Of a stretch of DNA of 64,000 nt, positions 1-64,000 are shown in pieces. Origin of the DNA: Chitinophagaceae bacterium DXS (lineage in GTDB: Bacteria > Bacteroidota > Bacteroidia > Chitinophagales > Chitinophagaceae); the NCBI GenBank assembly GCA_030345135.1, contig CP128386.1, forward strand, positions 5,130,170 through 5,194,169, read 5' to 3'. Under the pieces are notes generated by a model. The model was not told the DNA's origin. It saw nothing but the letters and a program-made list of their open reading frames with translations, and ran no database searches. A program made the position numbers and the translations under genes. The number at the start of each line of letters is the position of its first letter. Position 1 is the stretch's first letter.

Positions 1-1
1 G

Positions 2-622
2 CTAAAAGATTTCACCGGTTTATTCGAGCAGTACCACGAAGCGTTTGAAAGCCAGGCCTGGATGTGCGGAAGGGTAACGATGGAAAAAGATTTTTCAGAA
101 GGAGCAAAACCAGATCTTACTCCCCCTCCACATCCGGTAACAAGAGCAGCTTTTATCGGAGACAGCAACGCATCCTCTTTTGCAATAGCGGTTGATGGCA
201 ACGGAAAATTAGGGTGGAATGATAACCAAACCGGCGGCGATCATATCATTGAAGTTCTTACTCATAGCGTAAGCGATGAATACCTTTATTACCTTCAACG
301 CAAGAGAATATCTTACATTTTTGCCGGCGAAACAGCTATTGATTTTGGATCAGCACTGCAACAACTAGCAGATCTTTTCCCCATAAAAACACTGATGCTT
401 GAAGGTGGCGGGCATATCAACGGCTCGTTGTTAAACGACGGAATGATTGATGAACTAAGTCTGCTACTTCTTCCCATCGCCGACGGCACACCCAAATCTC
501 CAACAGTTTTTGAAGTAAGTGAATACCTTCAGAAAAAGCCCGCATCTGTAATGAAGCTTACGCAGGTTAAAGAATTAAGTAATGACGTACTATGGTTGAG
601 ATATGCTTTTGAGAATAGATAG
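2..622 (+). CDS. RibD C-terminal/dihydrofolate-reductase-like protein, 5' truncated by the window edge
   Basis: The reading frame is open from base 2, so the gene begins outside the window; 206 residues are visible. The fold resembles the RibD C-terminal (pyrimidine reductase/DHFR-like) family: a central segment predicts the glycine-rich NADPH site (LMLEGGGHINGSLL, about residues 130-143 of the visible part), followed by a strand-rich tail ending in LRYAF. Such proteins reduce pteridine- or pyrimidine-like substrates with NADPH in the cytosol, but many stand-alone members have no assigned substrate. There is no deaminase domain in the visible part. No operon partner is visible; the next gene is on the other strand. 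The family call is fairly firm; the substrate is unknown. Confidence 0.7.
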   Translation, partial: LKDFTGLFEQYHEAFESQAWMCGRVTMEKDFSEGAKPDLTPPPHPVTRAAFIGDSNASSFAIAVDGNGKLGWNDNQTGGDHIIEVLTHSVSDEYLYYLQRKRISYIFAGETAIDFGSALQQLADLFPIKTLMLEGGGHINGSLLNDGMIDELSLLLLPIADGTPKSPTVFEVSEYLQKKPASVMKLTQVKELSNDVLWLRYAFENR

Positions 623-702
623 CAAAAAAAAAAATTAAACGCCGAGGCTCGTGTCTCACGAGCCTCCATGTTTATAACATTGCGACTACTTGTTTAAAAA
701 TT

Positions 703-1275
703 CTACACAAAAGGACTATTAAAAACTGTCGGCTCGGATCTGTCAAATTCTGAAAGAAATGACACTTTCAAATCCTTCCAGCAATGCTTGATGCGTTCTC
801 TTGCATCCTTCGACTTTGTTGCATCAAGCTTGCCATATCCAAGTTCCGAAACGAGCTTATGTATTTCCTTTAAACATTCGAATGGATAATACCCGATTTC
901 GTTTTTTTTCTCGCCAAGATTTTTGTATACACCTCTCACTTCATCAATACACCTGCTAAGCTGTAAAAGTATTTCGCAGTACTGCTTATCTGTTGTTTCT
1001 GTAAAATTGGTGTACTGAATTGCAGCATTTACAGAGCCGATGATATTTGTCCACAACAGCCTCAGCGATTGTAAAAAACTTGAACGCCGTTGAAAACAAA
1101 ACCCAAGGTAAGCAGCAGGAATAGCAATAATCAGTGGAATAAGATCTTTAAAGACCTGGTAATTTATTTTCTTCTCTGTTTCATCTCTGAAGTAAATAAT
1201 AAGCCCGCCGAATAACGCAATTGCATATAGCGTAATAACAGCGATTATTGTTCTCTTAAGTTGTTTGCGTGTCAT
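703..1275 (-). CDS. Hypothetical inner-membrane protein with two N-terminal transmembrane segments
   Basis: A 190-residue protein that I do not recognise. Two hydrophobic helices are visible, at about residues 9-29 and 43-60, separated by a short charged loop. They are followed by a soluble, mostly helical C-terminal region of about 130 residues rich in charged residues and containing several cysteines. The N-terminus is basic (MTRKQLKR), giving an N-in orientation under the positive-inside rule. It stands alone, convergent with the partial gene to its left, and its upstream side faces a gene-free stretch with long palindromes. No enzymatic motif is seen. It could be a small cargo-type gene associated with the repeats, but that is only an inference from position. 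Confidence 0.55.
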   Translation of the reverse strand: MTRKQLKRTIIAVITLYAIALFGGLIIYFRDETEKKINYQVFKDLIPLIIAIPAAYLGFCFQRRSSFLQSLRLLWTNIIGSVNAAIQYTNFTETTDKQYCEILLQLSRCIDEVRGVYKNLGEKKNEIGYYPFECLKEIHKLVSELGYGKLDATKSKDARERIKHCWKDLKVSFLSEFDRSEPTVFNSPFV

Positions 1276-1304
1276 AGATCAGCAGTTTATAAGGATTGAA
1301 TACT

Positions 1305-1349
1305 GCGTAAAGTTGTCCTACACTTTGAAAGTGTAGGACAACTTTACGC
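1305..1349. repeat. 45-bp perfect palindrome, copy 1
   Basis: Two 22-bp arms (1305-1326 and 1328-1349) are perfect reverse complements around a single central G. The core GTCCTACACTTT/AAAGTGTAGGAC is shared with copies at 1628-1672 and 60356-60403. There is no T-run next to it, so it is not a simple intrinsic terminator. It lies 30 bp upstream of the start of the minus-strand membrane protein gene. No gene is seen in 1276-1917 apart from these palindromes. Confidence 0.9.
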
Positions 1350-1590
1350 AAAATCATCGCATGCATTTGGGGGCACATGAGCTATCATTTGTGCATGTGT
1401 TGTATTCCGAAAACTTATTATAAACAAAGATAAAAAAGGCTAATCAGGGGTATCAGATTCAAAATAATGCATGTATTGATGCAACTTTTTTTTACGTCAT
1501 TCTTAAAGTAGCTGCAAGGCATAGCAATGTGATAGTTAAAAATGAAAAAAAATCTGCATAAATCAAATTAAAATACCCTTATTTGACTGT

Positions 1591-1672
1591 GCATAAAATT
1601 GTCCTACACTTTGAAGCTTTTGTCTATGCGTAAAACTGTCCTACACTTTGAAAGTGTAGGACAGTTTTACGC
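1591..1672. repeat. Half copy plus full 45-bp palindrome, copy 2
   Basis: A left half-arm with two differences occupies 1591-1615 and is followed by a full palindrome at 1628-1672 with 22-bp perfect arms around a central G. Compared with copy 1, the two substitutions in the left arm (positions 8 and 9) are matched by compensating substitutions in the right arm, so perfect pairing is kept. The element sits between the minus-strand membrane protein gene and the encapsulin operon. Confidence 0.9.
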
Positions 1673-1917
1673 TTCGCCCTCCATCAACACTCAATGCGGG
1701 CTATTTTTTTCAAACATTTTTACTATCTTAGAAAAGTGAGCTATATGGCGCGTGTTAGCAATCTTATCACGGCTACGCGCTATCGAAATGTATATTTCCT
1801 TCTGACAACAACATGAAGTAACCTGCGTGTAGCTATCTGTATACATGCAAGGAACTTGTGCCGGTATTTCCTTTACCAGACAAATCATTTTTATATAAAC
1901 CAACTCAACTCAATGTT

Positions 1918-2841
1918 ATGGCAGAACAAGAAAAAAGACAAACGGCCCTCGGTGATGTAGCGGCACGGCAACTCGCAATCGCAACGCGTACAGTACCCCA
2001 GATGATCACCATCACCCCGCGCTGGTTAACACATTTATTAAACTGGATTCCGGTAGAGTCAGGTGTTTACAGGCTGAACAAAGTGAAGCATGCAGAGAAC
2101 GTAGAAGTAGATTGTTCCGGTCGTGATGAAAGAGCATTACCACAAACATTTGTGGACTATGTTGAAGACCCGCGGGAATACAACTTATCTGCGGTTAACA
2201 CGGTTTTGGATGTGCATACGCGCGTATCAGACCTTTACAGTAAACCTTACAACCAGATAAGTGAACAGTTAAGGCTCACCATTGAAACAATTAAAGAACG
2301 ACAGGAAAGTGAACTGATCAATAACAAGGAATATGGATTGCTGCACAGCATTATTCCTTCTCAAAGAATTTCAACACGCACCGGCGCGCCAACACCGGAT
2401 GACATTGATGACCTGCTTGTAAAAGTCTGGAAAGAGCCAGGCTTCTTTTTGACACATCCACTGGCTATTGCCGCTTTCGGGCGCGAATGCACACGCAGGG
2501 GCGTTCCTCCACCAACCATTTCGCTGTTCGGTTCGCAATTCATCACATGGAGAGGAATTCCGTTAATTCCTTCAGATAAGGTTCCATTGGAGAACGGCAA
2601 ATCAAAAATTATCCTGCTGCGCACCGGAGAAGAAAGACAAGGTGTTGTGGGATTGTATCAACCCAATCTTCCCGGAGAATTGTCGCCCGGACTTTCCGTA
2701 CGCTTTATGGGAATAAATGAGCGCGCCATCGCTTCTTATCTTGTCTCTTTGTATTGTTCACTTGCGGTTTTGGTAGACGATGCCATAGCTGTACTGGATG
2801 ATGTTGAAGTTGGAAAATATCATGAGTATAAATGGCTGTAA
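1918..2841 (+). CDS. Family 2A encapsulin nanocompartment shell protein (SrpI-like)
   Basis: This 307-residue protein matches the Family 2A encapsulin shell (SrpI/EncA type) with the HK97 capsid fold. The N-terminus contains LGDVAARQLAIATRTVPQ and a following TPRWL motif, both characteristic of the family, and the length fits. The ATG at 1918 is preferred to upstream in-frame starts because the family N-terminus begins close to this methionine. Many copies self-assemble in the cytosol into an icosahedral shell that encloses cargo. The next gene, 124 bp downstream on the same strand, is the cognate cysteine desulfurase cargo, so the two form an operon. Known members are linked to sulfur starvation and elemental sulfur storage. 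I see no strong TAnnTTTG promoter upstream. There is no nucleotide-binding insertion of the kind found in Family 2B. Confidence 0.93.
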   Translation: MAEQEKRQTALGDVAARQLAIATRTVPQMITITPRWLTHLLNWIPVESGVYRLNKVKHAENVEVDCSGRDERALPQTFVDYVEDPREYNLSAVNTVLDVHTRVSDLYSKPYNQISEQLRLTIETIKERQESELINNKEYGLLHSIIPSQRISTRTGAPTPDDIDDLLVKVWKEPGFFLTHPLAIAAFGRECTRRGVPPPTISLFGSQFITWRGIPLIPSDKVPLENGKSKIILLRTGEERQGVVGLYQPNLPGELSPGLSVRFMGINERAIASYLVSLYCSLAVLVDDAIAVLDDVEVGKYHEYKWL

Positions 2842-2965
2842 CAAAGCGCGGATAAAACTCACGCAATAAAACAATATTGAGTTGTCTGTACTGATTCTAT
2901 TATTACCAGGAGTATTTATAAACCTGCTCCGCACAGACAGAACGTTATCACATAAATTGTTTATC

Positions 2966-5077
2966 ATGTCTTCGCACTACAATGATATTCCGGACGAAGC
3001 TGCTCTTCAACAATTGGCCAATCTTTATTTCAAAGCTGTGCCGGCTGATGATCCCGGGCAGTTGTTCACGGAAGGAAACCCGATACAATCAGTAGAGAGC
3101 AATTCTTCCAACAGCGAACAATATGCTTATAGCTCGAGGCCACCACAATCCGTAGCGGGCAGCGGTGCGTCTCCATCTGCCATCCAGCACGAACGATACT
3201 TTAATATTAAAGAGCCACCCACCAGCCATCCTGATCCTCATTTTGGTTCGGGACATGTGCCTCATTCGGTGGCCGGAAGCGGCATTTCACCTTCTGCAGG
3301 CGGAAGGGAAAATCTGTTTAATCCCGGTGAAGCTTCCCGCAAACTACCGGAAACCAGTTACACCGGAAAAGTACCTGGCTCTGTAGCAGGAAGCGGCATT
3401 TCACCTTCGGCTATTCAGCATAGCAAAACGTTCAACCTTGATGATCCACCGGTAAGTCACCCGGATCCTCATTTTGAAAACGGGGCCAATCCGAATCCGC
3501 CAACAGGCGTCGGTGCCTCTCCCACACATGCACAACAAGTCACTCAGCAACCGCCGCTGTATGCTTTCGGGCAACAACAAGGCACTGAACCATCATACAA
3601 TCCTGCAAACAATCCATTCTCCGGTAATCATTTTTCCAGCTATCTGCCTTATGGTCAACAACCGTTTACGGCAGAGCTGCATCAGATGTTTAGTGCCGTT
3701 CAGTCATATGTGCAATCGGCGCAAATACCCGGCAGCGCTTACGACTTTTCGCATCCGGCCAGCTATTACTTTTTGCAGTCAAAAACATATGATCATCCGG
3801 AACATGCAAAGTTCAAGAAACAACACTATAACTCATTCCAACCAGGCTTTGATCTTAACCTGATCAAGCAGGATTTTCCCATATTACAAGAGCGGATCAA
3901 CGGGAAGCAAATCATCTGGCTGGATAACGCGGCTACAACTCAAAAGCCAAGACAGGTTATTGACCGCGTAAGTTATTTTTACCAACACGAGAACAGCAAT
4001 ATTCACCGAGCGGCGCACGCGCTGGCTGCAAGAGCAACTGACGCTTATGAAGCAGCCCGGCAAAAGGTTCAGCGCTTTCTGAATGCCAAATCTGCCAACG
4101 AGATCATTTTTGTGCGTGGATCAACTGAAGCGATCAATCTTGTAGCACAAAGCTGGGGCGACGAAAATCTGGAAGCCGGTGATGAGATTATTATCAGCCA
4201 TCTTGAGCATCATGCAAATATTGTCCCGTGGCAAATCCTCGCCGGTAAAAAGAATTTAAGGCTTAGTGTTATCCCGGTTGATGACCATGGCCAGGTGATT
4301 CTTGATGAGTACGCAAAATTGCTCAGCCCAAAAACAAAACTGGTCGCCTTCACACAAGTGTCCAATGCGTTAGGAACAATCACACCGGCAAAACAAATGA
4401 TAGAAATGGCGCATGCGGCTGGCGCAAAAGTATTGCTGGATGGAGCACAGGCCGTATCACACATGCGGGTTGACGTCAGTTATCTTGATTGCGACTGGTA
4501 CGTTTTTTCAGGACATAAAGTTTTTGGTCCCACAGGCATCGGCGTATTATATGGCAAAGAAGATCTGCTTAATGATACACAACCATGGCAAGGCGGCGGA
4601 AACATGATCCAGGATGTAACTTTTGAACACACGAAATATCAAAAGGCGCCAACACGATTTGAAGCCGGAACCGGCAACATTGCCGATGCTGTCGGATTAG
4701 GCGCAGCCATTGACTATGTAATGCGCCTCGGCATGGATAATATTGGTCACTACGAGCATTTTCTGTTGCAATACGCAATAAGCCTGCTGAAAGATGTTCC
4801 GGGATTAAGGATGATAGGCACTGCCGCAGAAAAAGCCGGTGTTCTCTCCTTTGTAGTGGAGGGATTTAGAACCGAAGACGTCGGCAAATACCTGAATGAA
4901 CATTATGCCATTGCCGTACGCAGCGGTCACCATTGCGCACAACCCATATTGCGCCGGTTTGGAGTGGAGACAACTGTTCGTCCGTCACTTGCGCTGTATA
5001 ACACTTGTAGCGATATAGATACGCTTGTTCTGGCACTCCACAAGTTGAAAGGCAGCCGTAAGGGAAATATCTCATAA
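2966..5077 (+). CDS. Family 2A encapsulin cargo: cysteine desulfurase with a long disordered N-terminal loading domain
   Basis: A 703-residue protein in two parts. Residues 1 to about 294 are low in complexity, rich in Pro, Ser, Gly and His, and carry the motif SVAGSG(A/I)SPSA at about residues 62, 101 and 139, with a degenerate fourth copy near 180. This is the cargo-loading region typical of encapsulated desulfurases. From about residue 295 there is a SufS-type (group II) PLP desulfurase: the PLP lysine is K518 in SGHKVFGPTG, and the catalytic cysteine is C657 in RSGHHCAQP. It converts cysteine to alanine and a persulfide sulfur. The ATG at 2966 is preferred over the TTG at 2882, since the earlier 28 residues look like translated leader. 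A terminator follows directly. The sulfur is probably sequestered inside the shell. Confidence 0.94.
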   Translation: MSSHYNDIPDEAALQQLANLYFKAVPADDPGQLFTEGNPIQSVESNSSNSEQYAYSSRPPQSVAGSGASPSAIQHERYFNIKEPPTSHPDPHFGSGHVPHSVAGSGISPSAGGRENLFNPGEASRKLPETSYTGKVPGSVAGSGISPSAIQHSKTFNLDDPPVSHPDPHFENGANPNPPTGVGASPTHAQQVTQQPPLYAFGQQQGTEPSYNPANNPFSGNHFSSYLPYGQQPFTAELHQMFSAVQSYVQSAQIPGSAYDFSHPASYYFLQSKTYDHPEHAKFKKQHYNSFQPGFDLNLIKQDFPILQERINGKQIIWLDNAATTQKPRQVIDRVSYFYQHENSNIHRAAHALAARATDAYEAARQKVQRFLNAKSANEIIFVRGSTEAINLVAQSWGDENLEAGDEIIISHLEHHANIVPWQILAGKKNLRLSVIPVDDHGQVILDEYAKLLSPKTKLVAFTQVSNALGTITPAKQMIEMAHAAGAKVLLDGAQAVSHMRVDVSYLDCDWYVFSGHKVFGPTGIGVLYGKEDLLNDTQPWQGGGNMIQDVTFEHTKYQKAPTRFEAGTGNIADAVGLGAAIDYVMRLGMDNIGHYEHFLLQYAISLLKDVPGLRMIGTAAEKAGVLSFVVEGFRTEDVGKYLNEHYAIAVRSGHHCAQPILRRFGVETTVRPSLALYNTCSDIDTLVLALHKLKGSRKGNIS

Positions 5078-5099
5078 TACATTTTTACATATGAATGGG

Positions 5100-5138
5100 G
5101 AGCGCTGCGAACCAAGAGGGTTTGCTGCGCTCTTTTTT
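5100..5138 (+). terminator. Intrinsic terminator of the encapsulin operon
   Basis: A 14-bp stem (5100-5113 with 5119-5132, one mismatch and one G-U pair) and a 5-nt loop are followed by six T residues at 5133-5138. It lies 22 bp after the desulfurase stop codon. Confidence 0.8.
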
Positions 5139-5393
5139 ATGCAATATTTCTGCTGAAACGGTTAATCAGGCGACGATCCGCCTCTTCTCTCTCTGCTTCA
5201 GTGACCAATTAAAAAGAACTCATTAACGCTCATAAAATAACATTACATTTAAATTAATATGATATTTATAATTAATTTTAATACAAATTATCAATAAACA
5301 ACCTTAAATTTATAACACAAATCATAATTAAAGCACAATAAATGATTCCATTTTATTAAAACGATAACATAACATAAATAAATAATATTTTCT
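5139..5393. other. AT-rich gene-free stretch
   Basis: From about 5205 the sequence is very AT-rich with short A- and T-runs and contains no credible reading frame. It lies between the encapsulin terminator and the nitrate operon and probably forms part of the upstream region of that operon. Confidence 0.5.
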
Positions 5394-5431
5394 TTCAATT
5401 GCCTGCCACTGTAACCAATGATTTTTCAAAA
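5394..5431 (+). promoter_or_regulatory. Shared upstream motif, nitrate operon copy 1
   Basis: This stretch, which includes ATTGCCTGCCA and ends in TTTTTCAAAA, recurs at 6295-6333 with roughly 80% identity. The copies lie about 190 and 120 bp upstream of nirD and narK respectively. A common regulator or leader element is a plausible reading. No classical -7 box could be assigned. Confidence 0.35.
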
Positions 5432-5616
5432 CAAACAAAGTGTTATGAAAGAAAGATTAGCAGAACAGGCTTGCCCACCATAAATAGCAGAACGTTTTTT
5501 CACCGGGCACCTGATCTCCGGAAGAAAACCACCGCAAGATCTTTCTTAGAAGATACAGCGACCTCCTGCAAGAATGCGATTTCAAAAAATACATTACAGA
5601 ACAAAACTTATCTCTT

Positions 5617-6000
5617 ATGAACATTACCAGCACCGAAAAACTAACCTGGTTTTATGCCTGCAGAACAGAAGATGTTCCGGTTGACGGAGGCGTTTGTGTA
5701 AAATATAAAAACGAACAAATCGCCTTGTTCCATTTTACCCGCCGCAATGAGTGGTATGCAACACAAAATCTTTGTCCGCACAGAATGCAAATGGCACTCA
5801 GCCGCGGTATGATTGGCAGCTCAAACAATGAACCTAAAGTAGCCTGTCCCTTTCACAAGAAAACATTTTCTCTTGTGGACGGTCATTGTATGAACGATGA
5901 TGCCTGCGACACCATAAAGACTTACCCCGTTAGGATTGACGGACATGATGTATATATAGGAGTGGATGAAGATGATGAAGCTTCGATTGTTTTCGCATAG
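5617..6000 (+). CDS. nirD: Rieske [2Fe-2S] protein, nitrite reductase small subunit (NirD) family
   Basis: A 127-residue cytosolic protein with both halves of the Rieske motif: CPHR (C-x-H) near residue 53 and CPFHKKTF (C-x2-H) near residue 77, as in NirD. The C-terminus has the family's short beta-rich end. In other bacteria NirD is the small subunit of NADH-dependent siroheme nitrite reductase NirBD. Here no siroheme-binding NirB is found; the FAD and BFD parts of NirB are fused to the nitrate reductase two genes downstream. The protein may therefore carry electrons to the Mo enzyme or to the rubredoxin protein. That role is inferred. It is the first gene of the nitrate cluster and is followed by a hairpin. 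Confidence 0.85.
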   Translation: MNITSTEKLTWFYACRTEDVPVDGGVCVKYKNEQIALFHFTRRNEWYATQNLCPHRMQMALSRGMIGSSNNEPKVACPFHKKTFSLVDGHCMNDDACDTIKTYPVRIDGHDVYIGVDEDDEASIVFA

Positions 6001-6008
6001 AAACAAAA

Positions 6009-6040
6009 AAGCCCGTTATGGCGGCAACCGTTCCGGGCTT
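6009..6040 (+). terminator. Hairpin after nirD
   Basis: AAGCCCG (6009-6015) pairs with CGGGCTT (6034-6040) around an 18-nt loop. The T-run is weak on the plus strand and better on the minus strand because of six A residues on its left. It may attenuate transcription between nirD and narK rather than stop it. Confidence 0.5.
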
Positions 6041-6078
6041 AAGTTTTAAACCGATCCATCAATTTAAAACCGAATCAA

Positions 6079-6255
6079 ATGTACACAAAAAAACTATTTA
6101 CCAAAAGCTTAATTGCCTGCACACTGGCGGCCCTGCAGTACGCGGCGCGCCTCATTCAGGCAACAATTATAACGGGTAGCGGCACAATAAAGAATCAACT
6201 GCTCCCTCTTCCCTTCCCGCAACGACAACGGCGCATACAAACCGGCAATACCTAA
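6079..6255 (+). pseudogene. Possible remnant of a secreted or outer-membrane protein
   Basis: A 58-codon frame starts with a clear signal-peptide-like N-terminus (MYTKKLFTKSLIACTLAALQ) and then runs into a Pro/Arg-rich tail that looks like noise before a stop. The first 40 residues look like the beginning of a real exported protein that was cut short by a deletion or frameshift. It lies inside the nitrate operon between nirD and narK. It could also be a genuine short peptide or a chance frame. Confidence 0.3.
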
Positions 6256-6294
6256 GCCTTCAGCGGTTTAGTCAAATCATTATCAACAGCCTCT

Positions 6295-6333
6295 TTCGAT
6301 TGCCTGCCATTTAATCAATCATTCTTTTCAAAA
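6295..6333 (+). promoter_or_regulatory. Shared upstream motif, nitrate operon copy 2
   Basis: This is the second copy of the motif at 5394-5431 (GATTGCCTGCCA, then TTTTCAAAA), located about 120 bp upstream of the narK start. A short run of the GTACTTCGTACTTCG word repeat follows at about 6370-6392. Confidence 0.35.
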
Positions 6334-6448
6334 AGCAGCTTCATAAAAATGAACCTGCTTAAGCCAACGTACTTCGTACTTCGTCATTCGTACTTAGCAC
6401 GATAGCGGAAAGTAAATGATTAGCAATTGACATTTAAAACCTATTTGT

Positions 6449-7762
6449 ATGCAACCGTTAACTAACAATAAACCTCTGGACAGGTTAAAAATATTCAGCA
6501 TCCGATCGCTTCAGATGCGCACATTTCATATCACATGGATGATGTTCTTTGTCTGTTTTTTCGGATGGTTTGGCCTGGCTCCTTTAATGCCTACCATTCG
6601 CGAGGACTTACATCTCACCAAATCGCAGGTAGGTAATATCATCATCGCATCTGTATCGGTTACCATTATAGCCAGGATCGTTATCGGAAAGCTATGCGAT
6701 GTATGGGGACCAAGAAAAACAGCAGTAAGATTATTGCTTATAGGATCACTGCCCGTATTTCTTGTTGGGTTAGCCAATGACTATACAACCTTCTTATTGT
6801 TTCGTCTTGCTATAGGCATTATCGGCGCATCTTTTGTCGTCACACAGTTTCACACATCTATGATGTTTGCCGCCAATATAAAAGGTACAGCCAATGCTGT
6901 TGCCGGCGGCTGGGGCAACCTTGGCGGTGGCGTAACCAATATGGTAATGCCGTTGATCTTTGCTGCTATTGTAGGAATGGGTTATACAAAACATGAAGCA
7001 TGGCGCTATGCAATGATTTTGCCTGGCGTAATGATGCTTGTCATAGCATGGTTTTATCACAAATACACAAAAGATACGCCTGCGGGAAATTTCGATGAGA
7101 TCGGTCGCAACGCCAACAAACAAAAAACGGACTGGAGCGTATTGAAAGACTGGCGCATTTGGGCACTAACACTTGCCTATGCCATGTGCTTCGGAATGGA
7201 GATCACTTTTGATAATGTGGCTTCATTGCATTTTGTAGACACGTTTGGATTATCGCAAAGCACCGCCGGCTTCTGGGCGGGCATTTTCGGTTTCATGAAT
7301 TTATTTGCAAGAGCACTTGGGGGAATTGTTTCTGATAAAGTTGGAAGCCGTTACGGCATGAGAGGCAAAGGATGGCTGCTTGCCATAGTTTTATTGCTTG
7401 AAGGTTGCGGACTGTTGTTATTTGCAAATGCCGGAACACTTACCCTTGCCATTATTTCCATGCTTGGCTTTGCACTGTTTCTTAAAATGGCCAATGGCGC
7501 CACTTATGGCATTGTGCCTTTCATTAACGAAAAGAATATTGGTATTGTAAGCGGCATCGTTGGTGCAGGTGGTAACGCAGGTGGCATGCTCTTCGGCTTT
7601 CTCTTCAAATCTAAAACCATTAGTTATGTAGATGCATTCAGTTATATCGGTTTTATAGTGATCGGTATTTCATTTATTGTACTCATTACACGTTTCCGTA
7701 AGGATACTGCAATAGTAAAAGATATGACCAGCGAAGAAAGTGTGCTGGCACTTGCTGAATAA
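6449..7762 (+). CDS. narK: Major facilitator nitrate/nitrite transporter, NarK/NasA family
   Basis: A 437-residue MFS protein with about twelve hydrophobic segments. The nitrate signature GGWGNLGGGVTNMVMP is present near residue 152, and a second glycine-rich stretch (GIVGAGGNAGGMLFG) lies near residue 369 in the second half, as in NarK/NrtP proteins. The N-terminal 25 residues before the first membrane segment are polar. It should import nitrate, or exchange it for nitrite, across the inner membrane for the nitrate reductase encoded 10 bp downstream. The small gap and shared strand indicate co-transcription. Symbols narK, nasA and nrtP are used for this family; the choice here is by family only. 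Confidence 0.9.
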   Translation: MQPLTNNKPLDRLKIFSIRSLQMRTFHITWMMFFVCFFGWFGLAPLMPTIREDLHLTKSQVGNIIIASVSVTIIARIVIGKLCDVWGPRKTAVRLLLIGSLPVFLVGLANDYTTFLLFRLAIGIIGASFVVTQFHTSMMFAANIKGTANAVAGGWGNLGGGVTNMVMPLIFAAIVGMGYTKHEAWRYAMILPGVMMLVIAWFYHKYTKDTPAGNFDEIGRNANKQKTDWSVLKDWRIWALTLAYAMCFGMEITFDNVASLHFVDTFGLSQSTAGFWAGIFGFMNLFARALGGIVSDKVGSRYGMRGKGWLLAIVLLLEGCGLLLFANAGTLTLAIISMLGFALFLKMANGATYGIVPFINEKNIGIVSGIVGAGGNAGGMLFGFLFKSKTISYVDAFSYIGFIVIGISFIVLITRFRKDTAIVKDMTSEESVLALAE

Positions 7763-7772
7763 ACAACAACGC

Positions 7773-10700
7773 ATGAAGGAACAAACACACGGCGAAACAG
7801 GCTCATACAAAACCACATGCTGTTACTGCGGCGTTGGTTGCGGCATTGTTGTACATAAAGACAGGATGGGTAAGGTTCTTGTTGAAGGCGACAAGGACCA
7901 TCCCGTTAATAAGGGTATGCTGTGTTCAAAAGGAATGAATCTTCACTATACAGTGATGAACACTTCCGACAGGTTGCTCTATCCTGAAATGCGTTACAAC
8001 AAGCAAATGCAGCGCCAGCGCGTTACATGGGATGAAGCGCTGGCACGCACGGCTGCTGTGTTTAAAACTTTCATCAACAAATACGGACCGGACTCGGTTG
8101 CTTTCTATGTTTCTGGTCAGTGCCTTACAGAAGAATATTATGTTATTAACAAGCTGATCAAGGGCTTTATTGGAAGTAACAATATAGATACGAACTCAAG
8201 ATTGTGCATGAGCAGCGCGGTTGCAGCCTACAAAATGTCGCTGGGCGAAGACAGCGTACCAGCATGCTATGATGATATTGAGGAAACAGATTGCATTTTT
8301 GTAGCAGGTGCAAATCCCGCCTGGTGCCATCCTATTTTATGGCGCAGGGTTGAAGCCGCAAAAGCTGCCAATCCCAACATGAAAGTGATTGTAAGCGATC
8401 CGCGTGTTACGCAAACCTGCTCGATGGCGGATGTGCATCTGCAACTTAATCCCGGAACCGATATTGTTTTACATCATGCCATCGGCCGGATCTTGATTGA
8501 GCAGGGTGATATAGATATTAAATTTATTCAGCAACATACGGAAGGGTTTGAAGATTACTCCCATGCCGTGATGCAGCGAAGTATTGCTGAAGCAGCACAG
8601 ATCTGTGGCATTGAAGAATATCGCATATATGAAGCTGCAGCATTGATTGGCAATGCAAAAAAATTCATGACCTTCTGGACAATGGGGTTGAATCAATCAG
8701 CAGCGGGTGTTAATAAGAATCTTAGCCTGATCAATCTTCACCTGATCACCGGTACAATCGGTCGCCCAGGCTGCGGGCCTTTTTCGCTGACCGGGCAGCC
8801 AAATGCGATGGGTGGACGTGAAGTTGGCGGACTGGCAAATCTGTTACCTGCGCACCGGGACCTAAGCAATCCGGTTCATCGTGAGGAAGTGGCTACATTC
8901 TGGAACGGCAAAGAGCTTTCTCCCAGGCCCGGCCTTACCGCCACTGAAATGTTTGAAGCTTTAAACGACGGTAAGCTAAAAGCGATCTGGATCATCTGCA
9001 CCAATCCACTGATCAGCATGCCTGATGTAAGAATGGCTGAGAAAGGATTAAAGAACGCAAAGTTTGTTGTAGTACAGGATATATCCAACAGGCTTGAAAC
9101 ATTGCCCTATGCGGATGTTGTGTTACCTGCAGCCGCATGGATCGAAAAAGAAGGCACCATGACGAATGCAGAAAGACGCATCACCTGGTTGCAGAAAGTT
9201 ACAGATGCGCCGGGCGAAGCATTGCCTGATGCGGAAATTATTTGCCGCTTTGCAAAGCACATGGGCTTTAATGGTTTCGACTATAACAGTTGTGAGGCTA
9301 TTTTTAAAGAACATGCGGCGCTAACTGCAGGAACAAACATAGATATTAACGGTGTAGACTATACGCTGCTTCATCAAAGAAGAAGTGTGCAGTGGCCTGT
9401 GAACACAAGCAACAACTACAATGACACAAAGCGATTGTTTGCCGATCATATTTTCCATACTAAATCAAAGCGCGCAAAAATACACGGCGTACCTGATTGC
9501 AATCCATCGGTACAACCAACAGCAAATCACCCACTGATCCTGACAACGGGCCGCATTCGGGATCAATGGCACACGATGAGTAAGACAGGAAAAGTGAATA
9601 AACTGAAACAGCACATTGCAGCATCATTTCTTGAAATTCATCCTGATGATGCGGCTGAGCGCGGCATTGCCGATGATGACCTGGTTGAGATTACGAATAC
9701 CAACGGAAACGTAAGAGTAAAGGCAAAGATCAGCACGCAAATAAAAAAAGGCGTGGTGTTTTTACCCATGCACTGGGGAAAGATTTTAAATGATGACAGT
9801 AATCGCGCCAATAACCTCACTTTTAATCTTATTGATCCCATTTCGAAGCAACCAGACTTTAAGTTTTCTATCGTACAGGTAGCTAAATACAAAAGACCAA
9901 AGCAAAAGATCGTGATCATAGGAGCCGGCGCGGGAGCCCATGGTTTTGTGCGGAGCTACCGCAAATTAAATATGGATGATGAGATCATTGTTTTCAGCAA
10001 AGAAGATCTCCCTTTTTACAACCGGGTAATGCTTCCGGATTATGTAAGCGGAACGCAACAGTGGAAGCAACTGGTAAAAATGAATGCCTATGAGGAAAAA
10101 GAACATGAAATAACACTTCATAAAGGTGTAAGCATTCAACATATTGACCGGCAAGCCAGGACCGTTACCGACAGCAACGGACAGACACACACCTACGATA
10201 CGCTTATTCTTGCAACCGGGAGCCGCGCGGCAACTTTGAAACATACCCCGCCGATGAAGGGCATATTCACCATGCGCAGTAAGGACGATGCAGATAATTT
10301 TAAAAGACATGTACAGGCTTCTGATGAACCGATTGTTATTGTCGGTGGTGGCTTACTCGGTATCGAAATGGCGGCATCCTTAAAGGAAATCGGGAAAGAT
10401 GTGGTCATCATTCAACGTTCGTCCCGGCTAATGGACAGGCAACTCGATGAACTTGGAGCAAGACTTTTGTATGAAGAATTGCGGGACAGAAATATTGAAG
10501 TACTGTACAACGATGAAATTGACAGATTTCTTGGCAGTAGCAAACTTACGGGTCTACAATTGAAGAGCGGTAGAAAGATTAGCTGCCAGGCGGTGATCAT
10601 GTCTATAGGAACTGTACCCAATATTGAGCTTGCGCAGGCATGCGGACTGGAACATAAAAGGGGTATTGTTGTAAATGAATACCTGCAGACTAATGATAGC

Positions 10701-11318
10701 CACATTTACGCGATTGGGGAAATAGCGGAATTCAAGGGAACATTATACGGTATTACCGCTGCAGCAGAACAACAGGCGGCAATAGTTGCACAACATCTTT
10801 CCGGCGATATTTCAAACTATTACCAGGGCTCTCTTTTCATGAATATACTTAAGTTGCATGGCGCAGACATCTGCTCTCTCGGCACGGTTGAAACGCCAGC
10901 AGATCCCACATATGAAGAAGTTGTATTTATCGACAAGGCAAAACGCTATTACAAAAAATGCGTTATTCACGAGGATAGATTGATCGGTGCAATATTGATT
11001 GGCGACCGTTCAGAGTTCCAGGAATTCAGGGACCTGATCCAGAACAAAATAGAGTTATCCGAAAAACGATTGCAACTCCTTCGCTCCGGTAAAAAGGCTG
11101 CACCAGTTTTGGGTAAGCTGGTTTGCTCCTGCGGTAATGTGGGTGAAGGAAATATTTGCGCCAAAATAAAAGAAGGTTTTACCGAATTGAAAAGTCTTTG
11201 CGAAGCTTCCGGCGCAGGTTTGGGCTGCGGCAGCTGTCGCCCTGAAGTAAATGCCATACTCAACCGCGAAGTTGCCGCAATAACGCAACCGGTAGCCATT
11301 ACTGTTAACGCCGTTTAA
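7773..11318 (+). CDS. nasA: Assimilatory nitrate reductase fused to a NirB-type FAD and BFD [2Fe-2S] electron-input module
   Basis: An 1181-residue fusion. Residues 16-51 hold the [4Fe-4S] motif (C16, C19, C23, C51; CCYCGVGCG). The bis-MGD molybdopterin oxidoreductase domain follows to about 480, and a dinucleotide-binding domain lies near 585-700. A pyridine nucleotide-disulfide/NirB-like FAD domain starts near 712, with GAGAG at 717 for FAD and VGGGLLG near 857 for NAD(P)H. A BFD-like [2Fe-2S] domain sits at about 1116-1160 (C1118, C1120, C1152, C1155). There is no Tat signal, so it is cytosolic. NAD(P)H electrons would pass through FAD and the clusters to Mo to reduce nitrate to nitrite. 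The ATG at 7773 fits the family better than the GTG at 7740, which overlaps narK. The Mo cofactor genes lie downstream. Confidence 0.9.
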   Translation: MKEQTHGETGSYKTTCCYCGVGCGIVVHKDRMGKVLVEGDKDHPVNKGMLCSKGMNLHYTVMNTSDRLLYPEMRYNKQMQRQRVTWDEALARTAAVFKTFINKYGPDSVAFYVSGQCLTEEYYVINKLIKGFIGSNNIDTNSRLCMSSAVAAYKMSLGEDSVPACYDDIEETDCIFVAGANPAWCHPILWRRVEAAKAANPNMKVIVSDPRVTQTCSMADVHLQLNPGTDIVLHHAIGRILIEQGDIDIKFIQQHTEGFEDYSHAVMQRSIAEAAQICGIEEYRIYEAAALIGNAKKFMTFWTMGLNQSAAGVNKNLSLINLHLITGTIGRPGCGPFSLTGQPNAMGGREVGGLANLLPAHRDLSNPVHREEVATFWNGKELSPRPGLTATEMFEALNDGKLKAIWIICTNPLISMPDVRMAEKGLKNAKFVVVQDISNRLETLPYADVVLPAAAWIEKEGTMTNAERRITWLQKVTDAPGEALPDAEIICRFAKHMGFNGFDYNSCEAIFKEHAALTAGTNIDINGVDYTLLHQRRSVQWPVNTSNNYNDTKRLFADHIFHTKSKRAKIHGVPDCNPSVQPTANHPLILTTGRIRDQWHTMSKTGKVNKLKQHIAASFLEIHPDDAAERGIADDDLVEITNTNGNVRVKAKISTQIKKGVVFLPMHWGKILNDDSNRANNLTFNLIDPISKQPDFKFSIVQVAKYKRPKQKIVIIGAGAGAHGFVRSYRKLNMDDEIIVFSKEDLPFYNRVMLPDYVSGTQQWKQLVKMNAYEEKEHEITLHKGVSIQHIDRQARTVTDSNGQTHTYDTLILATGSRAATLKHTPPMKGIFTMRSKDDADNFKRHVQASDEPIVIVGGGLLGIEMAASLKEIGKDVVIIQRSSRLMDRQLDELGARLLYEELRDRNIEVLYNDEIDRFLGSSKLTGLQLKSGRKISCQAVIMSIGTVPNIELAQACGLEHKRGIVVNEYLQTNDSHIYAIGEIAEFKGTLYGITAAAEQQAAIVAQHLSGDISNYYQGSLFMNILKLHGADICSLGTVETPADPTYEEVVFIDKAKRYYKKCVIHEDRLIGAILIGDRSEFQEFRDLIQNKIELSEKRLQLLRSGKKAAPVLGKLVCSCGNVGEGNICAKIKEGFTELKSLCEASGAGLGCGSCRPEVNAILNREVAAITQPVAITVNAV

Positions 11319-11327
11319 AAAATACGT

Positions 11328-12791
11328 ATGAGCCGGACACATTCGATAACGATCAATTTTAAAGGGGGAATTATCTCACCGGGGCAATTGCTGGAAATAC
11401 TTTCTATTGCGGATCAATGCCTGATCAAAGACGTAAGTTTCGGTGCGCGCCAGCAATTATTGATTGATGTGCCGGAAAAATATTTATCACAGTTTACCAC
11501 AAACTGCAAGCGACAACAAATTGCCTGGCAGGAAACGAAGAAGGCACATGCAAATATTACCAGCTCATATGTAGCTGCAGGCATTTTTACAACAGACAGC
11601 TGGTTAACAGAAGGCACCTACAAAGATGTGTTGAATATGTTTGAGCAACCTTCCAGGATTAAAATAAACGTCTGCGACAGCAAGCAAACCTTTACGCCTT
11701 TTTTTACAGGTCATTTAAACTGGATTACATCCCCCCAATTACATTACTGGCATTTGTATCTCCGGATGCCGGGCAGTAATGAATTGTACAGGTGGCCCGA
11801 AGAAGTTTATACAAACTACATAGGTTCGCTCAATGCAAAAATTGAGCGCCTGCTAATGAGTGGCTTTAAAACGACGAAGGGTGAAGACGTTTACAAACAA
11901 ATAAAAACGGATGATCCTGACGCCGGCAATACGAACGCCGTTCGTATGGTTGTTCCGGCATTTCATTTACCCTACTATGAGGGATTTAACAGGCATGGCA
12001 ACAGTTACTGGCTTGGCATTTACCGCCGCGACCAAAGCTTCCCTGTTGCCTTTCTACAGGAACTTTGCTCTTTGTGCCTGGAGACAAAGATCGGGCAGTT
12101 GTATTCCACTGCATGGAAATCACTGATCATAAAAGATATCGATCGTGCGCATCGTCAACGGTATGATTATATCCTGAATAAGTACCGTATTAACGTGCGG
12201 CACGCTGCCAATGAACTCAACTGGCAAGTGGAAGACAATAATGAAGAAGCGCTAAGGATCAAGCGACTCATCATCCGTCATTTTGATAAAGAAGATGTGC
12301 GCACCTATGGGTTGAGCTTTGGCATACAATTGAAACAAAAAGCCGGGATATTCGGGTCTGTGATCATACGTAAATGTCCACAGACCGGAAGCGGCCGGTT
12401 AAGGTCACAAGAGCGCTATGACATTTTACATACCAGCGATTTTAATCCAAACACACAAGAGCTTATCCATTTTAGAGAAGGCGTTTCCAAAGAGCATTTG
12501 GGTACATACCTCGTATCCTTAAGCAAATTCTTTTACGAGCAAATGGAAATACAACATGCTCCTGCCATATTGAGCACCCCCGAACCAGCTAAAGGAATGG
12601 AAGAAAAAACATGGCACCAGTGCCCGCAATGTTTTACAGCATATGATGAAGCGCTCGGTGATATTGAACAGGATATTTCGCCCAATACGCCATTCGAATC
12701 ATTGCCGTCTTCATACTGTTGTTCAATGTGCGGGGAGCCAGTTAAGAATTTTGTAAGTAGAAGTGAATTGAATGTCATTACGGAGATATAG
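11328..12791 (+). CDS. Nitrite/sulfite-reductase-like protein without siroheme ligands, with a C-terminal rubredoxin domain
   Basis: A 487-residue protein. The N-terminus (ISPGQLLEILSIADQ followed by ARQQLLI) resembles the ferredoxin-like half-domain of nitrite and sulfite reductases, and a second similar half appears around residues 300-400. The cysteine pairs that bind siroheme-[4Fe-4S] (CxxxxxC and CxxxC) are absent. The C-terminus is a rubredoxin-like iron site: C432-PQ-C435 and C465-SM-C468. It starts 9 bp after the nitrate reductase, so the two are certainly co-transcribed. It is more likely an electron carrier or partner subunit of the nitrate reductase than a nitrite reductase. Family relation is moderately sure; its role is inferred. 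Confidence 0.75.
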   Translation: MSRTHSITINFKGGIISPGQLLEILSIADQCLIKDVSFGARQQLLIDVPEKYLSQFTTNCKRQQIAWQETKKAHANITSSYVAAGIFTTDSWLTEGTYKDVLNMFEQPSRIKINVCDSKQTFTPFFTGHLNWITSPQLHYWHLYLRMPGSNELYRWPEEVYTNYIGSLNAKIERLLMSGFKTTKGEDVYKQIKTDDPDAGNTNAVRMVVPAFHLPYYEGFNRHGNSYWLGIYRRDQSFPVAFLQELCSLCLETKIGQLYSTAWKSLIIKDIDRAHRQRYDYILNKYRINVRHAANELNWQVEDNNEEALRIKRLIIRHFDKEDVRTYGLSFGIQLKQKAGIFGSVIIRKCPQTGSGRLRSQERYDILHTSDFNPNTQELIHFREGVSKEHLGTYLVSLSKFFYEQMEIQHAPAILSTPEPAKGMEEKTWHQCPQCFTAYDEALGDIEQDISPNTPFESLPSSYCCSMCGEPVKNFVSRSELNVITEI

Positions 12792-12879
12792 AATAAACGA
12801 ATATTCCACATCCCAATATATCATGCAGTAAAAAAAATGTATCTTAATCATTCGATTCCTATCAAAAAGGACTTTACGA

Positions 12880-13404
12880 ATGAACAGAATTTCATTTTTT
12901 TCAACTCTAATCATTTTGATTGTATCACAATTTAAACCTCAACAGTCCTTTGCTCAAAGTCTTAGTACAACCCAACTTAAATTCACATTTATTCATTACT
13001 TAAGAATTCCGGACCACTATGTTACGGTTGTATTTAAGAAGGAAAAAGACAGTGTCAATGTCCATGCGCAGTCCTTACCAATGGCCAAAGCTGAAGCCAA
13101 ATGGGCTGCAACTAAAAAGGATTATTCGTTCAACATCAGCAAAGCCGAATATGATCAGGTAATACTATCAATTCAAAAAATCAGCGCGTGGGCTATTATT
13201 GGCGGAGCTGATTTCACAGGGTACGACGGCACTTCCTGGCAAATAGAATTTGGTAACAGCGACAATGCGGTTAAGTATAGCGTCTGGTCGGCTGATTATC
13301 AAACAGAAGCCAGGCAACTTCAATCTTTCGTGAACGCGTGTATCCTTATTATTCAAACGGCCAAACTTGACCCGAAGGAAATATTCAAACAAAAAGGTTC
13401 ATAG
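12880..13404 (+). CDS. Hypothetical secreted protein
   Basis: A 174-residue protein that I do not recognise. It has a typical signal peptide: a hydrophobic core at about residues 5-17 and a likely signal peptidase I site after SFA near residue 25. The mature part is a mix of strands and helices with no cysteine pair and no catalytic motif visible, so it probably sits in the periplasm or is exported. It is 88 bp after the rubredoxin gene and could be read through from it, but nothing ties it to nitrate metabolism. Confidence 0.6.
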   Translation: MNRISFFSTLIILIVSQFKPQQSFAQSLSTTQLKFTFIHYLRIPDHYVTVVFKKEKDSVNVHAQSLPMAKAEAKWAATKKDYSFNISKAEYDQVILSIQKISAWAIIGGADFTGYDGTSWQIEFGNSDNAVKYSVWSADYQTEARQLQSFVNACILIIQTAKLDPKEIFKQKGS

Positions 13405-13527
13405 TAAATAGTTTATCAGGCGATAAAAATGTGAAACCATTTTACGATTAGAACTTTACGCAAGCGATAACCACTGCATACTTCTACTGGATGTTAAATA
13501 GCGTAACTTCAGGCAAACTATTGTGCC

Positions 13528-14073
13528 ATGCTTACCACATTAAAACATTGCCTTTGGAAAAATTTTGCTGCCAGCATAGACATGCTGAAGAACGCTATAG
13601 AGATGTGCCCGGACGAGCTTTGGTACAACAATAAGAAATTCTTTTACAATGCTTATCATTGTGCAGTGTTTACAGATTATTATTTAACCATTCCACCTGT
13701 AAACTTTTTTCCGCCACCTGGATATACGCTCACTGAGCCAGATAAAATACCTGCGGACGCCGTTGATGATGTAGTGCCCAACAAATTATACAGCAGGGCC
13801 GAATTGATTGATTATGTGCAATACGCCCGGGAAAAATGCCGCAGTGTAATAAGTAATCTGACAGAGGAAAAATTGAATGAATCATGGATAGCCAGCACTG
13901 AGACAACGGATCTGTCGCTATCAGGGATGGATGCTTTAAAATATTCAATTCTTGAAATATTGTTCTACAATTTACGGCATGTTCAACATCATGCAGCGCA
14001 ATTGAACTTTATGCTAAGACAGGCAATAAATGCTGCACCTGATTATGTTTCGCAGGCGGAGGATGATCTATAA
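13528..14073 (+). CDS. DinB/YfiT-like four-helix protein
   Basis: A 181-residue helical protein resembling the DinB-like superfamily. A histidine in the first half (NAYHCAVFTDYYL, near residue 43) and the HVQHHAAQLN stretch near residue 152 are placed like the metal-binding histidines of that fold. Members include thiol-S-transferases and metal-dependent hydrolases, most of them uncharacterised. There is no signal peptide, so it is cytosolic. It precedes a GNAT acetyltransferase on the same strand with a 30-bp gap, which suggests co-transcription. A second member of the superfamily is encoded at 52084-52614. Confidence 0.65.
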   Translation: MLTTLKHCLWKNFAASIDMLKNAIEMCPDELWYNNKKFFYNAYHCAVFTDYYLTIPPVNFFPPPGYTLTEPDKIPADAVDDVVPNKLYSRAELIDYVQYAREKCRSVISNLTEEKLNESWIASTETTDLSLSGMDALKYSILEILFYNLRHVQHHAAQLNFMLRQAINAAPDYVSQAEDDL

Positions 14074-14103
14074 ATTCAATTAAAAAACCGAATTTTGCGA
14101 ACA

Positions 14104-14565
14104 ATGGAAAACATTAAACAAGATGCGATAAAAATAGTGCCCTATAACAGCAGCTACAGAAAACAGTTAATTTCCGTATGGGAAGAATCAGTCCGCGCGA
14201 CACATAACTTCTTGGCAGCTTCAGATATTGATTATTACAAAGACATTGTGGCCGCTATTGACTTTAGCGCATTCCCTGTTTTCTGCCTGGAACAAAATGA
14301 AACAGTGATCGGATTTATTGGTGTGGCTGACAAAAAAATTGAAATGCTGTTTCTTTCTCCAAACGCAATAGGACAAGGGCTAGGTAAAAAATTAATGCGC
14401 TATGCCATCGAGGAACTTAAAGCAGATAAGGTTGATGTAAATGAACAAAATAATCACGCAGTATTATTCTATAAAAAATCCGGATTTATAACATTTGAAA
14501 GAAGCGAAAAAGACAGCGAAGGCAAAGACTATCCTATTTTAAAAATGATCCTTCCCCAAAACTGA
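14104..14565 (+). CDS. GNAT-family N-acetyltransferase
   Basis: A 153-residue GNAT protein. The acetyl-CoA loop is visible as IGQGLGKKLM (motif A, near residue 94), followed by the conserved NxxAxxFYxKxGF region (NNHAVLFYKKSGF), which is very typical. Such enzymes transfer an acetyl group from acetyl-CoA to an amine on a small molecule or protein; the substrate cannot be told from sequence. The ATG at 14104 is chosen over a TTG nine bases upstream. It is probably co-transcribed with the DinB-like gene before it. Confidence 0.8.
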   Translation: MENIKQDAIKIVPYNSSYRKQLISVWEESVRATHNFLAASDIDYYKDIVAAIDFSAFPVFCLEQNETVIGFIGVADKKIEMLFLSPNAIGQGLGKKLMRYAIEELKADKVDVNEQNNHAVLFYKKSGFITFERSEKDSEGKDYPILKMILPQN

Positions 14566-14585
14566 ACTTAACTAACCTATGGCTA

Positions 14586-14715
14586 TCCCCAATCAGCGAC
14601 ATACTTTCATACTGTTCAACTTCTTTCATTGCAGCGGCTTCAAAGCCGTTAACCGGTTTTAATGCCACTGCTTGTTGGATTGTTGCAATTAGCTCCTGCT
14701 CCCCTGTTCCGGAAC
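14586..14715 (-). pseudogene. Duplicated 3' end of moaA (gene fragment)
   Basis: About 128 bp match the last part of moaA (15257-15385) on the same strand with seven substitutions, all transitions, and one single-base deletion near the stop codon. Translated, it gives the MoaA C-terminal residues with two amino-acid changes and then loses the stop. No other part of moaA is present on the right-hand side. It is a relic of a duplication or of a recombination that brought in the gene at 14822-15241. Confidence 0.85.
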
Positions 14716-14821
14716 ATCACCTTCTAACAAATTTAACCGATTGTTATTTCAATTATATTTGCTTCTTTATTAAAACGAGTCACGCTCCATACCCGGACCC
14801 GACTACTAATTTTGATTGTTA

Positions 14822-15241
14822 ATGTACAAGAAACACCACCTATTATCCTTAGTTTTCTGTTTAGCACTATCCCTATTGCATGCTCAATCCAAAATCGATC
14901 AATCACTGCTAATTGGAAAATGGAGGTTTATTAAATTTGATTGGCCTAATTACGTGCCCGATACCGCTTCAATCATTAAGCGATCAAATAATCAATTCAA
15001 AGATGCCATTTTCGAATTCACGAAAGATAAGCATCTGAATATCCAGAATCCAAAGGCCCCTAAAGGCTCTTACAGTAAATTCACTTATGCTGTTAAGAAT
15101 GATAAAATTAGCTTTAAACCGGTTGCGGTTCCGACAGGAAAACCTGATATAATGGAAGTAGATTTTTTAAACTATGTTTACCTCAAAATTTATATTCAGG
15201 GTTTTGAACCTGTAGCCACATTCAGGAGATTATCGGACTAA
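14822..15241 (+). CDS. Hypothetical secreted lipocalin-like protein
   Basis: A 139-residue protein with a signal peptide (hydrophobic core near residues 6-18, likely cleavage at LLHAQ). The mature part starts LLIGKWRF, a GxW-type opening seen in small lipocalin-like Bacteroidota proteins, followed by alternating strands and a FEFTKDKHL segment. Function is unknown. It is flanked by two copies of the moaA 3' end, one intact and one relic, which suggests it arrived by, or was preserved through, a local duplication. Convergent with moaA, with an 11-bp gap. The ATG at 14822 is used because the preceding in-frame start adds only two residues. Confidence 0.55.
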   Translation: MYKKHHLLSLVFCLALSLLHAQSKIDQSLLIGKWRFIKFDWPNYVPDTASIIKRSNNQFKDAIFEFTKDKHLNIQNPKAPKGSYSKFTYAVKNDKISFKPVAVPTGKPDIMEVDFLNYVYLKIYIQGFEPVATFRRLSD

Positions 15242-15252
15242 GCATAAAGTAT

Positions 15253-16230
15253 TTATCCGCCAATCAGCGACATACTTTCATACTGTTCAACTTCTTTCAT
15301 TGCAGCAGCTTCAAAGCCGTTAACCGGTTTTAATGTTACCGCTTGTTGGATTGCTGCAATCAGCTCCTGCTCTCCTGTTCCGGAACGGATGAGATCTTTT
15401 ACATTTAGGACATCATTACCGTACAGGCACAACTTCATACCACCGGTAGGCGTTACCCTTAAACGGTTGCAGGTTCCGCAAAGCGTCCGGGAGTAAGCGG
15501 GTATAACAGCGATAGACCCTGCAAAATCGTCTGCCTTATAATTCAGCGCTATATTATGTTTGGGATCAGCCAGCTTTGTGAGATTATAACGCTGGCTTAT
15601 ATGATGCAAAATCGCGTCGTAATTCCATTTGATTCCGGAATAGTCCTTCCCCTGTCCGTTAAATGGCATTTCCTCGATAAAACGGACACTGATTTGATGG
15701 TTGCGGGTTAGCTCTACAAAATCCAGGATCTCATCCACATTCATATCATTTATCACCACCATGTTGAGCTTAAGATTAAAGGGCTTCTGCATTAACATTT
15801 GCAGCGATGCGAAAACAGCGTCAAACTCATCACGTCTTGTCAGCCTGAAAAAACGATCCCTTCTTAATGTATCAAGACTTAAATTAACATTCGTGATATT
15901 CGACCGTAGAAGCTGGTCGATGTACTTGCCTGTTAATACGCCATTTGTTGTAATAGAAAGATTTTCGAGCGTCTTTATGGAAGACAATTGTTCCAAAAGC
16001 GAGGAAAGATCTTTTCTTACAAAAGGCTCGCCACCGGTAATTCTTACCTTTGTAATGCCGGTGCGGGTTAAGGCATTGACCAGGAAAATGATTTCTTCGT
16101 AAGACAATACTTCATCACGCGAAAGAAACTGCTGATGTTCAGGCATGCAATAACAGCAGCGCAAATTACAGCGATCTGTTACGGATAATCTCAGGTAATT
16201 TATTTCACGTCCGAACTTGTCAATCAGCAT
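15253..16230 (-). CDS. moaA: GTP 3',8-cyclase MoaA (radical SAM)
   Basis: A 325-residue radical SAM enzyme that starts molybdopterin synthesis: with MoaC it turns GTP into cyclic pyranopterin monophosphate. The SAM cluster motif CNLRCCYC lies near residue 21, the GGEP motif near residue 65, and a C-terminal cluster is indicated by LCGTCNRLRVTPTGGMKLCL (near residue 249). The usual MoaA C-terminal GG dipeptide is present (SLIGG). Length is normal. It is downstream of a small conserved gene with a 3-bp gap, so they form a minus-strand operon. Confidence 0.96.
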   Translation of the reverse strand: MLIDKFGREINYLRLSVTDRCNLRCCYCMPEHQQFLSRDEVLSYEEIIFLVNALTRTGITKVRITGGEPFVRKDLSSLLEQLSSIKTLENLSITTNGVLTGKYIDQLLRSNITNVNLSLDTLRRDRFFRLTRRDEFDAVFASLQMLMQKPFNLKLNMVVINDMNVDEILDFVELTRNHQISVRFIEEMPFNGQGKDYSGIKWNYDAILHHISQRYNLTKLADPKHNIALNYKADDFAGSIAVIPAYSRTLCGTCNRLRVTPTGGMKLCLYGNDVLNVKDLIRSGTGEQELIAAIQQAVTLKPVNGFEAAAMKEVEQYESMSLIGG

Positions 16231-16233
16231 TGC

Positions 16234-16605
16234 TTAACAATTATGTCTTGATAACGGGTTCTCAAAATTTGCAGTTTCATCCTCACCCCTTTCTGTAAGA
16301 CATTTATAGTCTTTTTCAATAGACACTTTCAATTCGGATCCATCAGCATTGCGGATAGAACAGTATAATCCGTTTTCTTCGCTGTTTGTCCATTCAGAAA
16401 GTAACTTTTCAGGATACTGAACATGCACTGCGAAAGGGTCGAGTTTAACGACAGGTTCATCCACCGGTTTTAGCTTGATGCAGAAATGAATGCTGCCATT
16501 GGCAATCTGCGTTTCTTCCATAACATATCCGTTTTGCTGTATGGAGCTGATGTCATTCTTATCCAGACGAAACCTGAGTGTGTTGGCTTTTATCCTGATC
16601 TTCAT
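16234..16605 (-). CDS. Small conserved protein co-transcribed with moaA (DUF7009-like)
   Basis: A 123-residue protein of unknown function, opening MKIRIKANTLRFRL. It looks like the small basic-to-acidic proteins found beside molybdenum cofactor genes in Bacteroidota, which I recall as DUF7009, although the number should be checked. It has no signal peptide or membrane segment, one central beta-rich segment and an acidic middle. The ATG at 16605 is preferred to 16614 because MKIRIK is the common opening and fits the promoter position. A role in cofactor insertion or synthesis is only suggested by context. Confidence 0.65.
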   Translation of the reverse strand: MKIRIKANTLRFRLDKNDISSIQQNGYVMEETQIANGSIHFCIKLKPVDEPVVKLDPFAVHVQYPEKLLSEWTNSEENGLYCSIRNADGSELKVSIEKDYKCLTERGEDETANFENPLSRHNC

Positions 16606-16629
16606 GGTTAACAATTGAAGTGGTTAGTA

Positions 16630-16637
16630 CAAATTTA
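16630..16637 (-). promoter_or_regulatory. -7 box of the minus-strand moaA operon
   Basis: TAAATTTG on the minus strand matches the Bacteroidota -7 consensus TAnnTTTG. It lies 25 bp upstream of the chosen start of the small gene, giving a leader of about 20 nt. No clear TTTG at the -33 position was found. Confidence 0.5.
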
Positions 16638-16682
16638 GCACAATGTGGCCAGAGATGAACAGGCATGAACCTTTAAAGACAA

Positions 16683-17050
16683 GTAATTGACAATTGAAAA
16701 TGGAAAATTGAAAATGATGGCACAAACCTGACAATAAGCCTGGCTAGTGACGGATAACAGGTTCAAAGCGTAAGGGTTAGATTTCAGGTATTAAAAGTAT
16801 GTGTCTGTTGAGCGTTGATATACAACCAAAAATTCAAAACATCAGGCATCAAAACATCAGCCGTCAGACATCCTTCACATCATCCACCGTACCGGCCCGA
16901 ACGTTCCGTCGGTACGGGCGGGCATCTAACATCGAACATTATATCAGACATCAAAAAATCAGCCATCAGCCATTCTCCACATCGTACATCGTACCCGCCC
17001 GAACGTGCCGTCGGTACGGGCGGGCATCTAACATTGTACACCGTACATTC
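16683..17050. repeat. Word-like repeats and two GC-rich hairpins
   Basis: The stretch begins with AATTGAAAATGG-type words, followed by two about 100-bp copies of a unit made of CATCGTACATC/CATCAGACATC words. Each unit holds a GC-rich inverted repeat: 16889-16923 and 16989-17025, with arms CGTACCG/CGGTACG and ACCCGCCCG/CGGGCGGGC. A related GC-rich hairpin recurs within the element at 60187-60351. No credible gene is present, although two overlapping frames run through it. Confidence 0.75.
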
Positions 17051-17095
17051 GACTAATTTGTTTTAAATTGTTGCCTGAATAACGGGCACACATTT

Positions 17096-18193
17096 ATGCA
17101 ACTGAATAAAGAGAGATATAACCGGCAGCTTCTGCTGGCTGGTTTTGGAGAGGAAGCGCAGCTTAAGCTTTTACAATCCCGCGTGCTGGTAGTTGGCGCA
17201 GGTGGTCTCGGGGTTCCTGTTTTACAATATTTGTCCGGCATGGGCGTTGGCAAAATTGGAATTATAGATCACGATGTTGTTGCCGAAAGCAATCTCCACC
17301 GCCAGGTTTTATATACAACAAATGATATAGGCGAGCCTAAAGCAAACAAGGCTGCAGAACGGTTAAATGCACTCAATCCCGAAGTTGAGTATATTGTATT
17401 TAACGAATTGCTTACCACCGGCAATGCGCTTTCCGTTATCGGCCTTTTTGATGTGGTTGTTGATTGTACCGATAATTTTCCAACACGTTACCTGATCAAT
17501 GATGCGTGTGTGATATTAAACAAACCTTTTGTTTATGGCGCCATTCATCAGTATGAAGGACAGGTAAGCGTATTTAACCATAATGGATCGGCAACTTACC
17601 GTTGCCTGTTTCCCACGGCACCTGAAGTTGGCGTTGTGCAGGACTGCAATACCAATGGTGTGTTAGGGATCCTTCCCGGAATTATAGGTTGTTACCAGGC
17701 CAACGAAACGATTAAATTATTAACCGGCATCGGAGAGTTACTAGCCAACAAAATGTTGATCATCGATACACTATTCAATCAACAGAGAACTATCCGCTTC
17801 CAGCCAAAATCAGATCTTCCGCAAATAACAAGGCTTGATAGCGATGATTATAAATCGCTGTGCGGATCGGCGAGACTTCGCAATATGTCCGTTTCAGAAC
17901 TTGCGTCACGAATAAAAAACAACGAGGCAATCCAGCTTGTAGATGTCAGAGAAGATGATGAGCTGGCCATTTGCCAGATTGCTGACAGTATACACATTCC
18001 TTTAGGTGAAATAGTAGCGAAAGCAAATAAAATTGACGGAAGCCAGCCTGTCATTATGATTTGCCATCATGGTATCAGAAGCAGGATTGCAGGCGAAGAA
18101 TTATTAAAGAAAGGATTTACCAATATTTTTAATTTAACCGGCGGTATTCATGCATGGGCGCTAGAAATAGACAAGACGATGCAGGTGTACTAA
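17096..18193 (+). CDS. moeB: MoeB/ThiF-type adenylyltransferase with C-terminal rhodanese domain
   Basis: A 365-residue protein. The N-terminal E1-like domain has the ATP loop VVGAGGLGVPV (near residue 33) and the downstream D-x-D-x-x-E-x-S-N-x-x-R-Q pattern (DHDVVAESNLHRQ), and resembles MoeB and ThiF. The C-terminal rhodanese domain (about 265-365) has its active-site cysteine C323 in ICHHGIRS. It would adenylate the C-terminal glycine of MoaD and help load sulfur, ready for MPT synthase. The moaD gene, ending in GG, lies two genes on. A ThiS or CysO role is possible, but the Mo cofactor neighbours favour MoaD. Confidence 0.85.
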   Translation: MQLNKERYNRQLLLAGFGEEAQLKLLQSRVLVVGAGGLGVPVLQYLSGMGVGKIGIIDHDVVAESNLHRQVLYTTNDIGEPKANKAAERLNALNPEVEYIVFNELLTTGNALSVIGLFDVVVDCTDNFPTRYLINDACVILNKPFVYGAIHQYEGQVSVFNHNGSATYRCLFPTAPEVGVVQDCNTNGVLGILPGIIGCYQANETIKLLTGIGELLANKMLIIDTLFNQQRTIRFQPKSDLPQITRLDSDDYKSLCGSARLRNMSVSELASRIKNNEAIQLVDVREDDELAICQIADSIHIPLGEIVAKANKIDGSQPVIMICHHGIRSRIAGEELLKKGFTNIFNLTGGIHAWALEIDKTMQVY

Positions 18194-18208
18194 CTTTAAA
18201 CATTCAGA

Positions 18209-18961
18209 ATGGATTATCAACTGTGCCTGCTTTTCTTTTTGGTCGCCCTCGTATATTCTATGGCCGGTTTTGGCGGTGGCTCAAGTTATATGGCTATCAT
18301 GGCATTGTATGGTGTAAGTATGTACACCATGAAATCGACTGCGCTTCTTTGCAATATTGTTGTAGTGACAAACGGTGTTTTCAATTTTTACAGGCAGGGA
18401 TATCTTCCTCTGAAGAAAGCATTATGGTTGAGTGTGGCCAGCGTTCCGATGGCTTTTATCGGCAGCTATATTCCATTAAAAGAACATGTATTTTTTATTG
18501 TACTTGGCACTTCGCTGGTAATTGCATCATTACTGATGTTTTATCGATTACTGCCTTTTTATTCCGAGAAAAAATTTTCTAAAAATGAGACTTCGGTTTA
18601 CAAGTTTAGCATTGCAGGCGGATTTATTGGTGGATTAAGTGGCATGACAGGCATTGGTGGTGGAATATTTTTATCACCACTATTAAAACTGGCACATTTT
18701 GATACCGCAAAGAATATTGCTGGCTTGAGCAGTTTTTTTATACTCGTAAATTCAATTGCAGGCCTGCTTGGACAATTTTCGAGAAAGCAAATAAGTTTTG
18801 ATTATAATTTTACTATCCCGTTGTTGCTTAGTGTGATTGTCGGTGGGCAGATAGGCACCTATCTGAGCGCAAAAAAACTGAGTGAAAAATGGGTAACGGT
18901 TGCAACTGCAGTGCTTGTTGGCTACGCAGGAGCAAGATTGCTAATGAACGCAAATGCATAA
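18209..18961 (+). CDS. TauE/SafE (TSUP)-family membrane transporter
   Basis: A 250-residue integral membrane protein with about eight hydrophobic segments. Both halves carry the family's glycine-rich signature (AGFGGGSSYMA near residue 19 and GMTGIGGGIFLSPL near residue 145). TSUP proteins move sulfite, sulfonates or other small organosulfur or organic anions. It sits 15 bp after the MoeB-rhodanese gene and before moaD, so it is in the operon. An oxyanion or sulfur-related transport role linked to cofactor synthesis is a reasonable guess; the substrate is unknown. Confidence 0.85.
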   Translation: MDYQLCLLFFLVALVYSMAGFGGGSSYMAIMALYGVSMYTMKSTALLCNIVVVTNGVFNFYRQGYLPLKKALWLSVASVPMAFIGSYIPLKEHVFFIVLGTSLVIASLLMFYRLLPFYSEKKFSKNETSVYKFSIAGGFIGGLSGMTGIGGGIFLSPLLKLAHFDTAKNIAGLSSFFILVNSIAGLLGQFSRKQISFDYNFTIPLLLSVIVGGQIGTYLSAKKLSEKWVTVATAVLVGYAGARLLMNANA

Positions 18962-19058
18962 ATCAGATATCAGCAATCAGCTATTAGGTATCAGCTATAA
19001 GGCTTCGGACGCGGGCATAAAAATGATTTTTTAAAATGATTGGTTTAAAATAAATACC

Positions 19059-19298
19059 ATGTCGCATACGATTTTATTATTTGGTATAACAAAAGATATA
19101 ATAGGAGGTTCTGTTCATGAAACGGGAAACGCGTTTACTACCGTGGGTGAGTTAAGGCGCCATCTCTACAACATATATCCGCAACTGGAAAAATTAAATT
19201 CGCTGATGATTGCGGTCAATAATAATTACGCGAATGATGATGACAGGTTACAATCTTCCGACGAAATTGCATTAATACCACCAGTAAGCGGAGGATAA
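19059..19298 (+). CDS. moaD: Molybdopterin synthase sulfur-carrier subunit MoaD
   Basis: A 79-residue ubiquitin-fold protein ending in IPPVSGG, the terminal di-glycine that is adenylated and then thiocarboxylated. It supplies sulfur to cyclic pyranopterin monophosphate within MPT synthase. Length fits MoaD. It is separated by a single base from moaE, its partner subunit. The preceding 97 bp contain short TATCAGC-type word repeats at 18964-19005. Confidence 0.93.
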   Translation: MSHTILLFGITKDIIGGSVHETGNAFTTVGELRRHLYNIYPQLEKLNSLMIAVNNNYANDDDRLQSSDEIALIPPVSGG

Positions 19299-19299
19299 T

Positions 19300-19716
19300 A
19301 TGAAGGCTTCAATTTATATAGCAGAGACCATTAACACAACGGACGTAATAACAGCCATCAGTAAACCAGAATACGGGGCAGTTGATGTTTTTATAGGCAC
19401 TGTCCGGAATCACACGCAAGGCAAAAAAGTGATCAAACTATTCTTTGAGTGCTACGAGCCGATGGCGCTGTTGGAAATGCAGAAAATTGCTGACGAAGCT
19501 AAAGAACGCTTTGCTATCCAGGAAATCATTATCCATCATGCTACAGGTGAAAAATACCCGGGAGAACTGGCTGTAGTAATTGCTGTAGCGGCGCACCGCC
19601 GCAAGGCAGCATTCGAAGCCTGCGAATTTGCAATCGACACCCTTAAACAAACTGTTCCGATCTGGAAAAAAGAATTTTTTGAAGACGGCAGCGTTTGGGT
19701 AGCTGCACATCCTTAA
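19300..19716 (+). CDS. moaE: Molybdopterin synthase catalytic subunit MoaE
   Basis: A 138-residue MoaE. The conserved GAVDVFIGTVRNHTQGK (near residue 26), YEPMA, HHATGEKYPGE and AAHRRKAAFEA segments are all visible, as is the lysine-containing PIWKKEFFEDGS near the C-terminus. With MoaD it inserts two sulfurs to make molybdopterin. Translation is likely coupled to moaD, whose stop lies two bases before; the last Gly codons of moaD form a GGAGG just upstream of the ATG. The gene overlaps convergent mobA by four bases. Confidence 0.95.
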   Translation: MKASIYIAETINTTDVITAISKPEYGAVDVFIGTVRNHTQGKKVIKLFFECYEPMALLEMQKIADEAKERFAIQEIIIHHATGEKYPGELAVVIAVAAHRRKAAFEACEFAIDTLKQTVPIWKKEFFEDGSVWVAAHP

Positions 19717-20312
19717 CCAAGCATGCGAATCACATCCTGTCTTTCTTCTGGCGTGTTGGCATTCAGCTGTTCTTCCGGATTGTCATTGGTAAGCAGCAGA
19801 ATATCAGTTGACAACAATGTTTTACGCGGGCAAAATAAGTCATTTTTATAATTCTCCTTTAACAACGCGAGTCCCGCTGGCTCCCATATTGCAATAAGCG
19901 GTTCAGGTAAATGATTTTCAGGGCTTACAAAAGATGTTGCACTTTTTGACGCATTCCTGTTATCAATCAGCAAGCGCAAAGTGTGGTCCGTTAGTAACGG
20001 CAGATCGCAGGCAACAACAAGCCAGGCTGCGTCAGGATCTTTTTCATGGGCAGAAACCAGTCCCATCGCCGGCCCCTTTCCTTCGGCCATATCTTCAATA
20101 ATGCGGTAATTTTCACCAAAAAACTGATGCTGATCCGGCCGGCACGAAATAAAAACATCCTGCAACAGGGGTTTCAGCATGTTATACAGGTATAGCCATT
20201 GAGGAATGCCGTCATGATACGATATCAGGAACTTATCTGTTTGCATTCGCCTGCTGTATCCACCACATAATATCAGTGCATATAATGGAGCTTTATTTTC
20301 GTTCAAAGTCAT
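19713..20312 (-). CDS. mobA: Molybdenum cofactor guanylyltransferase MobA
   Basis: A 199-residue nucleotidyltransferase with the MobA signature LCGGYSRRMQTDK near residue 15 and the D-containing VVACDLPLLT motif near residue 98. It joins GMP to molybdopterin to form the bis-MGD used by the nitrate reductase encoded upstream. The start overlaps the end of moaC by 20 bp, so the two are translated from one minus-strand message. An in-cluster mobA is expected because the nitrate reductase is of the MGD type. Confidence 0.9.
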   Translation of the reverse strand: MTLNENKAPLYALILCGGYSRRMQTDKFLISYHDGIPQWLYLYNMLKPLLQDVFISCRPDQHQFFGENYRIIEDMAEGKGPAMGLVSAHEKDPDAAWLVVACDLPLLTDHTLRLLIDNRNASKSATSFVSPENHLPEPLIAIWEPAGLALLKENYKNDLFCPRKTLLSTDILLLTNDNPEEQLNANTPEERQDVIRMLG

Positions 20313-20778
20313 TTTTGCCTCCGCTTTTACTCATTAGCCTGGTTTCTTTAATTACGATATCGTGAGAAAATGCCTTGCACATATCATAAATCGTAAGCGC
20401 AGCAACACTCGCACCGGTTAGCGCTTCCATTTCCACACCCGTCTTTCCGGTTGTTTTTACGGTGCAGGAAACAACAGCTTCATTCTCTTCCATCACGATA
20501 TTTACCTGGCAGTTTTCCAGCAATAATGTGTGGCACAAAGGAATCAGATCCGGTGTTTTCTTTGCCGCCATAACGCCGGCAATGATTGCGGTTTGAAAAA
20601 CGGCACCTTTTTTTACGTTGATATCCGTACCGGTAAAATGCTCCAGCACTTCTGCCGGCAGCACCACCCTGGACTGGGCAGTAGCAATGCGTGTGGTTAC
20701 CTGTTTTGCCTCAATATCCACTATTGCCGGACGGTTCTGCTCGTTTAAGTGAGTAAATTTTTTTTCGTGCGTATTCAT
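20293..20778 (-). CDS. moaC: Cyclic pyranopterin monophosphate synthase MoaC
   Basis: A 161-residue MoaC. Typical segments are KGAVFQTAIIAGVMAAK (near residue 57), TPDLIPLCHTLL, and the KTGVEMEALTGASVA stretch with the catalytic lysine region, followed by DMCKA. Together with MoaA it makes cyclic pyranopterin monophosphate. First gene of a two-gene minus-strand operon with mobA and divergent from moeA, sharing a 108-bp control region. Confidence 0.96.
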   Translation of the reverse strand: MNTHEKKFTHLNEQNRPAIVDIEAKQVTTRIATAQSRVVLPAEVLEHFTGTDINVKKGAVFQTAIIAGVMAAKKTPDLIPLCHTLLLENCQVNIVMEENEAVVSCTVKTTGKTGVEMEALTGASVAALTIYDMCKAFSHDIVIKETRLMSKSGGKNDFERK

Positions 20779-20886
20779 CGCTGTAAATTTACTACTCTCT
20801 ATTCAATGTCCCTGATTTATTGATGCGACGAATTGGTATGACAAACAGGGAAATGAGCGTGAAGTTTATCTTTAAAAGAATTGACT

Positions 20887-22080
20887 ATGCTAACGGTTCA
20901 ACAGGCATTTGAATATATTATGCAAACTTCTTCTACCGCAAGCCGCGAAACGGTTGATATTTCGGACGCGGATGGCCGTGTGTTGATGGAAACCATAATA
21001 GCTGACCGCCCCTTCCCTCCTTTTGACAGGATCACGATGGATGGAATTGCCATTAATTATAATGACTATGGGAACGGCCAACGCAGCTTTGCCATACAGG
21101 GCATGCAGGCAGCCGGCGATCCGCAGAAAACGCTGGCCGACGGTTGTTGTATTGAAGTAATGACGGGAACTGTTCTTCCCGCAAATGCAGATACAGTTAT
21201 CCCTTATGAACATCTCCAACAGGTCAACAACACATTTCTCGTAACAAATGAAGTAGTAAAACAACAGAATATTCATCGCAAAGCCAGCGATGTTGGTGAG
21301 GGTGAAGTTTTACTGGATAACGGGGTATGCATTGGCGGAGCAGAAATTGCTGTACTGGCATCCGTAGGTAAACAGCAGGTTACCGTAAGCAAAAAACTCA
21401 AAGTCGCGTTGGTTGCTACAGGTAATGAGCTGGTGCCTGTTAATCAACGTCCGGAGGCTCACCAGGTAAGAATGTCCAATGTGTACGCATTAAAAGCCGT
21501 GCTGAATAATCATAACACAACCTGCACGATCTTACACCTGAATGATGATAAGAAAGAACTTCTCCAATCGTTTTCAAGCTTGTTTAACGAATACGATCTG
21601 ATCATTTGTTCGGGAGGCGTTTCTGCGGGAAAACTGGACTACATACCCGAAGTGCTTGCTGAGCTTGCCGTTGACATCAAATTTCATAAAGTAAAACAAC
21701 GGCCCGGAAAACCATTGTTGTTTGCGGTTTCAAAAAACAATGTGCTGTTTTTCGGCCTGCCCGGCAATCCTGTATCAGGATTTATGTGCCTGCATCGCTA
21801 TGTAATTCCCTGGATACATAAAACAATTGGCATAAAAACGCCGGTTGAGCCTTTGAAAGCAGTTTTAAAAGAAGATATTTTGTTTGATAAACCACTTACC
21901 TTCTTTCCGCCCGTACACATTACCACATCTAACAATGGTACTTTGATTGCTGACCCGCATCTCACCAACGGATCGGGCGATTATGCAACGTTAACTTCAG
22001 CAAACGCTTTCCTTGAACTTCCTGATGGAAAAGATATTTTTAAAAAAGGGGAAGTATATGATGCCTGGTTTTACAGATAG
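20887..22080 (+). CDS. moeA: Molybdopterin molybdenumtransferase MoeA
   Basis: A 397-residue MoeA, which inserts molybdate into adenylated molybdopterin. Seen are the DRITMDGIAI motif (near residue 46), EVMTGTVLPANADTVIPYE (near residue 98), VALVATGNELV (about 175), ICSGGVSAGKLDY and FFGLPGNPVSGFM, all in the family's order. The ATG at 20887 is preferred to the TTG six bases upstream. Upstream lies TATCTTTA, one mismatch from a -7 box, in the region shared with divergent moaC. Confidence 0.95.
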   Translation: MLTVQQAFEYIMQTSSTASRETVDISDADGRVLMETIIADRPFPPFDRITMDGIAINYNDYGNGQRSFAIQGMQAAGDPQKTLADGCCIEVMTGTVLPANADTVIPYEHLQQVNNTFLVTNEVVKQQNIHRKASDVGEGEVLLDNGVCIGGAEIAVLASVGKQQVTVSKKLKVALVATGNELVPVNQRPEAHQVRMSNVYALKAVLNNHNTTCTILHLNDDKKELLQSFSSLFNEYDLIICSGGVSAGKLDYIPEVLAELAVDIKFHKVKQRPGKPLLFAVSKNNVLFFGLPGNPVSGFMCLHRYVIPWIHKTIGIKTPVEPLKAVLKEDILFDKPLTFFPPVHITTSNNGTLIADPHLTNGSGDYATLTSANAFLELPDGKDIFKKGEVYDAWFYR

Positions 22081-22202
22081 AGGAGAATTATAGGTAACGT
22101 GATTTTTATCCTAAGATATGTGATTGCCCGTAGGGCATCAAGCTCAATAGAATTTTGAACGATGCTGATTTCTTGTCCGTAGGACATTAACCCACCAAAT
22201 GC

Positions 22203-22245
22203 CTGTCTCAAAAACGAACAGCAACTGTTTCATTTTCGAACACAG
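22203..22245 (+). promoter_or_regulatory. Pair of inverted-repeat operator-like sites upstream of the permease gene
   Basis: Two related sites, 22203-22221 and 22225-22245, each have CTGT at the left, GAACA followed by G or CAG at the right, and an AT-rich middle. Their centres are about 23 bp apart, two helical turns. They lie about 150-190 bp upstream of the candidate sigma-54 promoter, where enhancer-binding activators usually bind. The rest of 22081-22426 holds two small stem-loops (GCCCGTAGGGC near 22127 and TCCGTAGGA near 22176). Confidence 0.4.
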
Positions 22246-22368
22246 TATTAATTCCTTTCCTTTCTAAGTAATTGATAACCAAAGTTCTGACACTTAGTAT
22301 ATCATTTGATCACTTGTCGGGTAACTTTTAAGAAGAAGTAACGTTAGAGATAATGCACAAATATTAAT

Positions 22369-22384
22369 TGACTTTATTCTTGCT
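22369..22384 (+). promoter_or_regulatory. Candidate sigma-54 promoter
   Basis: TGAC-N7-TTGCT fits the sigma-54 consensus at the -12 element exactly and at the -24 element with a GA in place of GG. Spacing is correct. Transcription would begin near 22395, about 32 nt before the permease ATG. Confidence 0.4.
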
Positions 22385-22426
22385 TAAAGGATTAGTCCCT
22401 TACATAAACATTGAAGAAACGTCTGT

Positions 22427-24850
22427 ATGCTTAAGAACTACTTTAAAATAGCCTGGCGCAATATCAAGCGCCACAAAGCTTATTCAGCCATTAATATTTT
22501 TGGGTTAGCTATCGGCATTGCAGCTTGCTTACTCATTCTGCAATACGTTTCATTTGAATTGAGCTTTGAGAATTTCCAGGTGAACAAGGATCGTATTTAC
22601 CGTGTTCAGCAGGACAGATACGACAATGGCAAGCTAAGCACACAATGGGCTGCGGGCGCATTTGCAGTAGGTAATTCATTTAAAGATGCCATTCCCGAAA
22701 TTGAAGATTATGTAAAGGTTGTAGGCAATGGTCGCGTTACTGCAGACGTAAATAACCAGCCCTTAAAAATTGAAAAAGTATATTTTACCAACGCATCTTT
22801 CTTTAGCATTTTTACCTATCCATTGCTTTCCGGCAACAAGACGACAGCTTTAAAAGAACCATTTACCGCTGCACTTTCTGAAACTACAGCCAAAAAAATA
22901 TATGGAACCACTAACGTGGTTGGTAAGAGACTTGCTTTAAACCGCAACAGCAATTATACAATCACTGCCGTTTACAAAGACGCCCCTGTAAATACCCAGC
23001 TTAAGCCTGATATGTTATTATCCTATGCAAGCTTTTTGAAATTCACAACTGATTCTACCGGTAACGGGCCGGAGAATGCATGGCAGTGGGACGGGTGCCT
23101 TACCTATCTTTTATTGAGAAAAAATGTGAATCCTGCGGTAGTTGAAAAGAAATTTATCCCCGTAGTGAACAAGTTCACTAAGGAAGATATGAAAAAATAC
23201 AACGCAGCTGTAACTTATCATTTGCAGCCGTTAAAAGATATTCATCTGTACTCACATTACATGATGGAACCTGGTGAGAATGGCGATGGCAAAACAGTTT
23301 ACCTGTTATTGGGCATTGCTTTTTTTATTGTAGTAATCGCCTGGGTTAATTATATAAACCTGGCAACCGCACGTGCCATCACAAGGGCCCGCGAAGTTGG
23401 TGTACGCAAAGCCGTGGGTTCGCAGCGCGGACAATTAATCGTACAATTTCTTTCTGAATCTGCAGTCCTTAATGCGTCCGCATTGTTATTGGCAATAATC
23501 ATCGTTTTAATTGCCATTCCGGGATTTAATGCATTATCCGGACAACAACTTTCTTTCTCCCTGTTTATGCAATCAAATTTCTGGCTTGCGTTGATCAGCC
23601 TGTTCCTTATAGGCGTTTTCTTTTCAGGTTTGTATCCGGCCTTCGTGCTTTCGGGTTTCAAACCGGTTGAAGTATTAAAAGGCAAAATGGGAACAACAAG
23701 CCGCGGATCGTTATTAAGAAAATCGCTCGTGGTGTTTCAGTTTGCAGCGTCTTTGTTTTTGCTCATAGGTACCGTTACTGTTTATCGCCAGATACAATAT
23801 ATGCGGAAGCAATCGCTGGGAATAAACATTGAACAGACACTGATAGTATCACCGCCTATCGTTGGCATTGATTCCACTTTTTTGCAAAAGATGAGCGCTT
23901 TTAAACAAGAACTTCAACAAAAATCTTTTATTCAGCGGATAACTGTTTCTACCAGCATTCCGGGAGAAGCTGTTGGCTGGAATGCCGGCGGAATAAAGCT
24001 TGTGGGGCAGGATGAATCCAAACAAAAACAATATCGTGTTATTGGTGTTGATTACGATTATTTGAGAACATATGACCTGAAAGTTATTGCGGGTCGTGCG
24101 TTTGATAAATCATTCGGATCAGATAAACACTCTGTTATTTTCAACCGGAAAGCTGTTGAGCAACTCGGATTCAACAAGCCGGAAGAAGCGATTGGAAAGA
24201 GAATTGATTTTTGGGGTGATCAATACACCATAGAAGGTGTTACTGAAAACTTTCATCAGCAATCACTAAGGGAAGCTTACGAACCGCTGATCATTCGTTT
24301 AATTCCGGATGTCAACGGATCTATTTCCATAAAAACGCCTGCAACCAATGCAGCCCAAACTATAGCCGCAGTAAGAGATGAATGGAGCAAGTTTTTCCCC
24401 GGAAACACACTGGAATATTTCTTCCTGGATGATCACTTTGATGATCAGTATAAAGCGGATAAAAGATTCGGCAAAGTATTCGGATTGTTTACCAGTCTTG
24501 CCATACTTGTCGCCTGCCTGGGATTGTTTGGTCTTGCCTCTTTCACCACGTTGCAACGCACAAAAGAAATAGGCATAAGAAAAGTGCTTGGTGCTTCTGT
24601 AGGCAGTATTTTAAATCTTCTTTACCGCGAATTTGCATTGCTGTTGACAATTGCATTTCTTATTACTGTTCCGCTTGCATGGATCAGCACGTCCAAATGG
24701 CTGGAAGGTTATGCATTTCGTATCAGTCTGCAATGGGCCTATTTTGTATTGCCGTTTATTGCTATTATCGCTATTGCATTTATAACAGTAAGCTTTCAAT
24801 CGCTAAAAGCCGCTATGGCCAACCCGGTGAAGAGCTTAAGAACAGAATAG
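22427..24850 (+). CDS. FtsX/MacB-type ABC transporter permease
   Basis: An 807-residue permease of the Bacteroidota FtsX/MacB type. The N-terminal MLKNYFKIAWRNIKRHK leads to a first membrane helix, then a periplasmic MacB_PCD domain (about 60-240), a group of three helices (about 285-435), a second periplasmic domain, and a last trio ending in the conserved AMANPVKSLRTE. No ATPase gene is adjacent. Such proteins work with separate ATPases to power periplasmic machines, antimicrobial resistance or lipid export. A candidate sigma-54 promoter and activator sites lie upstream. The 3' end has a copy at 25392-25448. Confidence 0.9.
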   Translation: MLKNYFKIAWRNIKRHKAYSAINIFGLAIGIAACLLILQYVSFELSFENFQVNKDRIYRVQQDRYDNGKLSTQWAAGAFAVGNSFKDAIPEIEDYVKVVGNGRVTADVNNQPLKIEKVYFTNASFFSIFTYPLLSGNKTTALKEPFTAALSETTAKKIYGTTNVVGKRLALNRNSNYTITAVYKDAPVNTQLKPDMLLSYASFLKFTTDSTGNGPENAWQWDGCLTYLLLRKNVNPAVVEKKFIPVVNKFTKEDMKKYNAAVTYHLQPLKDIHLYSHYMMEPGENGDGKTVYLLLGIAFFIVVIAWVNYINLATARAITRAREVGVRKAVGSQRGQLIVQFLSESAVLNASALLLAIIIVLIAIPGFNALSGQQLSFSLFMQSNFWLALISLFLIGVFFSGLYPAFVLSGFKPVEVLKGKMGTTSRGSLLRKSLVVFQFAASLFLLIGTVTVYRQIQYMRKQSLGINIEQTLIVSPPIVGIDSTFLQKMSAFKQELQQKSFIQRITVSTSIPGEAVGWNAGGIKLVGQDESKQKQYRVIGVDYDYLRTYDLKVIAGRAFDKSFGSDKHSVIFNRKAVEQLGFNKPEEAIGKRIDFWGDQYTIEGVTENFHQQSLREAYEPLIIRLIPDVNGSISIKTPATNAAQTIAAVRDEWSKFFPGNTLEYFFLDDHFDDQYKADKRFGKVFGLFTSLAILVACLGLFGLASFTTLQRTKEIGIRKVLGASVGSILNLLYREFALLLTIAFLITVPLAWISTSKWLEGYAFRISLQWAYFVLPFIAIIAIAFITVSFQSLKAAMANPVKSLRTE

Positions 24851-25725
24851 TACGAAGTACTTGAGTGCGGACATGCTTATTTCATTGAAGCAGGTTTTGT
24901 TTCAAGTACGAAGTACGAACTATGAAGTACTTGAGTGCGGATAAGCTTATTTCATCGAAGCAGGTTTTGTTTCAAGTACGAAGTACAAACTACGAAGTAC
25001 TTGAGTGCGGACATGCTTATTTCATCGAAGCAGGTTTTGTTTCAAGTACGAAGTACGAACTACGAAGTACTTGAGTGCGGATAGGCTTATATAATTGAAG
25101 GCTGGTTTAATTGTAAAGTACGAAGTACGAATTACGAAGTACTTGAGCGTACGTGGTTTATTTAATTAAATGCAGGCTTAATTGCAAGTACGAAGTACGA
25201 ACTACGAAGTACTTGAGTGCGAGTAGGCTTATATAATTGAAGACTGGTTTAATTGTAAAGTACGAAGTACGAACTGACTTTAGTTTAGACGGTTTTAGGC
25301 TTTCTTTTGCGCCGCTGCTCCTTTGCGTTCTCTGCGTGAAACCCTCCGCGCGCCCCCTGTGGCTATGCAATTTCCCGCGTTCGGCTTATATTTTCAATCG
25401 CTAAAAGCCGCAATGGCCAACCCCGTGAAGAGCTTGAGAACAGAATAGTACGAAGTACGAACTACAAAATACTTGAGTGCAGCAGATTTGTTAATTAAGA
25501 GCAGGCTTAGTTGCAAGTAAAAAGTACGAACTACGAAGTACTTGAGTGCGGCCAGGCTTATATAATTGAAGGCCGGTTTAATTGTAAAGTACGAAGTACG
25601 AACTGACTTTAATTTAGGCGGTTTTAGGTTTTCCTTTGCGCCGCTGCTCCTTTGCGTTCTCTGCGTGAAACCTCCCGCGCGCCCCTGTGGCTATGCTATT
25701 TCCCGTGTTCGGCTTATATTGTGCC
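24851..25725. repeat. Tandem repeat block with about 70-bp period and a 195-bp direct repeat
   Basis: Six units at about 70-bp period (ACTTGAGTGCGG at 24861, 24931, 25001 and 25071, then diverged copies near 25143 and 25213) with two more near 25473 and 25542. Each unit is bounded by GTACGAAGTACGAA words and a CTTATTTCATCGAAGCAGG middle. In addition, 25195-25392 and 25524-25720 are a roughly 195-bp direct repeat. No genuine gene is present; the frames that cross it are accidental. It separates two transport genes on the same strand. Confidence 0.85.
25392..25448 (+). pseudogene. Fragment: 3' end of an FtsX-type permease gene
   Basis: The 57 bp match the last 57 bp of the permease gene (24794-24850) with three substitutions, stop codon included. 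Translation gives the conserved C-terminal tail. It follows the word TTATATTT of the repeat and is followed by more repeat words. It is probably what remains of a second permease gene, or a copy made by recombination between repeats. Confidence 0.8.
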
Positions 25726-25729
25726 CCGT

Positions 25730-27313
25730 ATGGAGAACATCGCCTTAATTGTTATGTTGCTTTTTGGCATTACGTTTCTAGGTGTGCTAAGCAATAAATA
25801 CAGATTTCCTTTTCCCATTATTCTGGTGCTTTGTGGTGTCGGGATCAGTTTGATTCCGGGTTTGCCTGTTATCTCACTCAAACCGGATATAGTGTTTCTC
25901 ATTTTTCTGCCGCCGCTATTATACGGGGCTGCATGGAATACAAGCTGGCACGACTTTAAAGCAAACCTTCGGCCTATTTCACTTGCCGCTATCGGGCTTG
26001 TGCTGTTTACGATGGTGCTTGTGGCAGCCACGGCGCATGCCATTATTCCGGGTATGACATGGCCACTCGGACTTTTATTGGGTGCTATTGTATCCCCGCC
26101 TGATGCAGTAGCCGCGACATCTGTAACAAAGGGCCTTGGACTTGAGCCGAGGATGAATGCGATACTGGAAGGGGAAAGTCTTGTTAATGATGCCAGCGGA
26201 TTGATCGCTTACAAATACGCCATTGCAGCGGTAACCTACGGCAATTTCGTGTTTTGGGAAGCAGGATTAAACTTTTTGATAGTGGTTGCGGGTGGCACTG
26301 CGATAGGATTAGCCATTGGTTCGATCATGTATTTCGTTCATAAGAAATTTATTTGCGACGCGGTAATTGAAGTGACACTTACTTTTCTTACACCCTTTGC
26401 CTGCTATTTGCTGGCAGAGCATTTTCATGTTTCCGGCGTGTTGGCGGTGGTTAGTTCCGGTTTGTTTCTTTCTTATAACTCGGCGGTTATTTTTACGCAT
26501 GAGAGCAGGATCAAGTCCTATGCCGTTTGGGATGTAGTGATCTTTATACTTAACGGGCTAATATTTGTGCTGATCGGGCTTCAGCTGCGCAGCATTATGC
26601 AGGGCATTGAAGCTTATACAAAGACAGAGCTTGTTCTTTACAGCATTGCAATAAGTTTTGTGGTAATCATCGTCCGTTTTATATGGGTTGTGCCTGCAGC
26701 ATATTTGCCGCGAATATTGAGCAAACGTATCAGGAAGAACGAACCGTTTAATCCAAAAAATCTTGTGGTGTTCAGTTGGGCGGGAATGCGCGGCGTTGTA
26801 TCGATGGCCGCTGCACTGGCGCTGGCGCTGGATTTTCCGCAGCGAAATCTGATTATATATTTGACCTTTTGCGTGATCTTATCAACGCTCATACTGCTGG
26901 GATCAACTTTACCATGGGTCATCAGAAAACTGAAACTTCCTGTTTATACAATTGCATTGGAAGAATATGAAGTTCGGAACCAGGTTGTAACCAACACTAT
27001 CACTCATATTGAAGAGAACCTGTCGCTGTTGAATGATGAGCTGTTGAATAACATCAAGAGTAAATATGAAATAAAATATAACCGGCTGCAGAAGACGGAC
27101 CTGCCGGCAAATTATTTTGGTCAGAAAGACACCCAGCCGGCAGATATTTTCAACCAGTTTTCTCAAATACAGATAGACCTGATTGGCGTTGAAAGACAAA
27201 CGCTTGACCACCTTCACCGCCAGGGAAAAGCCAGCGAAGAAGTGCTTCGCAAAATTGAACGTGAACTCGATTTGGAAGAAACGCGGTTGAAAATGGAAAT
27301 GTACAGTGGGTAG
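25730..27313 (+). CDS. CPA1-family Na+/H+ antiporter
   Basis: A 527-residue membrane protein with about twelve helices. The CPA1 core motif is seen in ILEGESLVNDASGL (the ND ion-binding pair, near residue 145), after the PPDAVAATSV loop typical of bacterial NhaP/YjcE-like exchangers. It exchanges Na+ or K+ for H+ at the inner membrane. The C-terminal 110 residues form a cytosolic helical tail. The ATG at 25730 is preferred; the longer frame to 25652 runs into the repeat block. No partner gene is evident. Confidence 0.9.
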   Translation: MENIALIVMLLFGITFLGVLSNKYRFPFPIILVLCGVGISLIPGLPVISLKPDIVFLIFLPPLLYGAAWNTSWHDFKANLRPISLAAIGLVLFTMVLVAATAHAIIPGMTWPLGLLLGAIVSPPDAVAATSVTKGLGLEPRMNAILEGESLVNDASGLIAYKYAIAAVTYGNFVFWEAGLNFLIVVAGGTAIGLAIGSIMYFVHKKFICDAVIEVTLTFLTPFACYLLAEHFHVSGVLAVVSSGLFLSYNSAVIFTHESRIKSYAVWDVVIFILNGLIFVLIGLQLRSIMQGIEAYTKTELVLYSIAISFVVIIVRFIWVVPAAYLPRILSKRIRKNEPFNPKNLVVFSWAGMRGVVSMAAALALALDFPQRNLIIYLTFCVILSTLILLGSTLPWVIRKLKLPVYTIALEEYEVRNQVVTNTITHIEENLSLLNDELLNNIKSKYEIKYNRLQKTDLPANYFGQKDTQPADIFNQFSQIQIDLIGVERQTLDHLHRQGKASEEVLRKIERELDLEETRLKMEMYSG

Positions 27314-27560
27314 GGAACCACGGAGGCACAAGGACACGGCGAAACACGGCGGTTTTTTTGCCACAAAGGCGTTAAGGTTCAAAGAAGCACAAAGAGGGAC
27401 CACGGAGGCACGAGGGCACAGAGAAACACGACGATTTTTTGTTGCACAAGTGTATGAAAAAAGGGTGCTTACAAAGACAAAAACATTAAAAAACAAGACT
27501 TAGTGCTGCTTTGTGTTCTTCGAGTCTTTATGTTTCGTTTTTTTTCAACACAAAAGTTAA
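27314..27560. repeat. CACGGAGGCAC-type word repeats
   Basis: Degenerate tandem words of the form ACCACGGAGGCACAAGGAC and GGCACAGAGAAACAC cover 27317-27440, with AAAGAAGCACAAAG words between them. A related run occurs at 37236-37470. No gene is seen between the antiporter and the next minus-strand gene. Confidence 0.7.
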
Positions 27561-27610
27561 GACGAGCTCGTTGCGTCGCCACTTCTCCGCGCCCGCTGCG
27601 TGAAACTGCA

Positions 27611-28099
27611 TTATTCCTTCTTTTTAGCAGCAAGCTGAATTTGGCCGTATGTCGGAATTTGTTGCATGATCGATGCTCTTATCTGCGTTAACAAATACAC
27701 TTCGGACTGGTAAAACTCAAAAGCTACGACGGCGTTTGTAGCCGCTTTGATCTTTTGATAATACTCTTCCAGCGTTTTTTCCTGATCAACGCGATTCGCA
27801 AAGTATTTGGTCGCAAGAGAATCTGCAACATGTGGGGTCATGTTTCCATAAGAATGCGCGGTCTGCTCATATAGTTTGATCCTCGCCTTGGCTGTGGCAT
27901 TATTCTTTTTCTGATATTCATCATAGATCTTCCAGAAAGCCACTGAATCTTTTCCGGTAACAGACACCAATTTGCTTACCGCTTCTTTTTTTTGAATCCC
28001 CAACAAATTCACAAGCGCTTCAGCCTCCGCATCGGATGTTTGCGCATAAGTAGAGGCGATACTATAAAGACCGAAAATTGCGAGTAATAAGTGTTTCAT
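27611..28099 (-). CDS. Hypothetical helical periplasmic protein
   Basis: A 162-residue protein with a signal peptide (MKHLLLAIFGLYSIASTYAQ; cleavage after TYA likely). The mature chain is strongly helical with many Lys, Glu and Gln and a regular hydrophobic spacing, in the style of small periplasmic LTXXQ/CpxP-like proteins, but I see no LTxxQ motif. The function is unknown. It stands alone between two repeat blocks, on the minus strand. Confidence 0.6.
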   Translation of the reverse strand: MKHLLLAIFGLYSIASTYAQTSDAEAEALVNLLGIQKKEAVSKLVSVTGKDSVAFWKIYDEYQKKNNATAKARIKLYEQTAHSYGNMTPHVADSLATKYFANRVDQEKTLEEYYQKIKAATNAVVAFEFYQSEVYLLTQIRASIMQQIPTYGQIQLAAKKKE

Positions 28100-28221
28100 T
28101 TGATTTACTTTTTGGAAAGAAACTCAATTATTACCTAAGAAAAAAGACATCCTGATGTTTTACAGTAAAATCGCTGTCAGCCGCCTGAAAAGGTGTATAT
28201 TCTGAGTATCTGAGTATTTAT

Positions 28222-28705
28222 TTCTCGCAGCGAACGCAAAGGAGCAACGGCGCAAAAGGTTAAGTGGAAAAACTCGCTGCGTCGCCTTTCCGTTGCGACC
28301 GCCGCGTGAAACCTCTGTTTATTTCTCGCAAAGAACGCAAAGGAGCAACGGCGCAAAGGGTAAGTGGAAAAATTTCACGCAAAGAACGCAAAGAAGCAAC
28401 GACGCTAAGGATAAGTGGAAAAACTCGCTGCGTCGCCTTTCCGTTGCGACCGCCGCGTGAAACCCTCCTTATTTCACGCAAAGAACGCAAAGGAGCAATG
28501 GCGAAGGCTAAGCGGAAACTCGCCGCGTCGCCTTTCCGTTGCGACCGCCGCGTGAAACCTTATTTCACGCAAAGAACGCAAAAGAGCAACGGCGCTAAGG
28601 TGTACATACCAAACTCGCTGCGTCGCTGCTTCTCCGCGTGCGCCGCGTGAAACGTTTTTTTTTCACGCAAAGAACGCAAAGAAGCAACGGCGCTAAGGTG
28701 TACGG
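28222..28705. repeat. Word repeats of the TTTCACGCAAAGAACGCAAAG type
   Basis: At least six degenerate copies of the word TTTCACGCAAAGAACGCAAAG, each followed by GAGCAACGGCG, alternate in opposite orientation with a CGTTGCGACCGCCGCGTGAAAC word. The two words are partly reverse complementary, so the block can form many alternative hairpins. The same words appear inside the block at 25300-25680. The frames across it are low-complexity artefacts. Confidence 0.8.
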
Positions 28706-28716
28706 AAAATCTATCT

Positions 28717-29715
28717 TTACTTTTTGAAAACCATCACATGAAATGTTCCGGGCTTTACGTGTCTGCCTTGAGATGGGCTTTCTTCGTATTCAGCAACCGG
28801 CAAATAAACAGAATGCGTGGTCTCATCAATCGTTATAGTGCGTGCTCCTTTCTTTGTTACTACATTTTCTTTCACAACATATTCCTGCGCTGATTTTTCT
28901 TCAATAACAGTCATTGTCCCCTCCCCGTTGGAAGTAAAGATGGTTTTGGTGGTTCTGTCAAAAACAACCCCGTCACAACCATCACCGATAGTGATCTGCT
29001 TAACTATGGCACCAGTAGATGCGTTAAGAACCACCAGTTTCTTCTCGCAACCTACGAAAAGGCGTTTAGCGTCGGCATCATAAGCCAAACCAGTCGGGCC
29101 TTCCGCCGGATCAAGCTTCCATCTTTTTTCCACCCGGAGGGATTTCAGATCTATGCAAACCACTTCATTTCTATCCTCAATATTCACAAATAATTTTCCA
29201 GCACCGTCACTGACGGCGGTCTCTGGTTTGCCACCTACCGCAATTGTAGCAACCAGCTTTTCGGCATTAGGATCAACAATGCTCAAATCATTACTTCTGC
29301 CATTACAGGTTATAATTTTTTTAATGAAAGGTTCATACATAATTGCGTCAGGATTCTGACCTACTACTATCTGCGTCAATGCCTTGCCGTTAGACAAATC
29401 AAACACAGTTATTGTATTCAGCTTGCCATTGCTTGTATATCCTTTATTCCGGGAGTCTATAAACGCGATTCCGTGAACGCCGTCTGTGTTTGGTATAACA
29501 CCGAGGGAATCTCCCGTCGCTTTATCTACAATATCTACCTGAGTTCCATGAGACACATATAGTTTGTTTGCATTAACAGCAAGATAATCCCAACCTCCCG
29601 TTCCGCTTATGTAGAACTTTTGTTTTAATTGATAATCATTTTGTTGAGCCTTGGTAACCAAACCAGTAAATATAAAGACTGCAGCGAGGGCACTTTTGAA
29701 GAACTTATATTTCAT
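28717..29715 (-). CDS. YncE-like seven-bladed beta-propeller, secreted
   Basis: A 332-residue exported protein with a signal peptide (residues 1-23, cleavage after TKA). It is made of YVTN/YncE-type repeats of about 40 residues, each with an internal D-G/N motif such as TDGVHGIAF, GQNPDAIMYE and GGKPETAVSDG. These propellers act as binding or scaffold proteins in the periplasm or at the cell surface, not as enzymes. The closing residues PGTFHVMVFKK are common to the Bacteroidota members. It is the last of a string of three to four minus-strand genes (to about 31035) with small gaps. Confidence 0.85.
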   Translation of the reverse strand: MKYKFFKSALAAVFIFTGLVTKAQQNDYQLKQKFYISGTGGWDYLAVNANKLYVSHGTQVDIVDKATGDSLGVIPNTDGVHGIAFIDSRNKGYTSNGKLNTITVFDLSNGKALTQIVVGQNPDAIMYEPFIKKIITCNGRSNDLSIVDPNAEKLVATIAVGGKPETAVSDGAGKLFVNIEDRNEVVCIDLKSLRVEKRWKLDPAEGPTGLAYDADAKRLFVGCEKKLVVLNASTGAIVKQITIGDGCDGVVFDRTTKTIFTSNGEGTMTVIEEKSAQEYVVKENVVTKKGARTITIDETTHSVYLPVAEYEESPSQGRHVKPGTFHVMVFKK

Positions 29716-29751
29716 TGTGAAGGATTTGTAATGTTACTGATTTTCAACATA

Positions 29752-30546
29752 CTATAATTGATGCACAAATGCCAGTCCCGTTACACCGTTTTGGTAAAAA
29801 GGCAAAGCCATCGTATGCCCGGTTTTATCATTTTTAAATAACCATTTTTTTATGGATGGATAAACCCAGTAAGCGACGTTAGTAGACAAAATGCCAACAC
29901 CAGCCCCTCCTACCACATCGCTGAACCAATGCTTGTTATTGTACATTCTGAAATAACCTGTAGCAGCTGCCGCAGCATATCCGGCTATTCCATACCATGG
30001 AGAAACGTTGCTGTATTCACGCCGCATAAATTCTGCAGCTGCAAAGGCATTCGCTGTGTGACCAGAAGGAAAAGATTTATCATCAGACATATCGGGGCGC
30101 CATTCGTGGGAAATATTTTTAGTGACAACAGTCACAGAACTCATAATAACCAGGGACATGCCGTAAATTATGCTTCTGTCTCTCAAATTATGGTACCCTT
30201 TTACACCGGCAAGGTTTAGTCCGTATACCGCGACAGCAGGTGCCCATTGCAGGTAATTGTCTACATGTACCGGATTATGCGGATGACTCGTCCACATTCG
30301 GTCATGAAAATATTCATTCACATCCTTTAGCGACCCGCTGTGCAAGGCAATTACACCGTAAGAAATCAAGCCGGCAGGTATAATAGTGCCGGCGACCGTC
30401 CAGCGGTAGGGGTTATAAGCTTTTTTGGGCGAAACAGTTACAGTGTCTTGCAATGACAATTGAACATGCGATGAATCTGCCTGACCTCTAACACTTGCCG
30501 CTCCAAACAAAATGCAAAAAAAGAACACGCTGCAAACCTTACTCAT
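29752..30546 (-). CDS. PAP2-family phosphatase
   Basis: A 264-residue protein with a signal sequence and several hydrophobic segments. The three PAP2 motifs are present: KNISHEWRPD (K-x6-RP), PSGHT, and the RMYNNKHWFSDVVGG form of SR-x5-H-x3-D, with the histidine near residue 208. The catalytic site faces the periplasm and would dephosphorylate lipid phosphates such as undecaprenyl pyrophosphate or phosphatidic acid. It lies 36 bp upstream of the YncE-like gene. Substrate is not determinable. Confidence 0.85.
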   Translation of the reverse strand: MSKVCSVFFFCILFGAASVRGQADSSHVQLSLQDTVTVSPKKAYNPYRWTVAGTIIPAGLISYGVIALHSGSLKDVNEYFHDRMWTSHPHNPVHVDNYLQWAPAVAVYGLNLAGVKGYHNLRDRSIIYGMSLVIMSSVTVVTKNISHEWRPDMSDDKSFPSGHTANAFAAAEFMRREYSNVSPWYGIAGYAAAAATGYFRMYNNKHWFSDVVGGAGVGILSTNVAYWVYPSIKKWLFKNDKTGHTMALPFYQNGVTGLAFVHQL

Positions 30547-30612
30547 TATCCAAAGATGGATAACGATTCTGAGTATTTTCTGAAGAATAAAAAGCTGACG
30601 GATCCAGTTTTC

Positions 30613-31035
30613 TTATTCCTTTACTTCCTTCAGAAATTTGCCCTTACTATCAAAAAGCACATCAACTTTGTTCACTTCCGCTTCGTAGTTAATCTCTCCA
30701 TTTGCCTTTTTGATCTTTGCAGCTTCTTTGATTTTGCTTCCTTTATAATGTTGTGCAACATAAGCATCTATACCCACGGGCAATTCATTAATTGCAATCA
30801 CTTCTTCGGTTTCCTTCAGATTACCACCAGCGCTATATACCGCGGACATTTGCTTTCCTGATTTAGAAAAACTTACTTCATACTCACCTCCTTCCTTTTC
30901 CCATTTGATATTTGAAACACCTGTAAAATTTTTCTTAAATGCATTTTTTACTTCTACAGGAACATTTGTTTGCTTGTCTTGCGCAAAAACAGATGTTGTT
31001 ACCATTGCTGCAATCACGAAAAAAGTCCTTTTCAT
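30613..31035 (-). CDS. PepSY-like (DUF2874-type) periplasmic protein
   Basis: A 140-residue protein with signal peptide MKRTFFVIAAMVTTSVFAQ. The mature part resembles the PepSY-like domains of Bacteroidota: PVEVKNAFKKNF, then IKWEKEGGEYEVSF and a later VDVLFDSKGKFLKE. Such proteins are thought to act as inhibitors or binding modules in the periplasm. Start 31035 is chosen because it begins the signal peptide; the longer frame from 31062 adds an unlikely extension. Co-directional with the PAP2 gene. Confidence 0.75.
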   Translation of the reverse strand: MKRTFFVIAAMVTTSVFAQDKQTNVPVEVKNAFKKNFTGVSNIKWEKEGGEYEVSFSKSGKQMSAVYSAGGNLKETEEVIAINELPVGIDAYVAQHYKGSKIKEAAKIKKANGEINYEAEVNKVDVLFDSKGKFLKEVKE

Positions 31036-31153
31036 AATGAAATATTTTACCCAAACCTCCAACCCAATTCTGAAGCGTTTTAGTAGTAGAAAAAACCAAA
31101 CAAACAGCTTTCAAGTCAATTCTATTAGTACATCCGGCATTCATACCAGCAAT

Positions 31154-31187
31154 TAAAAGCCCCGCAACCCTGTCTATTTGCGGAGCT
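31154..31187 (-). terminator. Terminator of the susC-susD operon
   Basis: On the minus strand a 10-bp stem (AGCTCCGCAA with TTGCGGGGCT, one G-U pair) is followed by TTTT. It lies 34 bp after the susD stop. Confidence 0.7.
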
Positions 31188-31220
31188 TCTTAATTGACTT
31201 TTGATTTTTGAATTTTTACT

Positions 31221-32681
31221 TTAATTCTTATTCCACCACAACCTCGTTCCTTTCGCGTCGCCACCAATGGCCTCTCCTGCTGCCTGGTAATTCACCCGAT
31301 TAATATTTCCTTCAGAGATCGGATAAGTCAATCTAAATGGAACCGTGGTAACAGTCGGGTCTAGACTCTTGGGCTTGGCAAAGATCTCGCTTCCGTCAAC
31401 CGGATTTTTAAAATCCAGGCGTATTCTTTCTGCCCAGGATTGCAAGCCTTGCATATAGAGTGCCAGCCATTTTTGTGCACCAATGCAATCTTTCCACCTG
31501 GCTTCCTGATATGGAACATTGGCGAGATAAGCGGTGGCGTCAGCATCACTAACACCCCAGAATTGCATACTCACCTTTATACCGTTTGCGTAATGATCTG
31601 CTGCCGAACCGCCCACATTAAAGCCTCGCTGAGCAGCCTCGGCTAAAGCAAACTCCACTTCTGCCGCGGTTATAATTATACCAGGAAAGTCCGGTGAATA
31701 CACTTTCGTACCTGGGTAGGAATAGTAAGTGAAATCATTAGAAAACGAACCCTGTCCATAAACTTTTCCCCTGATCGCATCATCATCCTTCGCAGGTCTC
31801 GCATATATAGCCAACCGTGGATCATTGATCTGCTTCATAAAGTTTACAGCCGTTTCACTCATCACATAATCATTTGGAGTTCCAGCGCCTGATTGCTCGT
31901 TAAACGGGAACTGATCGGGAATGGTAGTATAATAAGGAAACAAAGCATTGTCATCATTTGAAACAATCACACCAGATGCCACGGCGGATTCTATGGCCTG
32001 TTTAGCTTTTGCAGGATTTGCATCTGCCATCCTGATACCAATTCTCAGCTTTAATGAATTGGCCAGTTTTTTCCATTTCGTGATATCACCATTATAGATC
32101 AGCTCACCACTTTTGAAAGTGGCTTTTGTAGTGTCAAACATGGCAATCTGCACATCCAGTTTTTGCAACAGGCTATCGTAGATGGTCGCAGCATCCGTAT
32201 AAGCTGGGGTGAAGTTTTCAAGCCCCTTTAGTGCATCGGCATATGGAACATTTCCATAAACATCCGTCAACACATGAAATAGCCACACACTAAGAATATT
32301 TGCAACGGCGGCTTCATTTTGCGTAACGGCCTCCGGATTTGCGTTGTGTAATTGTACTACCTGGTCAAGGTTTGAAAGCGCTCCACTGTATAATCCCCAC
32401 AAAGTATTGTTGCAGCCTTCGTCCAACTGATACTGACTATCAGATTCCTTTTGTGTTTGTGACCAGAATTGTGAATACAACATACCAATCTTGCCATTCA
32501 CATAGTTGTTGTACATCACATCGGACGCAGCCTTTTCCGCACCGGTAATGATATTCTCTGCCGGTGCATCAGTTGGTTTGGTTGGATCCTTATTGAGCTC
32601 TTCAAAACTTTTGGTGCAGGACTGCAACATGCACGCTGCTATAATTAAACCACATGTTTTTATAATGAGTGTATGTTTCAT
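31221..32681 (-). CDS. SusD/RagB-family outer-membrane nutrient-binding lipoprotein
   Basis: A 486-residue lipoprotein. The lipobox LQSC puts the lipid on C22. The body has the SusD-like fold of TPR helices, with the conserved W-x-YxGALSNLDQV area and the ITAAEVEFALAEAA motif near residue 336. It caps the SusC partner at the cell surface and holds the ligand. Located 12 bp downstream of susC in one operon. The ligand cannot be read from sequence and no glycan-degrading enzyme is present nearby, so the pair may serve a peptide, siderophore or other nutrient. Confidence 0.92.
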   Translation of the reverse strand: MKHTLIIKTCGLIIAACMLQSCTKSFEELNKDPTKPTDAPAENIITGAEKAASDVMYNNYVNGKIGMLYSQFWSQTQKESDSQYQLDEGCNNTLWGLYSGALSNLDQVVQLHNANPEAVTQNEAAVANILSVWLFHVLTDVYGNVPYADALKGLENFTPAYTDAATIYDSLLQKLDVQIAMFDTTKATFKSGELIYNGDITKWKKLANSLKLRIGIRMADANPAKAKQAIESAVASGVIVSNDDNALFPYYTTIPDQFPFNEQSGAGTPNDYVMSETAVNFMKQINDPRLAIYARPAKDDDAIRGKVYGQGSFSNDFTYYSYPGTKVYSPDFPGIIITAAEVEFALAEAAQRGFNVGGSAADHYANGIKVSMQFWGVSDADATAYLANVPYQEARWKDCIGAQKWLALYMQGLQSWAERIRLDFKNPVDGSEIFAKPKSLDPTVTTVPFRLTYPISEGNINRVNYQAAGEAIGGDAKGTRLWWNKN

Positions 32682-32693
32682 ATTATTAGATTA

Positions 32694-35600
32694 TTAGAAG
32701 CCAATATTTAAGTTTACACCATAAGACCTGATAGAAGGCAATGCACCACCCTCAAGTCCCTGTATATTGCTGTCTGAATTGATAATATTGGAAGGATCAA
32801 CATTTGGCGCGTTGGTCTGGATCAACCACAAGTTTCTGCCATAGAGAGATAATGTGGCATTTTTTCCACGGATGGCTTTCACCCATTTTTCAGGAAGGGA
32901 ATAACCAAGGCGAACTTCTCTTAGGTAGATGTAGCTTTCATCATACACATTTGCCTTGTTTATTTTTGTTCCGAAGTTGTTTTTAAAATGATCTGCTGCG
33001 CTTATATGGGTTGTATTCATTTTACCGTCAGCAGTCACACCTTCGGGCACAACACCGTTTTCCCTGATGTTATCTGCCGCAGTTTCGTACAATAAACCGG
33101 AAGACAGTCCATACATATTTGTGTAGGAGAAGAAGTTGCCACCTTTTTGAAAATCGATCAATGCACTCAATGAAATTCCTTTATAACTAAAAGTGTTAGA
33201 TATGCCACCAATAAAATCAGGCTGCGTAGTTCCTATGATATTTGTAGCACTTGAAGGAACATAGTGCCCGCTTGAATCAACTATTTTATTGTGATTGTTA
33301 TCATAAGTATAATCTGTTCCTGTCAGCACAAATAAAGGCTGTCCTACAATTGCGGCTGTTGAAACCGAATTGCGTCTTCTCTCTGTACCAACAATGTAAC
33401 GGTCAACATCCGGGTTGTTTGGTACATTCAGTGCCAGCAGTTTACTGCGATTAAGCGCAAAGTTTACCCCAATGTCCCATGTAAAACTGTTCTTCAGTTC
33501 TATTGGTCTGCCGCTTAACTGTATTTCTATACCTTTTGTTCTTGACCTGCCAACATTAGCATAGTAGTAATTGTAACCACTTGTTTGAGAAACCTGCAAT
33601 GGCATGATAAGATCTTTTGTTTCCCTGTTGTACACAGTTACGTCAAGGCCCGCACGGTTATGCAGAAATTTCAATTCAAGCCCCGCTTCAACTTCAGTGC
33701 TACGCTCCGGTTTTAGCTGATCATTATTTAAATAAGGATCTTTGGTGATGATTGGATCGCTGCCAAAAAGATTTGGAACACTATAAGCGAGATAAGTTCT
33801 GTAGGGATCTGTGTCGCTTCCTATCTGTGCAACACTTGTTCTTACTTTACCGAAACTTAACCATTTCCATTTCAACCAGTCGGAGAATACCATGGATAAT
33901 GAGGCTGAAGGATAGAAATATGAATTGTTGCCTTTCGCTAGTGTTGAGGACCAATCATTACGTCCCGTAATTTCAAGAAATACAGTATTGTCATATCCGA
34001 GCAAAACATCACCAAATGCAGAATTGATCTGCTTTTTAAACAAGTATGGCGTGTATGTTACCCTTCCCGCAGCATTTCTGAAATTATAGATATCAGGCAC
34101 TATTAATCCTGTAAAACTTCCGATGTTAACCGCATCCTGTTGTTGCATAATGTTACCGCCAATGGTTGCAGTAAGATCAAGCTTTTTACTCAGGTCTTTT
34201 CTGGCGGTTGCAAGAAACTGGTAGTTCAGTTCCTGGAAGTTTCTGTCTGTTCTCGTGTAGCCGCCTGCCTGGTAATCTTTTGGCGATCTTTCTTCCTGCA
34301 AAGTGGTGAATTGATCCATGAATACTTTGGCAGAAAGATTCAACCAGTCAACAGGCTTTACTTCAAAACCTGCCATACCGAACAAGCGTGATCTGCTATC
34401 GCTTTCATAACCTTTATTGGCTGTCCAGTAAGGAGAAGTTGCAGATGCAGGTGTAGGATCATCAAAAGATTTACGGTTCCAGCTTACCTGCGATCCGTCT
34501 GCAAACTGATAGAACTTCAGCTTATCAATTTCCAGTTGGCGTTGACTGTACATGCTGAATATTTCCGTCGGGTTTGCTCCTGAAAAACCAGTACCAGGTC
34601 GGCCCGTAGCCCTGTTGTAAGAATAGTTGGCGCTCGCAACAGCTGTAATTGCCTTATTCACTTTGTATGTTCCGTTAAAGCCAATGTTATTGCGGCTCAT
34701 ATCAGAATTAGGCAACACAAACTTTTGCGTCATATTGCTGTAAGAAAGCCTGAATGTGCCCTTATCCCCTGCTCCTCCAACACTAATGCTATTGGTGAGC
34801 GTAAGGCCGTTTCTATAAAAATCTCTTACATTGTTTGGTTGTGGTGACCATGTGGATGTTTGTCCGAAGTAAGGATTGTTCTTATTGCGGTCAAACGAAT
34901 AATAAGGTCTGATCACCTGGCCATTCAGTGCTGGTCCCCACGATTCATCCACAGCATACTGCGGCATCAGATCATACCCTCCTCTTACAGCATCCTGGTA
35001 GGTTGGAGAAGTACTGCTTAAAAATTGCTCCGGATGCTGATTATACCACAGCGTATCAAAATTTGACGACACAAAGCCGGGGTTCGTCAGGTCGGCTCCA
35101 CCACCGCCAAATTTATCCTGGTAATGGGGAAGCACATATACCTGGTCCATTTGCGCGTTCAGGCTATATGTAATACCAAGCTTTCCACTGCCCGAAGTTT
35201 TCTTGGTTGTAATAAGCACAACGCCGTTAGAACCGCGGCTTCCATACAATGCAGTTGCAGCAGCGCCTTTCAATACGGAGATCTGATCAATATCGTCCGG
35301 ATTTATATCCTGTATCGGGCTTCCATAATCATATCCGCCTCCACCAATTGCCTGGTTGTAACTTGGCACTGAATTGTTATTGCCCATAAAAATTCCGTCA
35401 ACAACAAACAATGCGTTGTTATTACCGGTAATTGATTTCGATCCGCGTATGGTAACTTTTGATGAACCACCCATGGAACCCGTGTTGCCATTGATTTGTA
35501 CGCCGGCCAGCTTACCTTGTAAAGCATTTACAAAGTTGGGCTCTTTAGCAACCTGCACAACATCTCCTTTTACTTCCTGCACACTATAACCGACAGCCTT

Positions 35601-36359
35601 ACCTTTCTTCGATAATCCAAGGGCCGTTACTTTAACTTCCTGCAGATCCTGTGTGTTTTTGGCTGAAGCCAATTGTATCAACAATGGCTTGTCATAGGCC
35701 GTTATTACCTGTTCTTTTCCACTGAACCCGACAGCGGAAAACTTAACAGACGAGCCGGGTTTGAATGGGATCTTGAAGCTTCCGTTTTCTTCAGAAGTAT
35801 AAGACTTTCCATTAACTGATATCGCAACAAAAGCAATCGGCTTGTTGTTGAGATCTGTTACTTTACCGGTAACGAAAACTGAATCAGTTGTCTTTGTTGA
35901 GTCACCTGTAACCGCTTGTTTGTTTGAACTATCGGGAGCGGGTGCAGCAGCCAGGCTGTCTTTCATCGCAGAGTCTTTTGTCGCATGCGGAAGCGAATCA
36001 GCTTGCGCAGCAGGCTTTGCTTCTGCTGCACTGATCGCAGTAATTTTAAACTTATTGCCTTCAGCAAATTGTACCTGGAAATTATCTGTTTCAGGCACTT
36101 TAAAAGATCCTAGCTGAGCAGACTGATACAAAATAAAAATAGTATCTGCCGATGCAACTTTGAGTGAGAACTTTCTTGTATCATCAGTTGTTGATGAATC
36201 AGATAAAGATTTTGATTGTAGCACATACCCCGGTTGAGGAGCGCCTTCTAATCCCAATAACTTACCACTTACTGTTCTTGAGCTTGTTTGAGCTAATGAA
36301 GCGATTGAACAAAACAAAGAAGTAGCTACCAGGATAAATGCGTAAAATTTTCTTAGCAT
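32694..36359 (-). CDS. SusC/RagA-family TonB-linked outer-membrane transporter with an extra N-terminal region
   Basis: A 1221-residue SusC-type channel. After the signal peptide comes an unusual N-terminal part of about 140 residues with a first beta-sandwich-like stretch and an Ala/Pro/Ser/Asp-rich linker. Then comes the usual carboxypeptidase-D-like domain (VTGKVTDLNNKPIAFVAISV), a TonB-box area, a plug (about 270-390, with ALYGSRGSNGVVLITTKK) and a 22-strand barrel ending in NLNIGF. It imports a ligand passed by SusD. Standard SusC proteins are near 1000 residues, so the extra N-terminus is real. A -33/-7 promoter is seen upstream. Confidence 0.93.
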   Translation of the reverse strand: MLRKFYAFILVATSLFCSIASLAQTSSRTVSGKLLGLEGAPQPGYVLQSKSLSDSSTTDDTRKFSLKVASADTIFILYQSAQLGSFKVPETDNFQVQFAEGNKFKITAISAAEAKPAAQADSLPHATKDSAMKDSLAAAPAPDSSNKQAVTGDSTKTTDSVFVTGKVTDLNNKPIAFVAISVNGKSYTSEENGSFKIPFKPGSSVKFSAVGFSGKEQVITAYDKPLLIQLASAKNTQDLQEVKVTALGLSKKGKAVGYSVQEVKGDVVQVAKEPNFVNALQGKLAGVQINGNTGSMGGSSKVTIRGSKSITGNNNALFVVDGIFMGNNNSVPSYNQAIGGGGYDYGSPIQDINPDDIDQISVLKGAAATALYGSRGSNGVVLITTKKTSGSGKLGITYSLNAQMDQVYVLPHYQDKFGGGGADLTNPGFVSSNFDTLWYNQHPEQFLSSTSPTYQDAVRGGYDLMPQYAVDESWGPALNGQVIRPYYSFDRNKNNPYFGQTSTWSPQPNNVRDFYRNGLTLTNSISVGGAGDKGTFRLSYSNMTQKFVLPNSDMSRNNIGFNGTYKVNKAITAVASANYSYNRATGRPGTGFSGANPTEIFSMYSQRQLEIDKLKFYQFADGSQVSWNRKSFDDPTPASATSPYWTANKGYESDSRSRLFGMAGFEVKPVDWLNLSAKVFMDQFTTLQEERSPKDYQAGGYTRTDRNFQELNYQFLATARKDLSKKLDLTATIGGNIMQQQDAVNIGSFTGLIVPDIYNFRNAAGRVTYTPYLFKKQINSAFGDVLLGYDNTVFLEITGRNDWSSTLAKGNNSYFYPSASLSMVFSDWLKWKWLSFGKVRTSVAQIGSDTDPYRTYLAYSVPNLFGSDPIITKDPYLNNDQLKPERSTEVEAGLELKFLHNRAGLDVTVYNRETKDLIMPLQVSQTSGYNYYYANVGRSRTKGIEIQLSGRPIELKNSFTWDIGVNFALNRSKLLALNVPNNPDVDRYIVGTERRRNSVSTAAIVGQPLFVLTGTDYTYDNNHNKIVDSSGHYVPSSATNIIGTTQPDFIGGISNTFSYKGISLSALIDFQKGGNFFSYTNMYGLSSGLLYETAADNIRENGVVPEGVTADGKMNTTHISAADHFKNNFGTKINKANVYDESYIYLREVRLGYSLPEKWVKAIRGKNATLSLYGRNLWLIQTNAPNVDPSNIINSDSNIQGLEGGALPSIRSYGVNLNIGF

Positions 36360-36439
36360 ACCTGTGAGAGTGAGCGTTAAATAATATGGTAACCAGGGCT
36401 AGGTTTTCAAAAACGTTGCCAAAAAATTAACGCGTGCCA

Positions 36440-36468
36440 CAAAATACTAACAGGTTCAAATGCTCAAA
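36440..36468 (-). promoter_or_regulatory. Promoter of susC
   Basis: On the minus strand TTTG (36465-36468) is followed 18 bp later by TATTTTG (36440-36446), one base short of TAnnTTTG. This would give a leader of about 75 nt before the susC ATG. No anti-sigma or sigma gene is adjacent, so regulation by an ECF pair is not supported. Confidence 0.45.
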
Positions 36469-36605
36469 CGCATACCCGTCAACTGATACAGTAGATATAA
36501 AATCGTAATAAAAAAAAATGAGAAGTCGGTCAAAGATAATATTAAGGAGGTATTTCGATTGTATTGAATGAGCATTAAGAATTCCACACGTTGCTATAAT
36601 GCGCA

Positions 36606-37172
36606 TTAAATATCTAATCGCTTGCTGATGTCGTTATCTATCTTTCTGAACAGGTGATAAGGTTTGTATGTTCTCCATTCGGGCAAATCAATCAGTTCAA
36701 TATAGTGGTTAAGTTTTTTCTTTCTGAAATCATGTTGAGTAGATTCAGGCATGTTTAATATAACAATCCATCCATTTTCATCAGTCACTTCTTCAAACCA
36801 TTCCTGGTAATAATCACGATCTCCACTGTGAAAGTTTAATACATTCTCTCCTATTAGAATAAATTTGGTGATGCCTTCTGCAAACAGTTTATCTATCACA
36901 TCGCGCTTAAGCGTCATAATATCATTTTCGATAGCATCGTTCCATTCACCAATTAATTCAAGCACGGCAAAGTTGAGTTCATAATCGGCGTAGATGATCT
37001 TCATATAAAGCGTCCTGCTGCCAAACTCATCCCACTGCGGGTGGATATAATAATTATATACAGCCTGCGAAAATTCGAACTCGCTGTACGTTCTACCATA
37101 GAACGGTGAGCGCGGATCTTCTTCAGATGTATACATGTGCCGCCAGTTAAAAAAAGGTTCTATATCGTGCAT
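36606..37172 (-). CDS. Conserved hypothetical protein
   Basis: A 188-residue cytosolic protein, rich in aromatic and acidic residues, with MHDIEPFFNW at the start and WRTYKPYHLF near the end. It resembles a set of Bacteroidota hypotheticals with no assigned role. There is no signal peptide, membrane segment or recognisable catalytic motif. It stands alone between susC and metK, both on the same strand, with repeat words on its upstream side. Confidence 0.6.
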   Translation of the reverse strand: MHDIEPFFNWRHMYTSEEDPRSPFYGRTYSEFEFSQAVYNYYIHPQWDEFGSRTLYMKIIYADYELNFAVLELIGEWNDAIENDIMTLKRDVIDKLFAEGITKFILIGENVLNFHSGDRDYYQEWFEEVTDENGWIVILNMPESTQHDFRKKKLNHYIELIDLPEWRTYKPYHLFRKIDNDISKRLDI

Positions 37173-37235
37173 ATTAAAACTTGTGTTGTAAAGTTAGAAA
37201 TTTTGAATCATGTAACGACGGACTCGCTAACGCGA

Positions 37236-37470
37236 GTTTTTTTACCACAGATGGCACGGAGTTTTTTTCACAGAGTAACGGGGAAAATATTCAATAGTCA
37301 CAGAGGCACTGAAGCACTGAGTGATCCAAAATTTTAGAACAACTCGTTGCTTTTGAACCATTGCTAACCGGGTCTTTATGAAAGTCACAATAGAACAATT
37401 TCTGTGAAACTCCGTGAAAAAACTCCATTAACTCTGTGGTTCAAAAATTCCGTGTTTCAGTGTTTCTGTG
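37236..37470. repeat. CACAGAGGCACTG-type word repeats in inverted arrangement
   Basis: Words such as ACCACAGATGGCACGGAG and CACAGAGGCACTGAAGC on the left are mirrored by CTCTGTGGTTC and CAGTGTTTCTGTGGC on the right, so the block is roughly palindromic across about 230 bp. Related words occur at 27317-27440. No gene is seen in 37173-37477. Confidence 0.6.
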
Positions 37471-37477
37471 GCTAAAA

Positions 37478-37505
37478 CAAAAAGCCCCGGAGTTATCCAG
37501 GGCCA
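37478..37505 (-). terminator. Terminator of metK
   Basis: On the minus strand GCCCTGGA pairs with TCCGGGGC (one G-U pair) around TAAC, followed by TTTTTG. It lies about 20 bp after the metK stop. Confidence 0.75.
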
Positions 37506-37525
37506 TATACGTAAGTTTTTCTGGC

Positions 37526-38779
37526 TTACTTAATTCCGAAAGCTTTCTTCACCTTAGGAACATAATCCAGTTTTTCCCAGGTAAATAATTCTACTTTCTT
37601 CTTGATCACTTTACCATCTGGAGAAGCGAATTCTTTATTTACAACTTCAGGTTTGCGGCCCATGTGTCCGTAAGCTGCAGTCTCGCTATAAATAGGATTA
37701 CGCAGTTTAAGACGTTGTTCAATAAAGTAAGGACGCATATCGAAAATGCCTGAAACGATCTTTGCAATTTCGCCATCGCTTAGTTCAACTTTTGCAGTAC
37801 CGTAGGTGTTTACATAAACTCCCATTGGTTCTGCAACGCCAATAGCATAAGAAACCTGAACCAGCACTTCATCACAAACACCTGCGGCTACCAGGTTCTT
37901 TGCAATGTGACGTGTAGCATAAGCAGCGCTGCGGTCAACTTTACTGGGATCTTTACCGCTGAATGCACCACCACCGTGAGCTCCTTTACCACCGTAAGTA
38001 TCTACGATGATCTTACGGCCTGTTAAACCTGTATCACCGTGCGGACCACCGATCACAAATTTTCCTGTTGGGTTAATGTGATATTTGATCTTATCGTTGA
38101 ACAGTTTTGCGTATTTCTTGTATTTTGATTTAATGCGGGGAACAAGAATGTTGATGATATCATCATTGATCTTTTTCTGCATTTTAGCTTCTGTGTCGAA
38201 GTCATCGTGCTGGGTAGATACTACGATAGCATCGATACGAACAGGCTTGTTGTTATCATCATATTCTAACGTAACCTGGCTTTTTGCATCAGGACGCAAA
38301 TACTTAATTTGTTTGTTCTCTCTTCTCAACACAGCCAGTTCCTGCAACAATTTATGCGCAAGATCCAATGCCAGAGGCATATAATCTTCAGTCTCATTTG
38401 TTGCATAGCCAAACATCATACCCTGGTCGCCGGCACCCTGCTCTTCTTTTTTCGTCCTGTCAACGCCCTGGTTAATATCAGCAGATTGCTCGTGAATAGC
38501 AGATAAAACACCACAACTGTGTGCTTCAAACATGTATTCGCTTTTAGTGTAACCGATTTTGCGGATCACACCACGCGCAATTTCCTGCACGTCTAAATAA
38601 GCTTTACTTTTCACTTCGCCTGCCAGTACTACCTGTCCGGTTGTTACTAATGTTTCACAGGCTACTTTACTGTTTGGATCAAATGCTAAAAAATTATCTA
38701 TCAAAGCATCAGAGATCTGGTCGGCAACTTTATCCGGATGACCTTCAGATACACTTTCTGAGGTAAATAAGTATGGCAT
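37526..38779 (-). CDS. metK: S-adenosylmethionine synthetase
   Basis: A 417-residue enzyme that makes SAM from methionine and ATP. The opening [19 protein letters not shown] with the catalytic histidine, the glycine-rich [20 protein letters not shown] near residue 240, and the [19 protein letters not shown] motif are all present. It is about 30 residues longer than the E. coli enzyme, as is usual in Bacteroidota. It has its own terminator and a -7 box, so it is a single-gene unit. The 5' leader is too short for a SAM riboswitch. Confidence 0.97.
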
Positions 38780-38799
38780 ATTATTTTTTTAAAGAGATG

Positions 38800-38807
38800 C
38801 AAATATA
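38800..38807 (-). promoter_or_regulatory. -7 box of metK
   Basis: TATATTTG on the minus strand fits TAnnTTTG. A TTG occurs about 25 bp further upstream, slightly far for a -33 element. The box is 20 bp before the metK start codon. Confidence 0.55.
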
Positions 38808-38850
38808 TAAGATTGAATGCTTAATATTCGCGCAATAAATTTTGTTAGGA

Positions 38851-39666
38851 TTATTTTGCAAGTTCCTGGTACAGATCAATATATTCAGTTAAATCGCTGT
38901 CCCATCCGGCAAAAGGAATTACCTTTTTACCTTTTACTTTAGAAAATTCCTCCACCAGTTTCTTTTCAACCTTGTCGGCCCCAAAAGTTATTACATCTGC
39001 ATAAGTGGCGCCGCCTTTGAAAAGTGCAGTATTGTTAGCTTCTTTAAAAGGTTCAAGATCCTTGTCTTTAATATTGGCATGGATATTCGCCTTTTCAACA
39101 AAGTCTGCTCCCAGTTTTTCCTTGAAAGTATTTTGACCGATGGTATAGATTACTTTGCTATGTGAGAACACTGGTTCTTTTTTATAAGCTGTCTTCAGGT
39201 ACATGGGGATTAAACCGGTCATCCAGCCACTGCAATGGATGAGGTCCGGAGGCCAGCCGAATTTTTTTACTGTTTCCAGTGCGCCTTTGCAGAAAAAAAT
39301 GGTTCTTAATCCGTTATCATCAAACCACTGCTCATTTTCGTCAGTAAAAATGAACTTGCGTTTGAAAAAATCCTCATTGTCCAAAAAATAAACCTGTAAG
39401 CGGGCGTTGGGGAGTGATGCAACCTTAATTTGCAACGGGTAATCATCATTATCAACCGAAACATTGATACCCGATAAACGTACAACTTCGTGTAACCGGT
39501 GTCTGCGTTCATTAATTACGCCAAAACGTGGCATAATGCATCTAACTTCTAATCCGCTCTCGTTACTTTTTATTGCCAGCTTGTTCACAATCTCAGCAAA
39601 TTCCGTAAGCTCCAGGTACGGAGACATTTCCGTAGCAATGAATAAAATTCTTTTCTTTGTTGACAT
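38851..39666 (-). CDS. Short glycogen/starch-synthase-like glycosyltransferase (GT5 N-terminal domain only)
   Basis: A 271-residue protein with the GT5 opening KKRILFIATEMSPYLELTEFA, related to glycogen synthase, but it has only the N-terminal Rossmann domain and lacks the C-terminal ADP-glucose half. The usual KxGGL motif is replaced by LTEFA, so the ADP-glucose lysine is missing and catalysis as a glycogen synthase is doubtful. Such short forms beside panC are common in Bacteroidota. The ATG at 39666 is chosen because the longer frame to 39885 has an unlikely extension that runs into panC on the opposite strand. It is divergent from panC. Confidence 0.75.
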   Translation of the reverse strand: MSTKKRILFIATEMSPYLELTEFAEIVNKLAIKSNESGLEVRCIMPRFGVINERRHRLHEVVRLSGINVSVDNDDYPLQIKVASLPNARLQVYFLDNEDFFKRKFIFTDENEQWFDDNGLRTIFFCKGALETVKKFGWPPDLIHCSGWMTGLIPMYLKTAYKKEPVFSHSKVIYTIGQNTFKEKLGADFVEKANIHANIKDKDLEPFKEANNTALFKGGATYADVITFGADKVEKKLVEEFSKVKGKKVIPFAGWDSDLTEYIDLYQELAK

Positions 39667-39708
39667 TCTTATGCAGAATTTAGGCTTGTTAAACCACAAA
39701 TTAATTTG

Positions 39709-39716
39709 CAAAGGTA
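39709..39716 (-). promoter_or_regulatory. -7 box of the glycogen-synthase-like gene
   Basis: TACCTTTG on the minus strand matches TAnnTTTG. It is 42 bp upstream of the chosen ATG, inside the 108-bp region between the two divergent genes, and supports the start at 39666. Confidence 0.55.
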
Positions 39717-39774
39717 AAGAAATGGTTGCAATACTAATCATTCCTGGATTATTAACCCATATTTTTAGGTGAGT

Positions 39775-40623
39775 ATGATACTTTATAAAACCGTACAAGA
39801 CATTCGTTCTCAGATCAAAACACTTAAGGAAAAAAATCAGAAAATTGGCTTTGTTCCAACAATGGGTGCTTTGCACGAGGGACACCTGTCACTTATCAGG
39901 CAGTCAAAACAACAAACTGATGTTACCGTTTGCAGCGTCTTTGTAAACCCGACCCAGTTTAATGATATTAAAGATTTTGAGAAGTACCCCGTCACAATAG
40001 AAAAAGATATAATGTTACTGGAACAGGAAAAAGTGGACATACTTTTCCTGCCTGCTGTTATAGAAATATATCCCAATGGTGTAAATGAGGTTAAACATTA
40101 TGAGCTCGGCTACCTGGAAAACATACTTGAGGGCAAATACAGGCCCGGACATTTTCAGGGCGTATGCCAGGTAGTGCACCGCCTGCTGGAAATTGTGCAA
40201 CCTGATGCTCTTTTCATGGGTCAGAAAGATTACCAGCAATGCATGGTCATTAAAAAATTGCTGGAAATAGAGCAAATTAATACAGAACTGATCATCGTTC
40301 CCACAAAAAGAGAAGCTGACGGGCTTGCTTTAAGCAGCAGAAATATGCGGTTAAGTGATGGCGCTAAAGAAGAAGCGCTGGCTATATATAAAACGCTCAA
40401 TCACATTAAGAATAATATACAATCAACATCTTTCGAAGAACTCACACAAAATGGGGCCGATTTTCTCTTAAACGAAGGCTTTTCAAAAGTTGATTATGTT
40501 GCAATAGCCGATGCCAACACACTTGAGCCGGTAGAAAAATATGATCCCGGGCAAAAACTTGTTGCATTAATTGCCGCGTTTAAAGACCCGGTGAGGCTGA
40601 TTGATAATATGACACTGAATTAA
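39775..40623 (+). CDS. panC: Pantothenate synthetase (pantoate-beta-alanine ligase)
   Basis: A 282-residue enzyme that joins pantoate to beta-alanine with ATP. The HxGH-type signature is VPTMGALHEGHLSLI (near residue 26), followed by TVCSVFVNPTQFN, GQKDYQQC and the SSRNMRL KMSKS-like segment near residue 183. The ATG at 39775 (MILYKTV) is preferred to the GTG at 39769 by family similarity. Other pantothenate genes in the window are panD and panB. It is divergent from the glycogen-synthase-like gene. Confidence 0.96.
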   Translation: MILYKTVQDIRSQIKTLKEKNQKIGFVPTMGALHEGHLSLIRQSKQQTDVTVCSVFVNPTQFNDIKDFEKYPVTIEKDIMLLEQEKVDILFLPAVIEIYPNGVNEVKHYELGYLENILEGKYRPGHFQGVCQVVHRLLEIVQPDALFMGQKDYQQCMVIKKLLEIEQINTELIIVPTKREADGLALSSRNMRLSDGAKEEALAIYKTLNHIKNNIQSTSFEELTQNGADFLLNEGFSKVDYVAIADANTLEPVEKYDPGQKLVALIAAFKDPVRLIDNMTLN

Positions 40624-40732
40624 GACGAAGCATTTGACAATAAGTGGGGTATTAGCAATGATATTCCACTTGAAAAGTCATATAGAATTGGCGATATGTG
40701 AGCGTTTGGAACCAGCTACAGTTGATGGATTA

Positions 40733-40894
40733 TTACAATTTGGGTAATCCTGCTACTTTTAGAATAGCGTTTGCTTTTTCCGCTTTTTCCTTAAAAAAAG
40801 GATGATTATCATATTTATGATCTAAAGCGGGGTCAACCGTGAAGCCTTTTAAGCGCTTTGTTTTTGATGTCTTTGATTGTTTCTTATTCTTCAT
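40733..40894 (-). CDS. Small basic protein of 53 residues, downstream partner of the next gene
   Basis: A short gene, below common length cut-offs. It encodes a 53-residue, lysine-rich protein beginning MKNKKQSKTSKTKRLKGF and ending in AILKVAGLPKL. It starts 13 bp after the stop of the 154-residue gene on the same strand and has an ATG and a clean TAA. The coding pattern and tight spacing make it a credible second gene of a two-gene unit. Its function is unknown. Confidence 0.6.
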   Translation of the reverse strand: MKNKKQSKTSKTKRLKGFTVDPALDHKYDNHPFFKEKAEKANAILKVAGLPKL

Positions 40895-40907
40895 ACCAAT
40901 GTCAAAT

Positions 40908-41372
40908 TTATGGTTTTCTGCGCACTAAAAAAGAGGTATAAGCCTGGTCTTTGCAAAAAGACTCCCAACCTCCGTTGCATAGTCCCATAATTATAAAATC
41001 TTTTTGTATTTCCACCAGGTTATTTGAAATACCTATGCGGTATAACCTGGTTCTGGCGTCTGTACTTCCGCTGGCAATAACAGTTGCATTCGGGTAATAT
41101 TCGGTAAAAAGGTACAGGGTTGCTGCAACTGTTGCAAGTACTTTTTCACTATCATTATTATTGCTAACGGTCAAATCTGAAATCAGACCTGTATGAACAT
41201 CTTTATCGCCAAAAGCGAGATTAAAAAAGCTCCTGATATGTAGTTCAGTATATAAGACAACCTTCCGGATAATTCCTCTTGGACCAATACTGTCAAATTC
41301 GAAAGAAGTAAAATCTGTAGAAGCGTTTAGGTAATAATGCCCGTCCAACATAATTTCTGTGCTTATTTTCAA
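40908..41372 (-). CDS. Conserved hypothetical protein (DUF6934-like)
   Basis: A 154-residue protein with no signal peptide. The most distinctive part is YPNATVIASGSTDARTRLYRIGI (near residues 93-115), which I recall from a Bacteroidota family named DUF6934; the number needs checking. The protein has alternating strands and helices and a cysteine-containing end (GLCNGGWESFCK). It is followed 13 bp later by a 53-residue basic protein. Small two-gene units of this kind often behave as mobile or addiction modules, but nothing in the sequence proves that here. It is divergent from panD. Confidence 0.65.
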   Translation of the reverse strand: MKISTEIMLDGHYYLNASTDFTSFEFDSIGPRGIIRKVVLYTELHIRSFFNLAFGDKDVHTGLISDLTVSNNNDSEKVLATVAATLYLFTEYYPNATVIASGSTDARTRLYRIGISNNLVEIQKDFIIMGLCNGGWESFCKDQAYTSFLVRRKP

Positions 41373-41413
41373 TCACCACATTTAATGTCTGCACGCCAAA
41401 ATTAGTAATATTC

Positions 41414-41443
41414 TTGTTCCTTTCTTCTTATTCAATAACTTTG
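41414..41443 (+). promoter_or_regulatory. Promoter of panD, nearly leaderless
   Basis: TTG (41414-41416) and TAACTTTG (41436-41443) are separated by 19 bp, matching the Bacteroidota -33/-7 pattern. The panD ATG follows only seven bases after the -7 box, so the message should have a leader of zero to about four bases. Confidence 0.65.
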
Positions 41444-41450
41444 CGCCGCT

Positions 41451-41795
41451 ATGCAAATAGAAGTATTAAAATCAAAGATCCATCGTGCCGTATTAACTGA
41501 GGCAAATCTTCAATATGTAGGAAGTCTTACACTGGACGAAGATTTGATGGATGCAGCGAATTTCATTGAGAATGAGAAAATTCAGGTAGTAAACGTAAAC
41601 AACGGCGAGCGACTGGAAACTTACCTTATTAAAGGTAAGCGCGGTAGCGGAACTGTTTGCCTGAATGGACCTGCAGCGCGTAAAGGTGCTGTTGGCGATG
41701 TGGTGATCATTATTTCCTATGCTACCATGGACTTTGAAGAAGCCAAAACATACAAGCCGATGGTTGTATTTCCGAAGGAAGGGAATAAGTTGTAA
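41451..41795 (+). CDS. panD: Aspartate 1-decarboxylase proenzyme
   Basis: A 114-residue pyruvoyl enzyme that makes beta-alanine for pantothenate. The self-cleavage pair is G24-S25 in QYVGSLT, and LNGPAARKG lies further on. Cleavage gives the pyruvoyl group at the new N-terminus. Length is normal. Its promoter lies directly before the start codon. Beta-alanine passes to PanC, encoded 0.8 kb to the left. Confidence 0.96.
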
Positions 41796-41800
41796 ATTAT

Positions 41801-41950
41801 ACGTGGTACGTTATACGTTGTACGTTGTACGTTTTACGTTATAAGTAAGGAACCCGAAGTAAAAATGAAATGTTTGCCTTGTAAAAGGCAAGTATTTTAT
41901 AGTGCATTTTCAACGCTTAAAGCTCATAGCTGATAGCTCACAGCTGACCG
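41801..41950. repeat. GTACGTTGTACG and AGCTCATAGC word repeats
   Basis: The sequence 41801-41845 is a tandem of ACGTTGTACGTT words, and 41920-41950 a run of AGCTCATAGCTGATAGC words. Between them lie a short hairpin (TTGCCTTGTAAAAGGCAA, 41875-41892) and unremarkable sequence. This is the spacer between panD and the next gene. Confidence 0.6.
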
Positions 41951-41954
41951 CTAC

Positions 41955-43013
41955 ATGCAATGGAAAAACACCGTAACTGATCTTTTACGAATTGATTATC
42001 CTATCGTGCAAGCGCCAATGTTGGGTGTATCAACGCCCGAAATGGTTGCAGCCGTATCTAACGCCGGTGGTCTTGGGTCTTTACCGGTTGGCGGTTTAAG
42101 CGCGACGGTTGTTGCAGATCTTATTCAAAAAACCAGGGCGCTTACGCATAAGCCTTTTGCAGTAAATCTTTTTGCACATTCCATTCCCGCCGTTAATGAG
42201 CAGGAATACCTGGACATGCAGGAATTCTTATATCAGTTTGCAATAAAAAGGCAACTGTCTTTCACCAAACAACCTGTTTCGTCATTACAGTTTTTCACAT
42301 GGGAAGAGCAGATCGATATATTAATTAATGAGAAGATCCCGGTGGTTAGCTTTACGTTTGGTATTCTGAGTGATGAAGCTATTGCCAGGCTAAAAAATAA
42401 CGGTACAATTCTTATCGGAACAGCAACCAGCCTTAAGGAGGCGCAGTTATTGGCCGATAAAGGAATTGATATCATTACAGCACAGGGAATTGAAGCAGGC
42501 GGCCACAGAGGGACTTTTTTGCACGATGATGAGATCCCGGTGATCGGGCTGATGTCGCTGATCCCAGAAATAGTTGATGCGGTTAAGAAACCGGTGCTGG
42601 CCGCCGGAGGTATTATGGATGGAAAAGCGTTACGGGCTGCTTTTCTTCTGGGTGCTAAAGGTGTTCAGGCTGGCAGCGCATTTATCGCCTGTAATGAAAG
42701 CAGTGCATCGCCTTCCCATAAAAAGCAACTAATTAACGCAACTGATACCGATATTATTCTTACCAAAAACATCACCGGCCGATGGGCGCGCGGAATAAGA
42801 AATGAAATCATGCGCCAGGTTGAACAATCGGCGTTAACTGTTCCACCTTACCCCTATCAAATACCATTGACCATCTTCGCAAGAAATGCAGGGCAAAAAG
42901 CGGGCAACGAAGACCTGATGGTTATCTGGGCCGGCCAGTCAGCCTTTAAAGCAAAGACAAAAAGTGCTGAAGAAATTTTTGCCACGCTTGTTCAGGAAGC
43001 CGAAGCTATCTAA
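41955..43013 (+). CDS. Nitronate monooxygenase-like flavoprotein
   Basis: A 352-residue TIM-barrel flavoprotein of the nitronate monooxygenase family. Opening motif is PIVQAPMLGVSTPEMVAAVS (near residue 16), then GGLGSLPVGG and the QGIEAGGHRG motif with the catalytic histidine near residue 182. A phosphate-binding AAGGIMDGKALRAA loop lies near residue 216. It uses FMN and oxidises nitronates or related toxic anions. Enoyl-ACP reductase II is related, but the GGHRG motif fits nitronate monooxygenase better. It is followed by a gene-free 258-bp stretch. Confidence 0.88.
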   Translation: MQWKNTVTDLLRIDYPIVQAPMLGVSTPEMVAAVSNAGGLGSLPVGGLSATVVADLIQKTRALTHKPFAVNLFAHSIPAVNEQEYLDMQEFLYQFAIKRQLSFTKQPVSSLQFFTWEEQIDILINEKIPVVSFTFGILSDEAIARLKNNGTILIGTATSLKEAQLLADKGIDIITAQGIEAGGHRGTFLHDDEIPVIGLMSLIPEIVDAVKKPVLAAGGIMDGKALRAAFLLGAKGVQAGSAFIACNESSASPSHKKQLINATDTDIILTKNITGRWARGIRNEIMRQVEQSALTVPPYPYQIPLTIFARNAGQKAGNEDLMVIWAGQSAFKAKTKSAEEIFATLVQEAEAI

Positions 43014-43271
43014 CCAACCATTACCAGAATTCGTACTTTCTGCATAAATGCTTACTTTACAAAGCAGAGCTTATTGTGTTTCAGACCAATAAATAACATT
43101 TATATATAACTGTTATGCTCTGCGAAGCCAATAGTATTTGTATTTTGCGGTACAGAGGGTTTCAGGTGGCACAAAATGTAATATGTTTTCAGAAGGGGCT
43201 GGCTTGTATGTGTGCCTGCAATGTTACCCAAATGTCCTTCATGTAACAAAACAATCAACTTCTGCTGTTTA

Positions 43272-44264
43272 ATGAAAAAAATAGTAATTGTATTAGTTAA
43301 GTATATTATCAGTTTTGGGTTAGGTGCTTTTTTGGTTTGGTGGTCGCTGAAGGGATTGACGGTTCAGGACAAAGCAGATATAAAAACGGCATTGTTAAGA
43401 GCGAGATTCTGGTTGCTCATACCGGTTTTTCTAATCTTACTGACCAGCCATTTGTTCCGTTCCATCCGGTGGAGACAAATGGTTAGATCCATGGGATATG
43501 ATCCCCCCCTTTTTCATCTTGTTTGTGGTTTGTTCGTCGGTTATCTTGGTAATCAGCTTATTCCAAGAGCAGGAGAAATATTACGCTGTACTGTTGTTGC
43601 ACGACCCAACAAAATCCCCCCGGAAAAATTGATCGGTACAATCATAGCAGAGCGGGTAATAGATCTGATGTGTCTTGCAATACTTTCCGTAATTGTGTTT
43701 TTTGCCGAATATGATGTTATAAAGCAATATGCCAGCGAAATATTTGCGAAGGCAGAAAGCAATGTGGAAAAAGGAGGCTCGTCGCGCTGGATAACAATAG
43801 TTATTATTGTAGCAGTTATTGCTTTATGTGTGTATCTTTTAAGGCGGTTCCGTAAAACAAAATGGGGAACAATTCTTAACAGGGTTGCAAAAGGCATGTG
43901 GGAAGGGTTGGTTAGTATTGGAAAAGTAAAAAACAAGTTTCTTTTTATACTATATACCGTTCTTATTTGGGGCTGTTATGTAATCTCAACCTGGTTGGGT
44001 TGTTTTGCATTGCAGGAGACAGCCGGATTAAGCATTACAACGGGAGTTGCCTTGCTGATCTTTGGAACCGTGGGCATCATTATCGCTCCGGGTGGTCTCG
44101 GCGCATATCCCATAGCTATTCAAAAAACATTAACGCTTTATAATATAAATGAGAACATAGGATTGGCTGTGGGCTGGCTTTTATGGCTGGCACAGTTTAT
44201 TTTTACTATTGTTTTTGGAACCTTGGCATACATCTTTATTACAACTTCAAAGAAGAAGAAATGA
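43272..44264 (+). CDS. Lysylphosphatidylglycerol-synthase-like transmembrane protein (YbhN family)
   Basis: A 330-residue integral membrane protein with seven to eight hydrophobic segments. The family signature is seen in LFVGYLGNQLIPRAGEILRC and the later GTVGIIIAPGGLGAYPIAI. Members move or flip lipids; the MprF catalytic domain is absent. The start at 43272 begins a normal membrane-protein N-terminus (MKKIVIV). The stop codon overlaps the start of the next gene (ATGA), so translation is coupled. The next gene makes ADP-heptose, so a role in envelope lipid or LPS traffic is plausible, but inferred. Confidence 0.8.
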   Translation: MKKIVIVLVKYIISFGLGAFLVWWSLKGLTVQDKADIKTALLRARFWLLIPVFLILLTSHLFRSIRWRQMVRSMGYDPPLFHLVCGLFVGYLGNQLIPRAGEILRCTVVARPNKIPPEKLIGTIIAERVIDLMCLAILSVIVFFAEYDVIKQYASEIFAKAESNVEKGGSSRWITIVIIVAVIALCVYLLRRFRKTKWGTILNRVAKGMWEGLVSIGKVKNKFLFILYTVLIWGCYVISTWLGCFALQETAGLSITTGVALLIFGTVGIIIAPGGLGAYPIAIQKTLTLYNINENIGLAVGWLLWLAQFIFTIVFGTLAYIFITTSKKKK

Positions 44265-44758
44265 AGAACACTTCTTATATATCCCAGAAAATCGTAACAG
44301 CAGTTCGGCTGCAGCATCTAATGAAAGGATGGCGCCTCAACGGAAAAACAGTTTCTTTTACCAATGGCTGTTTTGATATTTTACACGAAGGACATATTTT
44401 CTCCTTATCGCAGGCGGCAAGCGAGGCTGACTTTCTTGTTGTTGGTGTGAACTCAGATGAGAGTGTAAAGCTGTTGAAAAAAGGCCCGGACAGGCCGGTT
44501 AACAATCAGCAGAGCAGATCACTCATATTGGCTTCTTTACTAATGGTTGACGCCGTTGTGATCTTTGACGAAGAAACTCCCCGTGATCTGATTACCGCTA
44601 TTATGCCAGATGTTATTGTAAAAGGCGGCGATTATACCGTAGAGCAAATTGCAGGAGCAAAAGAAGTAATTGCTAATGGTGGCCGTGTGGTTATTAACCC
44701 GATCATTCAGGGATTTTCAACAACGGGATTGATCGAGAAGATCAGGAAACTGGGATGA
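44261..44758 (+). CDS. rfaE2: D-glycero-beta-D-manno-heptose 1-phosphate adenylyltransferase
   Basis: A 165-residue nucleotidyltransferase equal to the C-terminal half of HldE. The HxGH motif is in FTNGCFDILHEGHIFSL (near residue 32), with DVIVKGGDYT and the STTGLIEKI end typical of RfaE2. It makes ADP-glycero-manno-heptose for LPS core synthesis. The ATG at 44261 overlaps the stop of the preceding membrane protein gene by four bases. Confidence 0.93.
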   Translation: MKNTSYISQKIVTAVRLQHLMKGWRLNGKTVSFTNGCFDILHEGHIFSLSQAASEADFLVVGVNSDESVKLLKKGPDRPVNNQQSRSLILASLLMVDAVVIFDEETPRDLITAIMPDVIVKGGDYTVEQIAGAKEVIANGGRVVINPIIQGFSTTGLIEKIRKLG

Positions 44759-44762
44759 GATC

Positions 44763-44915
44763 TGAAAGCTAAAGCCTAAAGCGTAAAGCCTAAAGCTGGC
44801 TGTATCGGTTCATTGTGGTTTATTCCGCCGATGATTTCATGCTTCCCTATAAATTAATAAAGATCAAGATAGACAGTACAAGTTTTAGGCTTTGAGCTTT
44901 AGGCTCTAAGCTTAG
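44763..44915. repeat. AAAGCCTAAAGC word repeats
   Basis: A run of AAAGCCTAAAGCGTAAAG words (44763-44800) is mirrored by TTTAGGCTTTGAGCTTTAGG words at 44883-44912, making an inverted block between rfaE2 and ppk. Related words lie at 48335-48362. Confidence 0.6.
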
Positions 44916-44932
44916 TCCCTCACACCTCACAT

Positions 44933-47002
44933 ATGCATAAGAAGAATTTGATAGCAAGGGATATCAGCTGGCTGAGTTTTAATGCCCGCGTTCTGCAGGA
45001 AGCAAATGATCCTACCGTTCCGTTAAAATCAAGAATCCGTTTTTTAGGAATACACTCGAATAACCTGGATGAATTTTTCAGAGTACGCGTAGCCACACTT
45101 AAACGCATGGTTGAATTGGCAGGCAAGAAAGCCAACATGCATTTTGAAGATAACCCACAGGCAATACTGGATCAAATTCAGACAATTGTTTTACAACAAC
45201 AAAATGAGTTTAACCGCATCTGGGATGGTATACAGGATGAGATGAAAAAGCAGAAGGTCTTTCTTGTTACTGAAAAGAAATTAACCAAAGAACAGAAAGA
45301 TTTTGTGCGTACTTTTTTTGATGAAGAAGTGCGTTCAAATATCATTCCCTTGCTTATAGAAAGCTTACCGGCGTTGCCATACCTGCGCGATAAAAGTCTT
45401 TACCTGGGTGTTGTAATGCGCAAGGAAGATTCAGCATACGATCAAAAATATGCATTGATTGAGATTCCCTCAAAAACCGTGGGACGCTTTGTGCAACTGC
45501 CTTCAAAAACAGACGATAAGCAGATCATTCTGCTGGAAGATGTTGTGAGATATAACCTGCCCTATATCTTCTCCTATTTTGGCTATGATTATTTTGATGC
45601 ACATGTATTTAAAGTAACGAAGGATGCCGAAATAGACATAGATAATGATGTATCAACCACACTTGTTCAGAAAATCGAGCACGGCCTGAAGAACAGGCGC
45701 AAAGGAAAAGCCGTGCGATTTGTATATGACAAAGAAATGGACGCCGGACTGCTGGAATACCTTATCAGGCGTTTAAATCTCTCAAGACGCGATAATATAA
45801 TACCAGGCGGGCGCATTCATAACTTCCGGCACTTTATGGATTTTCCGGATGTATTTGATAAAAAGACAACCCGACTTTCTCCTATAAGGCATCCAGCGCT
45901 AAAGAATTCTTTACGTGTAACAGATGTTATTTTAGAGCAGGATGTAATGCTCCATTTCCCTTACCATTCGTTTGATCCGCTGATTGACCTTTTACGCGAG
46001 GCTGCAATGGATCCGGATGTAACTACTATAAAAATCACCGCTTATCGCCTCGCCTCCAATTCAAAGATCATTAATGCACTTGTTAATGCTGTTCGCAATG
46101 GCAAGCAGGTAACCGTTATGCTGGAATTACGGGCCCGGTTTGACGAAGAGGCCAACCTTGAGTGGAAAAATGTATTGGAAGATGAAGGCGTAAAAGTATT
46201 ACTTGGCGTTCCTAACATGAAAGTGCATGCCAAGATATGTGTGATTAAGAAAAGAATCGGCAACAAAACAACACAATACGGCTTTGTAAGCACAGGAAAC
46301 CTGAACGAGAGCACTGCCCGCGTGTACGCAGATCATTGTCTTTTAACAAGTAACAGGAACATTATGGCGGACGTAAACCGCATCTTCAGCTACCTGGAAA
46401 ATTACAAAACGGGTGAAAAATTTTTGAAAGCCTGCAAAACGCTGGTGATCTGTCCGACTACTATGAGAAAACAGCTTCTCATGTTGATCAATCGTGAAAT
46501 AAGAAATGCCAAAGCAAAAAAAGAAGCAAGGATAACCATCAAGCTAAACTCCATTAGCGACACTGATCTGATCTATAAACTTTATGAAGCTGCAGAAGCT
46601 GGTGTGGACATACAAATGGTGGTTCGTGGAATTTTTTGCGCTAAAGTGGAAAATAAAAAATACAAAAAGCACATAACAGCGATAAGCATAGTCGATGAAT
46701 TCCTGGAACACGCAAGGGTATTGATCTTTCACAATAGTGGCAAGGAACGTGTGTTTATATCCTCTGCCGACTGGATGGTGCGGAACCTGGATCATCGTGT
46801 TGAAGCAGCGGTGCCAATCGCAAATTCAGAAATTAAAGATGAATTGAAGAGCATTATCGACATTCAACTAAGAGACAATGTAAAAGCGCGTTGGCTGGAT
46901 AATCATCTGTCAAATGAATATGTTTCATCTGCAGGCAAAAAGAAAACTCGCTCGCAGGTGGATACTTTTCATTTTCTGCAGCAAAAGGCAGTCAAAGTTT
47001 AG
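44933..47002 (+). CDS. ppk1: Polyphosphate kinase 1
   Basis: A 689-residue PPK1, close to the E. coli length. The N-terminus has RDISWLSFNARVLQEA, and the C-terminal phospholipase-D-like domains carry MKVHAKICVIKK with the active-site histidine, and the VSTGNLNESTARVYAD segment. It builds polyphosphate from ATP reversibly at the membrane face. It is followed 198 bp downstream by an exopolyphosphatase-like gene, which makes a polyphosphate synthesis and turnover pair. Confidence 0.95.
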   Translation: MHKKNLIARDISWLSFNARVLQEANDPTVPLKSRIRFLGIHSNNLDEFFRVRVATLKRMVELAGKKANMHFEDNPQAILDQIQTIVLQQQNEFNRIWDGIQDEMKKQKVFLVTEKKLTKEQKDFVRTFFDEEVRSNIIPLLIESLPALPYLRDKSLYLGVVMRKEDSAYDQKYALIEIPSKTVGRFVQLPSKTDDKQIILLEDVVRYNLPYIFSYFGYDYFDAHVFKVTKDAEIDIDNDVSTTLVQKIEHGLKNRRKGKAVRFVYDKEMDAGLLEYLIRRLNLSRRDNIIPGGRIHNFRHFMDFPDVFDKKTTRLSPIRHPALKNSLRVTDVILEQDVMLHFPYHSFDPLIDLLREAAMDPDVTTIKITAYRLASNSKIINALVNAVRNGKQVTVMLELRARFDEEANLEWKNVLEDEGVKVLLGVPNMKVHAKICVIKKRIGNKTTQYGFVSTGNLNESTARVYADHCLLTSNRNIMADVNRIFSYLENYKTGEKFLKACKTLVICPTTMRKQLLMLINREIRNAKAKKEARITIKLNSISDTDLIYKLYEAAEAGVDIQMVVRGIFCAKVENKKYKKHITAISIVDEFLEHARVLIFHNSGKERVFISSADWMVRNLDHRVEAAVPIANSEIKDELKSIIDIQLRDNVKARWLDNHLSNEYVSSAGKKKTRSQVDTFHFLQQKAVKV

Positions 47003-47150
47003 GAGATTTTAATTTGAGATTTGGAATTTGAAATTGGTCTGGTGCAGACAGGCTGATAAATAATGATCAGGTAGCCGCTTAGTCTCAAATGCGAGAAATC
47101 ATCCGAATGATTGCAAGCGCACCTTGCATATCAAATTTCAAATCTTAAAT
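47003..47150. repeat. TTTGAGATTTGAAATTTG word repeats
   Basis: Words of the TTTGAGATTTGG type at 47011-47035 and their near reverse complement ATCAAATTTCAAATCTTAAATC at 47128-47150 flank unremarkable sequence in the ppk1-ppx gap. Similar words occur at 51911-51945. Confidence 0.55.
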
Positions 47151-47200
47151 CCATACGCTGAACAACGCAATTACTTTAAGTTTGTATAAAATAATTTGAT

Positions 47201-48088
47201 TTGAAACTTGCCGCAATAGATATTGGAAGTAACGCAGCCCGCTTATTAATAGCGGATGTTATTGACGATGGCATAAGCAAACCGCAGTTTGTTAAGATAA
47301 ATCTTGTAAGGGTTCCCTTAAGACTGGGATTTGATGTGTTTGAGAAGGGTGAAATAAGTAAACCTAAAATCGGGATGATCATTCAGACGATGAAGGCATA
47401 CAAGCATTTGTTGAATGTATACGGAGTTGAAAGGGTGAAGGCCTGCGCCACCAGTGCCATGCGCGATGCGGTTAACAGCGCGGATATCATTCGCAAGATC
47501 AGACTGGAAACAGGAATAGAAATAAGTGTAATAAGCGGAGATGAAGAAGCAACGGTTATTTATGAAAACCATATTGCAGAGAACCTGGATAAAGAGCATG
47601 CTTACCTTTATATAGACGTTGGCGGTGGTAGTACCGAACTAACCTTCTTTGCCGAGGGAAAACTGCGGTATAAAGAATCTTTCAATATTGGTACCATCAG
47701 GTTGCTTAAAAACCTTGTTACTGAAAAGAACTGGGACGATATGCGCGATAAGCTGAAACAGAACCTGAAAACCAAATTTCCTGTTACAGCCATCGGGTCA
47801 GGTGGAAACATCAACAAAATATTCTCACTTAGTAAAAAGAAAGAAGGCAAGCCCCTCTCCTTCGATTTAGTGAAAGATTACTACAAGGAATTTTCAAACT
47901 TTACCGTAGAGGAAAGAATGCGGATCTACAAACTGCGCGACGACCGCGCCGACGTTATTGTGCCTGCCCTGCAGATCTATGTAAATGTAATGCGCTGGGC
48001 CAATATTGATGAGATCTACGTCCCCAAAATAGGTCTCGCCGATGGCCTTGTACAGCATTTGTATGAAGAAATTAAAAACGGACAGTAA
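47201..48088 (+). CDS. Exopolyphosphatase / Ppx-GppA family phosphatase
   Basis: A 295-residue actin-fold phosphatase. Phosphate loop 1 is KLAAIDIGSNAARLLI at the very N-terminus, followed by ATSAMRDAVNS and YIDVGGGSTELTFF. It removes phosphate from polyphosphate or from pppGpp; the family does not decide between them. The only available start is TTG at 47201 (no ATG upstream), which fits the family N-terminus perfectly. The C-terminal HD-type extension of E. coli Ppx is absent, as in short Bacteroidota members. The ppk1 gene lies upstream, supporting a polyphosphate role. Confidence 0.9.
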   Translation: MKLAAIDIGSNAARLLIADVIDDGISKPQFVKINLVRVPLRLGFDVFEKGEISKPKIGMIIQTMKAYKHLLNVYGVERVKACATSAMRDAVNSADIIRKIRLETGIEISVISGDEEATVIYENHIAENLDKEHAYLYIDVGGGSTELTFFAEGKLRYKESFNIGTIRLLKNLVTEKNWDDMRDKLKQNLKTKFPVTAIGSGGNINKIFSLSKKKEGKPLSFDLVKDYYKEFSNFTVEERMRIYKLRDDRADVIVPALQIYVNVMRWANIDEIYVPKIGLADGLVQHLYEEIKNGQ

Positions 48089-48362
48089 GAAGACCGTAAG
48101 ACAGTAAGAAAGTAAGACGTGTAAGAGGGGGCGTGGGTCAATAGTCAATGGTCAATAGTGAAAGGTGCATCAGGTCTCCCTTTTTCGAACCATTTTATTG
48201 TCTTAAAATCTTACGATCTTATTGTCTTGCGATCTTACACGTCTTACGATCTTACTGTCTCCCGGTCTTACAATCACATGCGTCTTTTACCTCACCCCTC
48301 AAGCCTTATGCCTCACGCCAATCATCCCCTGGTTTTAAGCTTTGGGCTTTAGGCTTTGCGCT
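48080..48362. repeat. Word repeats in the ppx-panB gap
   Basis: The block has GTAAGACAGTAAGA words at 48080-48125, GTCAATGGTCAATAGTG at 48137-48160, CTTACTGTCTCCCGGTCTTAC-type words near 48195-48275, and TTTGGGCTTTAGGCTTTG at 48338-48358. The last of these supplies TTTG at the -33 position of the panB promoter. Several words have their reverse complement elsewhere in the block. Confidence 0.65.
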
Positions 48363-48387
48363 TACCAGAGTTTTTTTTCTATCTTTG
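48355..48387 (+). promoter_or_regulatory. Promoter of panB
   Basis: TTTG (48355-48358) and TATCTTTG (48380-48387) are 21 bp apart, a full match to the Bacteroidota consensus. This gives a leader of about 72 nt. The -33 TTTG is part of a word repeat. Confidence 0.75.
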
Positions 48388-48465
48388 CATCCCTTTCATT
48401 GAATATGTTTTATTCTAACGTAGGCACATGTTCAATTTCTTAGTCAATTTAAACCTACGTTTATC

Positions 48466-49281
48466 ATGTCAGTTAACAAAGAGGTTAAGAAAATTACCAC
48501 CAACACGCTCCAGAAAATGAAAGCTGCCGGAGAGAAGATCTCCATGCTTACCGCTTACGATTTTTCATTTGCTAAAATATTCGATGACGCCGGAGTAGAT
48601 GTATTGCTGGTGGGCGACAGTGCAAGTAATGTGATGGCCGGCCACGAGACGACTTTACCCATCACGCTGGACCAAATGATCTATCACGCACAATCTGTTA
48701 TCCGCGGTGTAAACAGAAGTCTTGTTGTAGTGGATCTCCCTTTTGGATCGTATCAGTCGAATCCATCAATCGCATTGGCTTCGGCGATCAGGATCATGAA
48801 AGAAACCGGTGCACATGCAGTGAAGCTTGAGGGTGGTATTGAAATTGTTGATTGCATAAAAAGTATTGTTTCTGCCGGCATTCCTGTAATGGGCCATCTT
48901 GGCTTAACTCCACAAAGCATTTATAAGTTCGGCACATACAATGTACGCGCAAAAGAAGCTGCGGAAGCGCAGAAATTACGTACTGATGCTCAATTAATTG
49001 AGCAGGCCGGATGTTTTGCCATTGTGCTGGAAAAAATCCCTGCCACCCTTGCAAAAGAGGTTTCCGAGAACCTTTCTGTGCCAACGATTGGGATCGGCGC
49101 GGGTGGTGATTGTGACGGGCAGGTATTGGTAATGCACGATATGCTGGGTATTAACACAGAGTTTAAACCCCGGTTTTTAAGGCAGTACCTAAATCTCAAC
49201 GAACAGATTACCAGTGCGGTACAACAATATATTACCGATGTTAAGGCACGCGATTTCCCCAATAGCGAAGAATCTTACTAA
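48466..49281 (+). CDS. panB: 3-methyl-2-oxobutanoate hydroxymethyltransferase
   Basis: A 271-residue TIM-barrel enzyme that makes ketopantoate from alpha-ketoisovalerate and methylene-THF. Visible are [20 protein letters not shown] (near residue 24), [27 protein letters not shown] and [12 protein letters not shown], all canonical. Length is normal. It has its own strong promoter upstream, away from panC and panD; no ketopantoate reductase gene is in the window. Confidence 0.96.
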
Positions 49282-49384
49282 TTACTAACCGATAAAATAT
49301 TGCTCTTAATCTAAAAAAAAGAGCCGTTAGCTATAAGTTTAGCAGCTTCACTTTAGATTTACTAAAAGTGCGGATGATTTTATT

Positions 49385-50440
49385 ATGCTACCAACAAAAA
49401 AGAAACTTGTTGCAGAAATTGTTATAAACGTAACGGCATGGGCCATCATATTGCTGCTGCCGTTTGTTTTTTTTCAATATAACCGGAGCGAGCCGCCTTT
49501 TCAAAGTCAGAGATTTACTAACCAGTACCTTGGGTCGGCAATCTTCCTGCTGATTTTCTTTTACATCAATAAAGGAACATTCATACCAAGGATCCTGGCA
49601 ACCAAGAAACCGGTGCCGTACATTCTCATTATACTGGCCTGTTTCTTTCTATACCTGACCTTGATGTATAACATTGCATGGTTGTCAGCAGAAACAAGGG
49701 AGTTCCTGAAAAGTGAATTTGCTCAAAAAATGAATCTTCGCGGTCCAAAGCTTTTTGCCACTGGACCAATGACGTTGTTCCTTTTGGTGTTTATTATCGG
49801 TGCAGGTTCTAAGGTAGTAAATGAGTGGTTCCAGGCAGATGAAATCAGGGAGGAAGTTAGCCGCCAGCAGTTGCAAACAGAATTGTCTCTGCTTAAATCG
49901 CAAGTGAACCCACATTTTCTTTTTAATACTTTAAACAGTATTTATTCTTTGTCCGTTAGTAATAGCGACAAAACTCCCGATGCTGTTTTAAAGCTTTCAA
50001 AGATAATGCGGTATACGCTGGAGGAATCACAAAATGATAAGGTGATGCTTTCCCAGGAAATTGATTTTATCAACAGCTATATTGATCTTCAAAAAGTAAG
50101 GCTGACTGAAAAGTCGAAGATAGTTTTTAATACAGATGGTCCGGTTGACAGGGTTCTGATTGCGCCGCTGTTATTTATACCCTTTATAGAAAATGCTTTC
50201 AAGTACGGTATCAGCACACATCTAAGCTCTGCCATTAAGGTTGAGATCTGCGTGAATAATAAGACCATCGCCTTTAATTGTTATAATGATATCATTCCCG
50301 GAGCCACTAAACAAAGTGGTACCGGAACTGGCATCAGCAATACAAAAAGAAGACTGGAATTATTGTACCCAGATAAACACACGCTTGAAATTCAAAATAC
50401 AGCAAATAGCTTTAGCGTAAAACTCATAATTGAGAATTAG
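49385..50440 (+). CDS. LytS-type sensor histidine kinase
   Basis: A 351-residue membrane sensor with four N-terminal helices (about 12-31, 50-66, 79-98, 129-146) and little periplasmic material. It then has a His_kinase domain with the motif QVNPHFLFNTLNSIYSL; the likely phospho-histidine is H177. The HATPase_c domain with IPFIENAFKYGI (N box) and GTGTGISNTKRRL (G box) follows. It signals through the LytTR regulator 103 bp downstream. The stimulus is unknown. The type is frequent in Bacteroidota. Confidence 0.9.
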   Translation: MLPTKKKLVAEIVINVTAWAIILLLPFVFFQYNRSEPPFQSQRFTNQYLGSAIFLLIFFYINKGTFIPRILATKKPVPYILIILACFFLYLTLMYNIAWLSAETREFLKSEFAQKMNLRGPKLFATGPMTLFLLVFIIGAGSKVVNEWFQADEIREEVSRQQLQTELSLLKSQVNPHFLFNTLNSIYSLSVSNSDKTPDAVLKLSKIMRYTLEESQNDKVMLSQEIDFINSYIDLQKVRLTEKSKIVFNTDGPVDRVLIAPLLFIPFIENAFKYGISTHLSSAIKVEICVNNKTIAFNCYNDIIPGATKQSGTGTGISNTKRRLELLYPDKHTLEIQNTANSFSVKLIIEN

Positions 50441-50543
50441 TTTAACTTAGAAGTGACCCGCATAAGGATTGGTAAATGAATTAGCATACTACAGCTGAAA
50501 GCAGATCCGCAGATGGCTTACAGCTTTTTAAAAATCAGATGAC

Positions 50544-51236
50544 ATGAAATGTGTTGTAATTGACGACGAGCCTCTGGCATTGCAACTCGTACAGAATTAT
50601 ATCGGAAAAACAGAAGGTCTTGAGCTGGTAGCAAAATTTACGGATACCGTTGAGGCCGGAGATTTCCTGGAAAAGAATCCTGTTGATCTTCTTTTTCTTG
50701 ATGTTCAGATGCCTGATGAAAACGGCCTGCAATTTTTTAGCAGATTGGAGAACAAACCGATGGTAATTTTTACTACCGCTTACAGCCAGTTTGCGGTGGA
50801 AGGTTTTAATCTTGATGCGATAGACTATCTGCTAAAACCCTTTGACTATGCGCGTTTTGAAAAGGCTGTAAATAAGGCTAAAGATTTTTCATTATACCGC
50901 CAGAACAAGGAAAACAGCGAAGGATTTTTGTTTGTAAAATACAATTACCAATGGACTAAAATCTATTACAAGGACATTGAGCTGATTGAGGCCCTTGATG
51001 ATTACATCAAGATCTACGTTGAACCCAAACCTATTCTTGTCCACATGAGCATGAAAGCCGTAAGTGAAAAGCTTCCGGAAAGTAAGTTTATCAGGGCTCA
51101 CCGTTCTTACATAGTTCCCGTTGACAAGATCAAAAGCTGGAACAAGAACACAATAAACATCGGCAATAAGGTAATTCCTATCAGCTATACTTACCAGAAA
51201 CAGGTAACGGAATTATTGCAGAAAAAACTGGATTAG
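50544..51236 (+). CDS. LytTR-family response regulator
   Basis: A 230-residue protein. The receiver domain has D7, D8 and phospho-acceptor D53 in LLFLDVQMPDENG, with the conserved lysine in DYLLKPFDYARF. The LytTR DNA-binding domain (about 130-230) contains KIYYKDIELIEALDDYIKIY and FIRAHRSYIVPVDKI. It forms a two-component system with the LytS-like kinase just upstream. Target promoters would contain LytTR direct repeats; none is assigned in the window. Confidence 0.92.
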   Translation: MKCVVIDDEPLALQLVQNYIGKTEGLELVAKFTDTVEAGDFLEKNPVDLLFLDVQMPDENGLQFFSRLENKPMVIFTTAYSQFAVEGFNLDAIDYLLKPFDYARFEKAVNKAKDFSLYRQNKENSEGFLFVKYNYQWTKIYYKDIELIEALDDYIKIYVEPKPILVHMSMKAVSEKLPESKFIRAHRSYIVPVDKIKSWNKNTINIGNKVIPISYTYQKQVTELLQKKLD

Positions 51237-51345
51237 TGTTTTTGTGTTACCGGCACAATAGCATTCCGTAAAAGCACCATGCGGGTCAGCATCAATGATG
51301 CATGCGCTTCTTGCATGCCAACCCGCACTGATAACGATTTACCTG

Positions 51346-51909
51346 CTAAACATACTTTATCTTATCGAGGTACCTTAACGCATAAAAGATCGTACTTAAG
51401 TGCATTGATTGAAGGATTCTTTTTTCCTCCGCCAGCTGCATCACTTCTTCAACAGAAGCCAGGAAAACTTCAATTTCTTCATTGTGATCCAGTTGCTGTT
51501 CCTGGATAAGTTTTCCTCCTGTTGCTACGAACATATGCATCAGATTGGCATTGGTGGAAGGGTTGGCAGATATTTTACCCAGGTAGTGAACAGTTTCAAA
51601 GGAGTAGCCTGTTTCCTCCAGCATTTCGCGTCTTATCGCATCTTCAAGACTTGCATCTGTATTGTCAACGCAACCACCCGGCAATTCAATACACACTTCA
51701 TTTGCCGCATGTCTGTATTGTTTCTCCAGGATAACTTTTCCGTCTTCTGTCATCGCGAAACAGGTAACCCATTCCGGAAATTCAAACACATAATAATCAT
51801 TCACAATTTTACCATCCGGCTTTTCACACACATCTTTCCTGACCGTAAACCAAGGCTCGTGACTTAAATATTCTGAAGATATCGTTTTCCATTTTAACTG
51901 ATCGTCCAT
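51346..51909 (-). CDS. NUDIX hydrolase, ADP-ribose pyrophosphatase-like
   Basis: A 187-residue protein with a NUDIX box near residue 85 (GGCVDN... then RREMLEETGY). The box has one residue more than the strict spacing, and an Asp stands where the first Glu is usual. The rest resembles ADP-sugar pyrophosphatases, with VILEKQYRHA and VCIELPGG. It would hydrolyse a nucleoside diphosphate linked to a sugar. The ATG at 51909 is chosen; the extension to 51966 runs into the upstream word repeats. It is convergent with the response regulator. Confidence 0.85.
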   Translation of the reverse strand: MDDQLKWKTISSEYLSHEPWFTVRKDVCEKPDGKIVNDYYVFEFPEWVTCFAMTEDGKVILEKQYRHAANEVCIELPGGCVDNTDASLEDAIRREMLEETGYSFETVHYLGKISANPSTNANLMHMFVATGGKLIQEQQLDHNEEIEVFLASVEEVMQLAEEKRILQSMHLSTIFYALRYLDKIKYV

Positions 51910-51910
51910 G

Positions 51911-52080
51911 TTAGAATTTGAGATTTGAAATTTGAGATTTGAAATCACCGGCTTCGAGAAGTTCACATTTCTCGCTCTTACTCATATACAGATTCGCACA
52001 TTCGCACATTTGCATATTTGCACATTCACTCATTCGCACATTCACCCATTTGCAAATTTGCACATTCGCACATTCTCAAT
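51911..52080. repeat. TTTGAGATTTGAAAT and CACATTCGCACATTTG word repeats
   Basis: The words ATTTGAGATTTGAAATTTG lie at 51911-51945 and a run of GCACATTCGCACATTTGCATATTTG words at 51985-52078. They fill the space between the NUDIX start and the YfiT gene end. Confidence 0.7.
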
Positions 52081-52083
52081 TAA

Positions 52084-52614
52084 TTACCACCCTTTCCGCT
52101 CTCTCAGTGCAGTAATATGTTTAACATGATGCTTGCCGTGCCATGCATACATGCCAAGCAGCTCCCACAAACTAATATTCTTGTTGAGAGCAGGGTGATG
52201 AACTGTCCTCTCCCATTGATCTTCAGTAAGATCTTTTATGCATGCGAACCAGCGCTGATGCAGGCAGTGAAGCAATGTAGTAGATACGTTCACCGGAACG
52301 ATGGCAGTATCATTCAGCTTTGCCCATTCCTGTTCTTCGTAAGGCTTTATGTTGGGATTGTTTTCCGTAAGCCCCAGTCTGAACCTGATGTAGGCATTCA
52401 TGTGGCTGTCTGCAATGTGATGCACCAATTGTCTTACAGTCCAGCCGCCTTCCCTGTAAGGCGTATCTAACTGAGGTGCATCAAGATTCAAAATGGCGTG
52501 TTCTACATCATCCGGAAGGAATTTTAGTTCCAGCAGCCATTTTTCCTTTTGCTCATGCGAAAAAGGTTCCGGCACAAATTTGCCGATGGGATATTTTAAG
52601 TCGTCTGTCATCAA
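52084..52614 (-). CDS. YfiT-like DinB-fold protein (putative bacillithiol or thiol transferase)
   Basis: A 176-residue DinB-superfamily protein of the YfiT/BstA type. The family signature GGWTVRQLVHHIADSHMNAY (near residue 56) and the C-terminal YAWHGKHHVKHI segment provide the three metal-binding histidines. The B. subtilis homologue is a metal-dependent thiol-S-transferase-type protein. It is cytosolic. An unrelated member of the fold is encoded at 13528-14073. Its upstream side faces a long repeat block. Confidence 0.88.
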   Translation of the reverse strand: MMTDDLKYPIGKFVPEPFSHEQKEKWLLELKFLPDDVEHAILNLDAPQLDTPYREGGWTVRQLVHHIADSHMNAYIRFRLGLTENNPNIKPYEEQEWAKLNDTAIVPVNVSTTLLHCLHQRWFACIKDLTEDQWERTVHHPALNKNISLWELLGMYAWHGKHHVKHITALRERKGW

Positions 52615-53085
52615 GCTATCAGCTGTCAGCTTTCAGCTTTCAGCTTTCTTATTCAGTCAGCTCTCCTGTTCACTCGCCTTCTTACTATCTTACTATCTTA
52701 CTGTCTTACTATCTTCTATTCCTCCTTCACGTGTTGGTCTGTTTTACTTCTCTTTCCCATTCATTAGCCATCAGCCTTCAGCTTTCTTATTCAGTCAGCT
52801 ATCAGCTTTCAGCTTTCTTATTCAGTCAGCTCTCCTGTTCACTCGCCTTCTTACTATCTTACTGTCTTACGGTCTTACACGTCTTACGGTCTTCTATTCC
52901 TCCTTCACGTGTTGGTCTGTTTTACTTCTCTTTCCCATTCATTAGCCATCAGCCTTCAGCTTTCTTATTCAGTCAGCTCTCCTGTTCACGCGCCTTCTTA
53001 CTATCTTACTATCTTACTATCTTACTATCTTACTATCTTACTATCTTACTGTCTTACGGTCTTACACGTCTTACGGTCTTCTACT
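52615..53085. repeat. Minisatellite-like block with about 160-bp units
   Basis: Three units repeat almost perfectly: AGCTTTCAGCTTTC words, TTATTCAGTCAGCTCTCCTG, a tract of CTTACTATCTTACTGTC words of variable length, and CTTCACGTGTTGGTC followed by CATTAGCCATCAGCC. Units begin near 52640, 52800 and 52960. The middle CTTAC tract expands and contracts between units. Long open frames in it are artefacts of the repeat. The block lies between the ABC ATPase and YfiT genes, both on the minus strand. Confidence 0.85.
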
Positions 53086-53842
53086 CTTCCCTCAGGTGCT
53101 TCCCCGTCAAATGAATAAACACATCTTCCAAATTAGCCTGTTTTACTTCCTTCGGCCGTTCAAAACCCGTAGCAACAAGATCATCGATCAGTTGATCAGG
53201 CGTTGACAATGCGATGATTTTACCGGAATCAATAATCGCTACCCTATCGCACAAAACTTCCGCTTCATCCATGTAGTGAGTGGTTATGATAACGGTGGTG
53301 CCTTTGCTTCTTATGTCGCGGATCAGGTCCCACAAATTTCTTCTCGCCTGGGGGTCGAGCCCTGTTGTTGGCTCATCCAGGAAGATAATTTTAGGCTTAT
53401 TGATAAGTGTTGTTGCTATAGAGAAACGCTGTTTCTGACCGCCGCTGAGTTCTTTGAATTTGTTTTTGGCTTTATCTCTCAGGTTTACGCTATCCAGCAA
53501 TTGCATCGGGTCAACATGTTCGTTGTATAAGCCTGCAAAAAGATGAATCAGTTCAACAAGATTGAGTCCGGGATAATAGCCTGATGTCTGCAACTGAACG
53601 CCGATTATTTTTTTGATTTCGTTGGGTGATATATCAAGATCCAATCCGTCCACTGTTATTTTCCCACTTGCCTTGTCACGCAAGGTTTCTATGATTTCCA
53701 ATGTGGTGGATTTCCCTGCGCCGTTGGGTCCCAGCAGACCGAAAATCTCCCCTTCTTTAACATCAAAGCTGATACCCTTTACTGCCTCAAAATTTCCGTA
53801 ATTTTTATAGAGATCCTGAACGGTAATAATCGTTTTTTGCAT
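53081..53842 (-). CDS. ABC transporter ATP-binding protein
   Basis: A 253-residue ATPase. Walker A is GLLGPNGAGKST (near residue 34), the signature LSGGQKQRFSI, and Walker B IIFLDEPTTGLDPQ, followed by the H-loop in VIITTHYMDEAE. It fits the multidrug/antibiotic type of ATPase (CcmA/DrrA-like). No permease gene is adjacent on this strand, so its partner must be elsewhere. The CAP-domain protein gene lies just upstream on the same strand, 15 bp away. Confidence 0.92.
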   Translation of the reverse strand: MQKTIITVQDLYKNYGNFEAVKGISFDVKEGEIFGLLGPNGAGKSTTLEIIETLRDKASGKITVDGLDLDISPNEIKKIIGVQLQTSGYYPGLNLVELIHLFAGLYNEHVDPMQLLDSVNLRDKAKNKFKELSGGQKQRFSIATTLINKPKIIFLDEPTTGLDPQARRNLWDLIRDIRSKGTTVIITTHYMDEAEVLCDRVAIIDSGKIIALSTPDQLIDDLVATGFERPKEVKQANLEDVFIHLTGKHLREE

Positions 53843-53857
53843 AACTGCGGCAAATTA

Positions 53858-54397
53858 CTACTTGCGAAGGAATAATTGGGTGAAAAATATTTCCCCACGG
53901 TTGCCTTGCGCAACACCAATGCCTGTTAGTGTATAGTTCCCTTCGATATTTTTCTTATGGCCGGGGGAATTTAGCCAACCATCTACCACCTGGCGCGCAT
54001 TAAGCTTTCCGTGCGCAACATTTTCAGCCGCTGCGGAAATACGCCCTATTTGCCTGGCAACGTTGGTAACCCTTATCTGCATGCCGTCGTGCCCGAAAGC
54101 CACCTTGCCAGAGGCCATTCCCGAACTATGTTTGGTTGCTTCGGTTGAAGCTGCCTGCACCATTTTTAAAGGTGTTTTGCCTAATGAAGTTCTATACTGA
54201 TTGATGTAAGTTAAAATGTCATTATTCATAGTGCTCATGTCCGGTGCACTATTGTCTGATGAGGAACTACCACCCGAAGGTGTTACGGTGACAGAAGATG
54301 GGTTGTTGGATTTAGCAGGGTGATGACGCTTGCTGCATGAAAATAACAATACTGAAAAAAAGGCTACGGTAATTACATTAACAAAATATCTCATCAT
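53858..54397 (-). CDS. CAP-domain (SCP/PR1-like) lipoprotein
   Basis: A 179-residue lipoprotein: a hydrophobic signal, then lipobox LLFSC, then a Ser/Pro/Gly-rich linker of about 40 residues. The CAP domain follows, with INQYRTSLGKTPL, the AFGHDGMQIR loop and SAAENVAHG, ending in WLNSPGHKKNIEG and FTQLFLRK. The CAP fold binds lipids, ions or partner proteins; bacterial roles are mostly unknown. The start at 54397 is chosen because the frame to 54421 adds residues before the signal. Ends 15 bp before the ABC ATPase. Confidence 0.85.
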   Translation of the reverse strand: MMRYFVNVITVAFFSVLLFSCSKRHHPAKSNNPSSVTVTPSGGSSSSDNSAPDMSTMNNDILTYINQYRTSLGKTPLKMVQAASTEATKHSSGMASGKVAFGHDGMQIRVTNVARQIGRISAAAENVAHGKLNARQVVDGWLNSPGHKKNIEGNYTLTGIGVAQGNRGEIFFTQLFLRK

Positions 54398-55016
54398 ACG
54401 TTTCAACGATTTACAAATCATAAGTTCAACTTTTATACCAAAATAGCTGTCAGCTGTCAGCTATCAGCAATCAGCTGCTGTTCCGTTTTTATCAGTCAAA
54501 TTATCCTCTTGCAACGTACAATCAGGTGAGGTTCTGATTTGAAGTTTGAAATTGTCTCCTTTTACAATTTCGGTGCTGCACCTGAACAAATCAGCGATGA
54601 TCAAATCAGACATCAGAGATTTCTTTGATGTTTTCAGATGAGGTTCTGACTTGAGGTTTGAAATTGTATCCCTTTTACAATTTCGGTGCTGCACCTGAAC
54701 AAATCAGCGATGATCAAATCAGACATCAGAGATTTCTTTGATGTTTTCAGATGAGGTTCTGATTTGAGGTTTGAAATTGTATCCCTTTTACAATTTCGGT
54801 GCTGCACCTGAACAAATCAGCGATGATCAAATCAGACATCAGAGATTTCTTTGATGTTTTTTAACTACAATCGATTACAATTATCATCAAATTCGTTGAT
54901 CACAAAAAATGTTAGCTGAATATTATCTTTCACTGTCAAAAATGAAAGCAAACGTTTGAAATACTTTATATTCACCGCTAATTGATATTTTTACGCTCTT
55001 ATTAAAATAATCACTC
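54398..55016. other. Gene-free region upstream of nagB, mainly repeats
   Basis: The region has AGCTGTCAGCTATCAGC words at 54446-54478, the 113-bp repeat, and an AT-rich stretch from 54860. No coding frame is credible, and no clear TAnnTTTG box was assigned for the downstream gene. Confidence 0.6.
54522..54859. repeat. Three tandem copies of a 113-bp unit
   Basis: The motif CGGTGCTGCACCTG recurs at 54571, 54684 and 54797, a period of 113 bp. The copies are almost identical. Each contains an internal inverted repeat (AAATTGTA ... TACAATTT), an AAATCAGCGATGATCAAATC stretch and AAATCAGACATCAGAGATTTC. Confidence 0.9.
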
Positions 55017-56918
55017 ATGAAAATGGTCGACTCATTTGAAAAAATTCCTGTCGAGATCTTTTCCAGCCCCAAAGGAGGTTCTGTTTTTGTAGCAAATGAA
55101 ATTGCAAAACTTATCAGGCAAAAACAACAGGAAGGCAAATCCTGTGTTTTAGGCCTTGCTACCGGTTCTACTCCCATCAACATGTATGCAGAACTGGTAA
55201 GGCTTCACAGAGAGGAGGGTTTAAGTTTCAAGAATGTAATCACTTTCAATCTTGATGAATACTACCCTATTGAGAAAGATGCCTTTCAAAGCTATTGGAG
55301 CTTTATGCATCGCCACTTGTTCAATCATGTGGATATCGATCCTTCAAACATTCACATTCCAAATGGCGAACTTTCAAGAGAGGATATTAAACAACATTGC
55401 CTTGATTACGAACAAATGATAGAAGATGCCGGCGGTATTGATCTTCAGGTTCTGGGCATAGGCAACAACGGACATATTGGTTTTAACGAACCAGGTTCCA
55501 GCATATTTTCAAAAACACGCGTTGTTAATCTTGATAACAGCACGCGTATAGCAAATTCAAGAGAATTCATCAACATTACCAAAGTTCCCCGGCTGGCGCT
55601 TACTATGGGTATCAGCACCATCATGAAAACAAAACGAGTTTTATTGATGGCATGGGGTAAAGCACAGATTGTTGCTAAATCTGTTGAGGGCAATGTTACA
55701 GAACAGGTGCCTGCCAGTATTCTGCAACAGCATGATAACTGCACTTTTGTAATCGACGAATTTGCAGCAGCAGAGCTGACCCGCTTTAAAAGCCCCTGGC
55801 TTTCAGGCGAAATTGAATGGACCCCGCAAATGATTAAACGTGCGGTGGTTAACATGGCCCTGAAATTGAACAAACCTGTATTAAGTCTTACAACGGTTGA
55901 CTATAACGAAAGCGGCCTGGGTGACCTGCTCGTTGAAAAAGGAGATACTTACGAAATTAATCTCCAGGTATTTTATATGCTTCGCGATTCTATTACAGGC
56001 TGGCCGGGTGGGAAACCAAACGCGGTTATACCTGCGCATCCTGAACGAAGCGAGCCTTATCCCAAACGCTGCCTGATCTTCTCTCCGCATCCGGATGATG
56101 ATATTATCAGCATGGGCGGCACTTTCATGCGTCTGCACGACCAGGGACATGAAGTACACGTTGCTTATCAAACCAGTGGAAATATTGCCGTAACTGATGA
56201 ATTCGTTACACGTTTTCTTGATTTCGCTGTTGGTTTTGAAGGCATGTTTGGAATTGATAACAAGAAGAGCACAGAGATTCTTTCCCAGGCACAGCAATTC
56301 CTTTCTTCTAAAAAGAAGAATGATATGGACACACAGGAAATCCGTAGCATTAAAGGATTGATCAGAAGATGTGAAGCAAAAGCTACCTGTAAATATGTTG
56401 GTCTGCCTGAAGGAAGATGGCATTTTCAGAACCTGCCTTTCTACGAGACAGGAACCATTGAAAAGAAACCAATGGGTGAAGAAGATGTACAGCTGACCAT
56501 AAAATTATTGAGAGAGTTAAAACCTCACCAGATCTATTGCGCCGGCGATTTAGCTGATCCGCATGGCACACACAAGGTTTGTCTTGACATCGTATTTGAA
56601 AGCCTGAAACGTATAAAAGCCGAAGGTGACGAATGGATCAAAGACTGCTGGGTTTGGTTGTATAAAGGCGCATGGCAGGAATGGGATATTGATGATATCG
56701 AAATGGCTATTCCAATGAGCCCTGACCAGGTAATGAAAAAGCGCTTCGGCATTTTCATTCACCAGAGCCAGAAAGACATGGTTCCATTCCAGGGTGCAGA
56801 TGCCCGCGAGTTCTGGCAGAGAGCTGAAGAGCGTAACGCCAACACAGCAGGCTTGTACGCAGCATTGGGTCTTACTAAATATGCGGCGATGGAAGCATTT
56901 AAGAGATGGCATTATTAG
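55017..56918 (+). CDS. nagB: Glucosamine-6-phosphate deaminase fused to a LmbE/PIG-L-like domain
   Basis: A 633-residue fusion. Residues about 15-270 are NagB: LGLATGSTPINMYAEL, FNLDEYYPI, and GIGNNGHIGFNEPGS. It converts glucosamine-6-phosphate to fructose-6-phosphate and ammonia. From about 345 a LmbE/PIG-L-like domain begins, with the metal motif FSPHPDDDIISMGG (HPDD) and the distal HGTHKVCLD (HxxH), typical of deacetylases acting on N-acetyl sugars. The joint form is known in Bacteroidota. A single protein could thus link deacetylation and deamination. A possible alternative start is 55023. A terminator follows. Confidence 0.9.
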   Translation: MKMVDSFEKIPVEIFSSPKGGSVFVANEIAKLIRQKQQEGKSCVLGLATGSTPINMYAELVRLHREEGLSFKNVITFNLDEYYPIEKDAFQSYWSFMHRHLFNHVDIDPSNIHIPNGELSREDIKQHCLDYEQMIEDAGGIDLQVLGIGNNGHIGFNEPGSSIFSKTRVVNLDNSTRIANSREFINITKVPRLALTMGISTIMKTKRVLLMAWGKAQIVAKSVEGNVTEQVPASILQQHDNCTFVIDEFAAAELTRFKSPWLSGEIEWTPQMIKRAVVNMALKLNKPVLSLTTVDYNESGLGDLLVEKGDTYEINLQVFYMLRDSITGWPGGKPNAVIPAHPERSEPYPKRCLIFSPHPDDDIISMGGTFMRLHDQGHEVHVAYQTSGNIAVTDEFVTRFLDFAVGFEGMFGIDNKKSTEILSQAQQFLSSKKKNDMDTQEIRSIKGLIRRCEAKATCKYVGLPEGRWHFQNLPFYETGTIEKKPMGEEDVQLTIKLLRELKPHQIYCAGDLADPHGTHKVCLDIVFESLKRIKAEGDEWIKDCWVWLYKGAWQEWDIDDIEMAIPMSPDQVMKKRFGIFIHQSQKDMVPFQGADAREFWQRAEERNANTAGLYAALGLTKYAAMEAFKRWHY

Positions 56919-56991
56919 CTGTCAGCTATGAGCTATCAGCTGTCAGCTTGAGGCTCAATTTTGATCAGTTTAATTAATGGCAACATATTTA

Positions 56992-57024
56992 AAAGCCCGG
57001 CGAATAAAATCGTCGGGCTTTTTA
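56992..57024 (+). terminator. Terminator of nagB
   Basis: The 12-bp stem AAAGCCCGGCGA/TCGTCGGGCTTT has one G-U pair and a short loop and is followed by TTTATTT. It lies 73 bp after the nagB stop. Confidence 0.85.
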
Positions 57025-57286
57025 TTTAATAGACGCTATTCAAGTCAAAATTAAAAAGTCAAAATTCAAAAGCTCCATCACTAACAGGTGCATTTAAATA
57101 TAATCGCTAAAACGAAATGTACCAGTATAAAAAACCAACTGTCCCAAAAAAGTGATGGTTACGTGGCGGACAAACAATTTAGCAGTTTTCTGTAATACAA
57201 CTTTGCACTCCACTTGTATTAAAACTTGTTAAAATACTTTTTCAACTAACTATATCTATTTTAAACCATTCCCCGCTAAAACACCA
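57025..57286. other. Gene-poor stretch after nagB
   Basis: There are short AAGTCAAAATTAAAAAGTC words at 57040-57072 and an imperfect inverted repeat with arms TGTCC/GGACA near 57141-57174. No gene was found. Confidence 0.5.
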
Positions 57287-57322
57287 TGTCCACCCAACTG
57301 TCCACCCAACTGTCCACCCAAC
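57287..57322. repeat. 12-bp tandem repeat, three copies
   Basis: TGTCCACCCAAC is repeated three times exactly at 57287, 57299 and 57311. It lies next to the possible remnant gene whose end also repeats TTGGACATACT twice on the minus strand. Confidence 0.9.
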
Positions 57323-57376
57323 CAAAAAACATCGCATTGGGCAACATTATATTGCTTTATGTGTTTCCTTGTCTAA

Positions 57377-57568
57377 CTACTCTTTTAGTATGTCCAACAG
57401 TATGTCCAACTCCCCAAAAGGCATGCAATTAGCCTTCGCATATTGTTGTTGCAAAGCCTTTAAAGGCTGTTCATATATCATATAAAGCACCATTGAGCCC
57501 CAATAAATACAGTACTTTACGGTTAATCTATCCCCACATGTACTACAGTAAGACAAACAAAAATGCAA
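57377..57568 (-). pseudogene. Possible fragment of an unknown gene
   Basis: A 63-codon frame ends in LKALQQQYAKANCMPFGELDILLDILKE-like sequence (key residues: aromatic YIYWG start, QQQY middle, GELD end). It reads like the C-terminus of a real protein with an unrelated 5' end, but I do not recognise it. No matching 5' part is upstream. It may be a scrap of a mobile element or a chance frame. Confidence 0.25.
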
Positions 57569-57631
57569 GCAAAATACAATTCAATCCAGCTAATTGGACA
57601 TTTCGTTTAAAATCAGGCAACCAATAAAAAA

Positions 57632-57648
57632 GGCGCGAAACCCGCGCC
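57632..57648 (-). terminator. GC-rich hairpin, minus-strand terminator-like
   Basis: GGCGCG (57632-57637) pairs with CGCGCC (57643-57648). On the minus strand the stem is followed by TTTTTT. No gene ends here, so it may belong to a lost gene. Confidence 0.6.
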
Positions 57649-57730
57649 AGTTGTGTATTTTTCACACTTTTTTATTCTTGTGTTTTGGGACGACTCGTTT
57701 TCGCCCCCATAAGATTTAATTCAGCCTTTC

Positions 57731-57754
57731 AAAAAGGCAATGTTTTGCCTTTTT
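57731..57754. terminator. Symmetric hairpin with A- and T-runs, possibly bidirectional
   Basis: AAAAAGGCAA (57731-57740) pairs perfectly with TTGCCTTTTT (57745-57754) around TGTT. The flanks would give a U-run on either strand. No adjacent gene end explains it. Confidence 0.6.
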
Positions 57755-57812
57755 ACTTTTGAATTTTGACTTTCCCCCACATCGTACATCTAACATCGTA
57801 CATCATACACAC

Positions 57813-57841
57813 AAAAAAAGCCTCCCGCAACCGGAAGGCTT
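57813..57841 (-). terminator. Terminator of rpoD
   Basis: On the minus strand AGCCTTCCG pairs with CGGGAGGCT (one G-U pair), followed by seven T residues. It lies about 24 bp after the sigma factor stop codon. Confidence 0.9.
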
Positions 57842-57864
57842 TCTCTCTATACATTTCGGAATTA

Positions 57865-58722
57865 TTATCCTAAGTATGCTTTCAAAGCATTGCTATAGCG
57901 CGCTTTTTGAAGGCGTTTAATAGCTCTTTCCTTGATCTGGCGAATACGTTCTTTGGTAAGATCATATTTCTGACCAATTTGTTCGATGGTAACACCATTT
58001 TCGCCATCCAGTCCAAAGTAAGCATTTACTATTTCAGCTTCACGCGGACTAAGAGACTTTAATACACGGCGTATTTCTTCTCTCAGAGAATCTTTCATCA
58101 CATCATCATCTGTATCATCACTACCTTCAAGAAGGTCGCCCATTGCTACGTCTTCGGCTTCATGAACCGGCGCGTCTAATGATGTGTGACGTGTGTTACT
58201 TTGGAAAATGTTGTTGATTTCGGTCTCGCTCATTTCCAAAATGTCAGCTAATTCTTCTGTACTTGGCTCTCTTTCATGTTCCTGTTCAAAAGCCATGTAA
58301 GCCTTATTAGCCTTGTTGTAGGTGCCAATTTTGTTTTGAGGCAGGCGGACTAATCTACCCTGCTCTGCCAACGCCTGTAAAATGGACTGGCGAATCCACC
58401 ATACTGCGTATGAGATGAATTTGAAACCCTTGGTTTCGTCAAAGCGTTGTGCCGCTTTAATAAGGCCGAGGTTACCCTCGTTAATTAAGTCGCTAAGGGA
58501 AAGGCCCTGGTGCTGGTACTGCTTAGCAACAGATACCACGAAACGTAAGTTGGCCTGCACCAATTTGTCTAAAGCTCTCTGATCTCCCATCTTAATTCGC
58601 TGGGCCAGTGTGGTTTCCTCTTCAGGAGTGATCATAGGAATCTTGGAGATTTCCTGCAGATACTTTTCTACTGCCTGCGAATCACGGTTGGTGATCTGGG
58701 TGGCAATTTTAAGCTGCCTCAT
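57865..58722 (-). CDS. rpoD: Primary sigma factor of the Bacteroidota type
   Basis: A 285-residue sigma-70. It starts with MRQLKIATQITNRDSQAVE and YLQEISKIPMITPEEE (region 1.2), then FISYAVWWIRQSILQALAEQ (regions 2.3-2.4) and region 4 with IEQIGQKYDLTKERIRQIKERA. Regions 1.1 and the long non-conserved region of proteobacterial RpoD are missing, as is normal for this phylum. It recognises TTTG/TAnnTTTG promoters, several of which are seen in the window. It has its own promoter and terminator. Confidence 0.96.
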   Translation of the reverse strand: MRQLKIATQITNRDSQAVEKYLQEISKIPMITPEEETTLAQRIKMGDQRALDKLVQANLRFVVSVAKQYQHQGLSLSDLINEGNLGLIKAAQRFDETKGFKFISYAVWWIRQSILQALAEQGRLVRLPQNKIGTYNKANKAYMAFEQEHEREPSTEELADILEMSETEINNIFQSNTRHTSLDAPVHEAEDVAMGDLLEGSDDTDDDVMKDSLREEIRRVLKSLSPREAEIVNAYFGLDGENGVTIEQIGQKYDLTKERIRQIKERAIKRLQKARYSNALKAYLG

Positions 58723-59064
58723 AATTGGTATTGCTTGTTTTACTTATTGACAAAAGCTTTATAGGAACGTTTATAGTGTATGTGCAAAATATATCCAAAA
58801 TACAAAATAAAGCTGCAAAAGTACAACGGTTTGCTATAATATACTAATAAATGTGTAAAAAAACAACATTTATGTTAGTAAAACCCACTTATTTTTGCCA
58901 ATTTGTTAAAGAAAACTCAATTAAAATCCCATTTAAACGCCCCTCTTATTATAATAACATGCAATTTTTTTCTTTGTTGATGCCTTTCTGTTAAACCATT
59001 CAATTATTTTATTCCTTATACGTATCCATCTACAATTGAGCCAAACATTTATATCTTCGTTCGC
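58723..59064. other. AT-rich divergent control region between rpoD and the threonine aldolase gene
   Basis: This 342-bp stretch is very AT-rich. It holds the rpoD -7 box. A TATCTTCG at 59052-59059, one mismatch from a -7 box, lies six bases before the aldolase start, which could give a nearly leaderless message. No gene is present. Confidence 0.5.
58816..58823 (-). promoter_or_regulatory. -7 box of rpoD
   Basis: TACTTTTG on the minus strand fits TAnnTTTG and gives a leader of about 90 nt. A clear TTTG at -33 was not found. Confidence 0.5.
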
Positions 59065-60078
59065 ATGATTGATTACAGATCAGATACAATTACCAGGCCA
59101 ACGGCCGGAATGCTGACAGCAATGCATGATGCTCCCTTGGGAGATGACGTTTTTGGTGAAGACCCGACAATTAATGCATTGGAGGAAAAAATCTCTACGC
59201 TGTTTGGCATGGAAGCCGCGATCTTTTGCCCGAGTGGAACCATGACCAACCAGATAGCCATAAAATGCCACACTCAACCCGGCGACGAAGTTATTTGCGA
59301 TAAACTTTCCCATATCTATCAATACGAAGCTGGTGGTATAGCTTTCAACGCAGGCTGCTCTGTACGCTTGATTGAAGGCGACCGGGGCAGAATTACAGCA
59401 AAACAGGTGATTGAAAACATCAATCCTGATGATGTACATAAACCGGTATCGACCCTGGTTTCGCTTGAAAATACAGCCAATCGTGGCGGCGGAAGCTGTT
59501 ATGATTTCGCTGAAATAGAAGCTATCAGGCAGGTTTGTGAAGCAAATCAGCTGCATTTTCACCTGGATGGCGCCCGGTTATTCAACGCCCTGGTTGCAAA
59601 AAAAGAGACGCCTGAACAATATGGGAAAGCGTTCGAATCCATTTCTATCTGCCTCAGTAAAGGTCTCGGTGCGCCTGTCGGTAGTGTATTACTTGGCAAG
59701 AAAGAATTTATCCGAAAGGCAAGAAGAATACGAAAGGTATTTGGCGGAGGCATGCGCCAGGCAGGATCTCTCGCGGCGGCAGGTATTTATGCTTTGGACA
59801 ATCATGTCGCGCGACTGGCCCAGGATCATCTGCACGCAAAATTGATTGCAGATGCATTGGCGCAAAAAGATTTCACCGGAAACATCTTACCCGTTGAAAC
59901 CAATATCATCATTTTTGAAGTGAAAGGAAGATTTACTGCAGCACAACTAGCTGCGAAATTTTTGGAAAATAATATAAGAGTCATTGCCATCTCTCCTACA
60001 CAAATAAGAATTGTTACGCATCTTGATGTAACAGAAAGCATGGTGCAAAAGACAATTGATGTGATCAACAGTCTTTAG
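59065..60078 (+). CDS. Low-specificity L-threonine aldolase
   Basis: A 337-residue PLP enzyme that splits threonine or allo-threonine into glycine and acetaldehyde. The motifs TMTNQIAIKCHTQPGDEVI, ENTANRGGGSCY and HLDGARLFNA are present, and the PLP lysine is K199 in LSKGLGAPVGS. The GGGMRQAG motif follows. Length and order match GlyA-unrelated LtaE-type aldolases. It is the only gene on this strand until pgi. Confidence 0.93.
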   Translation: MIDYRSDTITRPTAGMLTAMHDAPLGDDVFGEDPTINALEEKISTLFGMEAAIFCPSGTMTNQIAIKCHTQPGDEVICDKLSHIYQYEAGGIAFNAGCSVRLIEGDRGRITAKQVIENINPDDVHKPVSTLVSLENTANRGGGSCYDFAEIEAIRQVCEANQLHFHLDGARLFNALVAKKETPEQYGKAFESISICLSKGLGAPVGSVLLGKKEFIRKARRIRKVFGGGMRQAGSLAAAGIYALDNHVARLAQDHLHAKLIADALAQKDFTGNILPVETNIIIFEVKGRFTAAQLAAKFLENNIRVIAISPTQIRIVTHLDVTESMVQKTIDVINSL

Positions 60079-60186
60079 TTGATGTTGAAGATAATTACGG
60101 TCTACGAAAGTTTAACAAATGAATCATAAGTTATGAGACTTGCGTTACAACTGAGTTTACAGAAACATAATTACGCTGACCTGCAC

Positions 60187-60351
60187 AATCCCGAAGGGAT
60201 GAAATTATTATAGAAAATTATTATCACCATTCGTTAAAACCCGAAGCCCGCCTGACCGAACGGGCAGGGGTTGACATTATACAGTGTCACCCTTTCAGGG
60301 TTTAAATAAATGTTTCGTCTATTGTTATAATAATTTCATCCCTTCGGGATT
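60187..60351. mobile_element. MITE-like element with 26-bp perfect terminal inverted repeats
   Basis: The terminal repeats (60187-60212 and 60326-60351) are perfect 26-bp reverse complements (AATCCCGAAGGGATGAAATT at the left end). The 165-bp element carries no gene and contains a GC-rich inverted motif (CCCGCCTGACCGAACGGGCAGG) resembling the hairpins at 16889-17025. This is typical of small non-autonomous elements; no transposase is in the window. Confidence 0.7.
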
Positions 60352-60355
60352 TGCT

Positions 60356-60403
60356 CTGAAGAAAGTTGTCCTACACTTTGAAAGTGTAGGACAACTTTTT
60401 CAG
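60356..60403. repeat. Third copy of the long palindrome
   Basis: An 18-bp perfect arm on either side of a central G (60362-60379 and 60381-60398), extended by CTGAA/TTCAG with one bulged G. The 25-bp core is identical to the copies at 1305 and 1628. It begins four bases after the MITE-like element and ends three bases before the stop codon end of the peptidase gene. Confidence 0.9.
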
Positions 60404-60406
60404 GGC

Positions 60407-62716
60407 CTATTTAGTCAGCATCGACAACTCTCCCATATTCCTTTGTGGTGGTTCTATATGCAGTAGGTTTCTTACAAAAAAATCGCGTCTTTTCAATTTT
60501 CCATAAGCTCCGCCACTTGTATGATCCGAGCCCGGGATCGGAAGAAAATCAAAGGTTTTATTAGCCTTAATGAGTGCGTCTGCCACACGGTAAGTTGATT
60601 CAGGCGGTACATTGGTATCGGCTTCTCCCACCATCAGCAGCAGGTTTCCACACAGTTTGGATGCATTTGTAATATTGCTTTGTTCTTCATACCACGATCC
60701 GATCGGATAACCCATCCATTGCTCATTCCACCATTGCTTATCAACACGGTTGTCATGACAACCACACGAAGCCACGCCAGCCTTATACCATTCCGGGTGA
60801 AACAGTAAACCACCCAATGCATTTTGTCCGCCGGCAGATGTTCCGTATAGCCCCACCCTGGACGTGTCTACATAGGAATATTTAGCTGCAAGCGCTTTCA
60901 TCCACAGGATACGGTCAGGAAAACCCGCATCAGCCAGGTTTTTCCAACAAACATCATGAAATGATTTACTGCGATTTGCTGTACCCATACCATCAATCTG
61001 AACAACAATAAAACCAAGATCGGCCAGACTTTGCATTTCAGAATAGTATGGCATAAAACTCTTTGGCACAAATGCATCCTGCGGTCCCGCATAAATATTC
61101 TCAACTACCGGGTATTTCTTTGTGCTGTCAAAGTCAGCAGGCAAACAAACAATACCATAAATATCAGTTTTACCATCACGTCCCTTTGCCAGGAACGGCT
61201 CTGGCAGCCGTTTTACTATTGCGAGGAATTTGCCGATATCCGCACGCTCGATCTCCGCTATTTTCTGTCCTGTTAATGTGTTGTGCAATTCAGTTACAGG
61301 TGCTGTGTTCACTTCTGAATAAGTATCCAGATAATATTTTTTATCAGGAGAATACACAATTTTATGATTGGCCCGGACCGGGGTAAGATCAATCAGATCA
61401 TTACCATCAAATCCAATGCGATAGTAATGTACATAATAGGGGTCCTCCCCGTCATTCACACCGTTTGCTGAAAACCAGATCTCACGCTTTTTCTCATCAA
61501 TACTGTCAATGTTCTTCACTACATAATTACCCCTGATTATCTCAGTTTTAATGTCTCCGCTTCTTGCATCCACCAGGTATATGTGCCTCCAGTTATCCTT
61601 CTCCGATGTCCACAAAATTTCATTAGTTTCAGGCATATAGTGTGTGTAAATCCGGTTGGCGTAAATGAATGTTTTAGCCTGCTCATCCAACACAGTGCGT
61701 GCATTACCGCTGGTCACATCAACTTCAATAATTCTGAATCGTTGATGACCGCGATCAACTTTTTCATAATAAAAATGAGTATTGTCTTTTGTCCAGTATA
61801 ACCTTGGCGCATCAAAAAAATCAATCACTGCCGTATTCACTTTTACCGCTGATGGTTGTACCACAGGGAAAATGTACATCTCATAAGTAGTGAACGGATC
61901 GCCTGGTTGTTTGTAAGGATGGGATTTCAACTGGCCGCGGGTAGTACCGCTGACAGATGACAGCACATAATAGACTGCGGAGTCCTCTATCGGTGTTATA
62001 TGATATCCGATCACATATTTGCTATCCGGGCTCCATGCCAACGAACCGTATGGATGAGCGTTTGAACCATCCCTGGTATACTGCACGGCTTCGCCCCCAT
62101 TGACTGGTTTAACAAAAATGTTGTTGTCTTTAATGTATGCAGTATACTGCTTGTTTGGAGAAAGACTGTCTGTTGCAAAGTTCTCCCAACGGCTGGGTGG
62201 AGGATTAAACTGATGATTGTTCTTAGCAATATGTGGCAACGAATCTATTACTTTCAGCGCATTCTTCTTGATATCAAACCGGTAGTACTTATTTTGACAG
62301 GCAAATGTCATTGATGAGCCCGCTGCGTTAAATGAAAGATTATCCAGGAAAAGACGTTCCGGTTTGATTGCCGATCCGGTATTTCTGCTTAGCGCGCCAG
62401 CCAGTTCAGCTTCATTAAATGCCTTTCGTTTGACGCCCGTTTCCGCGTTCACCAGCAGATATTCGGTTGTGCTATCCTGTAATATGTTTCGATACCAAAA
62501 TGCTTTGTTACCGGGCAGCCAATGAGCGTCAACAGAAGTCTTGTAAACTGAATTTTTTACTGCACTGTCTTTTGCCTCCACCGAACGATAACTTCTTATC
62601 ATTTCTTCATGGGAAGGGACGTAGGGCGCTGACGGAGCTTTTTGTGCGAAGACAAAAACAATATTTGTACAAGCAATTGCAAAGTAGAATAATCTTAAGC
62701 TGGTTCTTGCAAACAT
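60407..62716 (-). CDS. S9-family dipeptidyl-peptidase IV-like serine peptidase
   Basis: A 769-residue exported peptidase. The signal peptide lies at residues 1-24 (cleavage near FVFAQ). A DPP IV-type eight-bladed propeller occupies about 90-500, and an alpha/beta hydrolase domain follows. The catalytic triad can be placed at S627 (GTSAGG), D700 (GEADTN) and H732 (SDHTSGG), with spacing like DPP IV. It removes N-terminal dipeptides in the periplasm. The ATG at 62716 begins the signal peptide; the longer frame to 62800 is less likely. Confidence 0.93.
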   Translation of the reverse strand: MFARTSLRLFYFAIACTNIVFVFAQKAPSAPYVPSHEEMIRSYRSVEAKDSAVKNSVYKTSVDAHWLPGNKAFWYRNILQDSTTEYLLVNAETGVKRKAFNEAELAGALSRNTGSAIKPERLFLDNLSFNAAGSSMTFACQNKYYRFDIKKNALKVIDSLPHIAKNNHQFNPPPSRWENFATDSLSPNKQYTAYIKDNNIFVKPVNGGEAVQYTRDGSNAHPYGSLAWSPDSKYVIGYHITPIEDSAVYYVLSSVSGTTRGQLKSHPYKQPGDPFTTYEMYIFPVVQPSAVKVNTAVIDFFDAPRLYWTKDNTHFYYEKVDRGHQRFRIIEVDVTSGNARTVLDEQAKTFIYANRIYTHYMPETNEILWTSEKDNWRHIYLVDARSGDIKTEIIRGNYVVKNIDSIDEKKREIWFSANGVNDGEDPYYVHYYRIGFDGNDLIDLTPVRANHKIVYSPDKKYYLDTYSEVNTAPVTELHNTLTGQKIAEIERADIGKFLAIVKRLPEPFLAKGRDGKTDIYGIVCLPADFDSTKKYPVVENIYAGPQDAFVPKSFMPYYSEMQSLADLGFIVVQIDGMGTANRSKSFHDVCWKNLADAGFPDRILWMKALAAKYSYVDTSRVGLYGTSAGGQNALGGLLFHPEWYKAGVASCGCHDNRVDKQWWNEQWMGYPIGSWYEEQSNITNASKLCGNLLLMVGEADTNVPPESTYRVADALIKANKTFDFLPIPGSDHTSGGAYGKLKRRDFFVRNLLHIEPPQRNMGELSMLTK

Positions 62717-63070
62717 GGAACGTTTTTGAATAAAATGAACTATGAAAATAACATCAGTAACAAGAATTTGCCCGCCTGATTTTAACTGCTTATATCCCAT
62801 AATTGACCGTTTTATCGTTGAAGGAGAAGTTCTTCAAATACGCGCAGTTTCAATTTAAATTAAGGAACGCACCAGGCTAATGGCTCGGCGTGTCCGGTGC
62901 CGGTCGAAAAAATTTCGATACAGAGATAATGCAATGCACAATTTTATGAATCAATGACCGGATTGTTCATCAAACCGGTTAATCATATCGAAGATCAATT
63001 AACCTTTTTTCGGGATTCTTTTTTACATTCGCAGGCGCTGTTTCAGCATCAACGAAATTAAACGATCAAT
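62717..63070. other. Divergent region between the peptidase and pgi genes
   Basis: A 354-bp stretch without a credible gene. A TACATTCG at 63024-63031, one mismatch from a -7 box, may serve pgi, with a leader of about 35-40 nt. No word repeats are seen here. Confidence 0.5.
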
Positions 63071-64000
63071 ATGTTCCCGAAAATCAATCCCACAACTACA
63101 CAGGCCTGGTTGCTTCTTAAAAAACATTACCAGGAAGACATGCAAAGAACCAAAGTAAAAGACTTGTTCAAGAACGATGCAGATCGTTTCAAAAACTTTT
63201 CGATTACATTAAATAGCATAGTGTTTGATTATTCCAAGAATATCATTACGCCAAAGACTATTCAGCTATTGCAGCAGCTTGCAGAGGAATGTAAAGTAAA
63301 GGATGGCATCAATGCCATGTTTTCCGGAGAGATCATTAACGAAACAGAACAACGTTCCGTTTTACATACTGCGCTGAGGAATTTTTCAGGGCAGCCGGTT
63401 ATGAGTGAAGGGAAAGATGTAATGCCGGATGTAAAAAAAGTGCTGGAACAAATGAAAAACTTTTGCGCGTCTATTCATTCCGGCGAATGGAAGGGTTATA
63501 CCGGCAAAAAGATCAAATATATAGTGAACATCGGCATTGGTGGTAGTGACCTTGGACCGGTAATGGTTACAGAGGCGCTGAAGCCTTATTGGGTAGATGG
63601 CATTGAAACCTATTTTGTAAGTAATGTTGATGGTACGCATATAGCTGAAACTTTGAAAAAAGTAACGGCAGAAGAAACGCTCTTCCTGATTGCATCTAAA
63701 ACATTCACAACGCAGGAAACCATGACAAACGCACATACTGCGAGAAACTGGTTTCTTGAAGCAGCTAAAGATGAGTCGCAGGTCGCCAAACACTTTGCAG
63801 CATTAAGCACAAATGAAAAAGAAGTAACAAAGTTTGGTATTGATCCTGCTAACATGTTCGCGTTTTGGGATTGGGTTGGCGGACGCTATTCTTTGTGGAG
63901 CGCAATCGGTCTTTCAATTGCCCTTACAGTTGGATATGACAATTTTGAATCTTTGTTGAAGGGCGCATATGCTGTTGATGAGCATTTTAAAACAACAGCT
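63071..64000 (+). CDS. pgi: Glucose-6-phosphate isomerase, 3' truncated by the window edge
   Basis: The first 310 codons of an isomerase that interconverts glucose-6-phosphate and fructose-6-phosphate. It starts [20 protein letters not shown] and shows the phosphosugar signature [15 protein letters not shown] (near residue 155), [13 protein letters not shown], and PGI signature 1 with [16 protein letters not shown]. The frame remains open to the last base. The C-terminal signature with the catalytic His and Lys lies outside the window. Confidence 0.96.

Follow-up and report, generated by a model that had tools for sequence, protein, structure and literature searches.

Sulfite and nitrite reductases of the CysI/NirA kind (PF03460/PF01077) have a body of 550 residues in which ferredoxin-like half-domains and NIR_SIR repeats alternate twice, and they carry siroheme and a [4Fe-4S] cluster on four cysteines (C434, C440, C479 and C483 in E. 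coli SiR). In the E. coli enzyme R83, R153, K215 and K217 bind the substrate. The reductase NirB is built from one siroheme half and one flavin half. Rubredoxins attached to redox proteins of nitrogen-oxide metabolism are found in the flavorubredoxin NorV and the class III hybrid cluster protein, where the bodies are of the diiron/flavin and hybrid-cluster types. (The NasB protein of B. subtilis, considered as another rubredoxin-bearing precedent, was discarded, as the B. subtilis control genome has no PF00301 match.) The protein encoded at 11328..12791 on the + strand of the 64,000-nucleotide stretch of Chitinophagaceae bacterium DXS analysed here (the window) shares elements with each of these systems. 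It has the ferredoxin-like/NIR_SIR order of CysI/NirA over its whole body and the equivalents of R117 and K217, but unlike those enzymes it is without all four siroheme-[4Fe-4S] cysteines, has R83 and R153 replaced, is shortened to a body of ~410 residues and adds a rubredoxin. It differs from NirB in that it contains two SiR halves but lacks a flavin part; the two proteins have a common operon in relatives, and the FAD/BFD half of NirB is the part that is fused to the adjacent NasA. Like NorV and the hybrid cluster protein it joins a rubredoxin to a redox-type body, which here has an SiR-like fold. Two proteins that RefSeq calls 'rubredoxin', WP_245126150.1 of Hymenobacter volaticus and WP_232563077.1 of Spirosoma oryzicola, are 42% and 40% identical over 98%, belong to the same family and occupy the same operon place after a 'nitrate reductase', with the tail alone annotated and no function given. 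A search of open papers turned up no description of this family; it is a conserved Bacteroidota family, uncharacterised as far as found, whose RefSeq name is merely "rubredoxin".

The open reading frame starts with ATG and encodes 487 residues. The first ferredoxin-like half-domain (residues 2-70, 11331..11537) is followed by a shortened first NIR_SIR-like repeat (residues ~71-200, 11538..11927), a second ferredoxin-like half-domain (residues ~207-285, 11946..12182) containing C247-x2-C250 and W263-K264, and a second NIR_SIR-like repeat without cluster cysteines (residues ~286-412, 12183..12563; motif NVRHAANELNWQVED). The last three were delimited by profile alignment, together with conservation for the two in the second half of the body. 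Within the reductase body the first half-domain alone reaches a Pfam cut-off (PF03460, residues 5-49; 28.5 bits, where 24 is required), and the same domain is found in 40 of 41 aligned relatives, with a best E of 2.1e-11. The rubredoxin (residues 430-475, 12615..12752) gives 42.9 bits with PF00301, for which the cut-off is 23, and has the C-x2-C...C-x2-C pattern with its cysteines at C432, C435, C465 and C468, exactly where the original prediction had placed them. These cysteines are present in 65 of the 73 family members and gapped in the remaining eight. The domain is thus intact by motif and is predicted to bind iron and to be redox active. A PF00301 search finds no second rubredoxin in the genome, and profile searches of the protein detect neither a flavin nor a BFD domain.

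The original prediction also recognised ferredoxin-like half-domains in a nitrite/sulfite-reductase-like body, and this holds over the full length. In an hhalign profile-profile comparison of 73 family members (the window protein and 72 homologues) with 27 sulfite/nitrite reductases, residues 2-411 align with CysI 77-550 over 391 columns (probability 96.9%, E 1.9e-10, score 87), superseding a smaller initial comparison that had given 22-66%. In a control set-up where the real profile scores 80.2, 30 column-shuffled profiles reach no more than 21.4 and the reversed profile reaches 20.3; the real score is about four times these values, implying that the two-repeat architecture is complete and that the match is not due to chance. 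The profile match to the reductase half of NirB is weaker (51%), and the protein is therefore grouped with the two-repeat CysI/NirA kind. For the comparison of a predicted structure with SiR/NiR, suggested with the original prediction, an AF2 model was made from two sequences; it has a mean pLDDT of 46 and is usable only at residues ~1-70 and 430-480; its confident part matches solved rubredoxins in Foldseek with TMt 0.8-0.9. Its best non-rubredoxin match is M. tuberculosis NirA (1zj8; E 9.7e-4, prob 0.98, 478 columns), at a TM of only 0.24, so that the match reflects the order of elements and not the quality of the model. Profiles and motifs together show a full-length sulfite/nitrite-reductase fold that is without its siroheme-[4Fe-4S] ligands and ends in an intact rubredoxin motif.

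The absence of the four cysteines, claimed originally for this one protein, extends to the whole family. No C-x5-C or C-x3-C occurs in the body of the window protein, and the joint siroheme-[4Fe-4S] cysteine motif is found in 0 of the 73 members. An alignment to E. coli SiR by way of the CysI encoded in this genome places C434 and C483 opposite gaps, C440 at L297 and C479 at K336; the motif count is the safer evidence, since alignment confidence is low in the last quarter of the body. The defining feature of a siroheme nitrite reductase was looked for and is absent, so that by sequence the protein is not a nitrite reductase of known type, as originally proposed, and judged from its motifs the siroheme centre is gone from the family. 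The substrate residues R83, R153, K215 and K217 correspond to T8, A75, R110 and K112 in the window protein, K217 alone being kept as such; across the family, lysine or arginine is present at the R83 position in 53 of 73 members and at the K215 position in 46, K217 is kept in 68 and R153 in none. Other positions are strictly conserved: R41, which aligns with SiR R117, and the neighbouring Q42 are invariant (73/73), as are N131, K264, E296 and K312, and H292 is present in 72 members. Two near-invariant features are new, namely C247-x2-C250 (67 and 71 of 73) and N289..H292..E296-L297-N298. The C-x2-C pair, which lies in the second ferredoxin-like half and has no counterpart in the aligned sulfite reductases, may be a metal or thiol site. 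Selection thus seems to act on a polar pocket in the family.

The gene lies in a nitrate-reducing operon, as had been noted originally. Its ATG follows by 9 bases the stop codon of a 1192-codon gene (7740..11318, + strand) encoding NasA fused to a NirB-type NAD(P)H/FAD and BFD [2Fe-2S] module. The NirB part of this fusion covers positions 1-470 of the TIGR02374 profile, its flavin part falls in the NirB/NorW/rubredoxin-reductase family (81.9 bits with PF18267), and its [4Fe-4S], FAD and BFD motifs are intact; by motifs it carries a complete FAD - [2Fe-2S] - [4Fe-4S] - Mo chain. Upstream of the fusion, on the same strand, are a NarK-family nitrate/nitrite transporter (6449..7762; TIGR00886, 318.9 bits) and NirD, the Rieske-type small subunit of NADH nitrite reductase (5617..6000; TIGR02378, 101.6 bits, cut-off 74.65). 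Downstream of the gene are molybdenum cofactor genes, MoaA on the - strand (15253..16230; TIGR02666, 325.9 bits) and, on the + strand, a MoeB-type adenylyltransferase with a rhodanese-like end (17096..18193; profile match). In consensus scans promoter counts are at shuffle level and terminator counts slightly above it; for the + strand the scan lists no terminator beyond the gene. A Family 2A encapsulin shell (1858-2841; NF041162, 533 bits) and its cysteine desulfurase cargo (2882-5077; NF041166, 871 bits) lie directly upstream of NirD in the window; relatives' nitrate operons show no such pair.

The original prediction left two choices, that nitrite is reduced elsewhere or that this protein does something new. 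The first is borne out by the gene content, and a new activity survives as one of the rival readings weighed below. The 7.29-Mb single-contig genome has three PF01077 matches in two genes, CysI and NirB. The suggested search for siroheme genes and a true nitrite reductase finds a full NirB at 440 kb of the contig (440246-442732; PRK14989, 1119 bits) with an intact C-x5-C...C-x3-C and an adjoining uroporphyrinogen-III methyltransferase, and CysI at 1.717 Mb clustered with CysJ, CysH, a second methyltransferase and CysG-N. With NirD in the operon and an intact NirB beside a siroheme-synthesis gene, nitrite is predicted to be reduced by ordinary NirBD and not by the 11328-12791 protein. Relatives have one contiguous cluster of NirB, NirD, an alginate-export-like protein of the outer membrane, NarK, the fusion and the homologue; in DXS the cluster is split in two, and NirB lies 4.7 Mb from NirD, NarK and the fusion. 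The distant NirB is accompanied by the methyltransferase, by such an outer-membrane protein and by what was identified by eye as a Crp-type regulator.

Comparative analysis goes beyond the original prediction: the protein is no one-off oddity, and the conserved family to which it belongs is linked to the NasA::NirB-flavin fusion together with NirB. Among 197 Chitinophagaceae genomes the homologue is found in 45 and the fusion in 36, all 36 within the 45. Across 395 Bacteroidota genomes the full fusion occurs in 33, with the homologue directly downstream in 28, and NirB occurs in the same 28 genomes that have the rubredoxin form; these co-occurrence counts ignore shared descent, which confounds them. 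The five fusion genomes without a homologue are also without NirB and instead have a CysI/NirA-type reductase of ~600 residues near the fusion, while the eight genomes of this set with solely unfused NasA have no homologue. At 30 of 30 loci the homologue comes immediately after the fusion and in the same orientation, with a median gap of 52 bases. The rubredoxin form is thus the fixed downstream partner of the fusion in those Bacteroidota that also have NirB. Median identity to the window's copy is 41% for the homologue, compared with 68% for the fusion. Full-length matches in a search of 72,556 plasmids are limited to Bacteroidota, a search of genome contigs gave a single relative, from a Segetibacter, and none of the 14 pattern matches in viral contigs is a relative. 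Three genomes of one genus have, besides the operon copy, another one with a rubredoxin that lies away from the nitrate operon (L042 8154-9650, L043 9388-10884 and L111 8206-9702).

In a maximum-likelihood tree of 72 rows of the family, all eight rubredoxin-less members form one clade nested among the rubredoxin-bearing operon members (support 100/99), indicating that the tail was lost once. These copies (L046, L050-L052, L054-L056 and L072) are ~420-450 residues long, come from Chitinophagaceae and are never beside the fusion. Their neighbours share no common theme and include a PEP-utilising enzyme, an antiporter, a luciferase-like protein, AraC, a decarboxylase, a POT transporter, a dioxygenase, a HEPN-tailed sulfite reductase and urocanase. 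As the tail-less copies lie away from the fusion among unrelated genes, the tail appears to track the operon and the body appears able to serve without it. One 98%-complete genome bearing such a copy has no siroheme-type reductase (PF01077) at all, and the persistence of these paralogues on their own suggests an independent role for the body. The HEPN-tailed neighbour at L055 (10358-12544) is a siroheme reductase of 729 residues that ends in a HEPN domain; in many Bacteroidota genomes the main PF01077 reductase is a frame of similar length (~700-780 residues).

Because the family occurs where the fusion and NirB co-occur, the protein is probably a helper or relay and not a nitrite reductase. 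The reading we favour, though tentatively and at somewhat less than an even chance, is that it may be an accessory, non-siroheme electron-relay or adaptor subunit on the flavin module of the fusion. In NirB the FAD/BFD module passes electrons to a sulfite-reductase-fold half of its own polypeptide. The fused nitrate reductase lacks this half and has NasA attached in its place; the 11328-12791 protein may supply such a body in trans. Its body would dock on the NirB-type flavin module, and the rubredoxin would take single electrons from FAD/BFD and hand them on, with either NasA or the nearby NirBD as acceptor; which way electrons run in this scheme is a guess. Nitrate and nitrite reduction could thereby be coupled and a build-up of nitrite avoided. 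Several observations support a relay or adaptor, namely the fixed place 3' of the fusion and the co-occurrence with fusion and NirB, the family to which the fusion's flavin part belongs together with the genome's sole rubredoxin, the single rubredoxin-less clade that is never beside the fusion, and evolution much faster than that of the partner, as expected for a non-catalytic subunit. The strongest points against it are the complete redox chain of the fusion and the five fusion genomes without a homologue, from which it follows that an extra carrier is not strictly needed, and the solo tail-less copies that persist.

A second, less likely possibility is that the old siroheme pocket now serves a different ligand or cofactor, to which the rubredoxin would feed electrons; candidates are an oxyanion of nitrogen or sulfur, nitric oxide, hydroxylamine or a cluster-free tetrapyrrole. 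The body survives without rubredoxin in a genome without a siroheme reductase, several of the strictly conserved polar residues (R41, Q42, K264, N131, E296, K312 and H292) lie on pocket strands of the SiR fold, basic residues remain at the SiR anion sites R83 and K217 in most members, and C247-x2-C250 is nearly invariant. However, in the window protein itself R83 and R153 have become T8 and A75, with R153 kept nowhere in the family, no recognised cofactor motif is present, and the family diverges fast relative to NasA and NirB. An extension of this possibility is more speculative still: the sulfite-reductase fold may have given rise to a new Bacteroidota class that binds or transforms nitrogen-oxide species between nitrate and nitrite reduction, having lost siroheme and cluster, rebuilt its pocket around these seven residues and the C-x2-C pair and added a rubredoxin, while the solo paralogues would have taken the new activity elsewhere in metabolism.

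Rubredoxin-type helpers exist for other metalloenzymes, and the protein might likewise be a rubredoxin-carrying chaperone that inserts or guards a cofactor of NirBD or of the NasA fusion. Its exact tracking of NirB in the 395-genome set, its fixed operon place and a fold related to that of its supposed client are in keeping with such a maturation or protection factor. This role is nevertheless doubtful, since in other phyla NirB and NasA are not known to need a protein of this type to mature, and a rubredoxin-less copy is found in a genome that has no PF01077 protein. It is highly improbable that the protein is a nitrite reductase after all, with siroheme or haem held by other ligands, because the whole SiR architecture, the R117 and K217 equivalents and the nitrate operon setting are outweighed by the absence of all four cluster cysteines, the alteration of three of the four substrate residues in the window protein and the normal NirBD in every rubredoxin-form genome of the 395-genome set.

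The single recorded loss of the electron-carrier tail makes the roles of body and tail separately testable. Annotation by Pfam half-domains could mistake this family for a nitrite reductase. The analysis gives a name to a missing part of Bacteroidota nitrate assimilation, the RefSeq 'rubredoxin' gene that accompanies NirB throughout the sampled set, and the family provides a clear example from nature of how the fold of a siroheme enzyme can lose its cofactor and be retained for another job.
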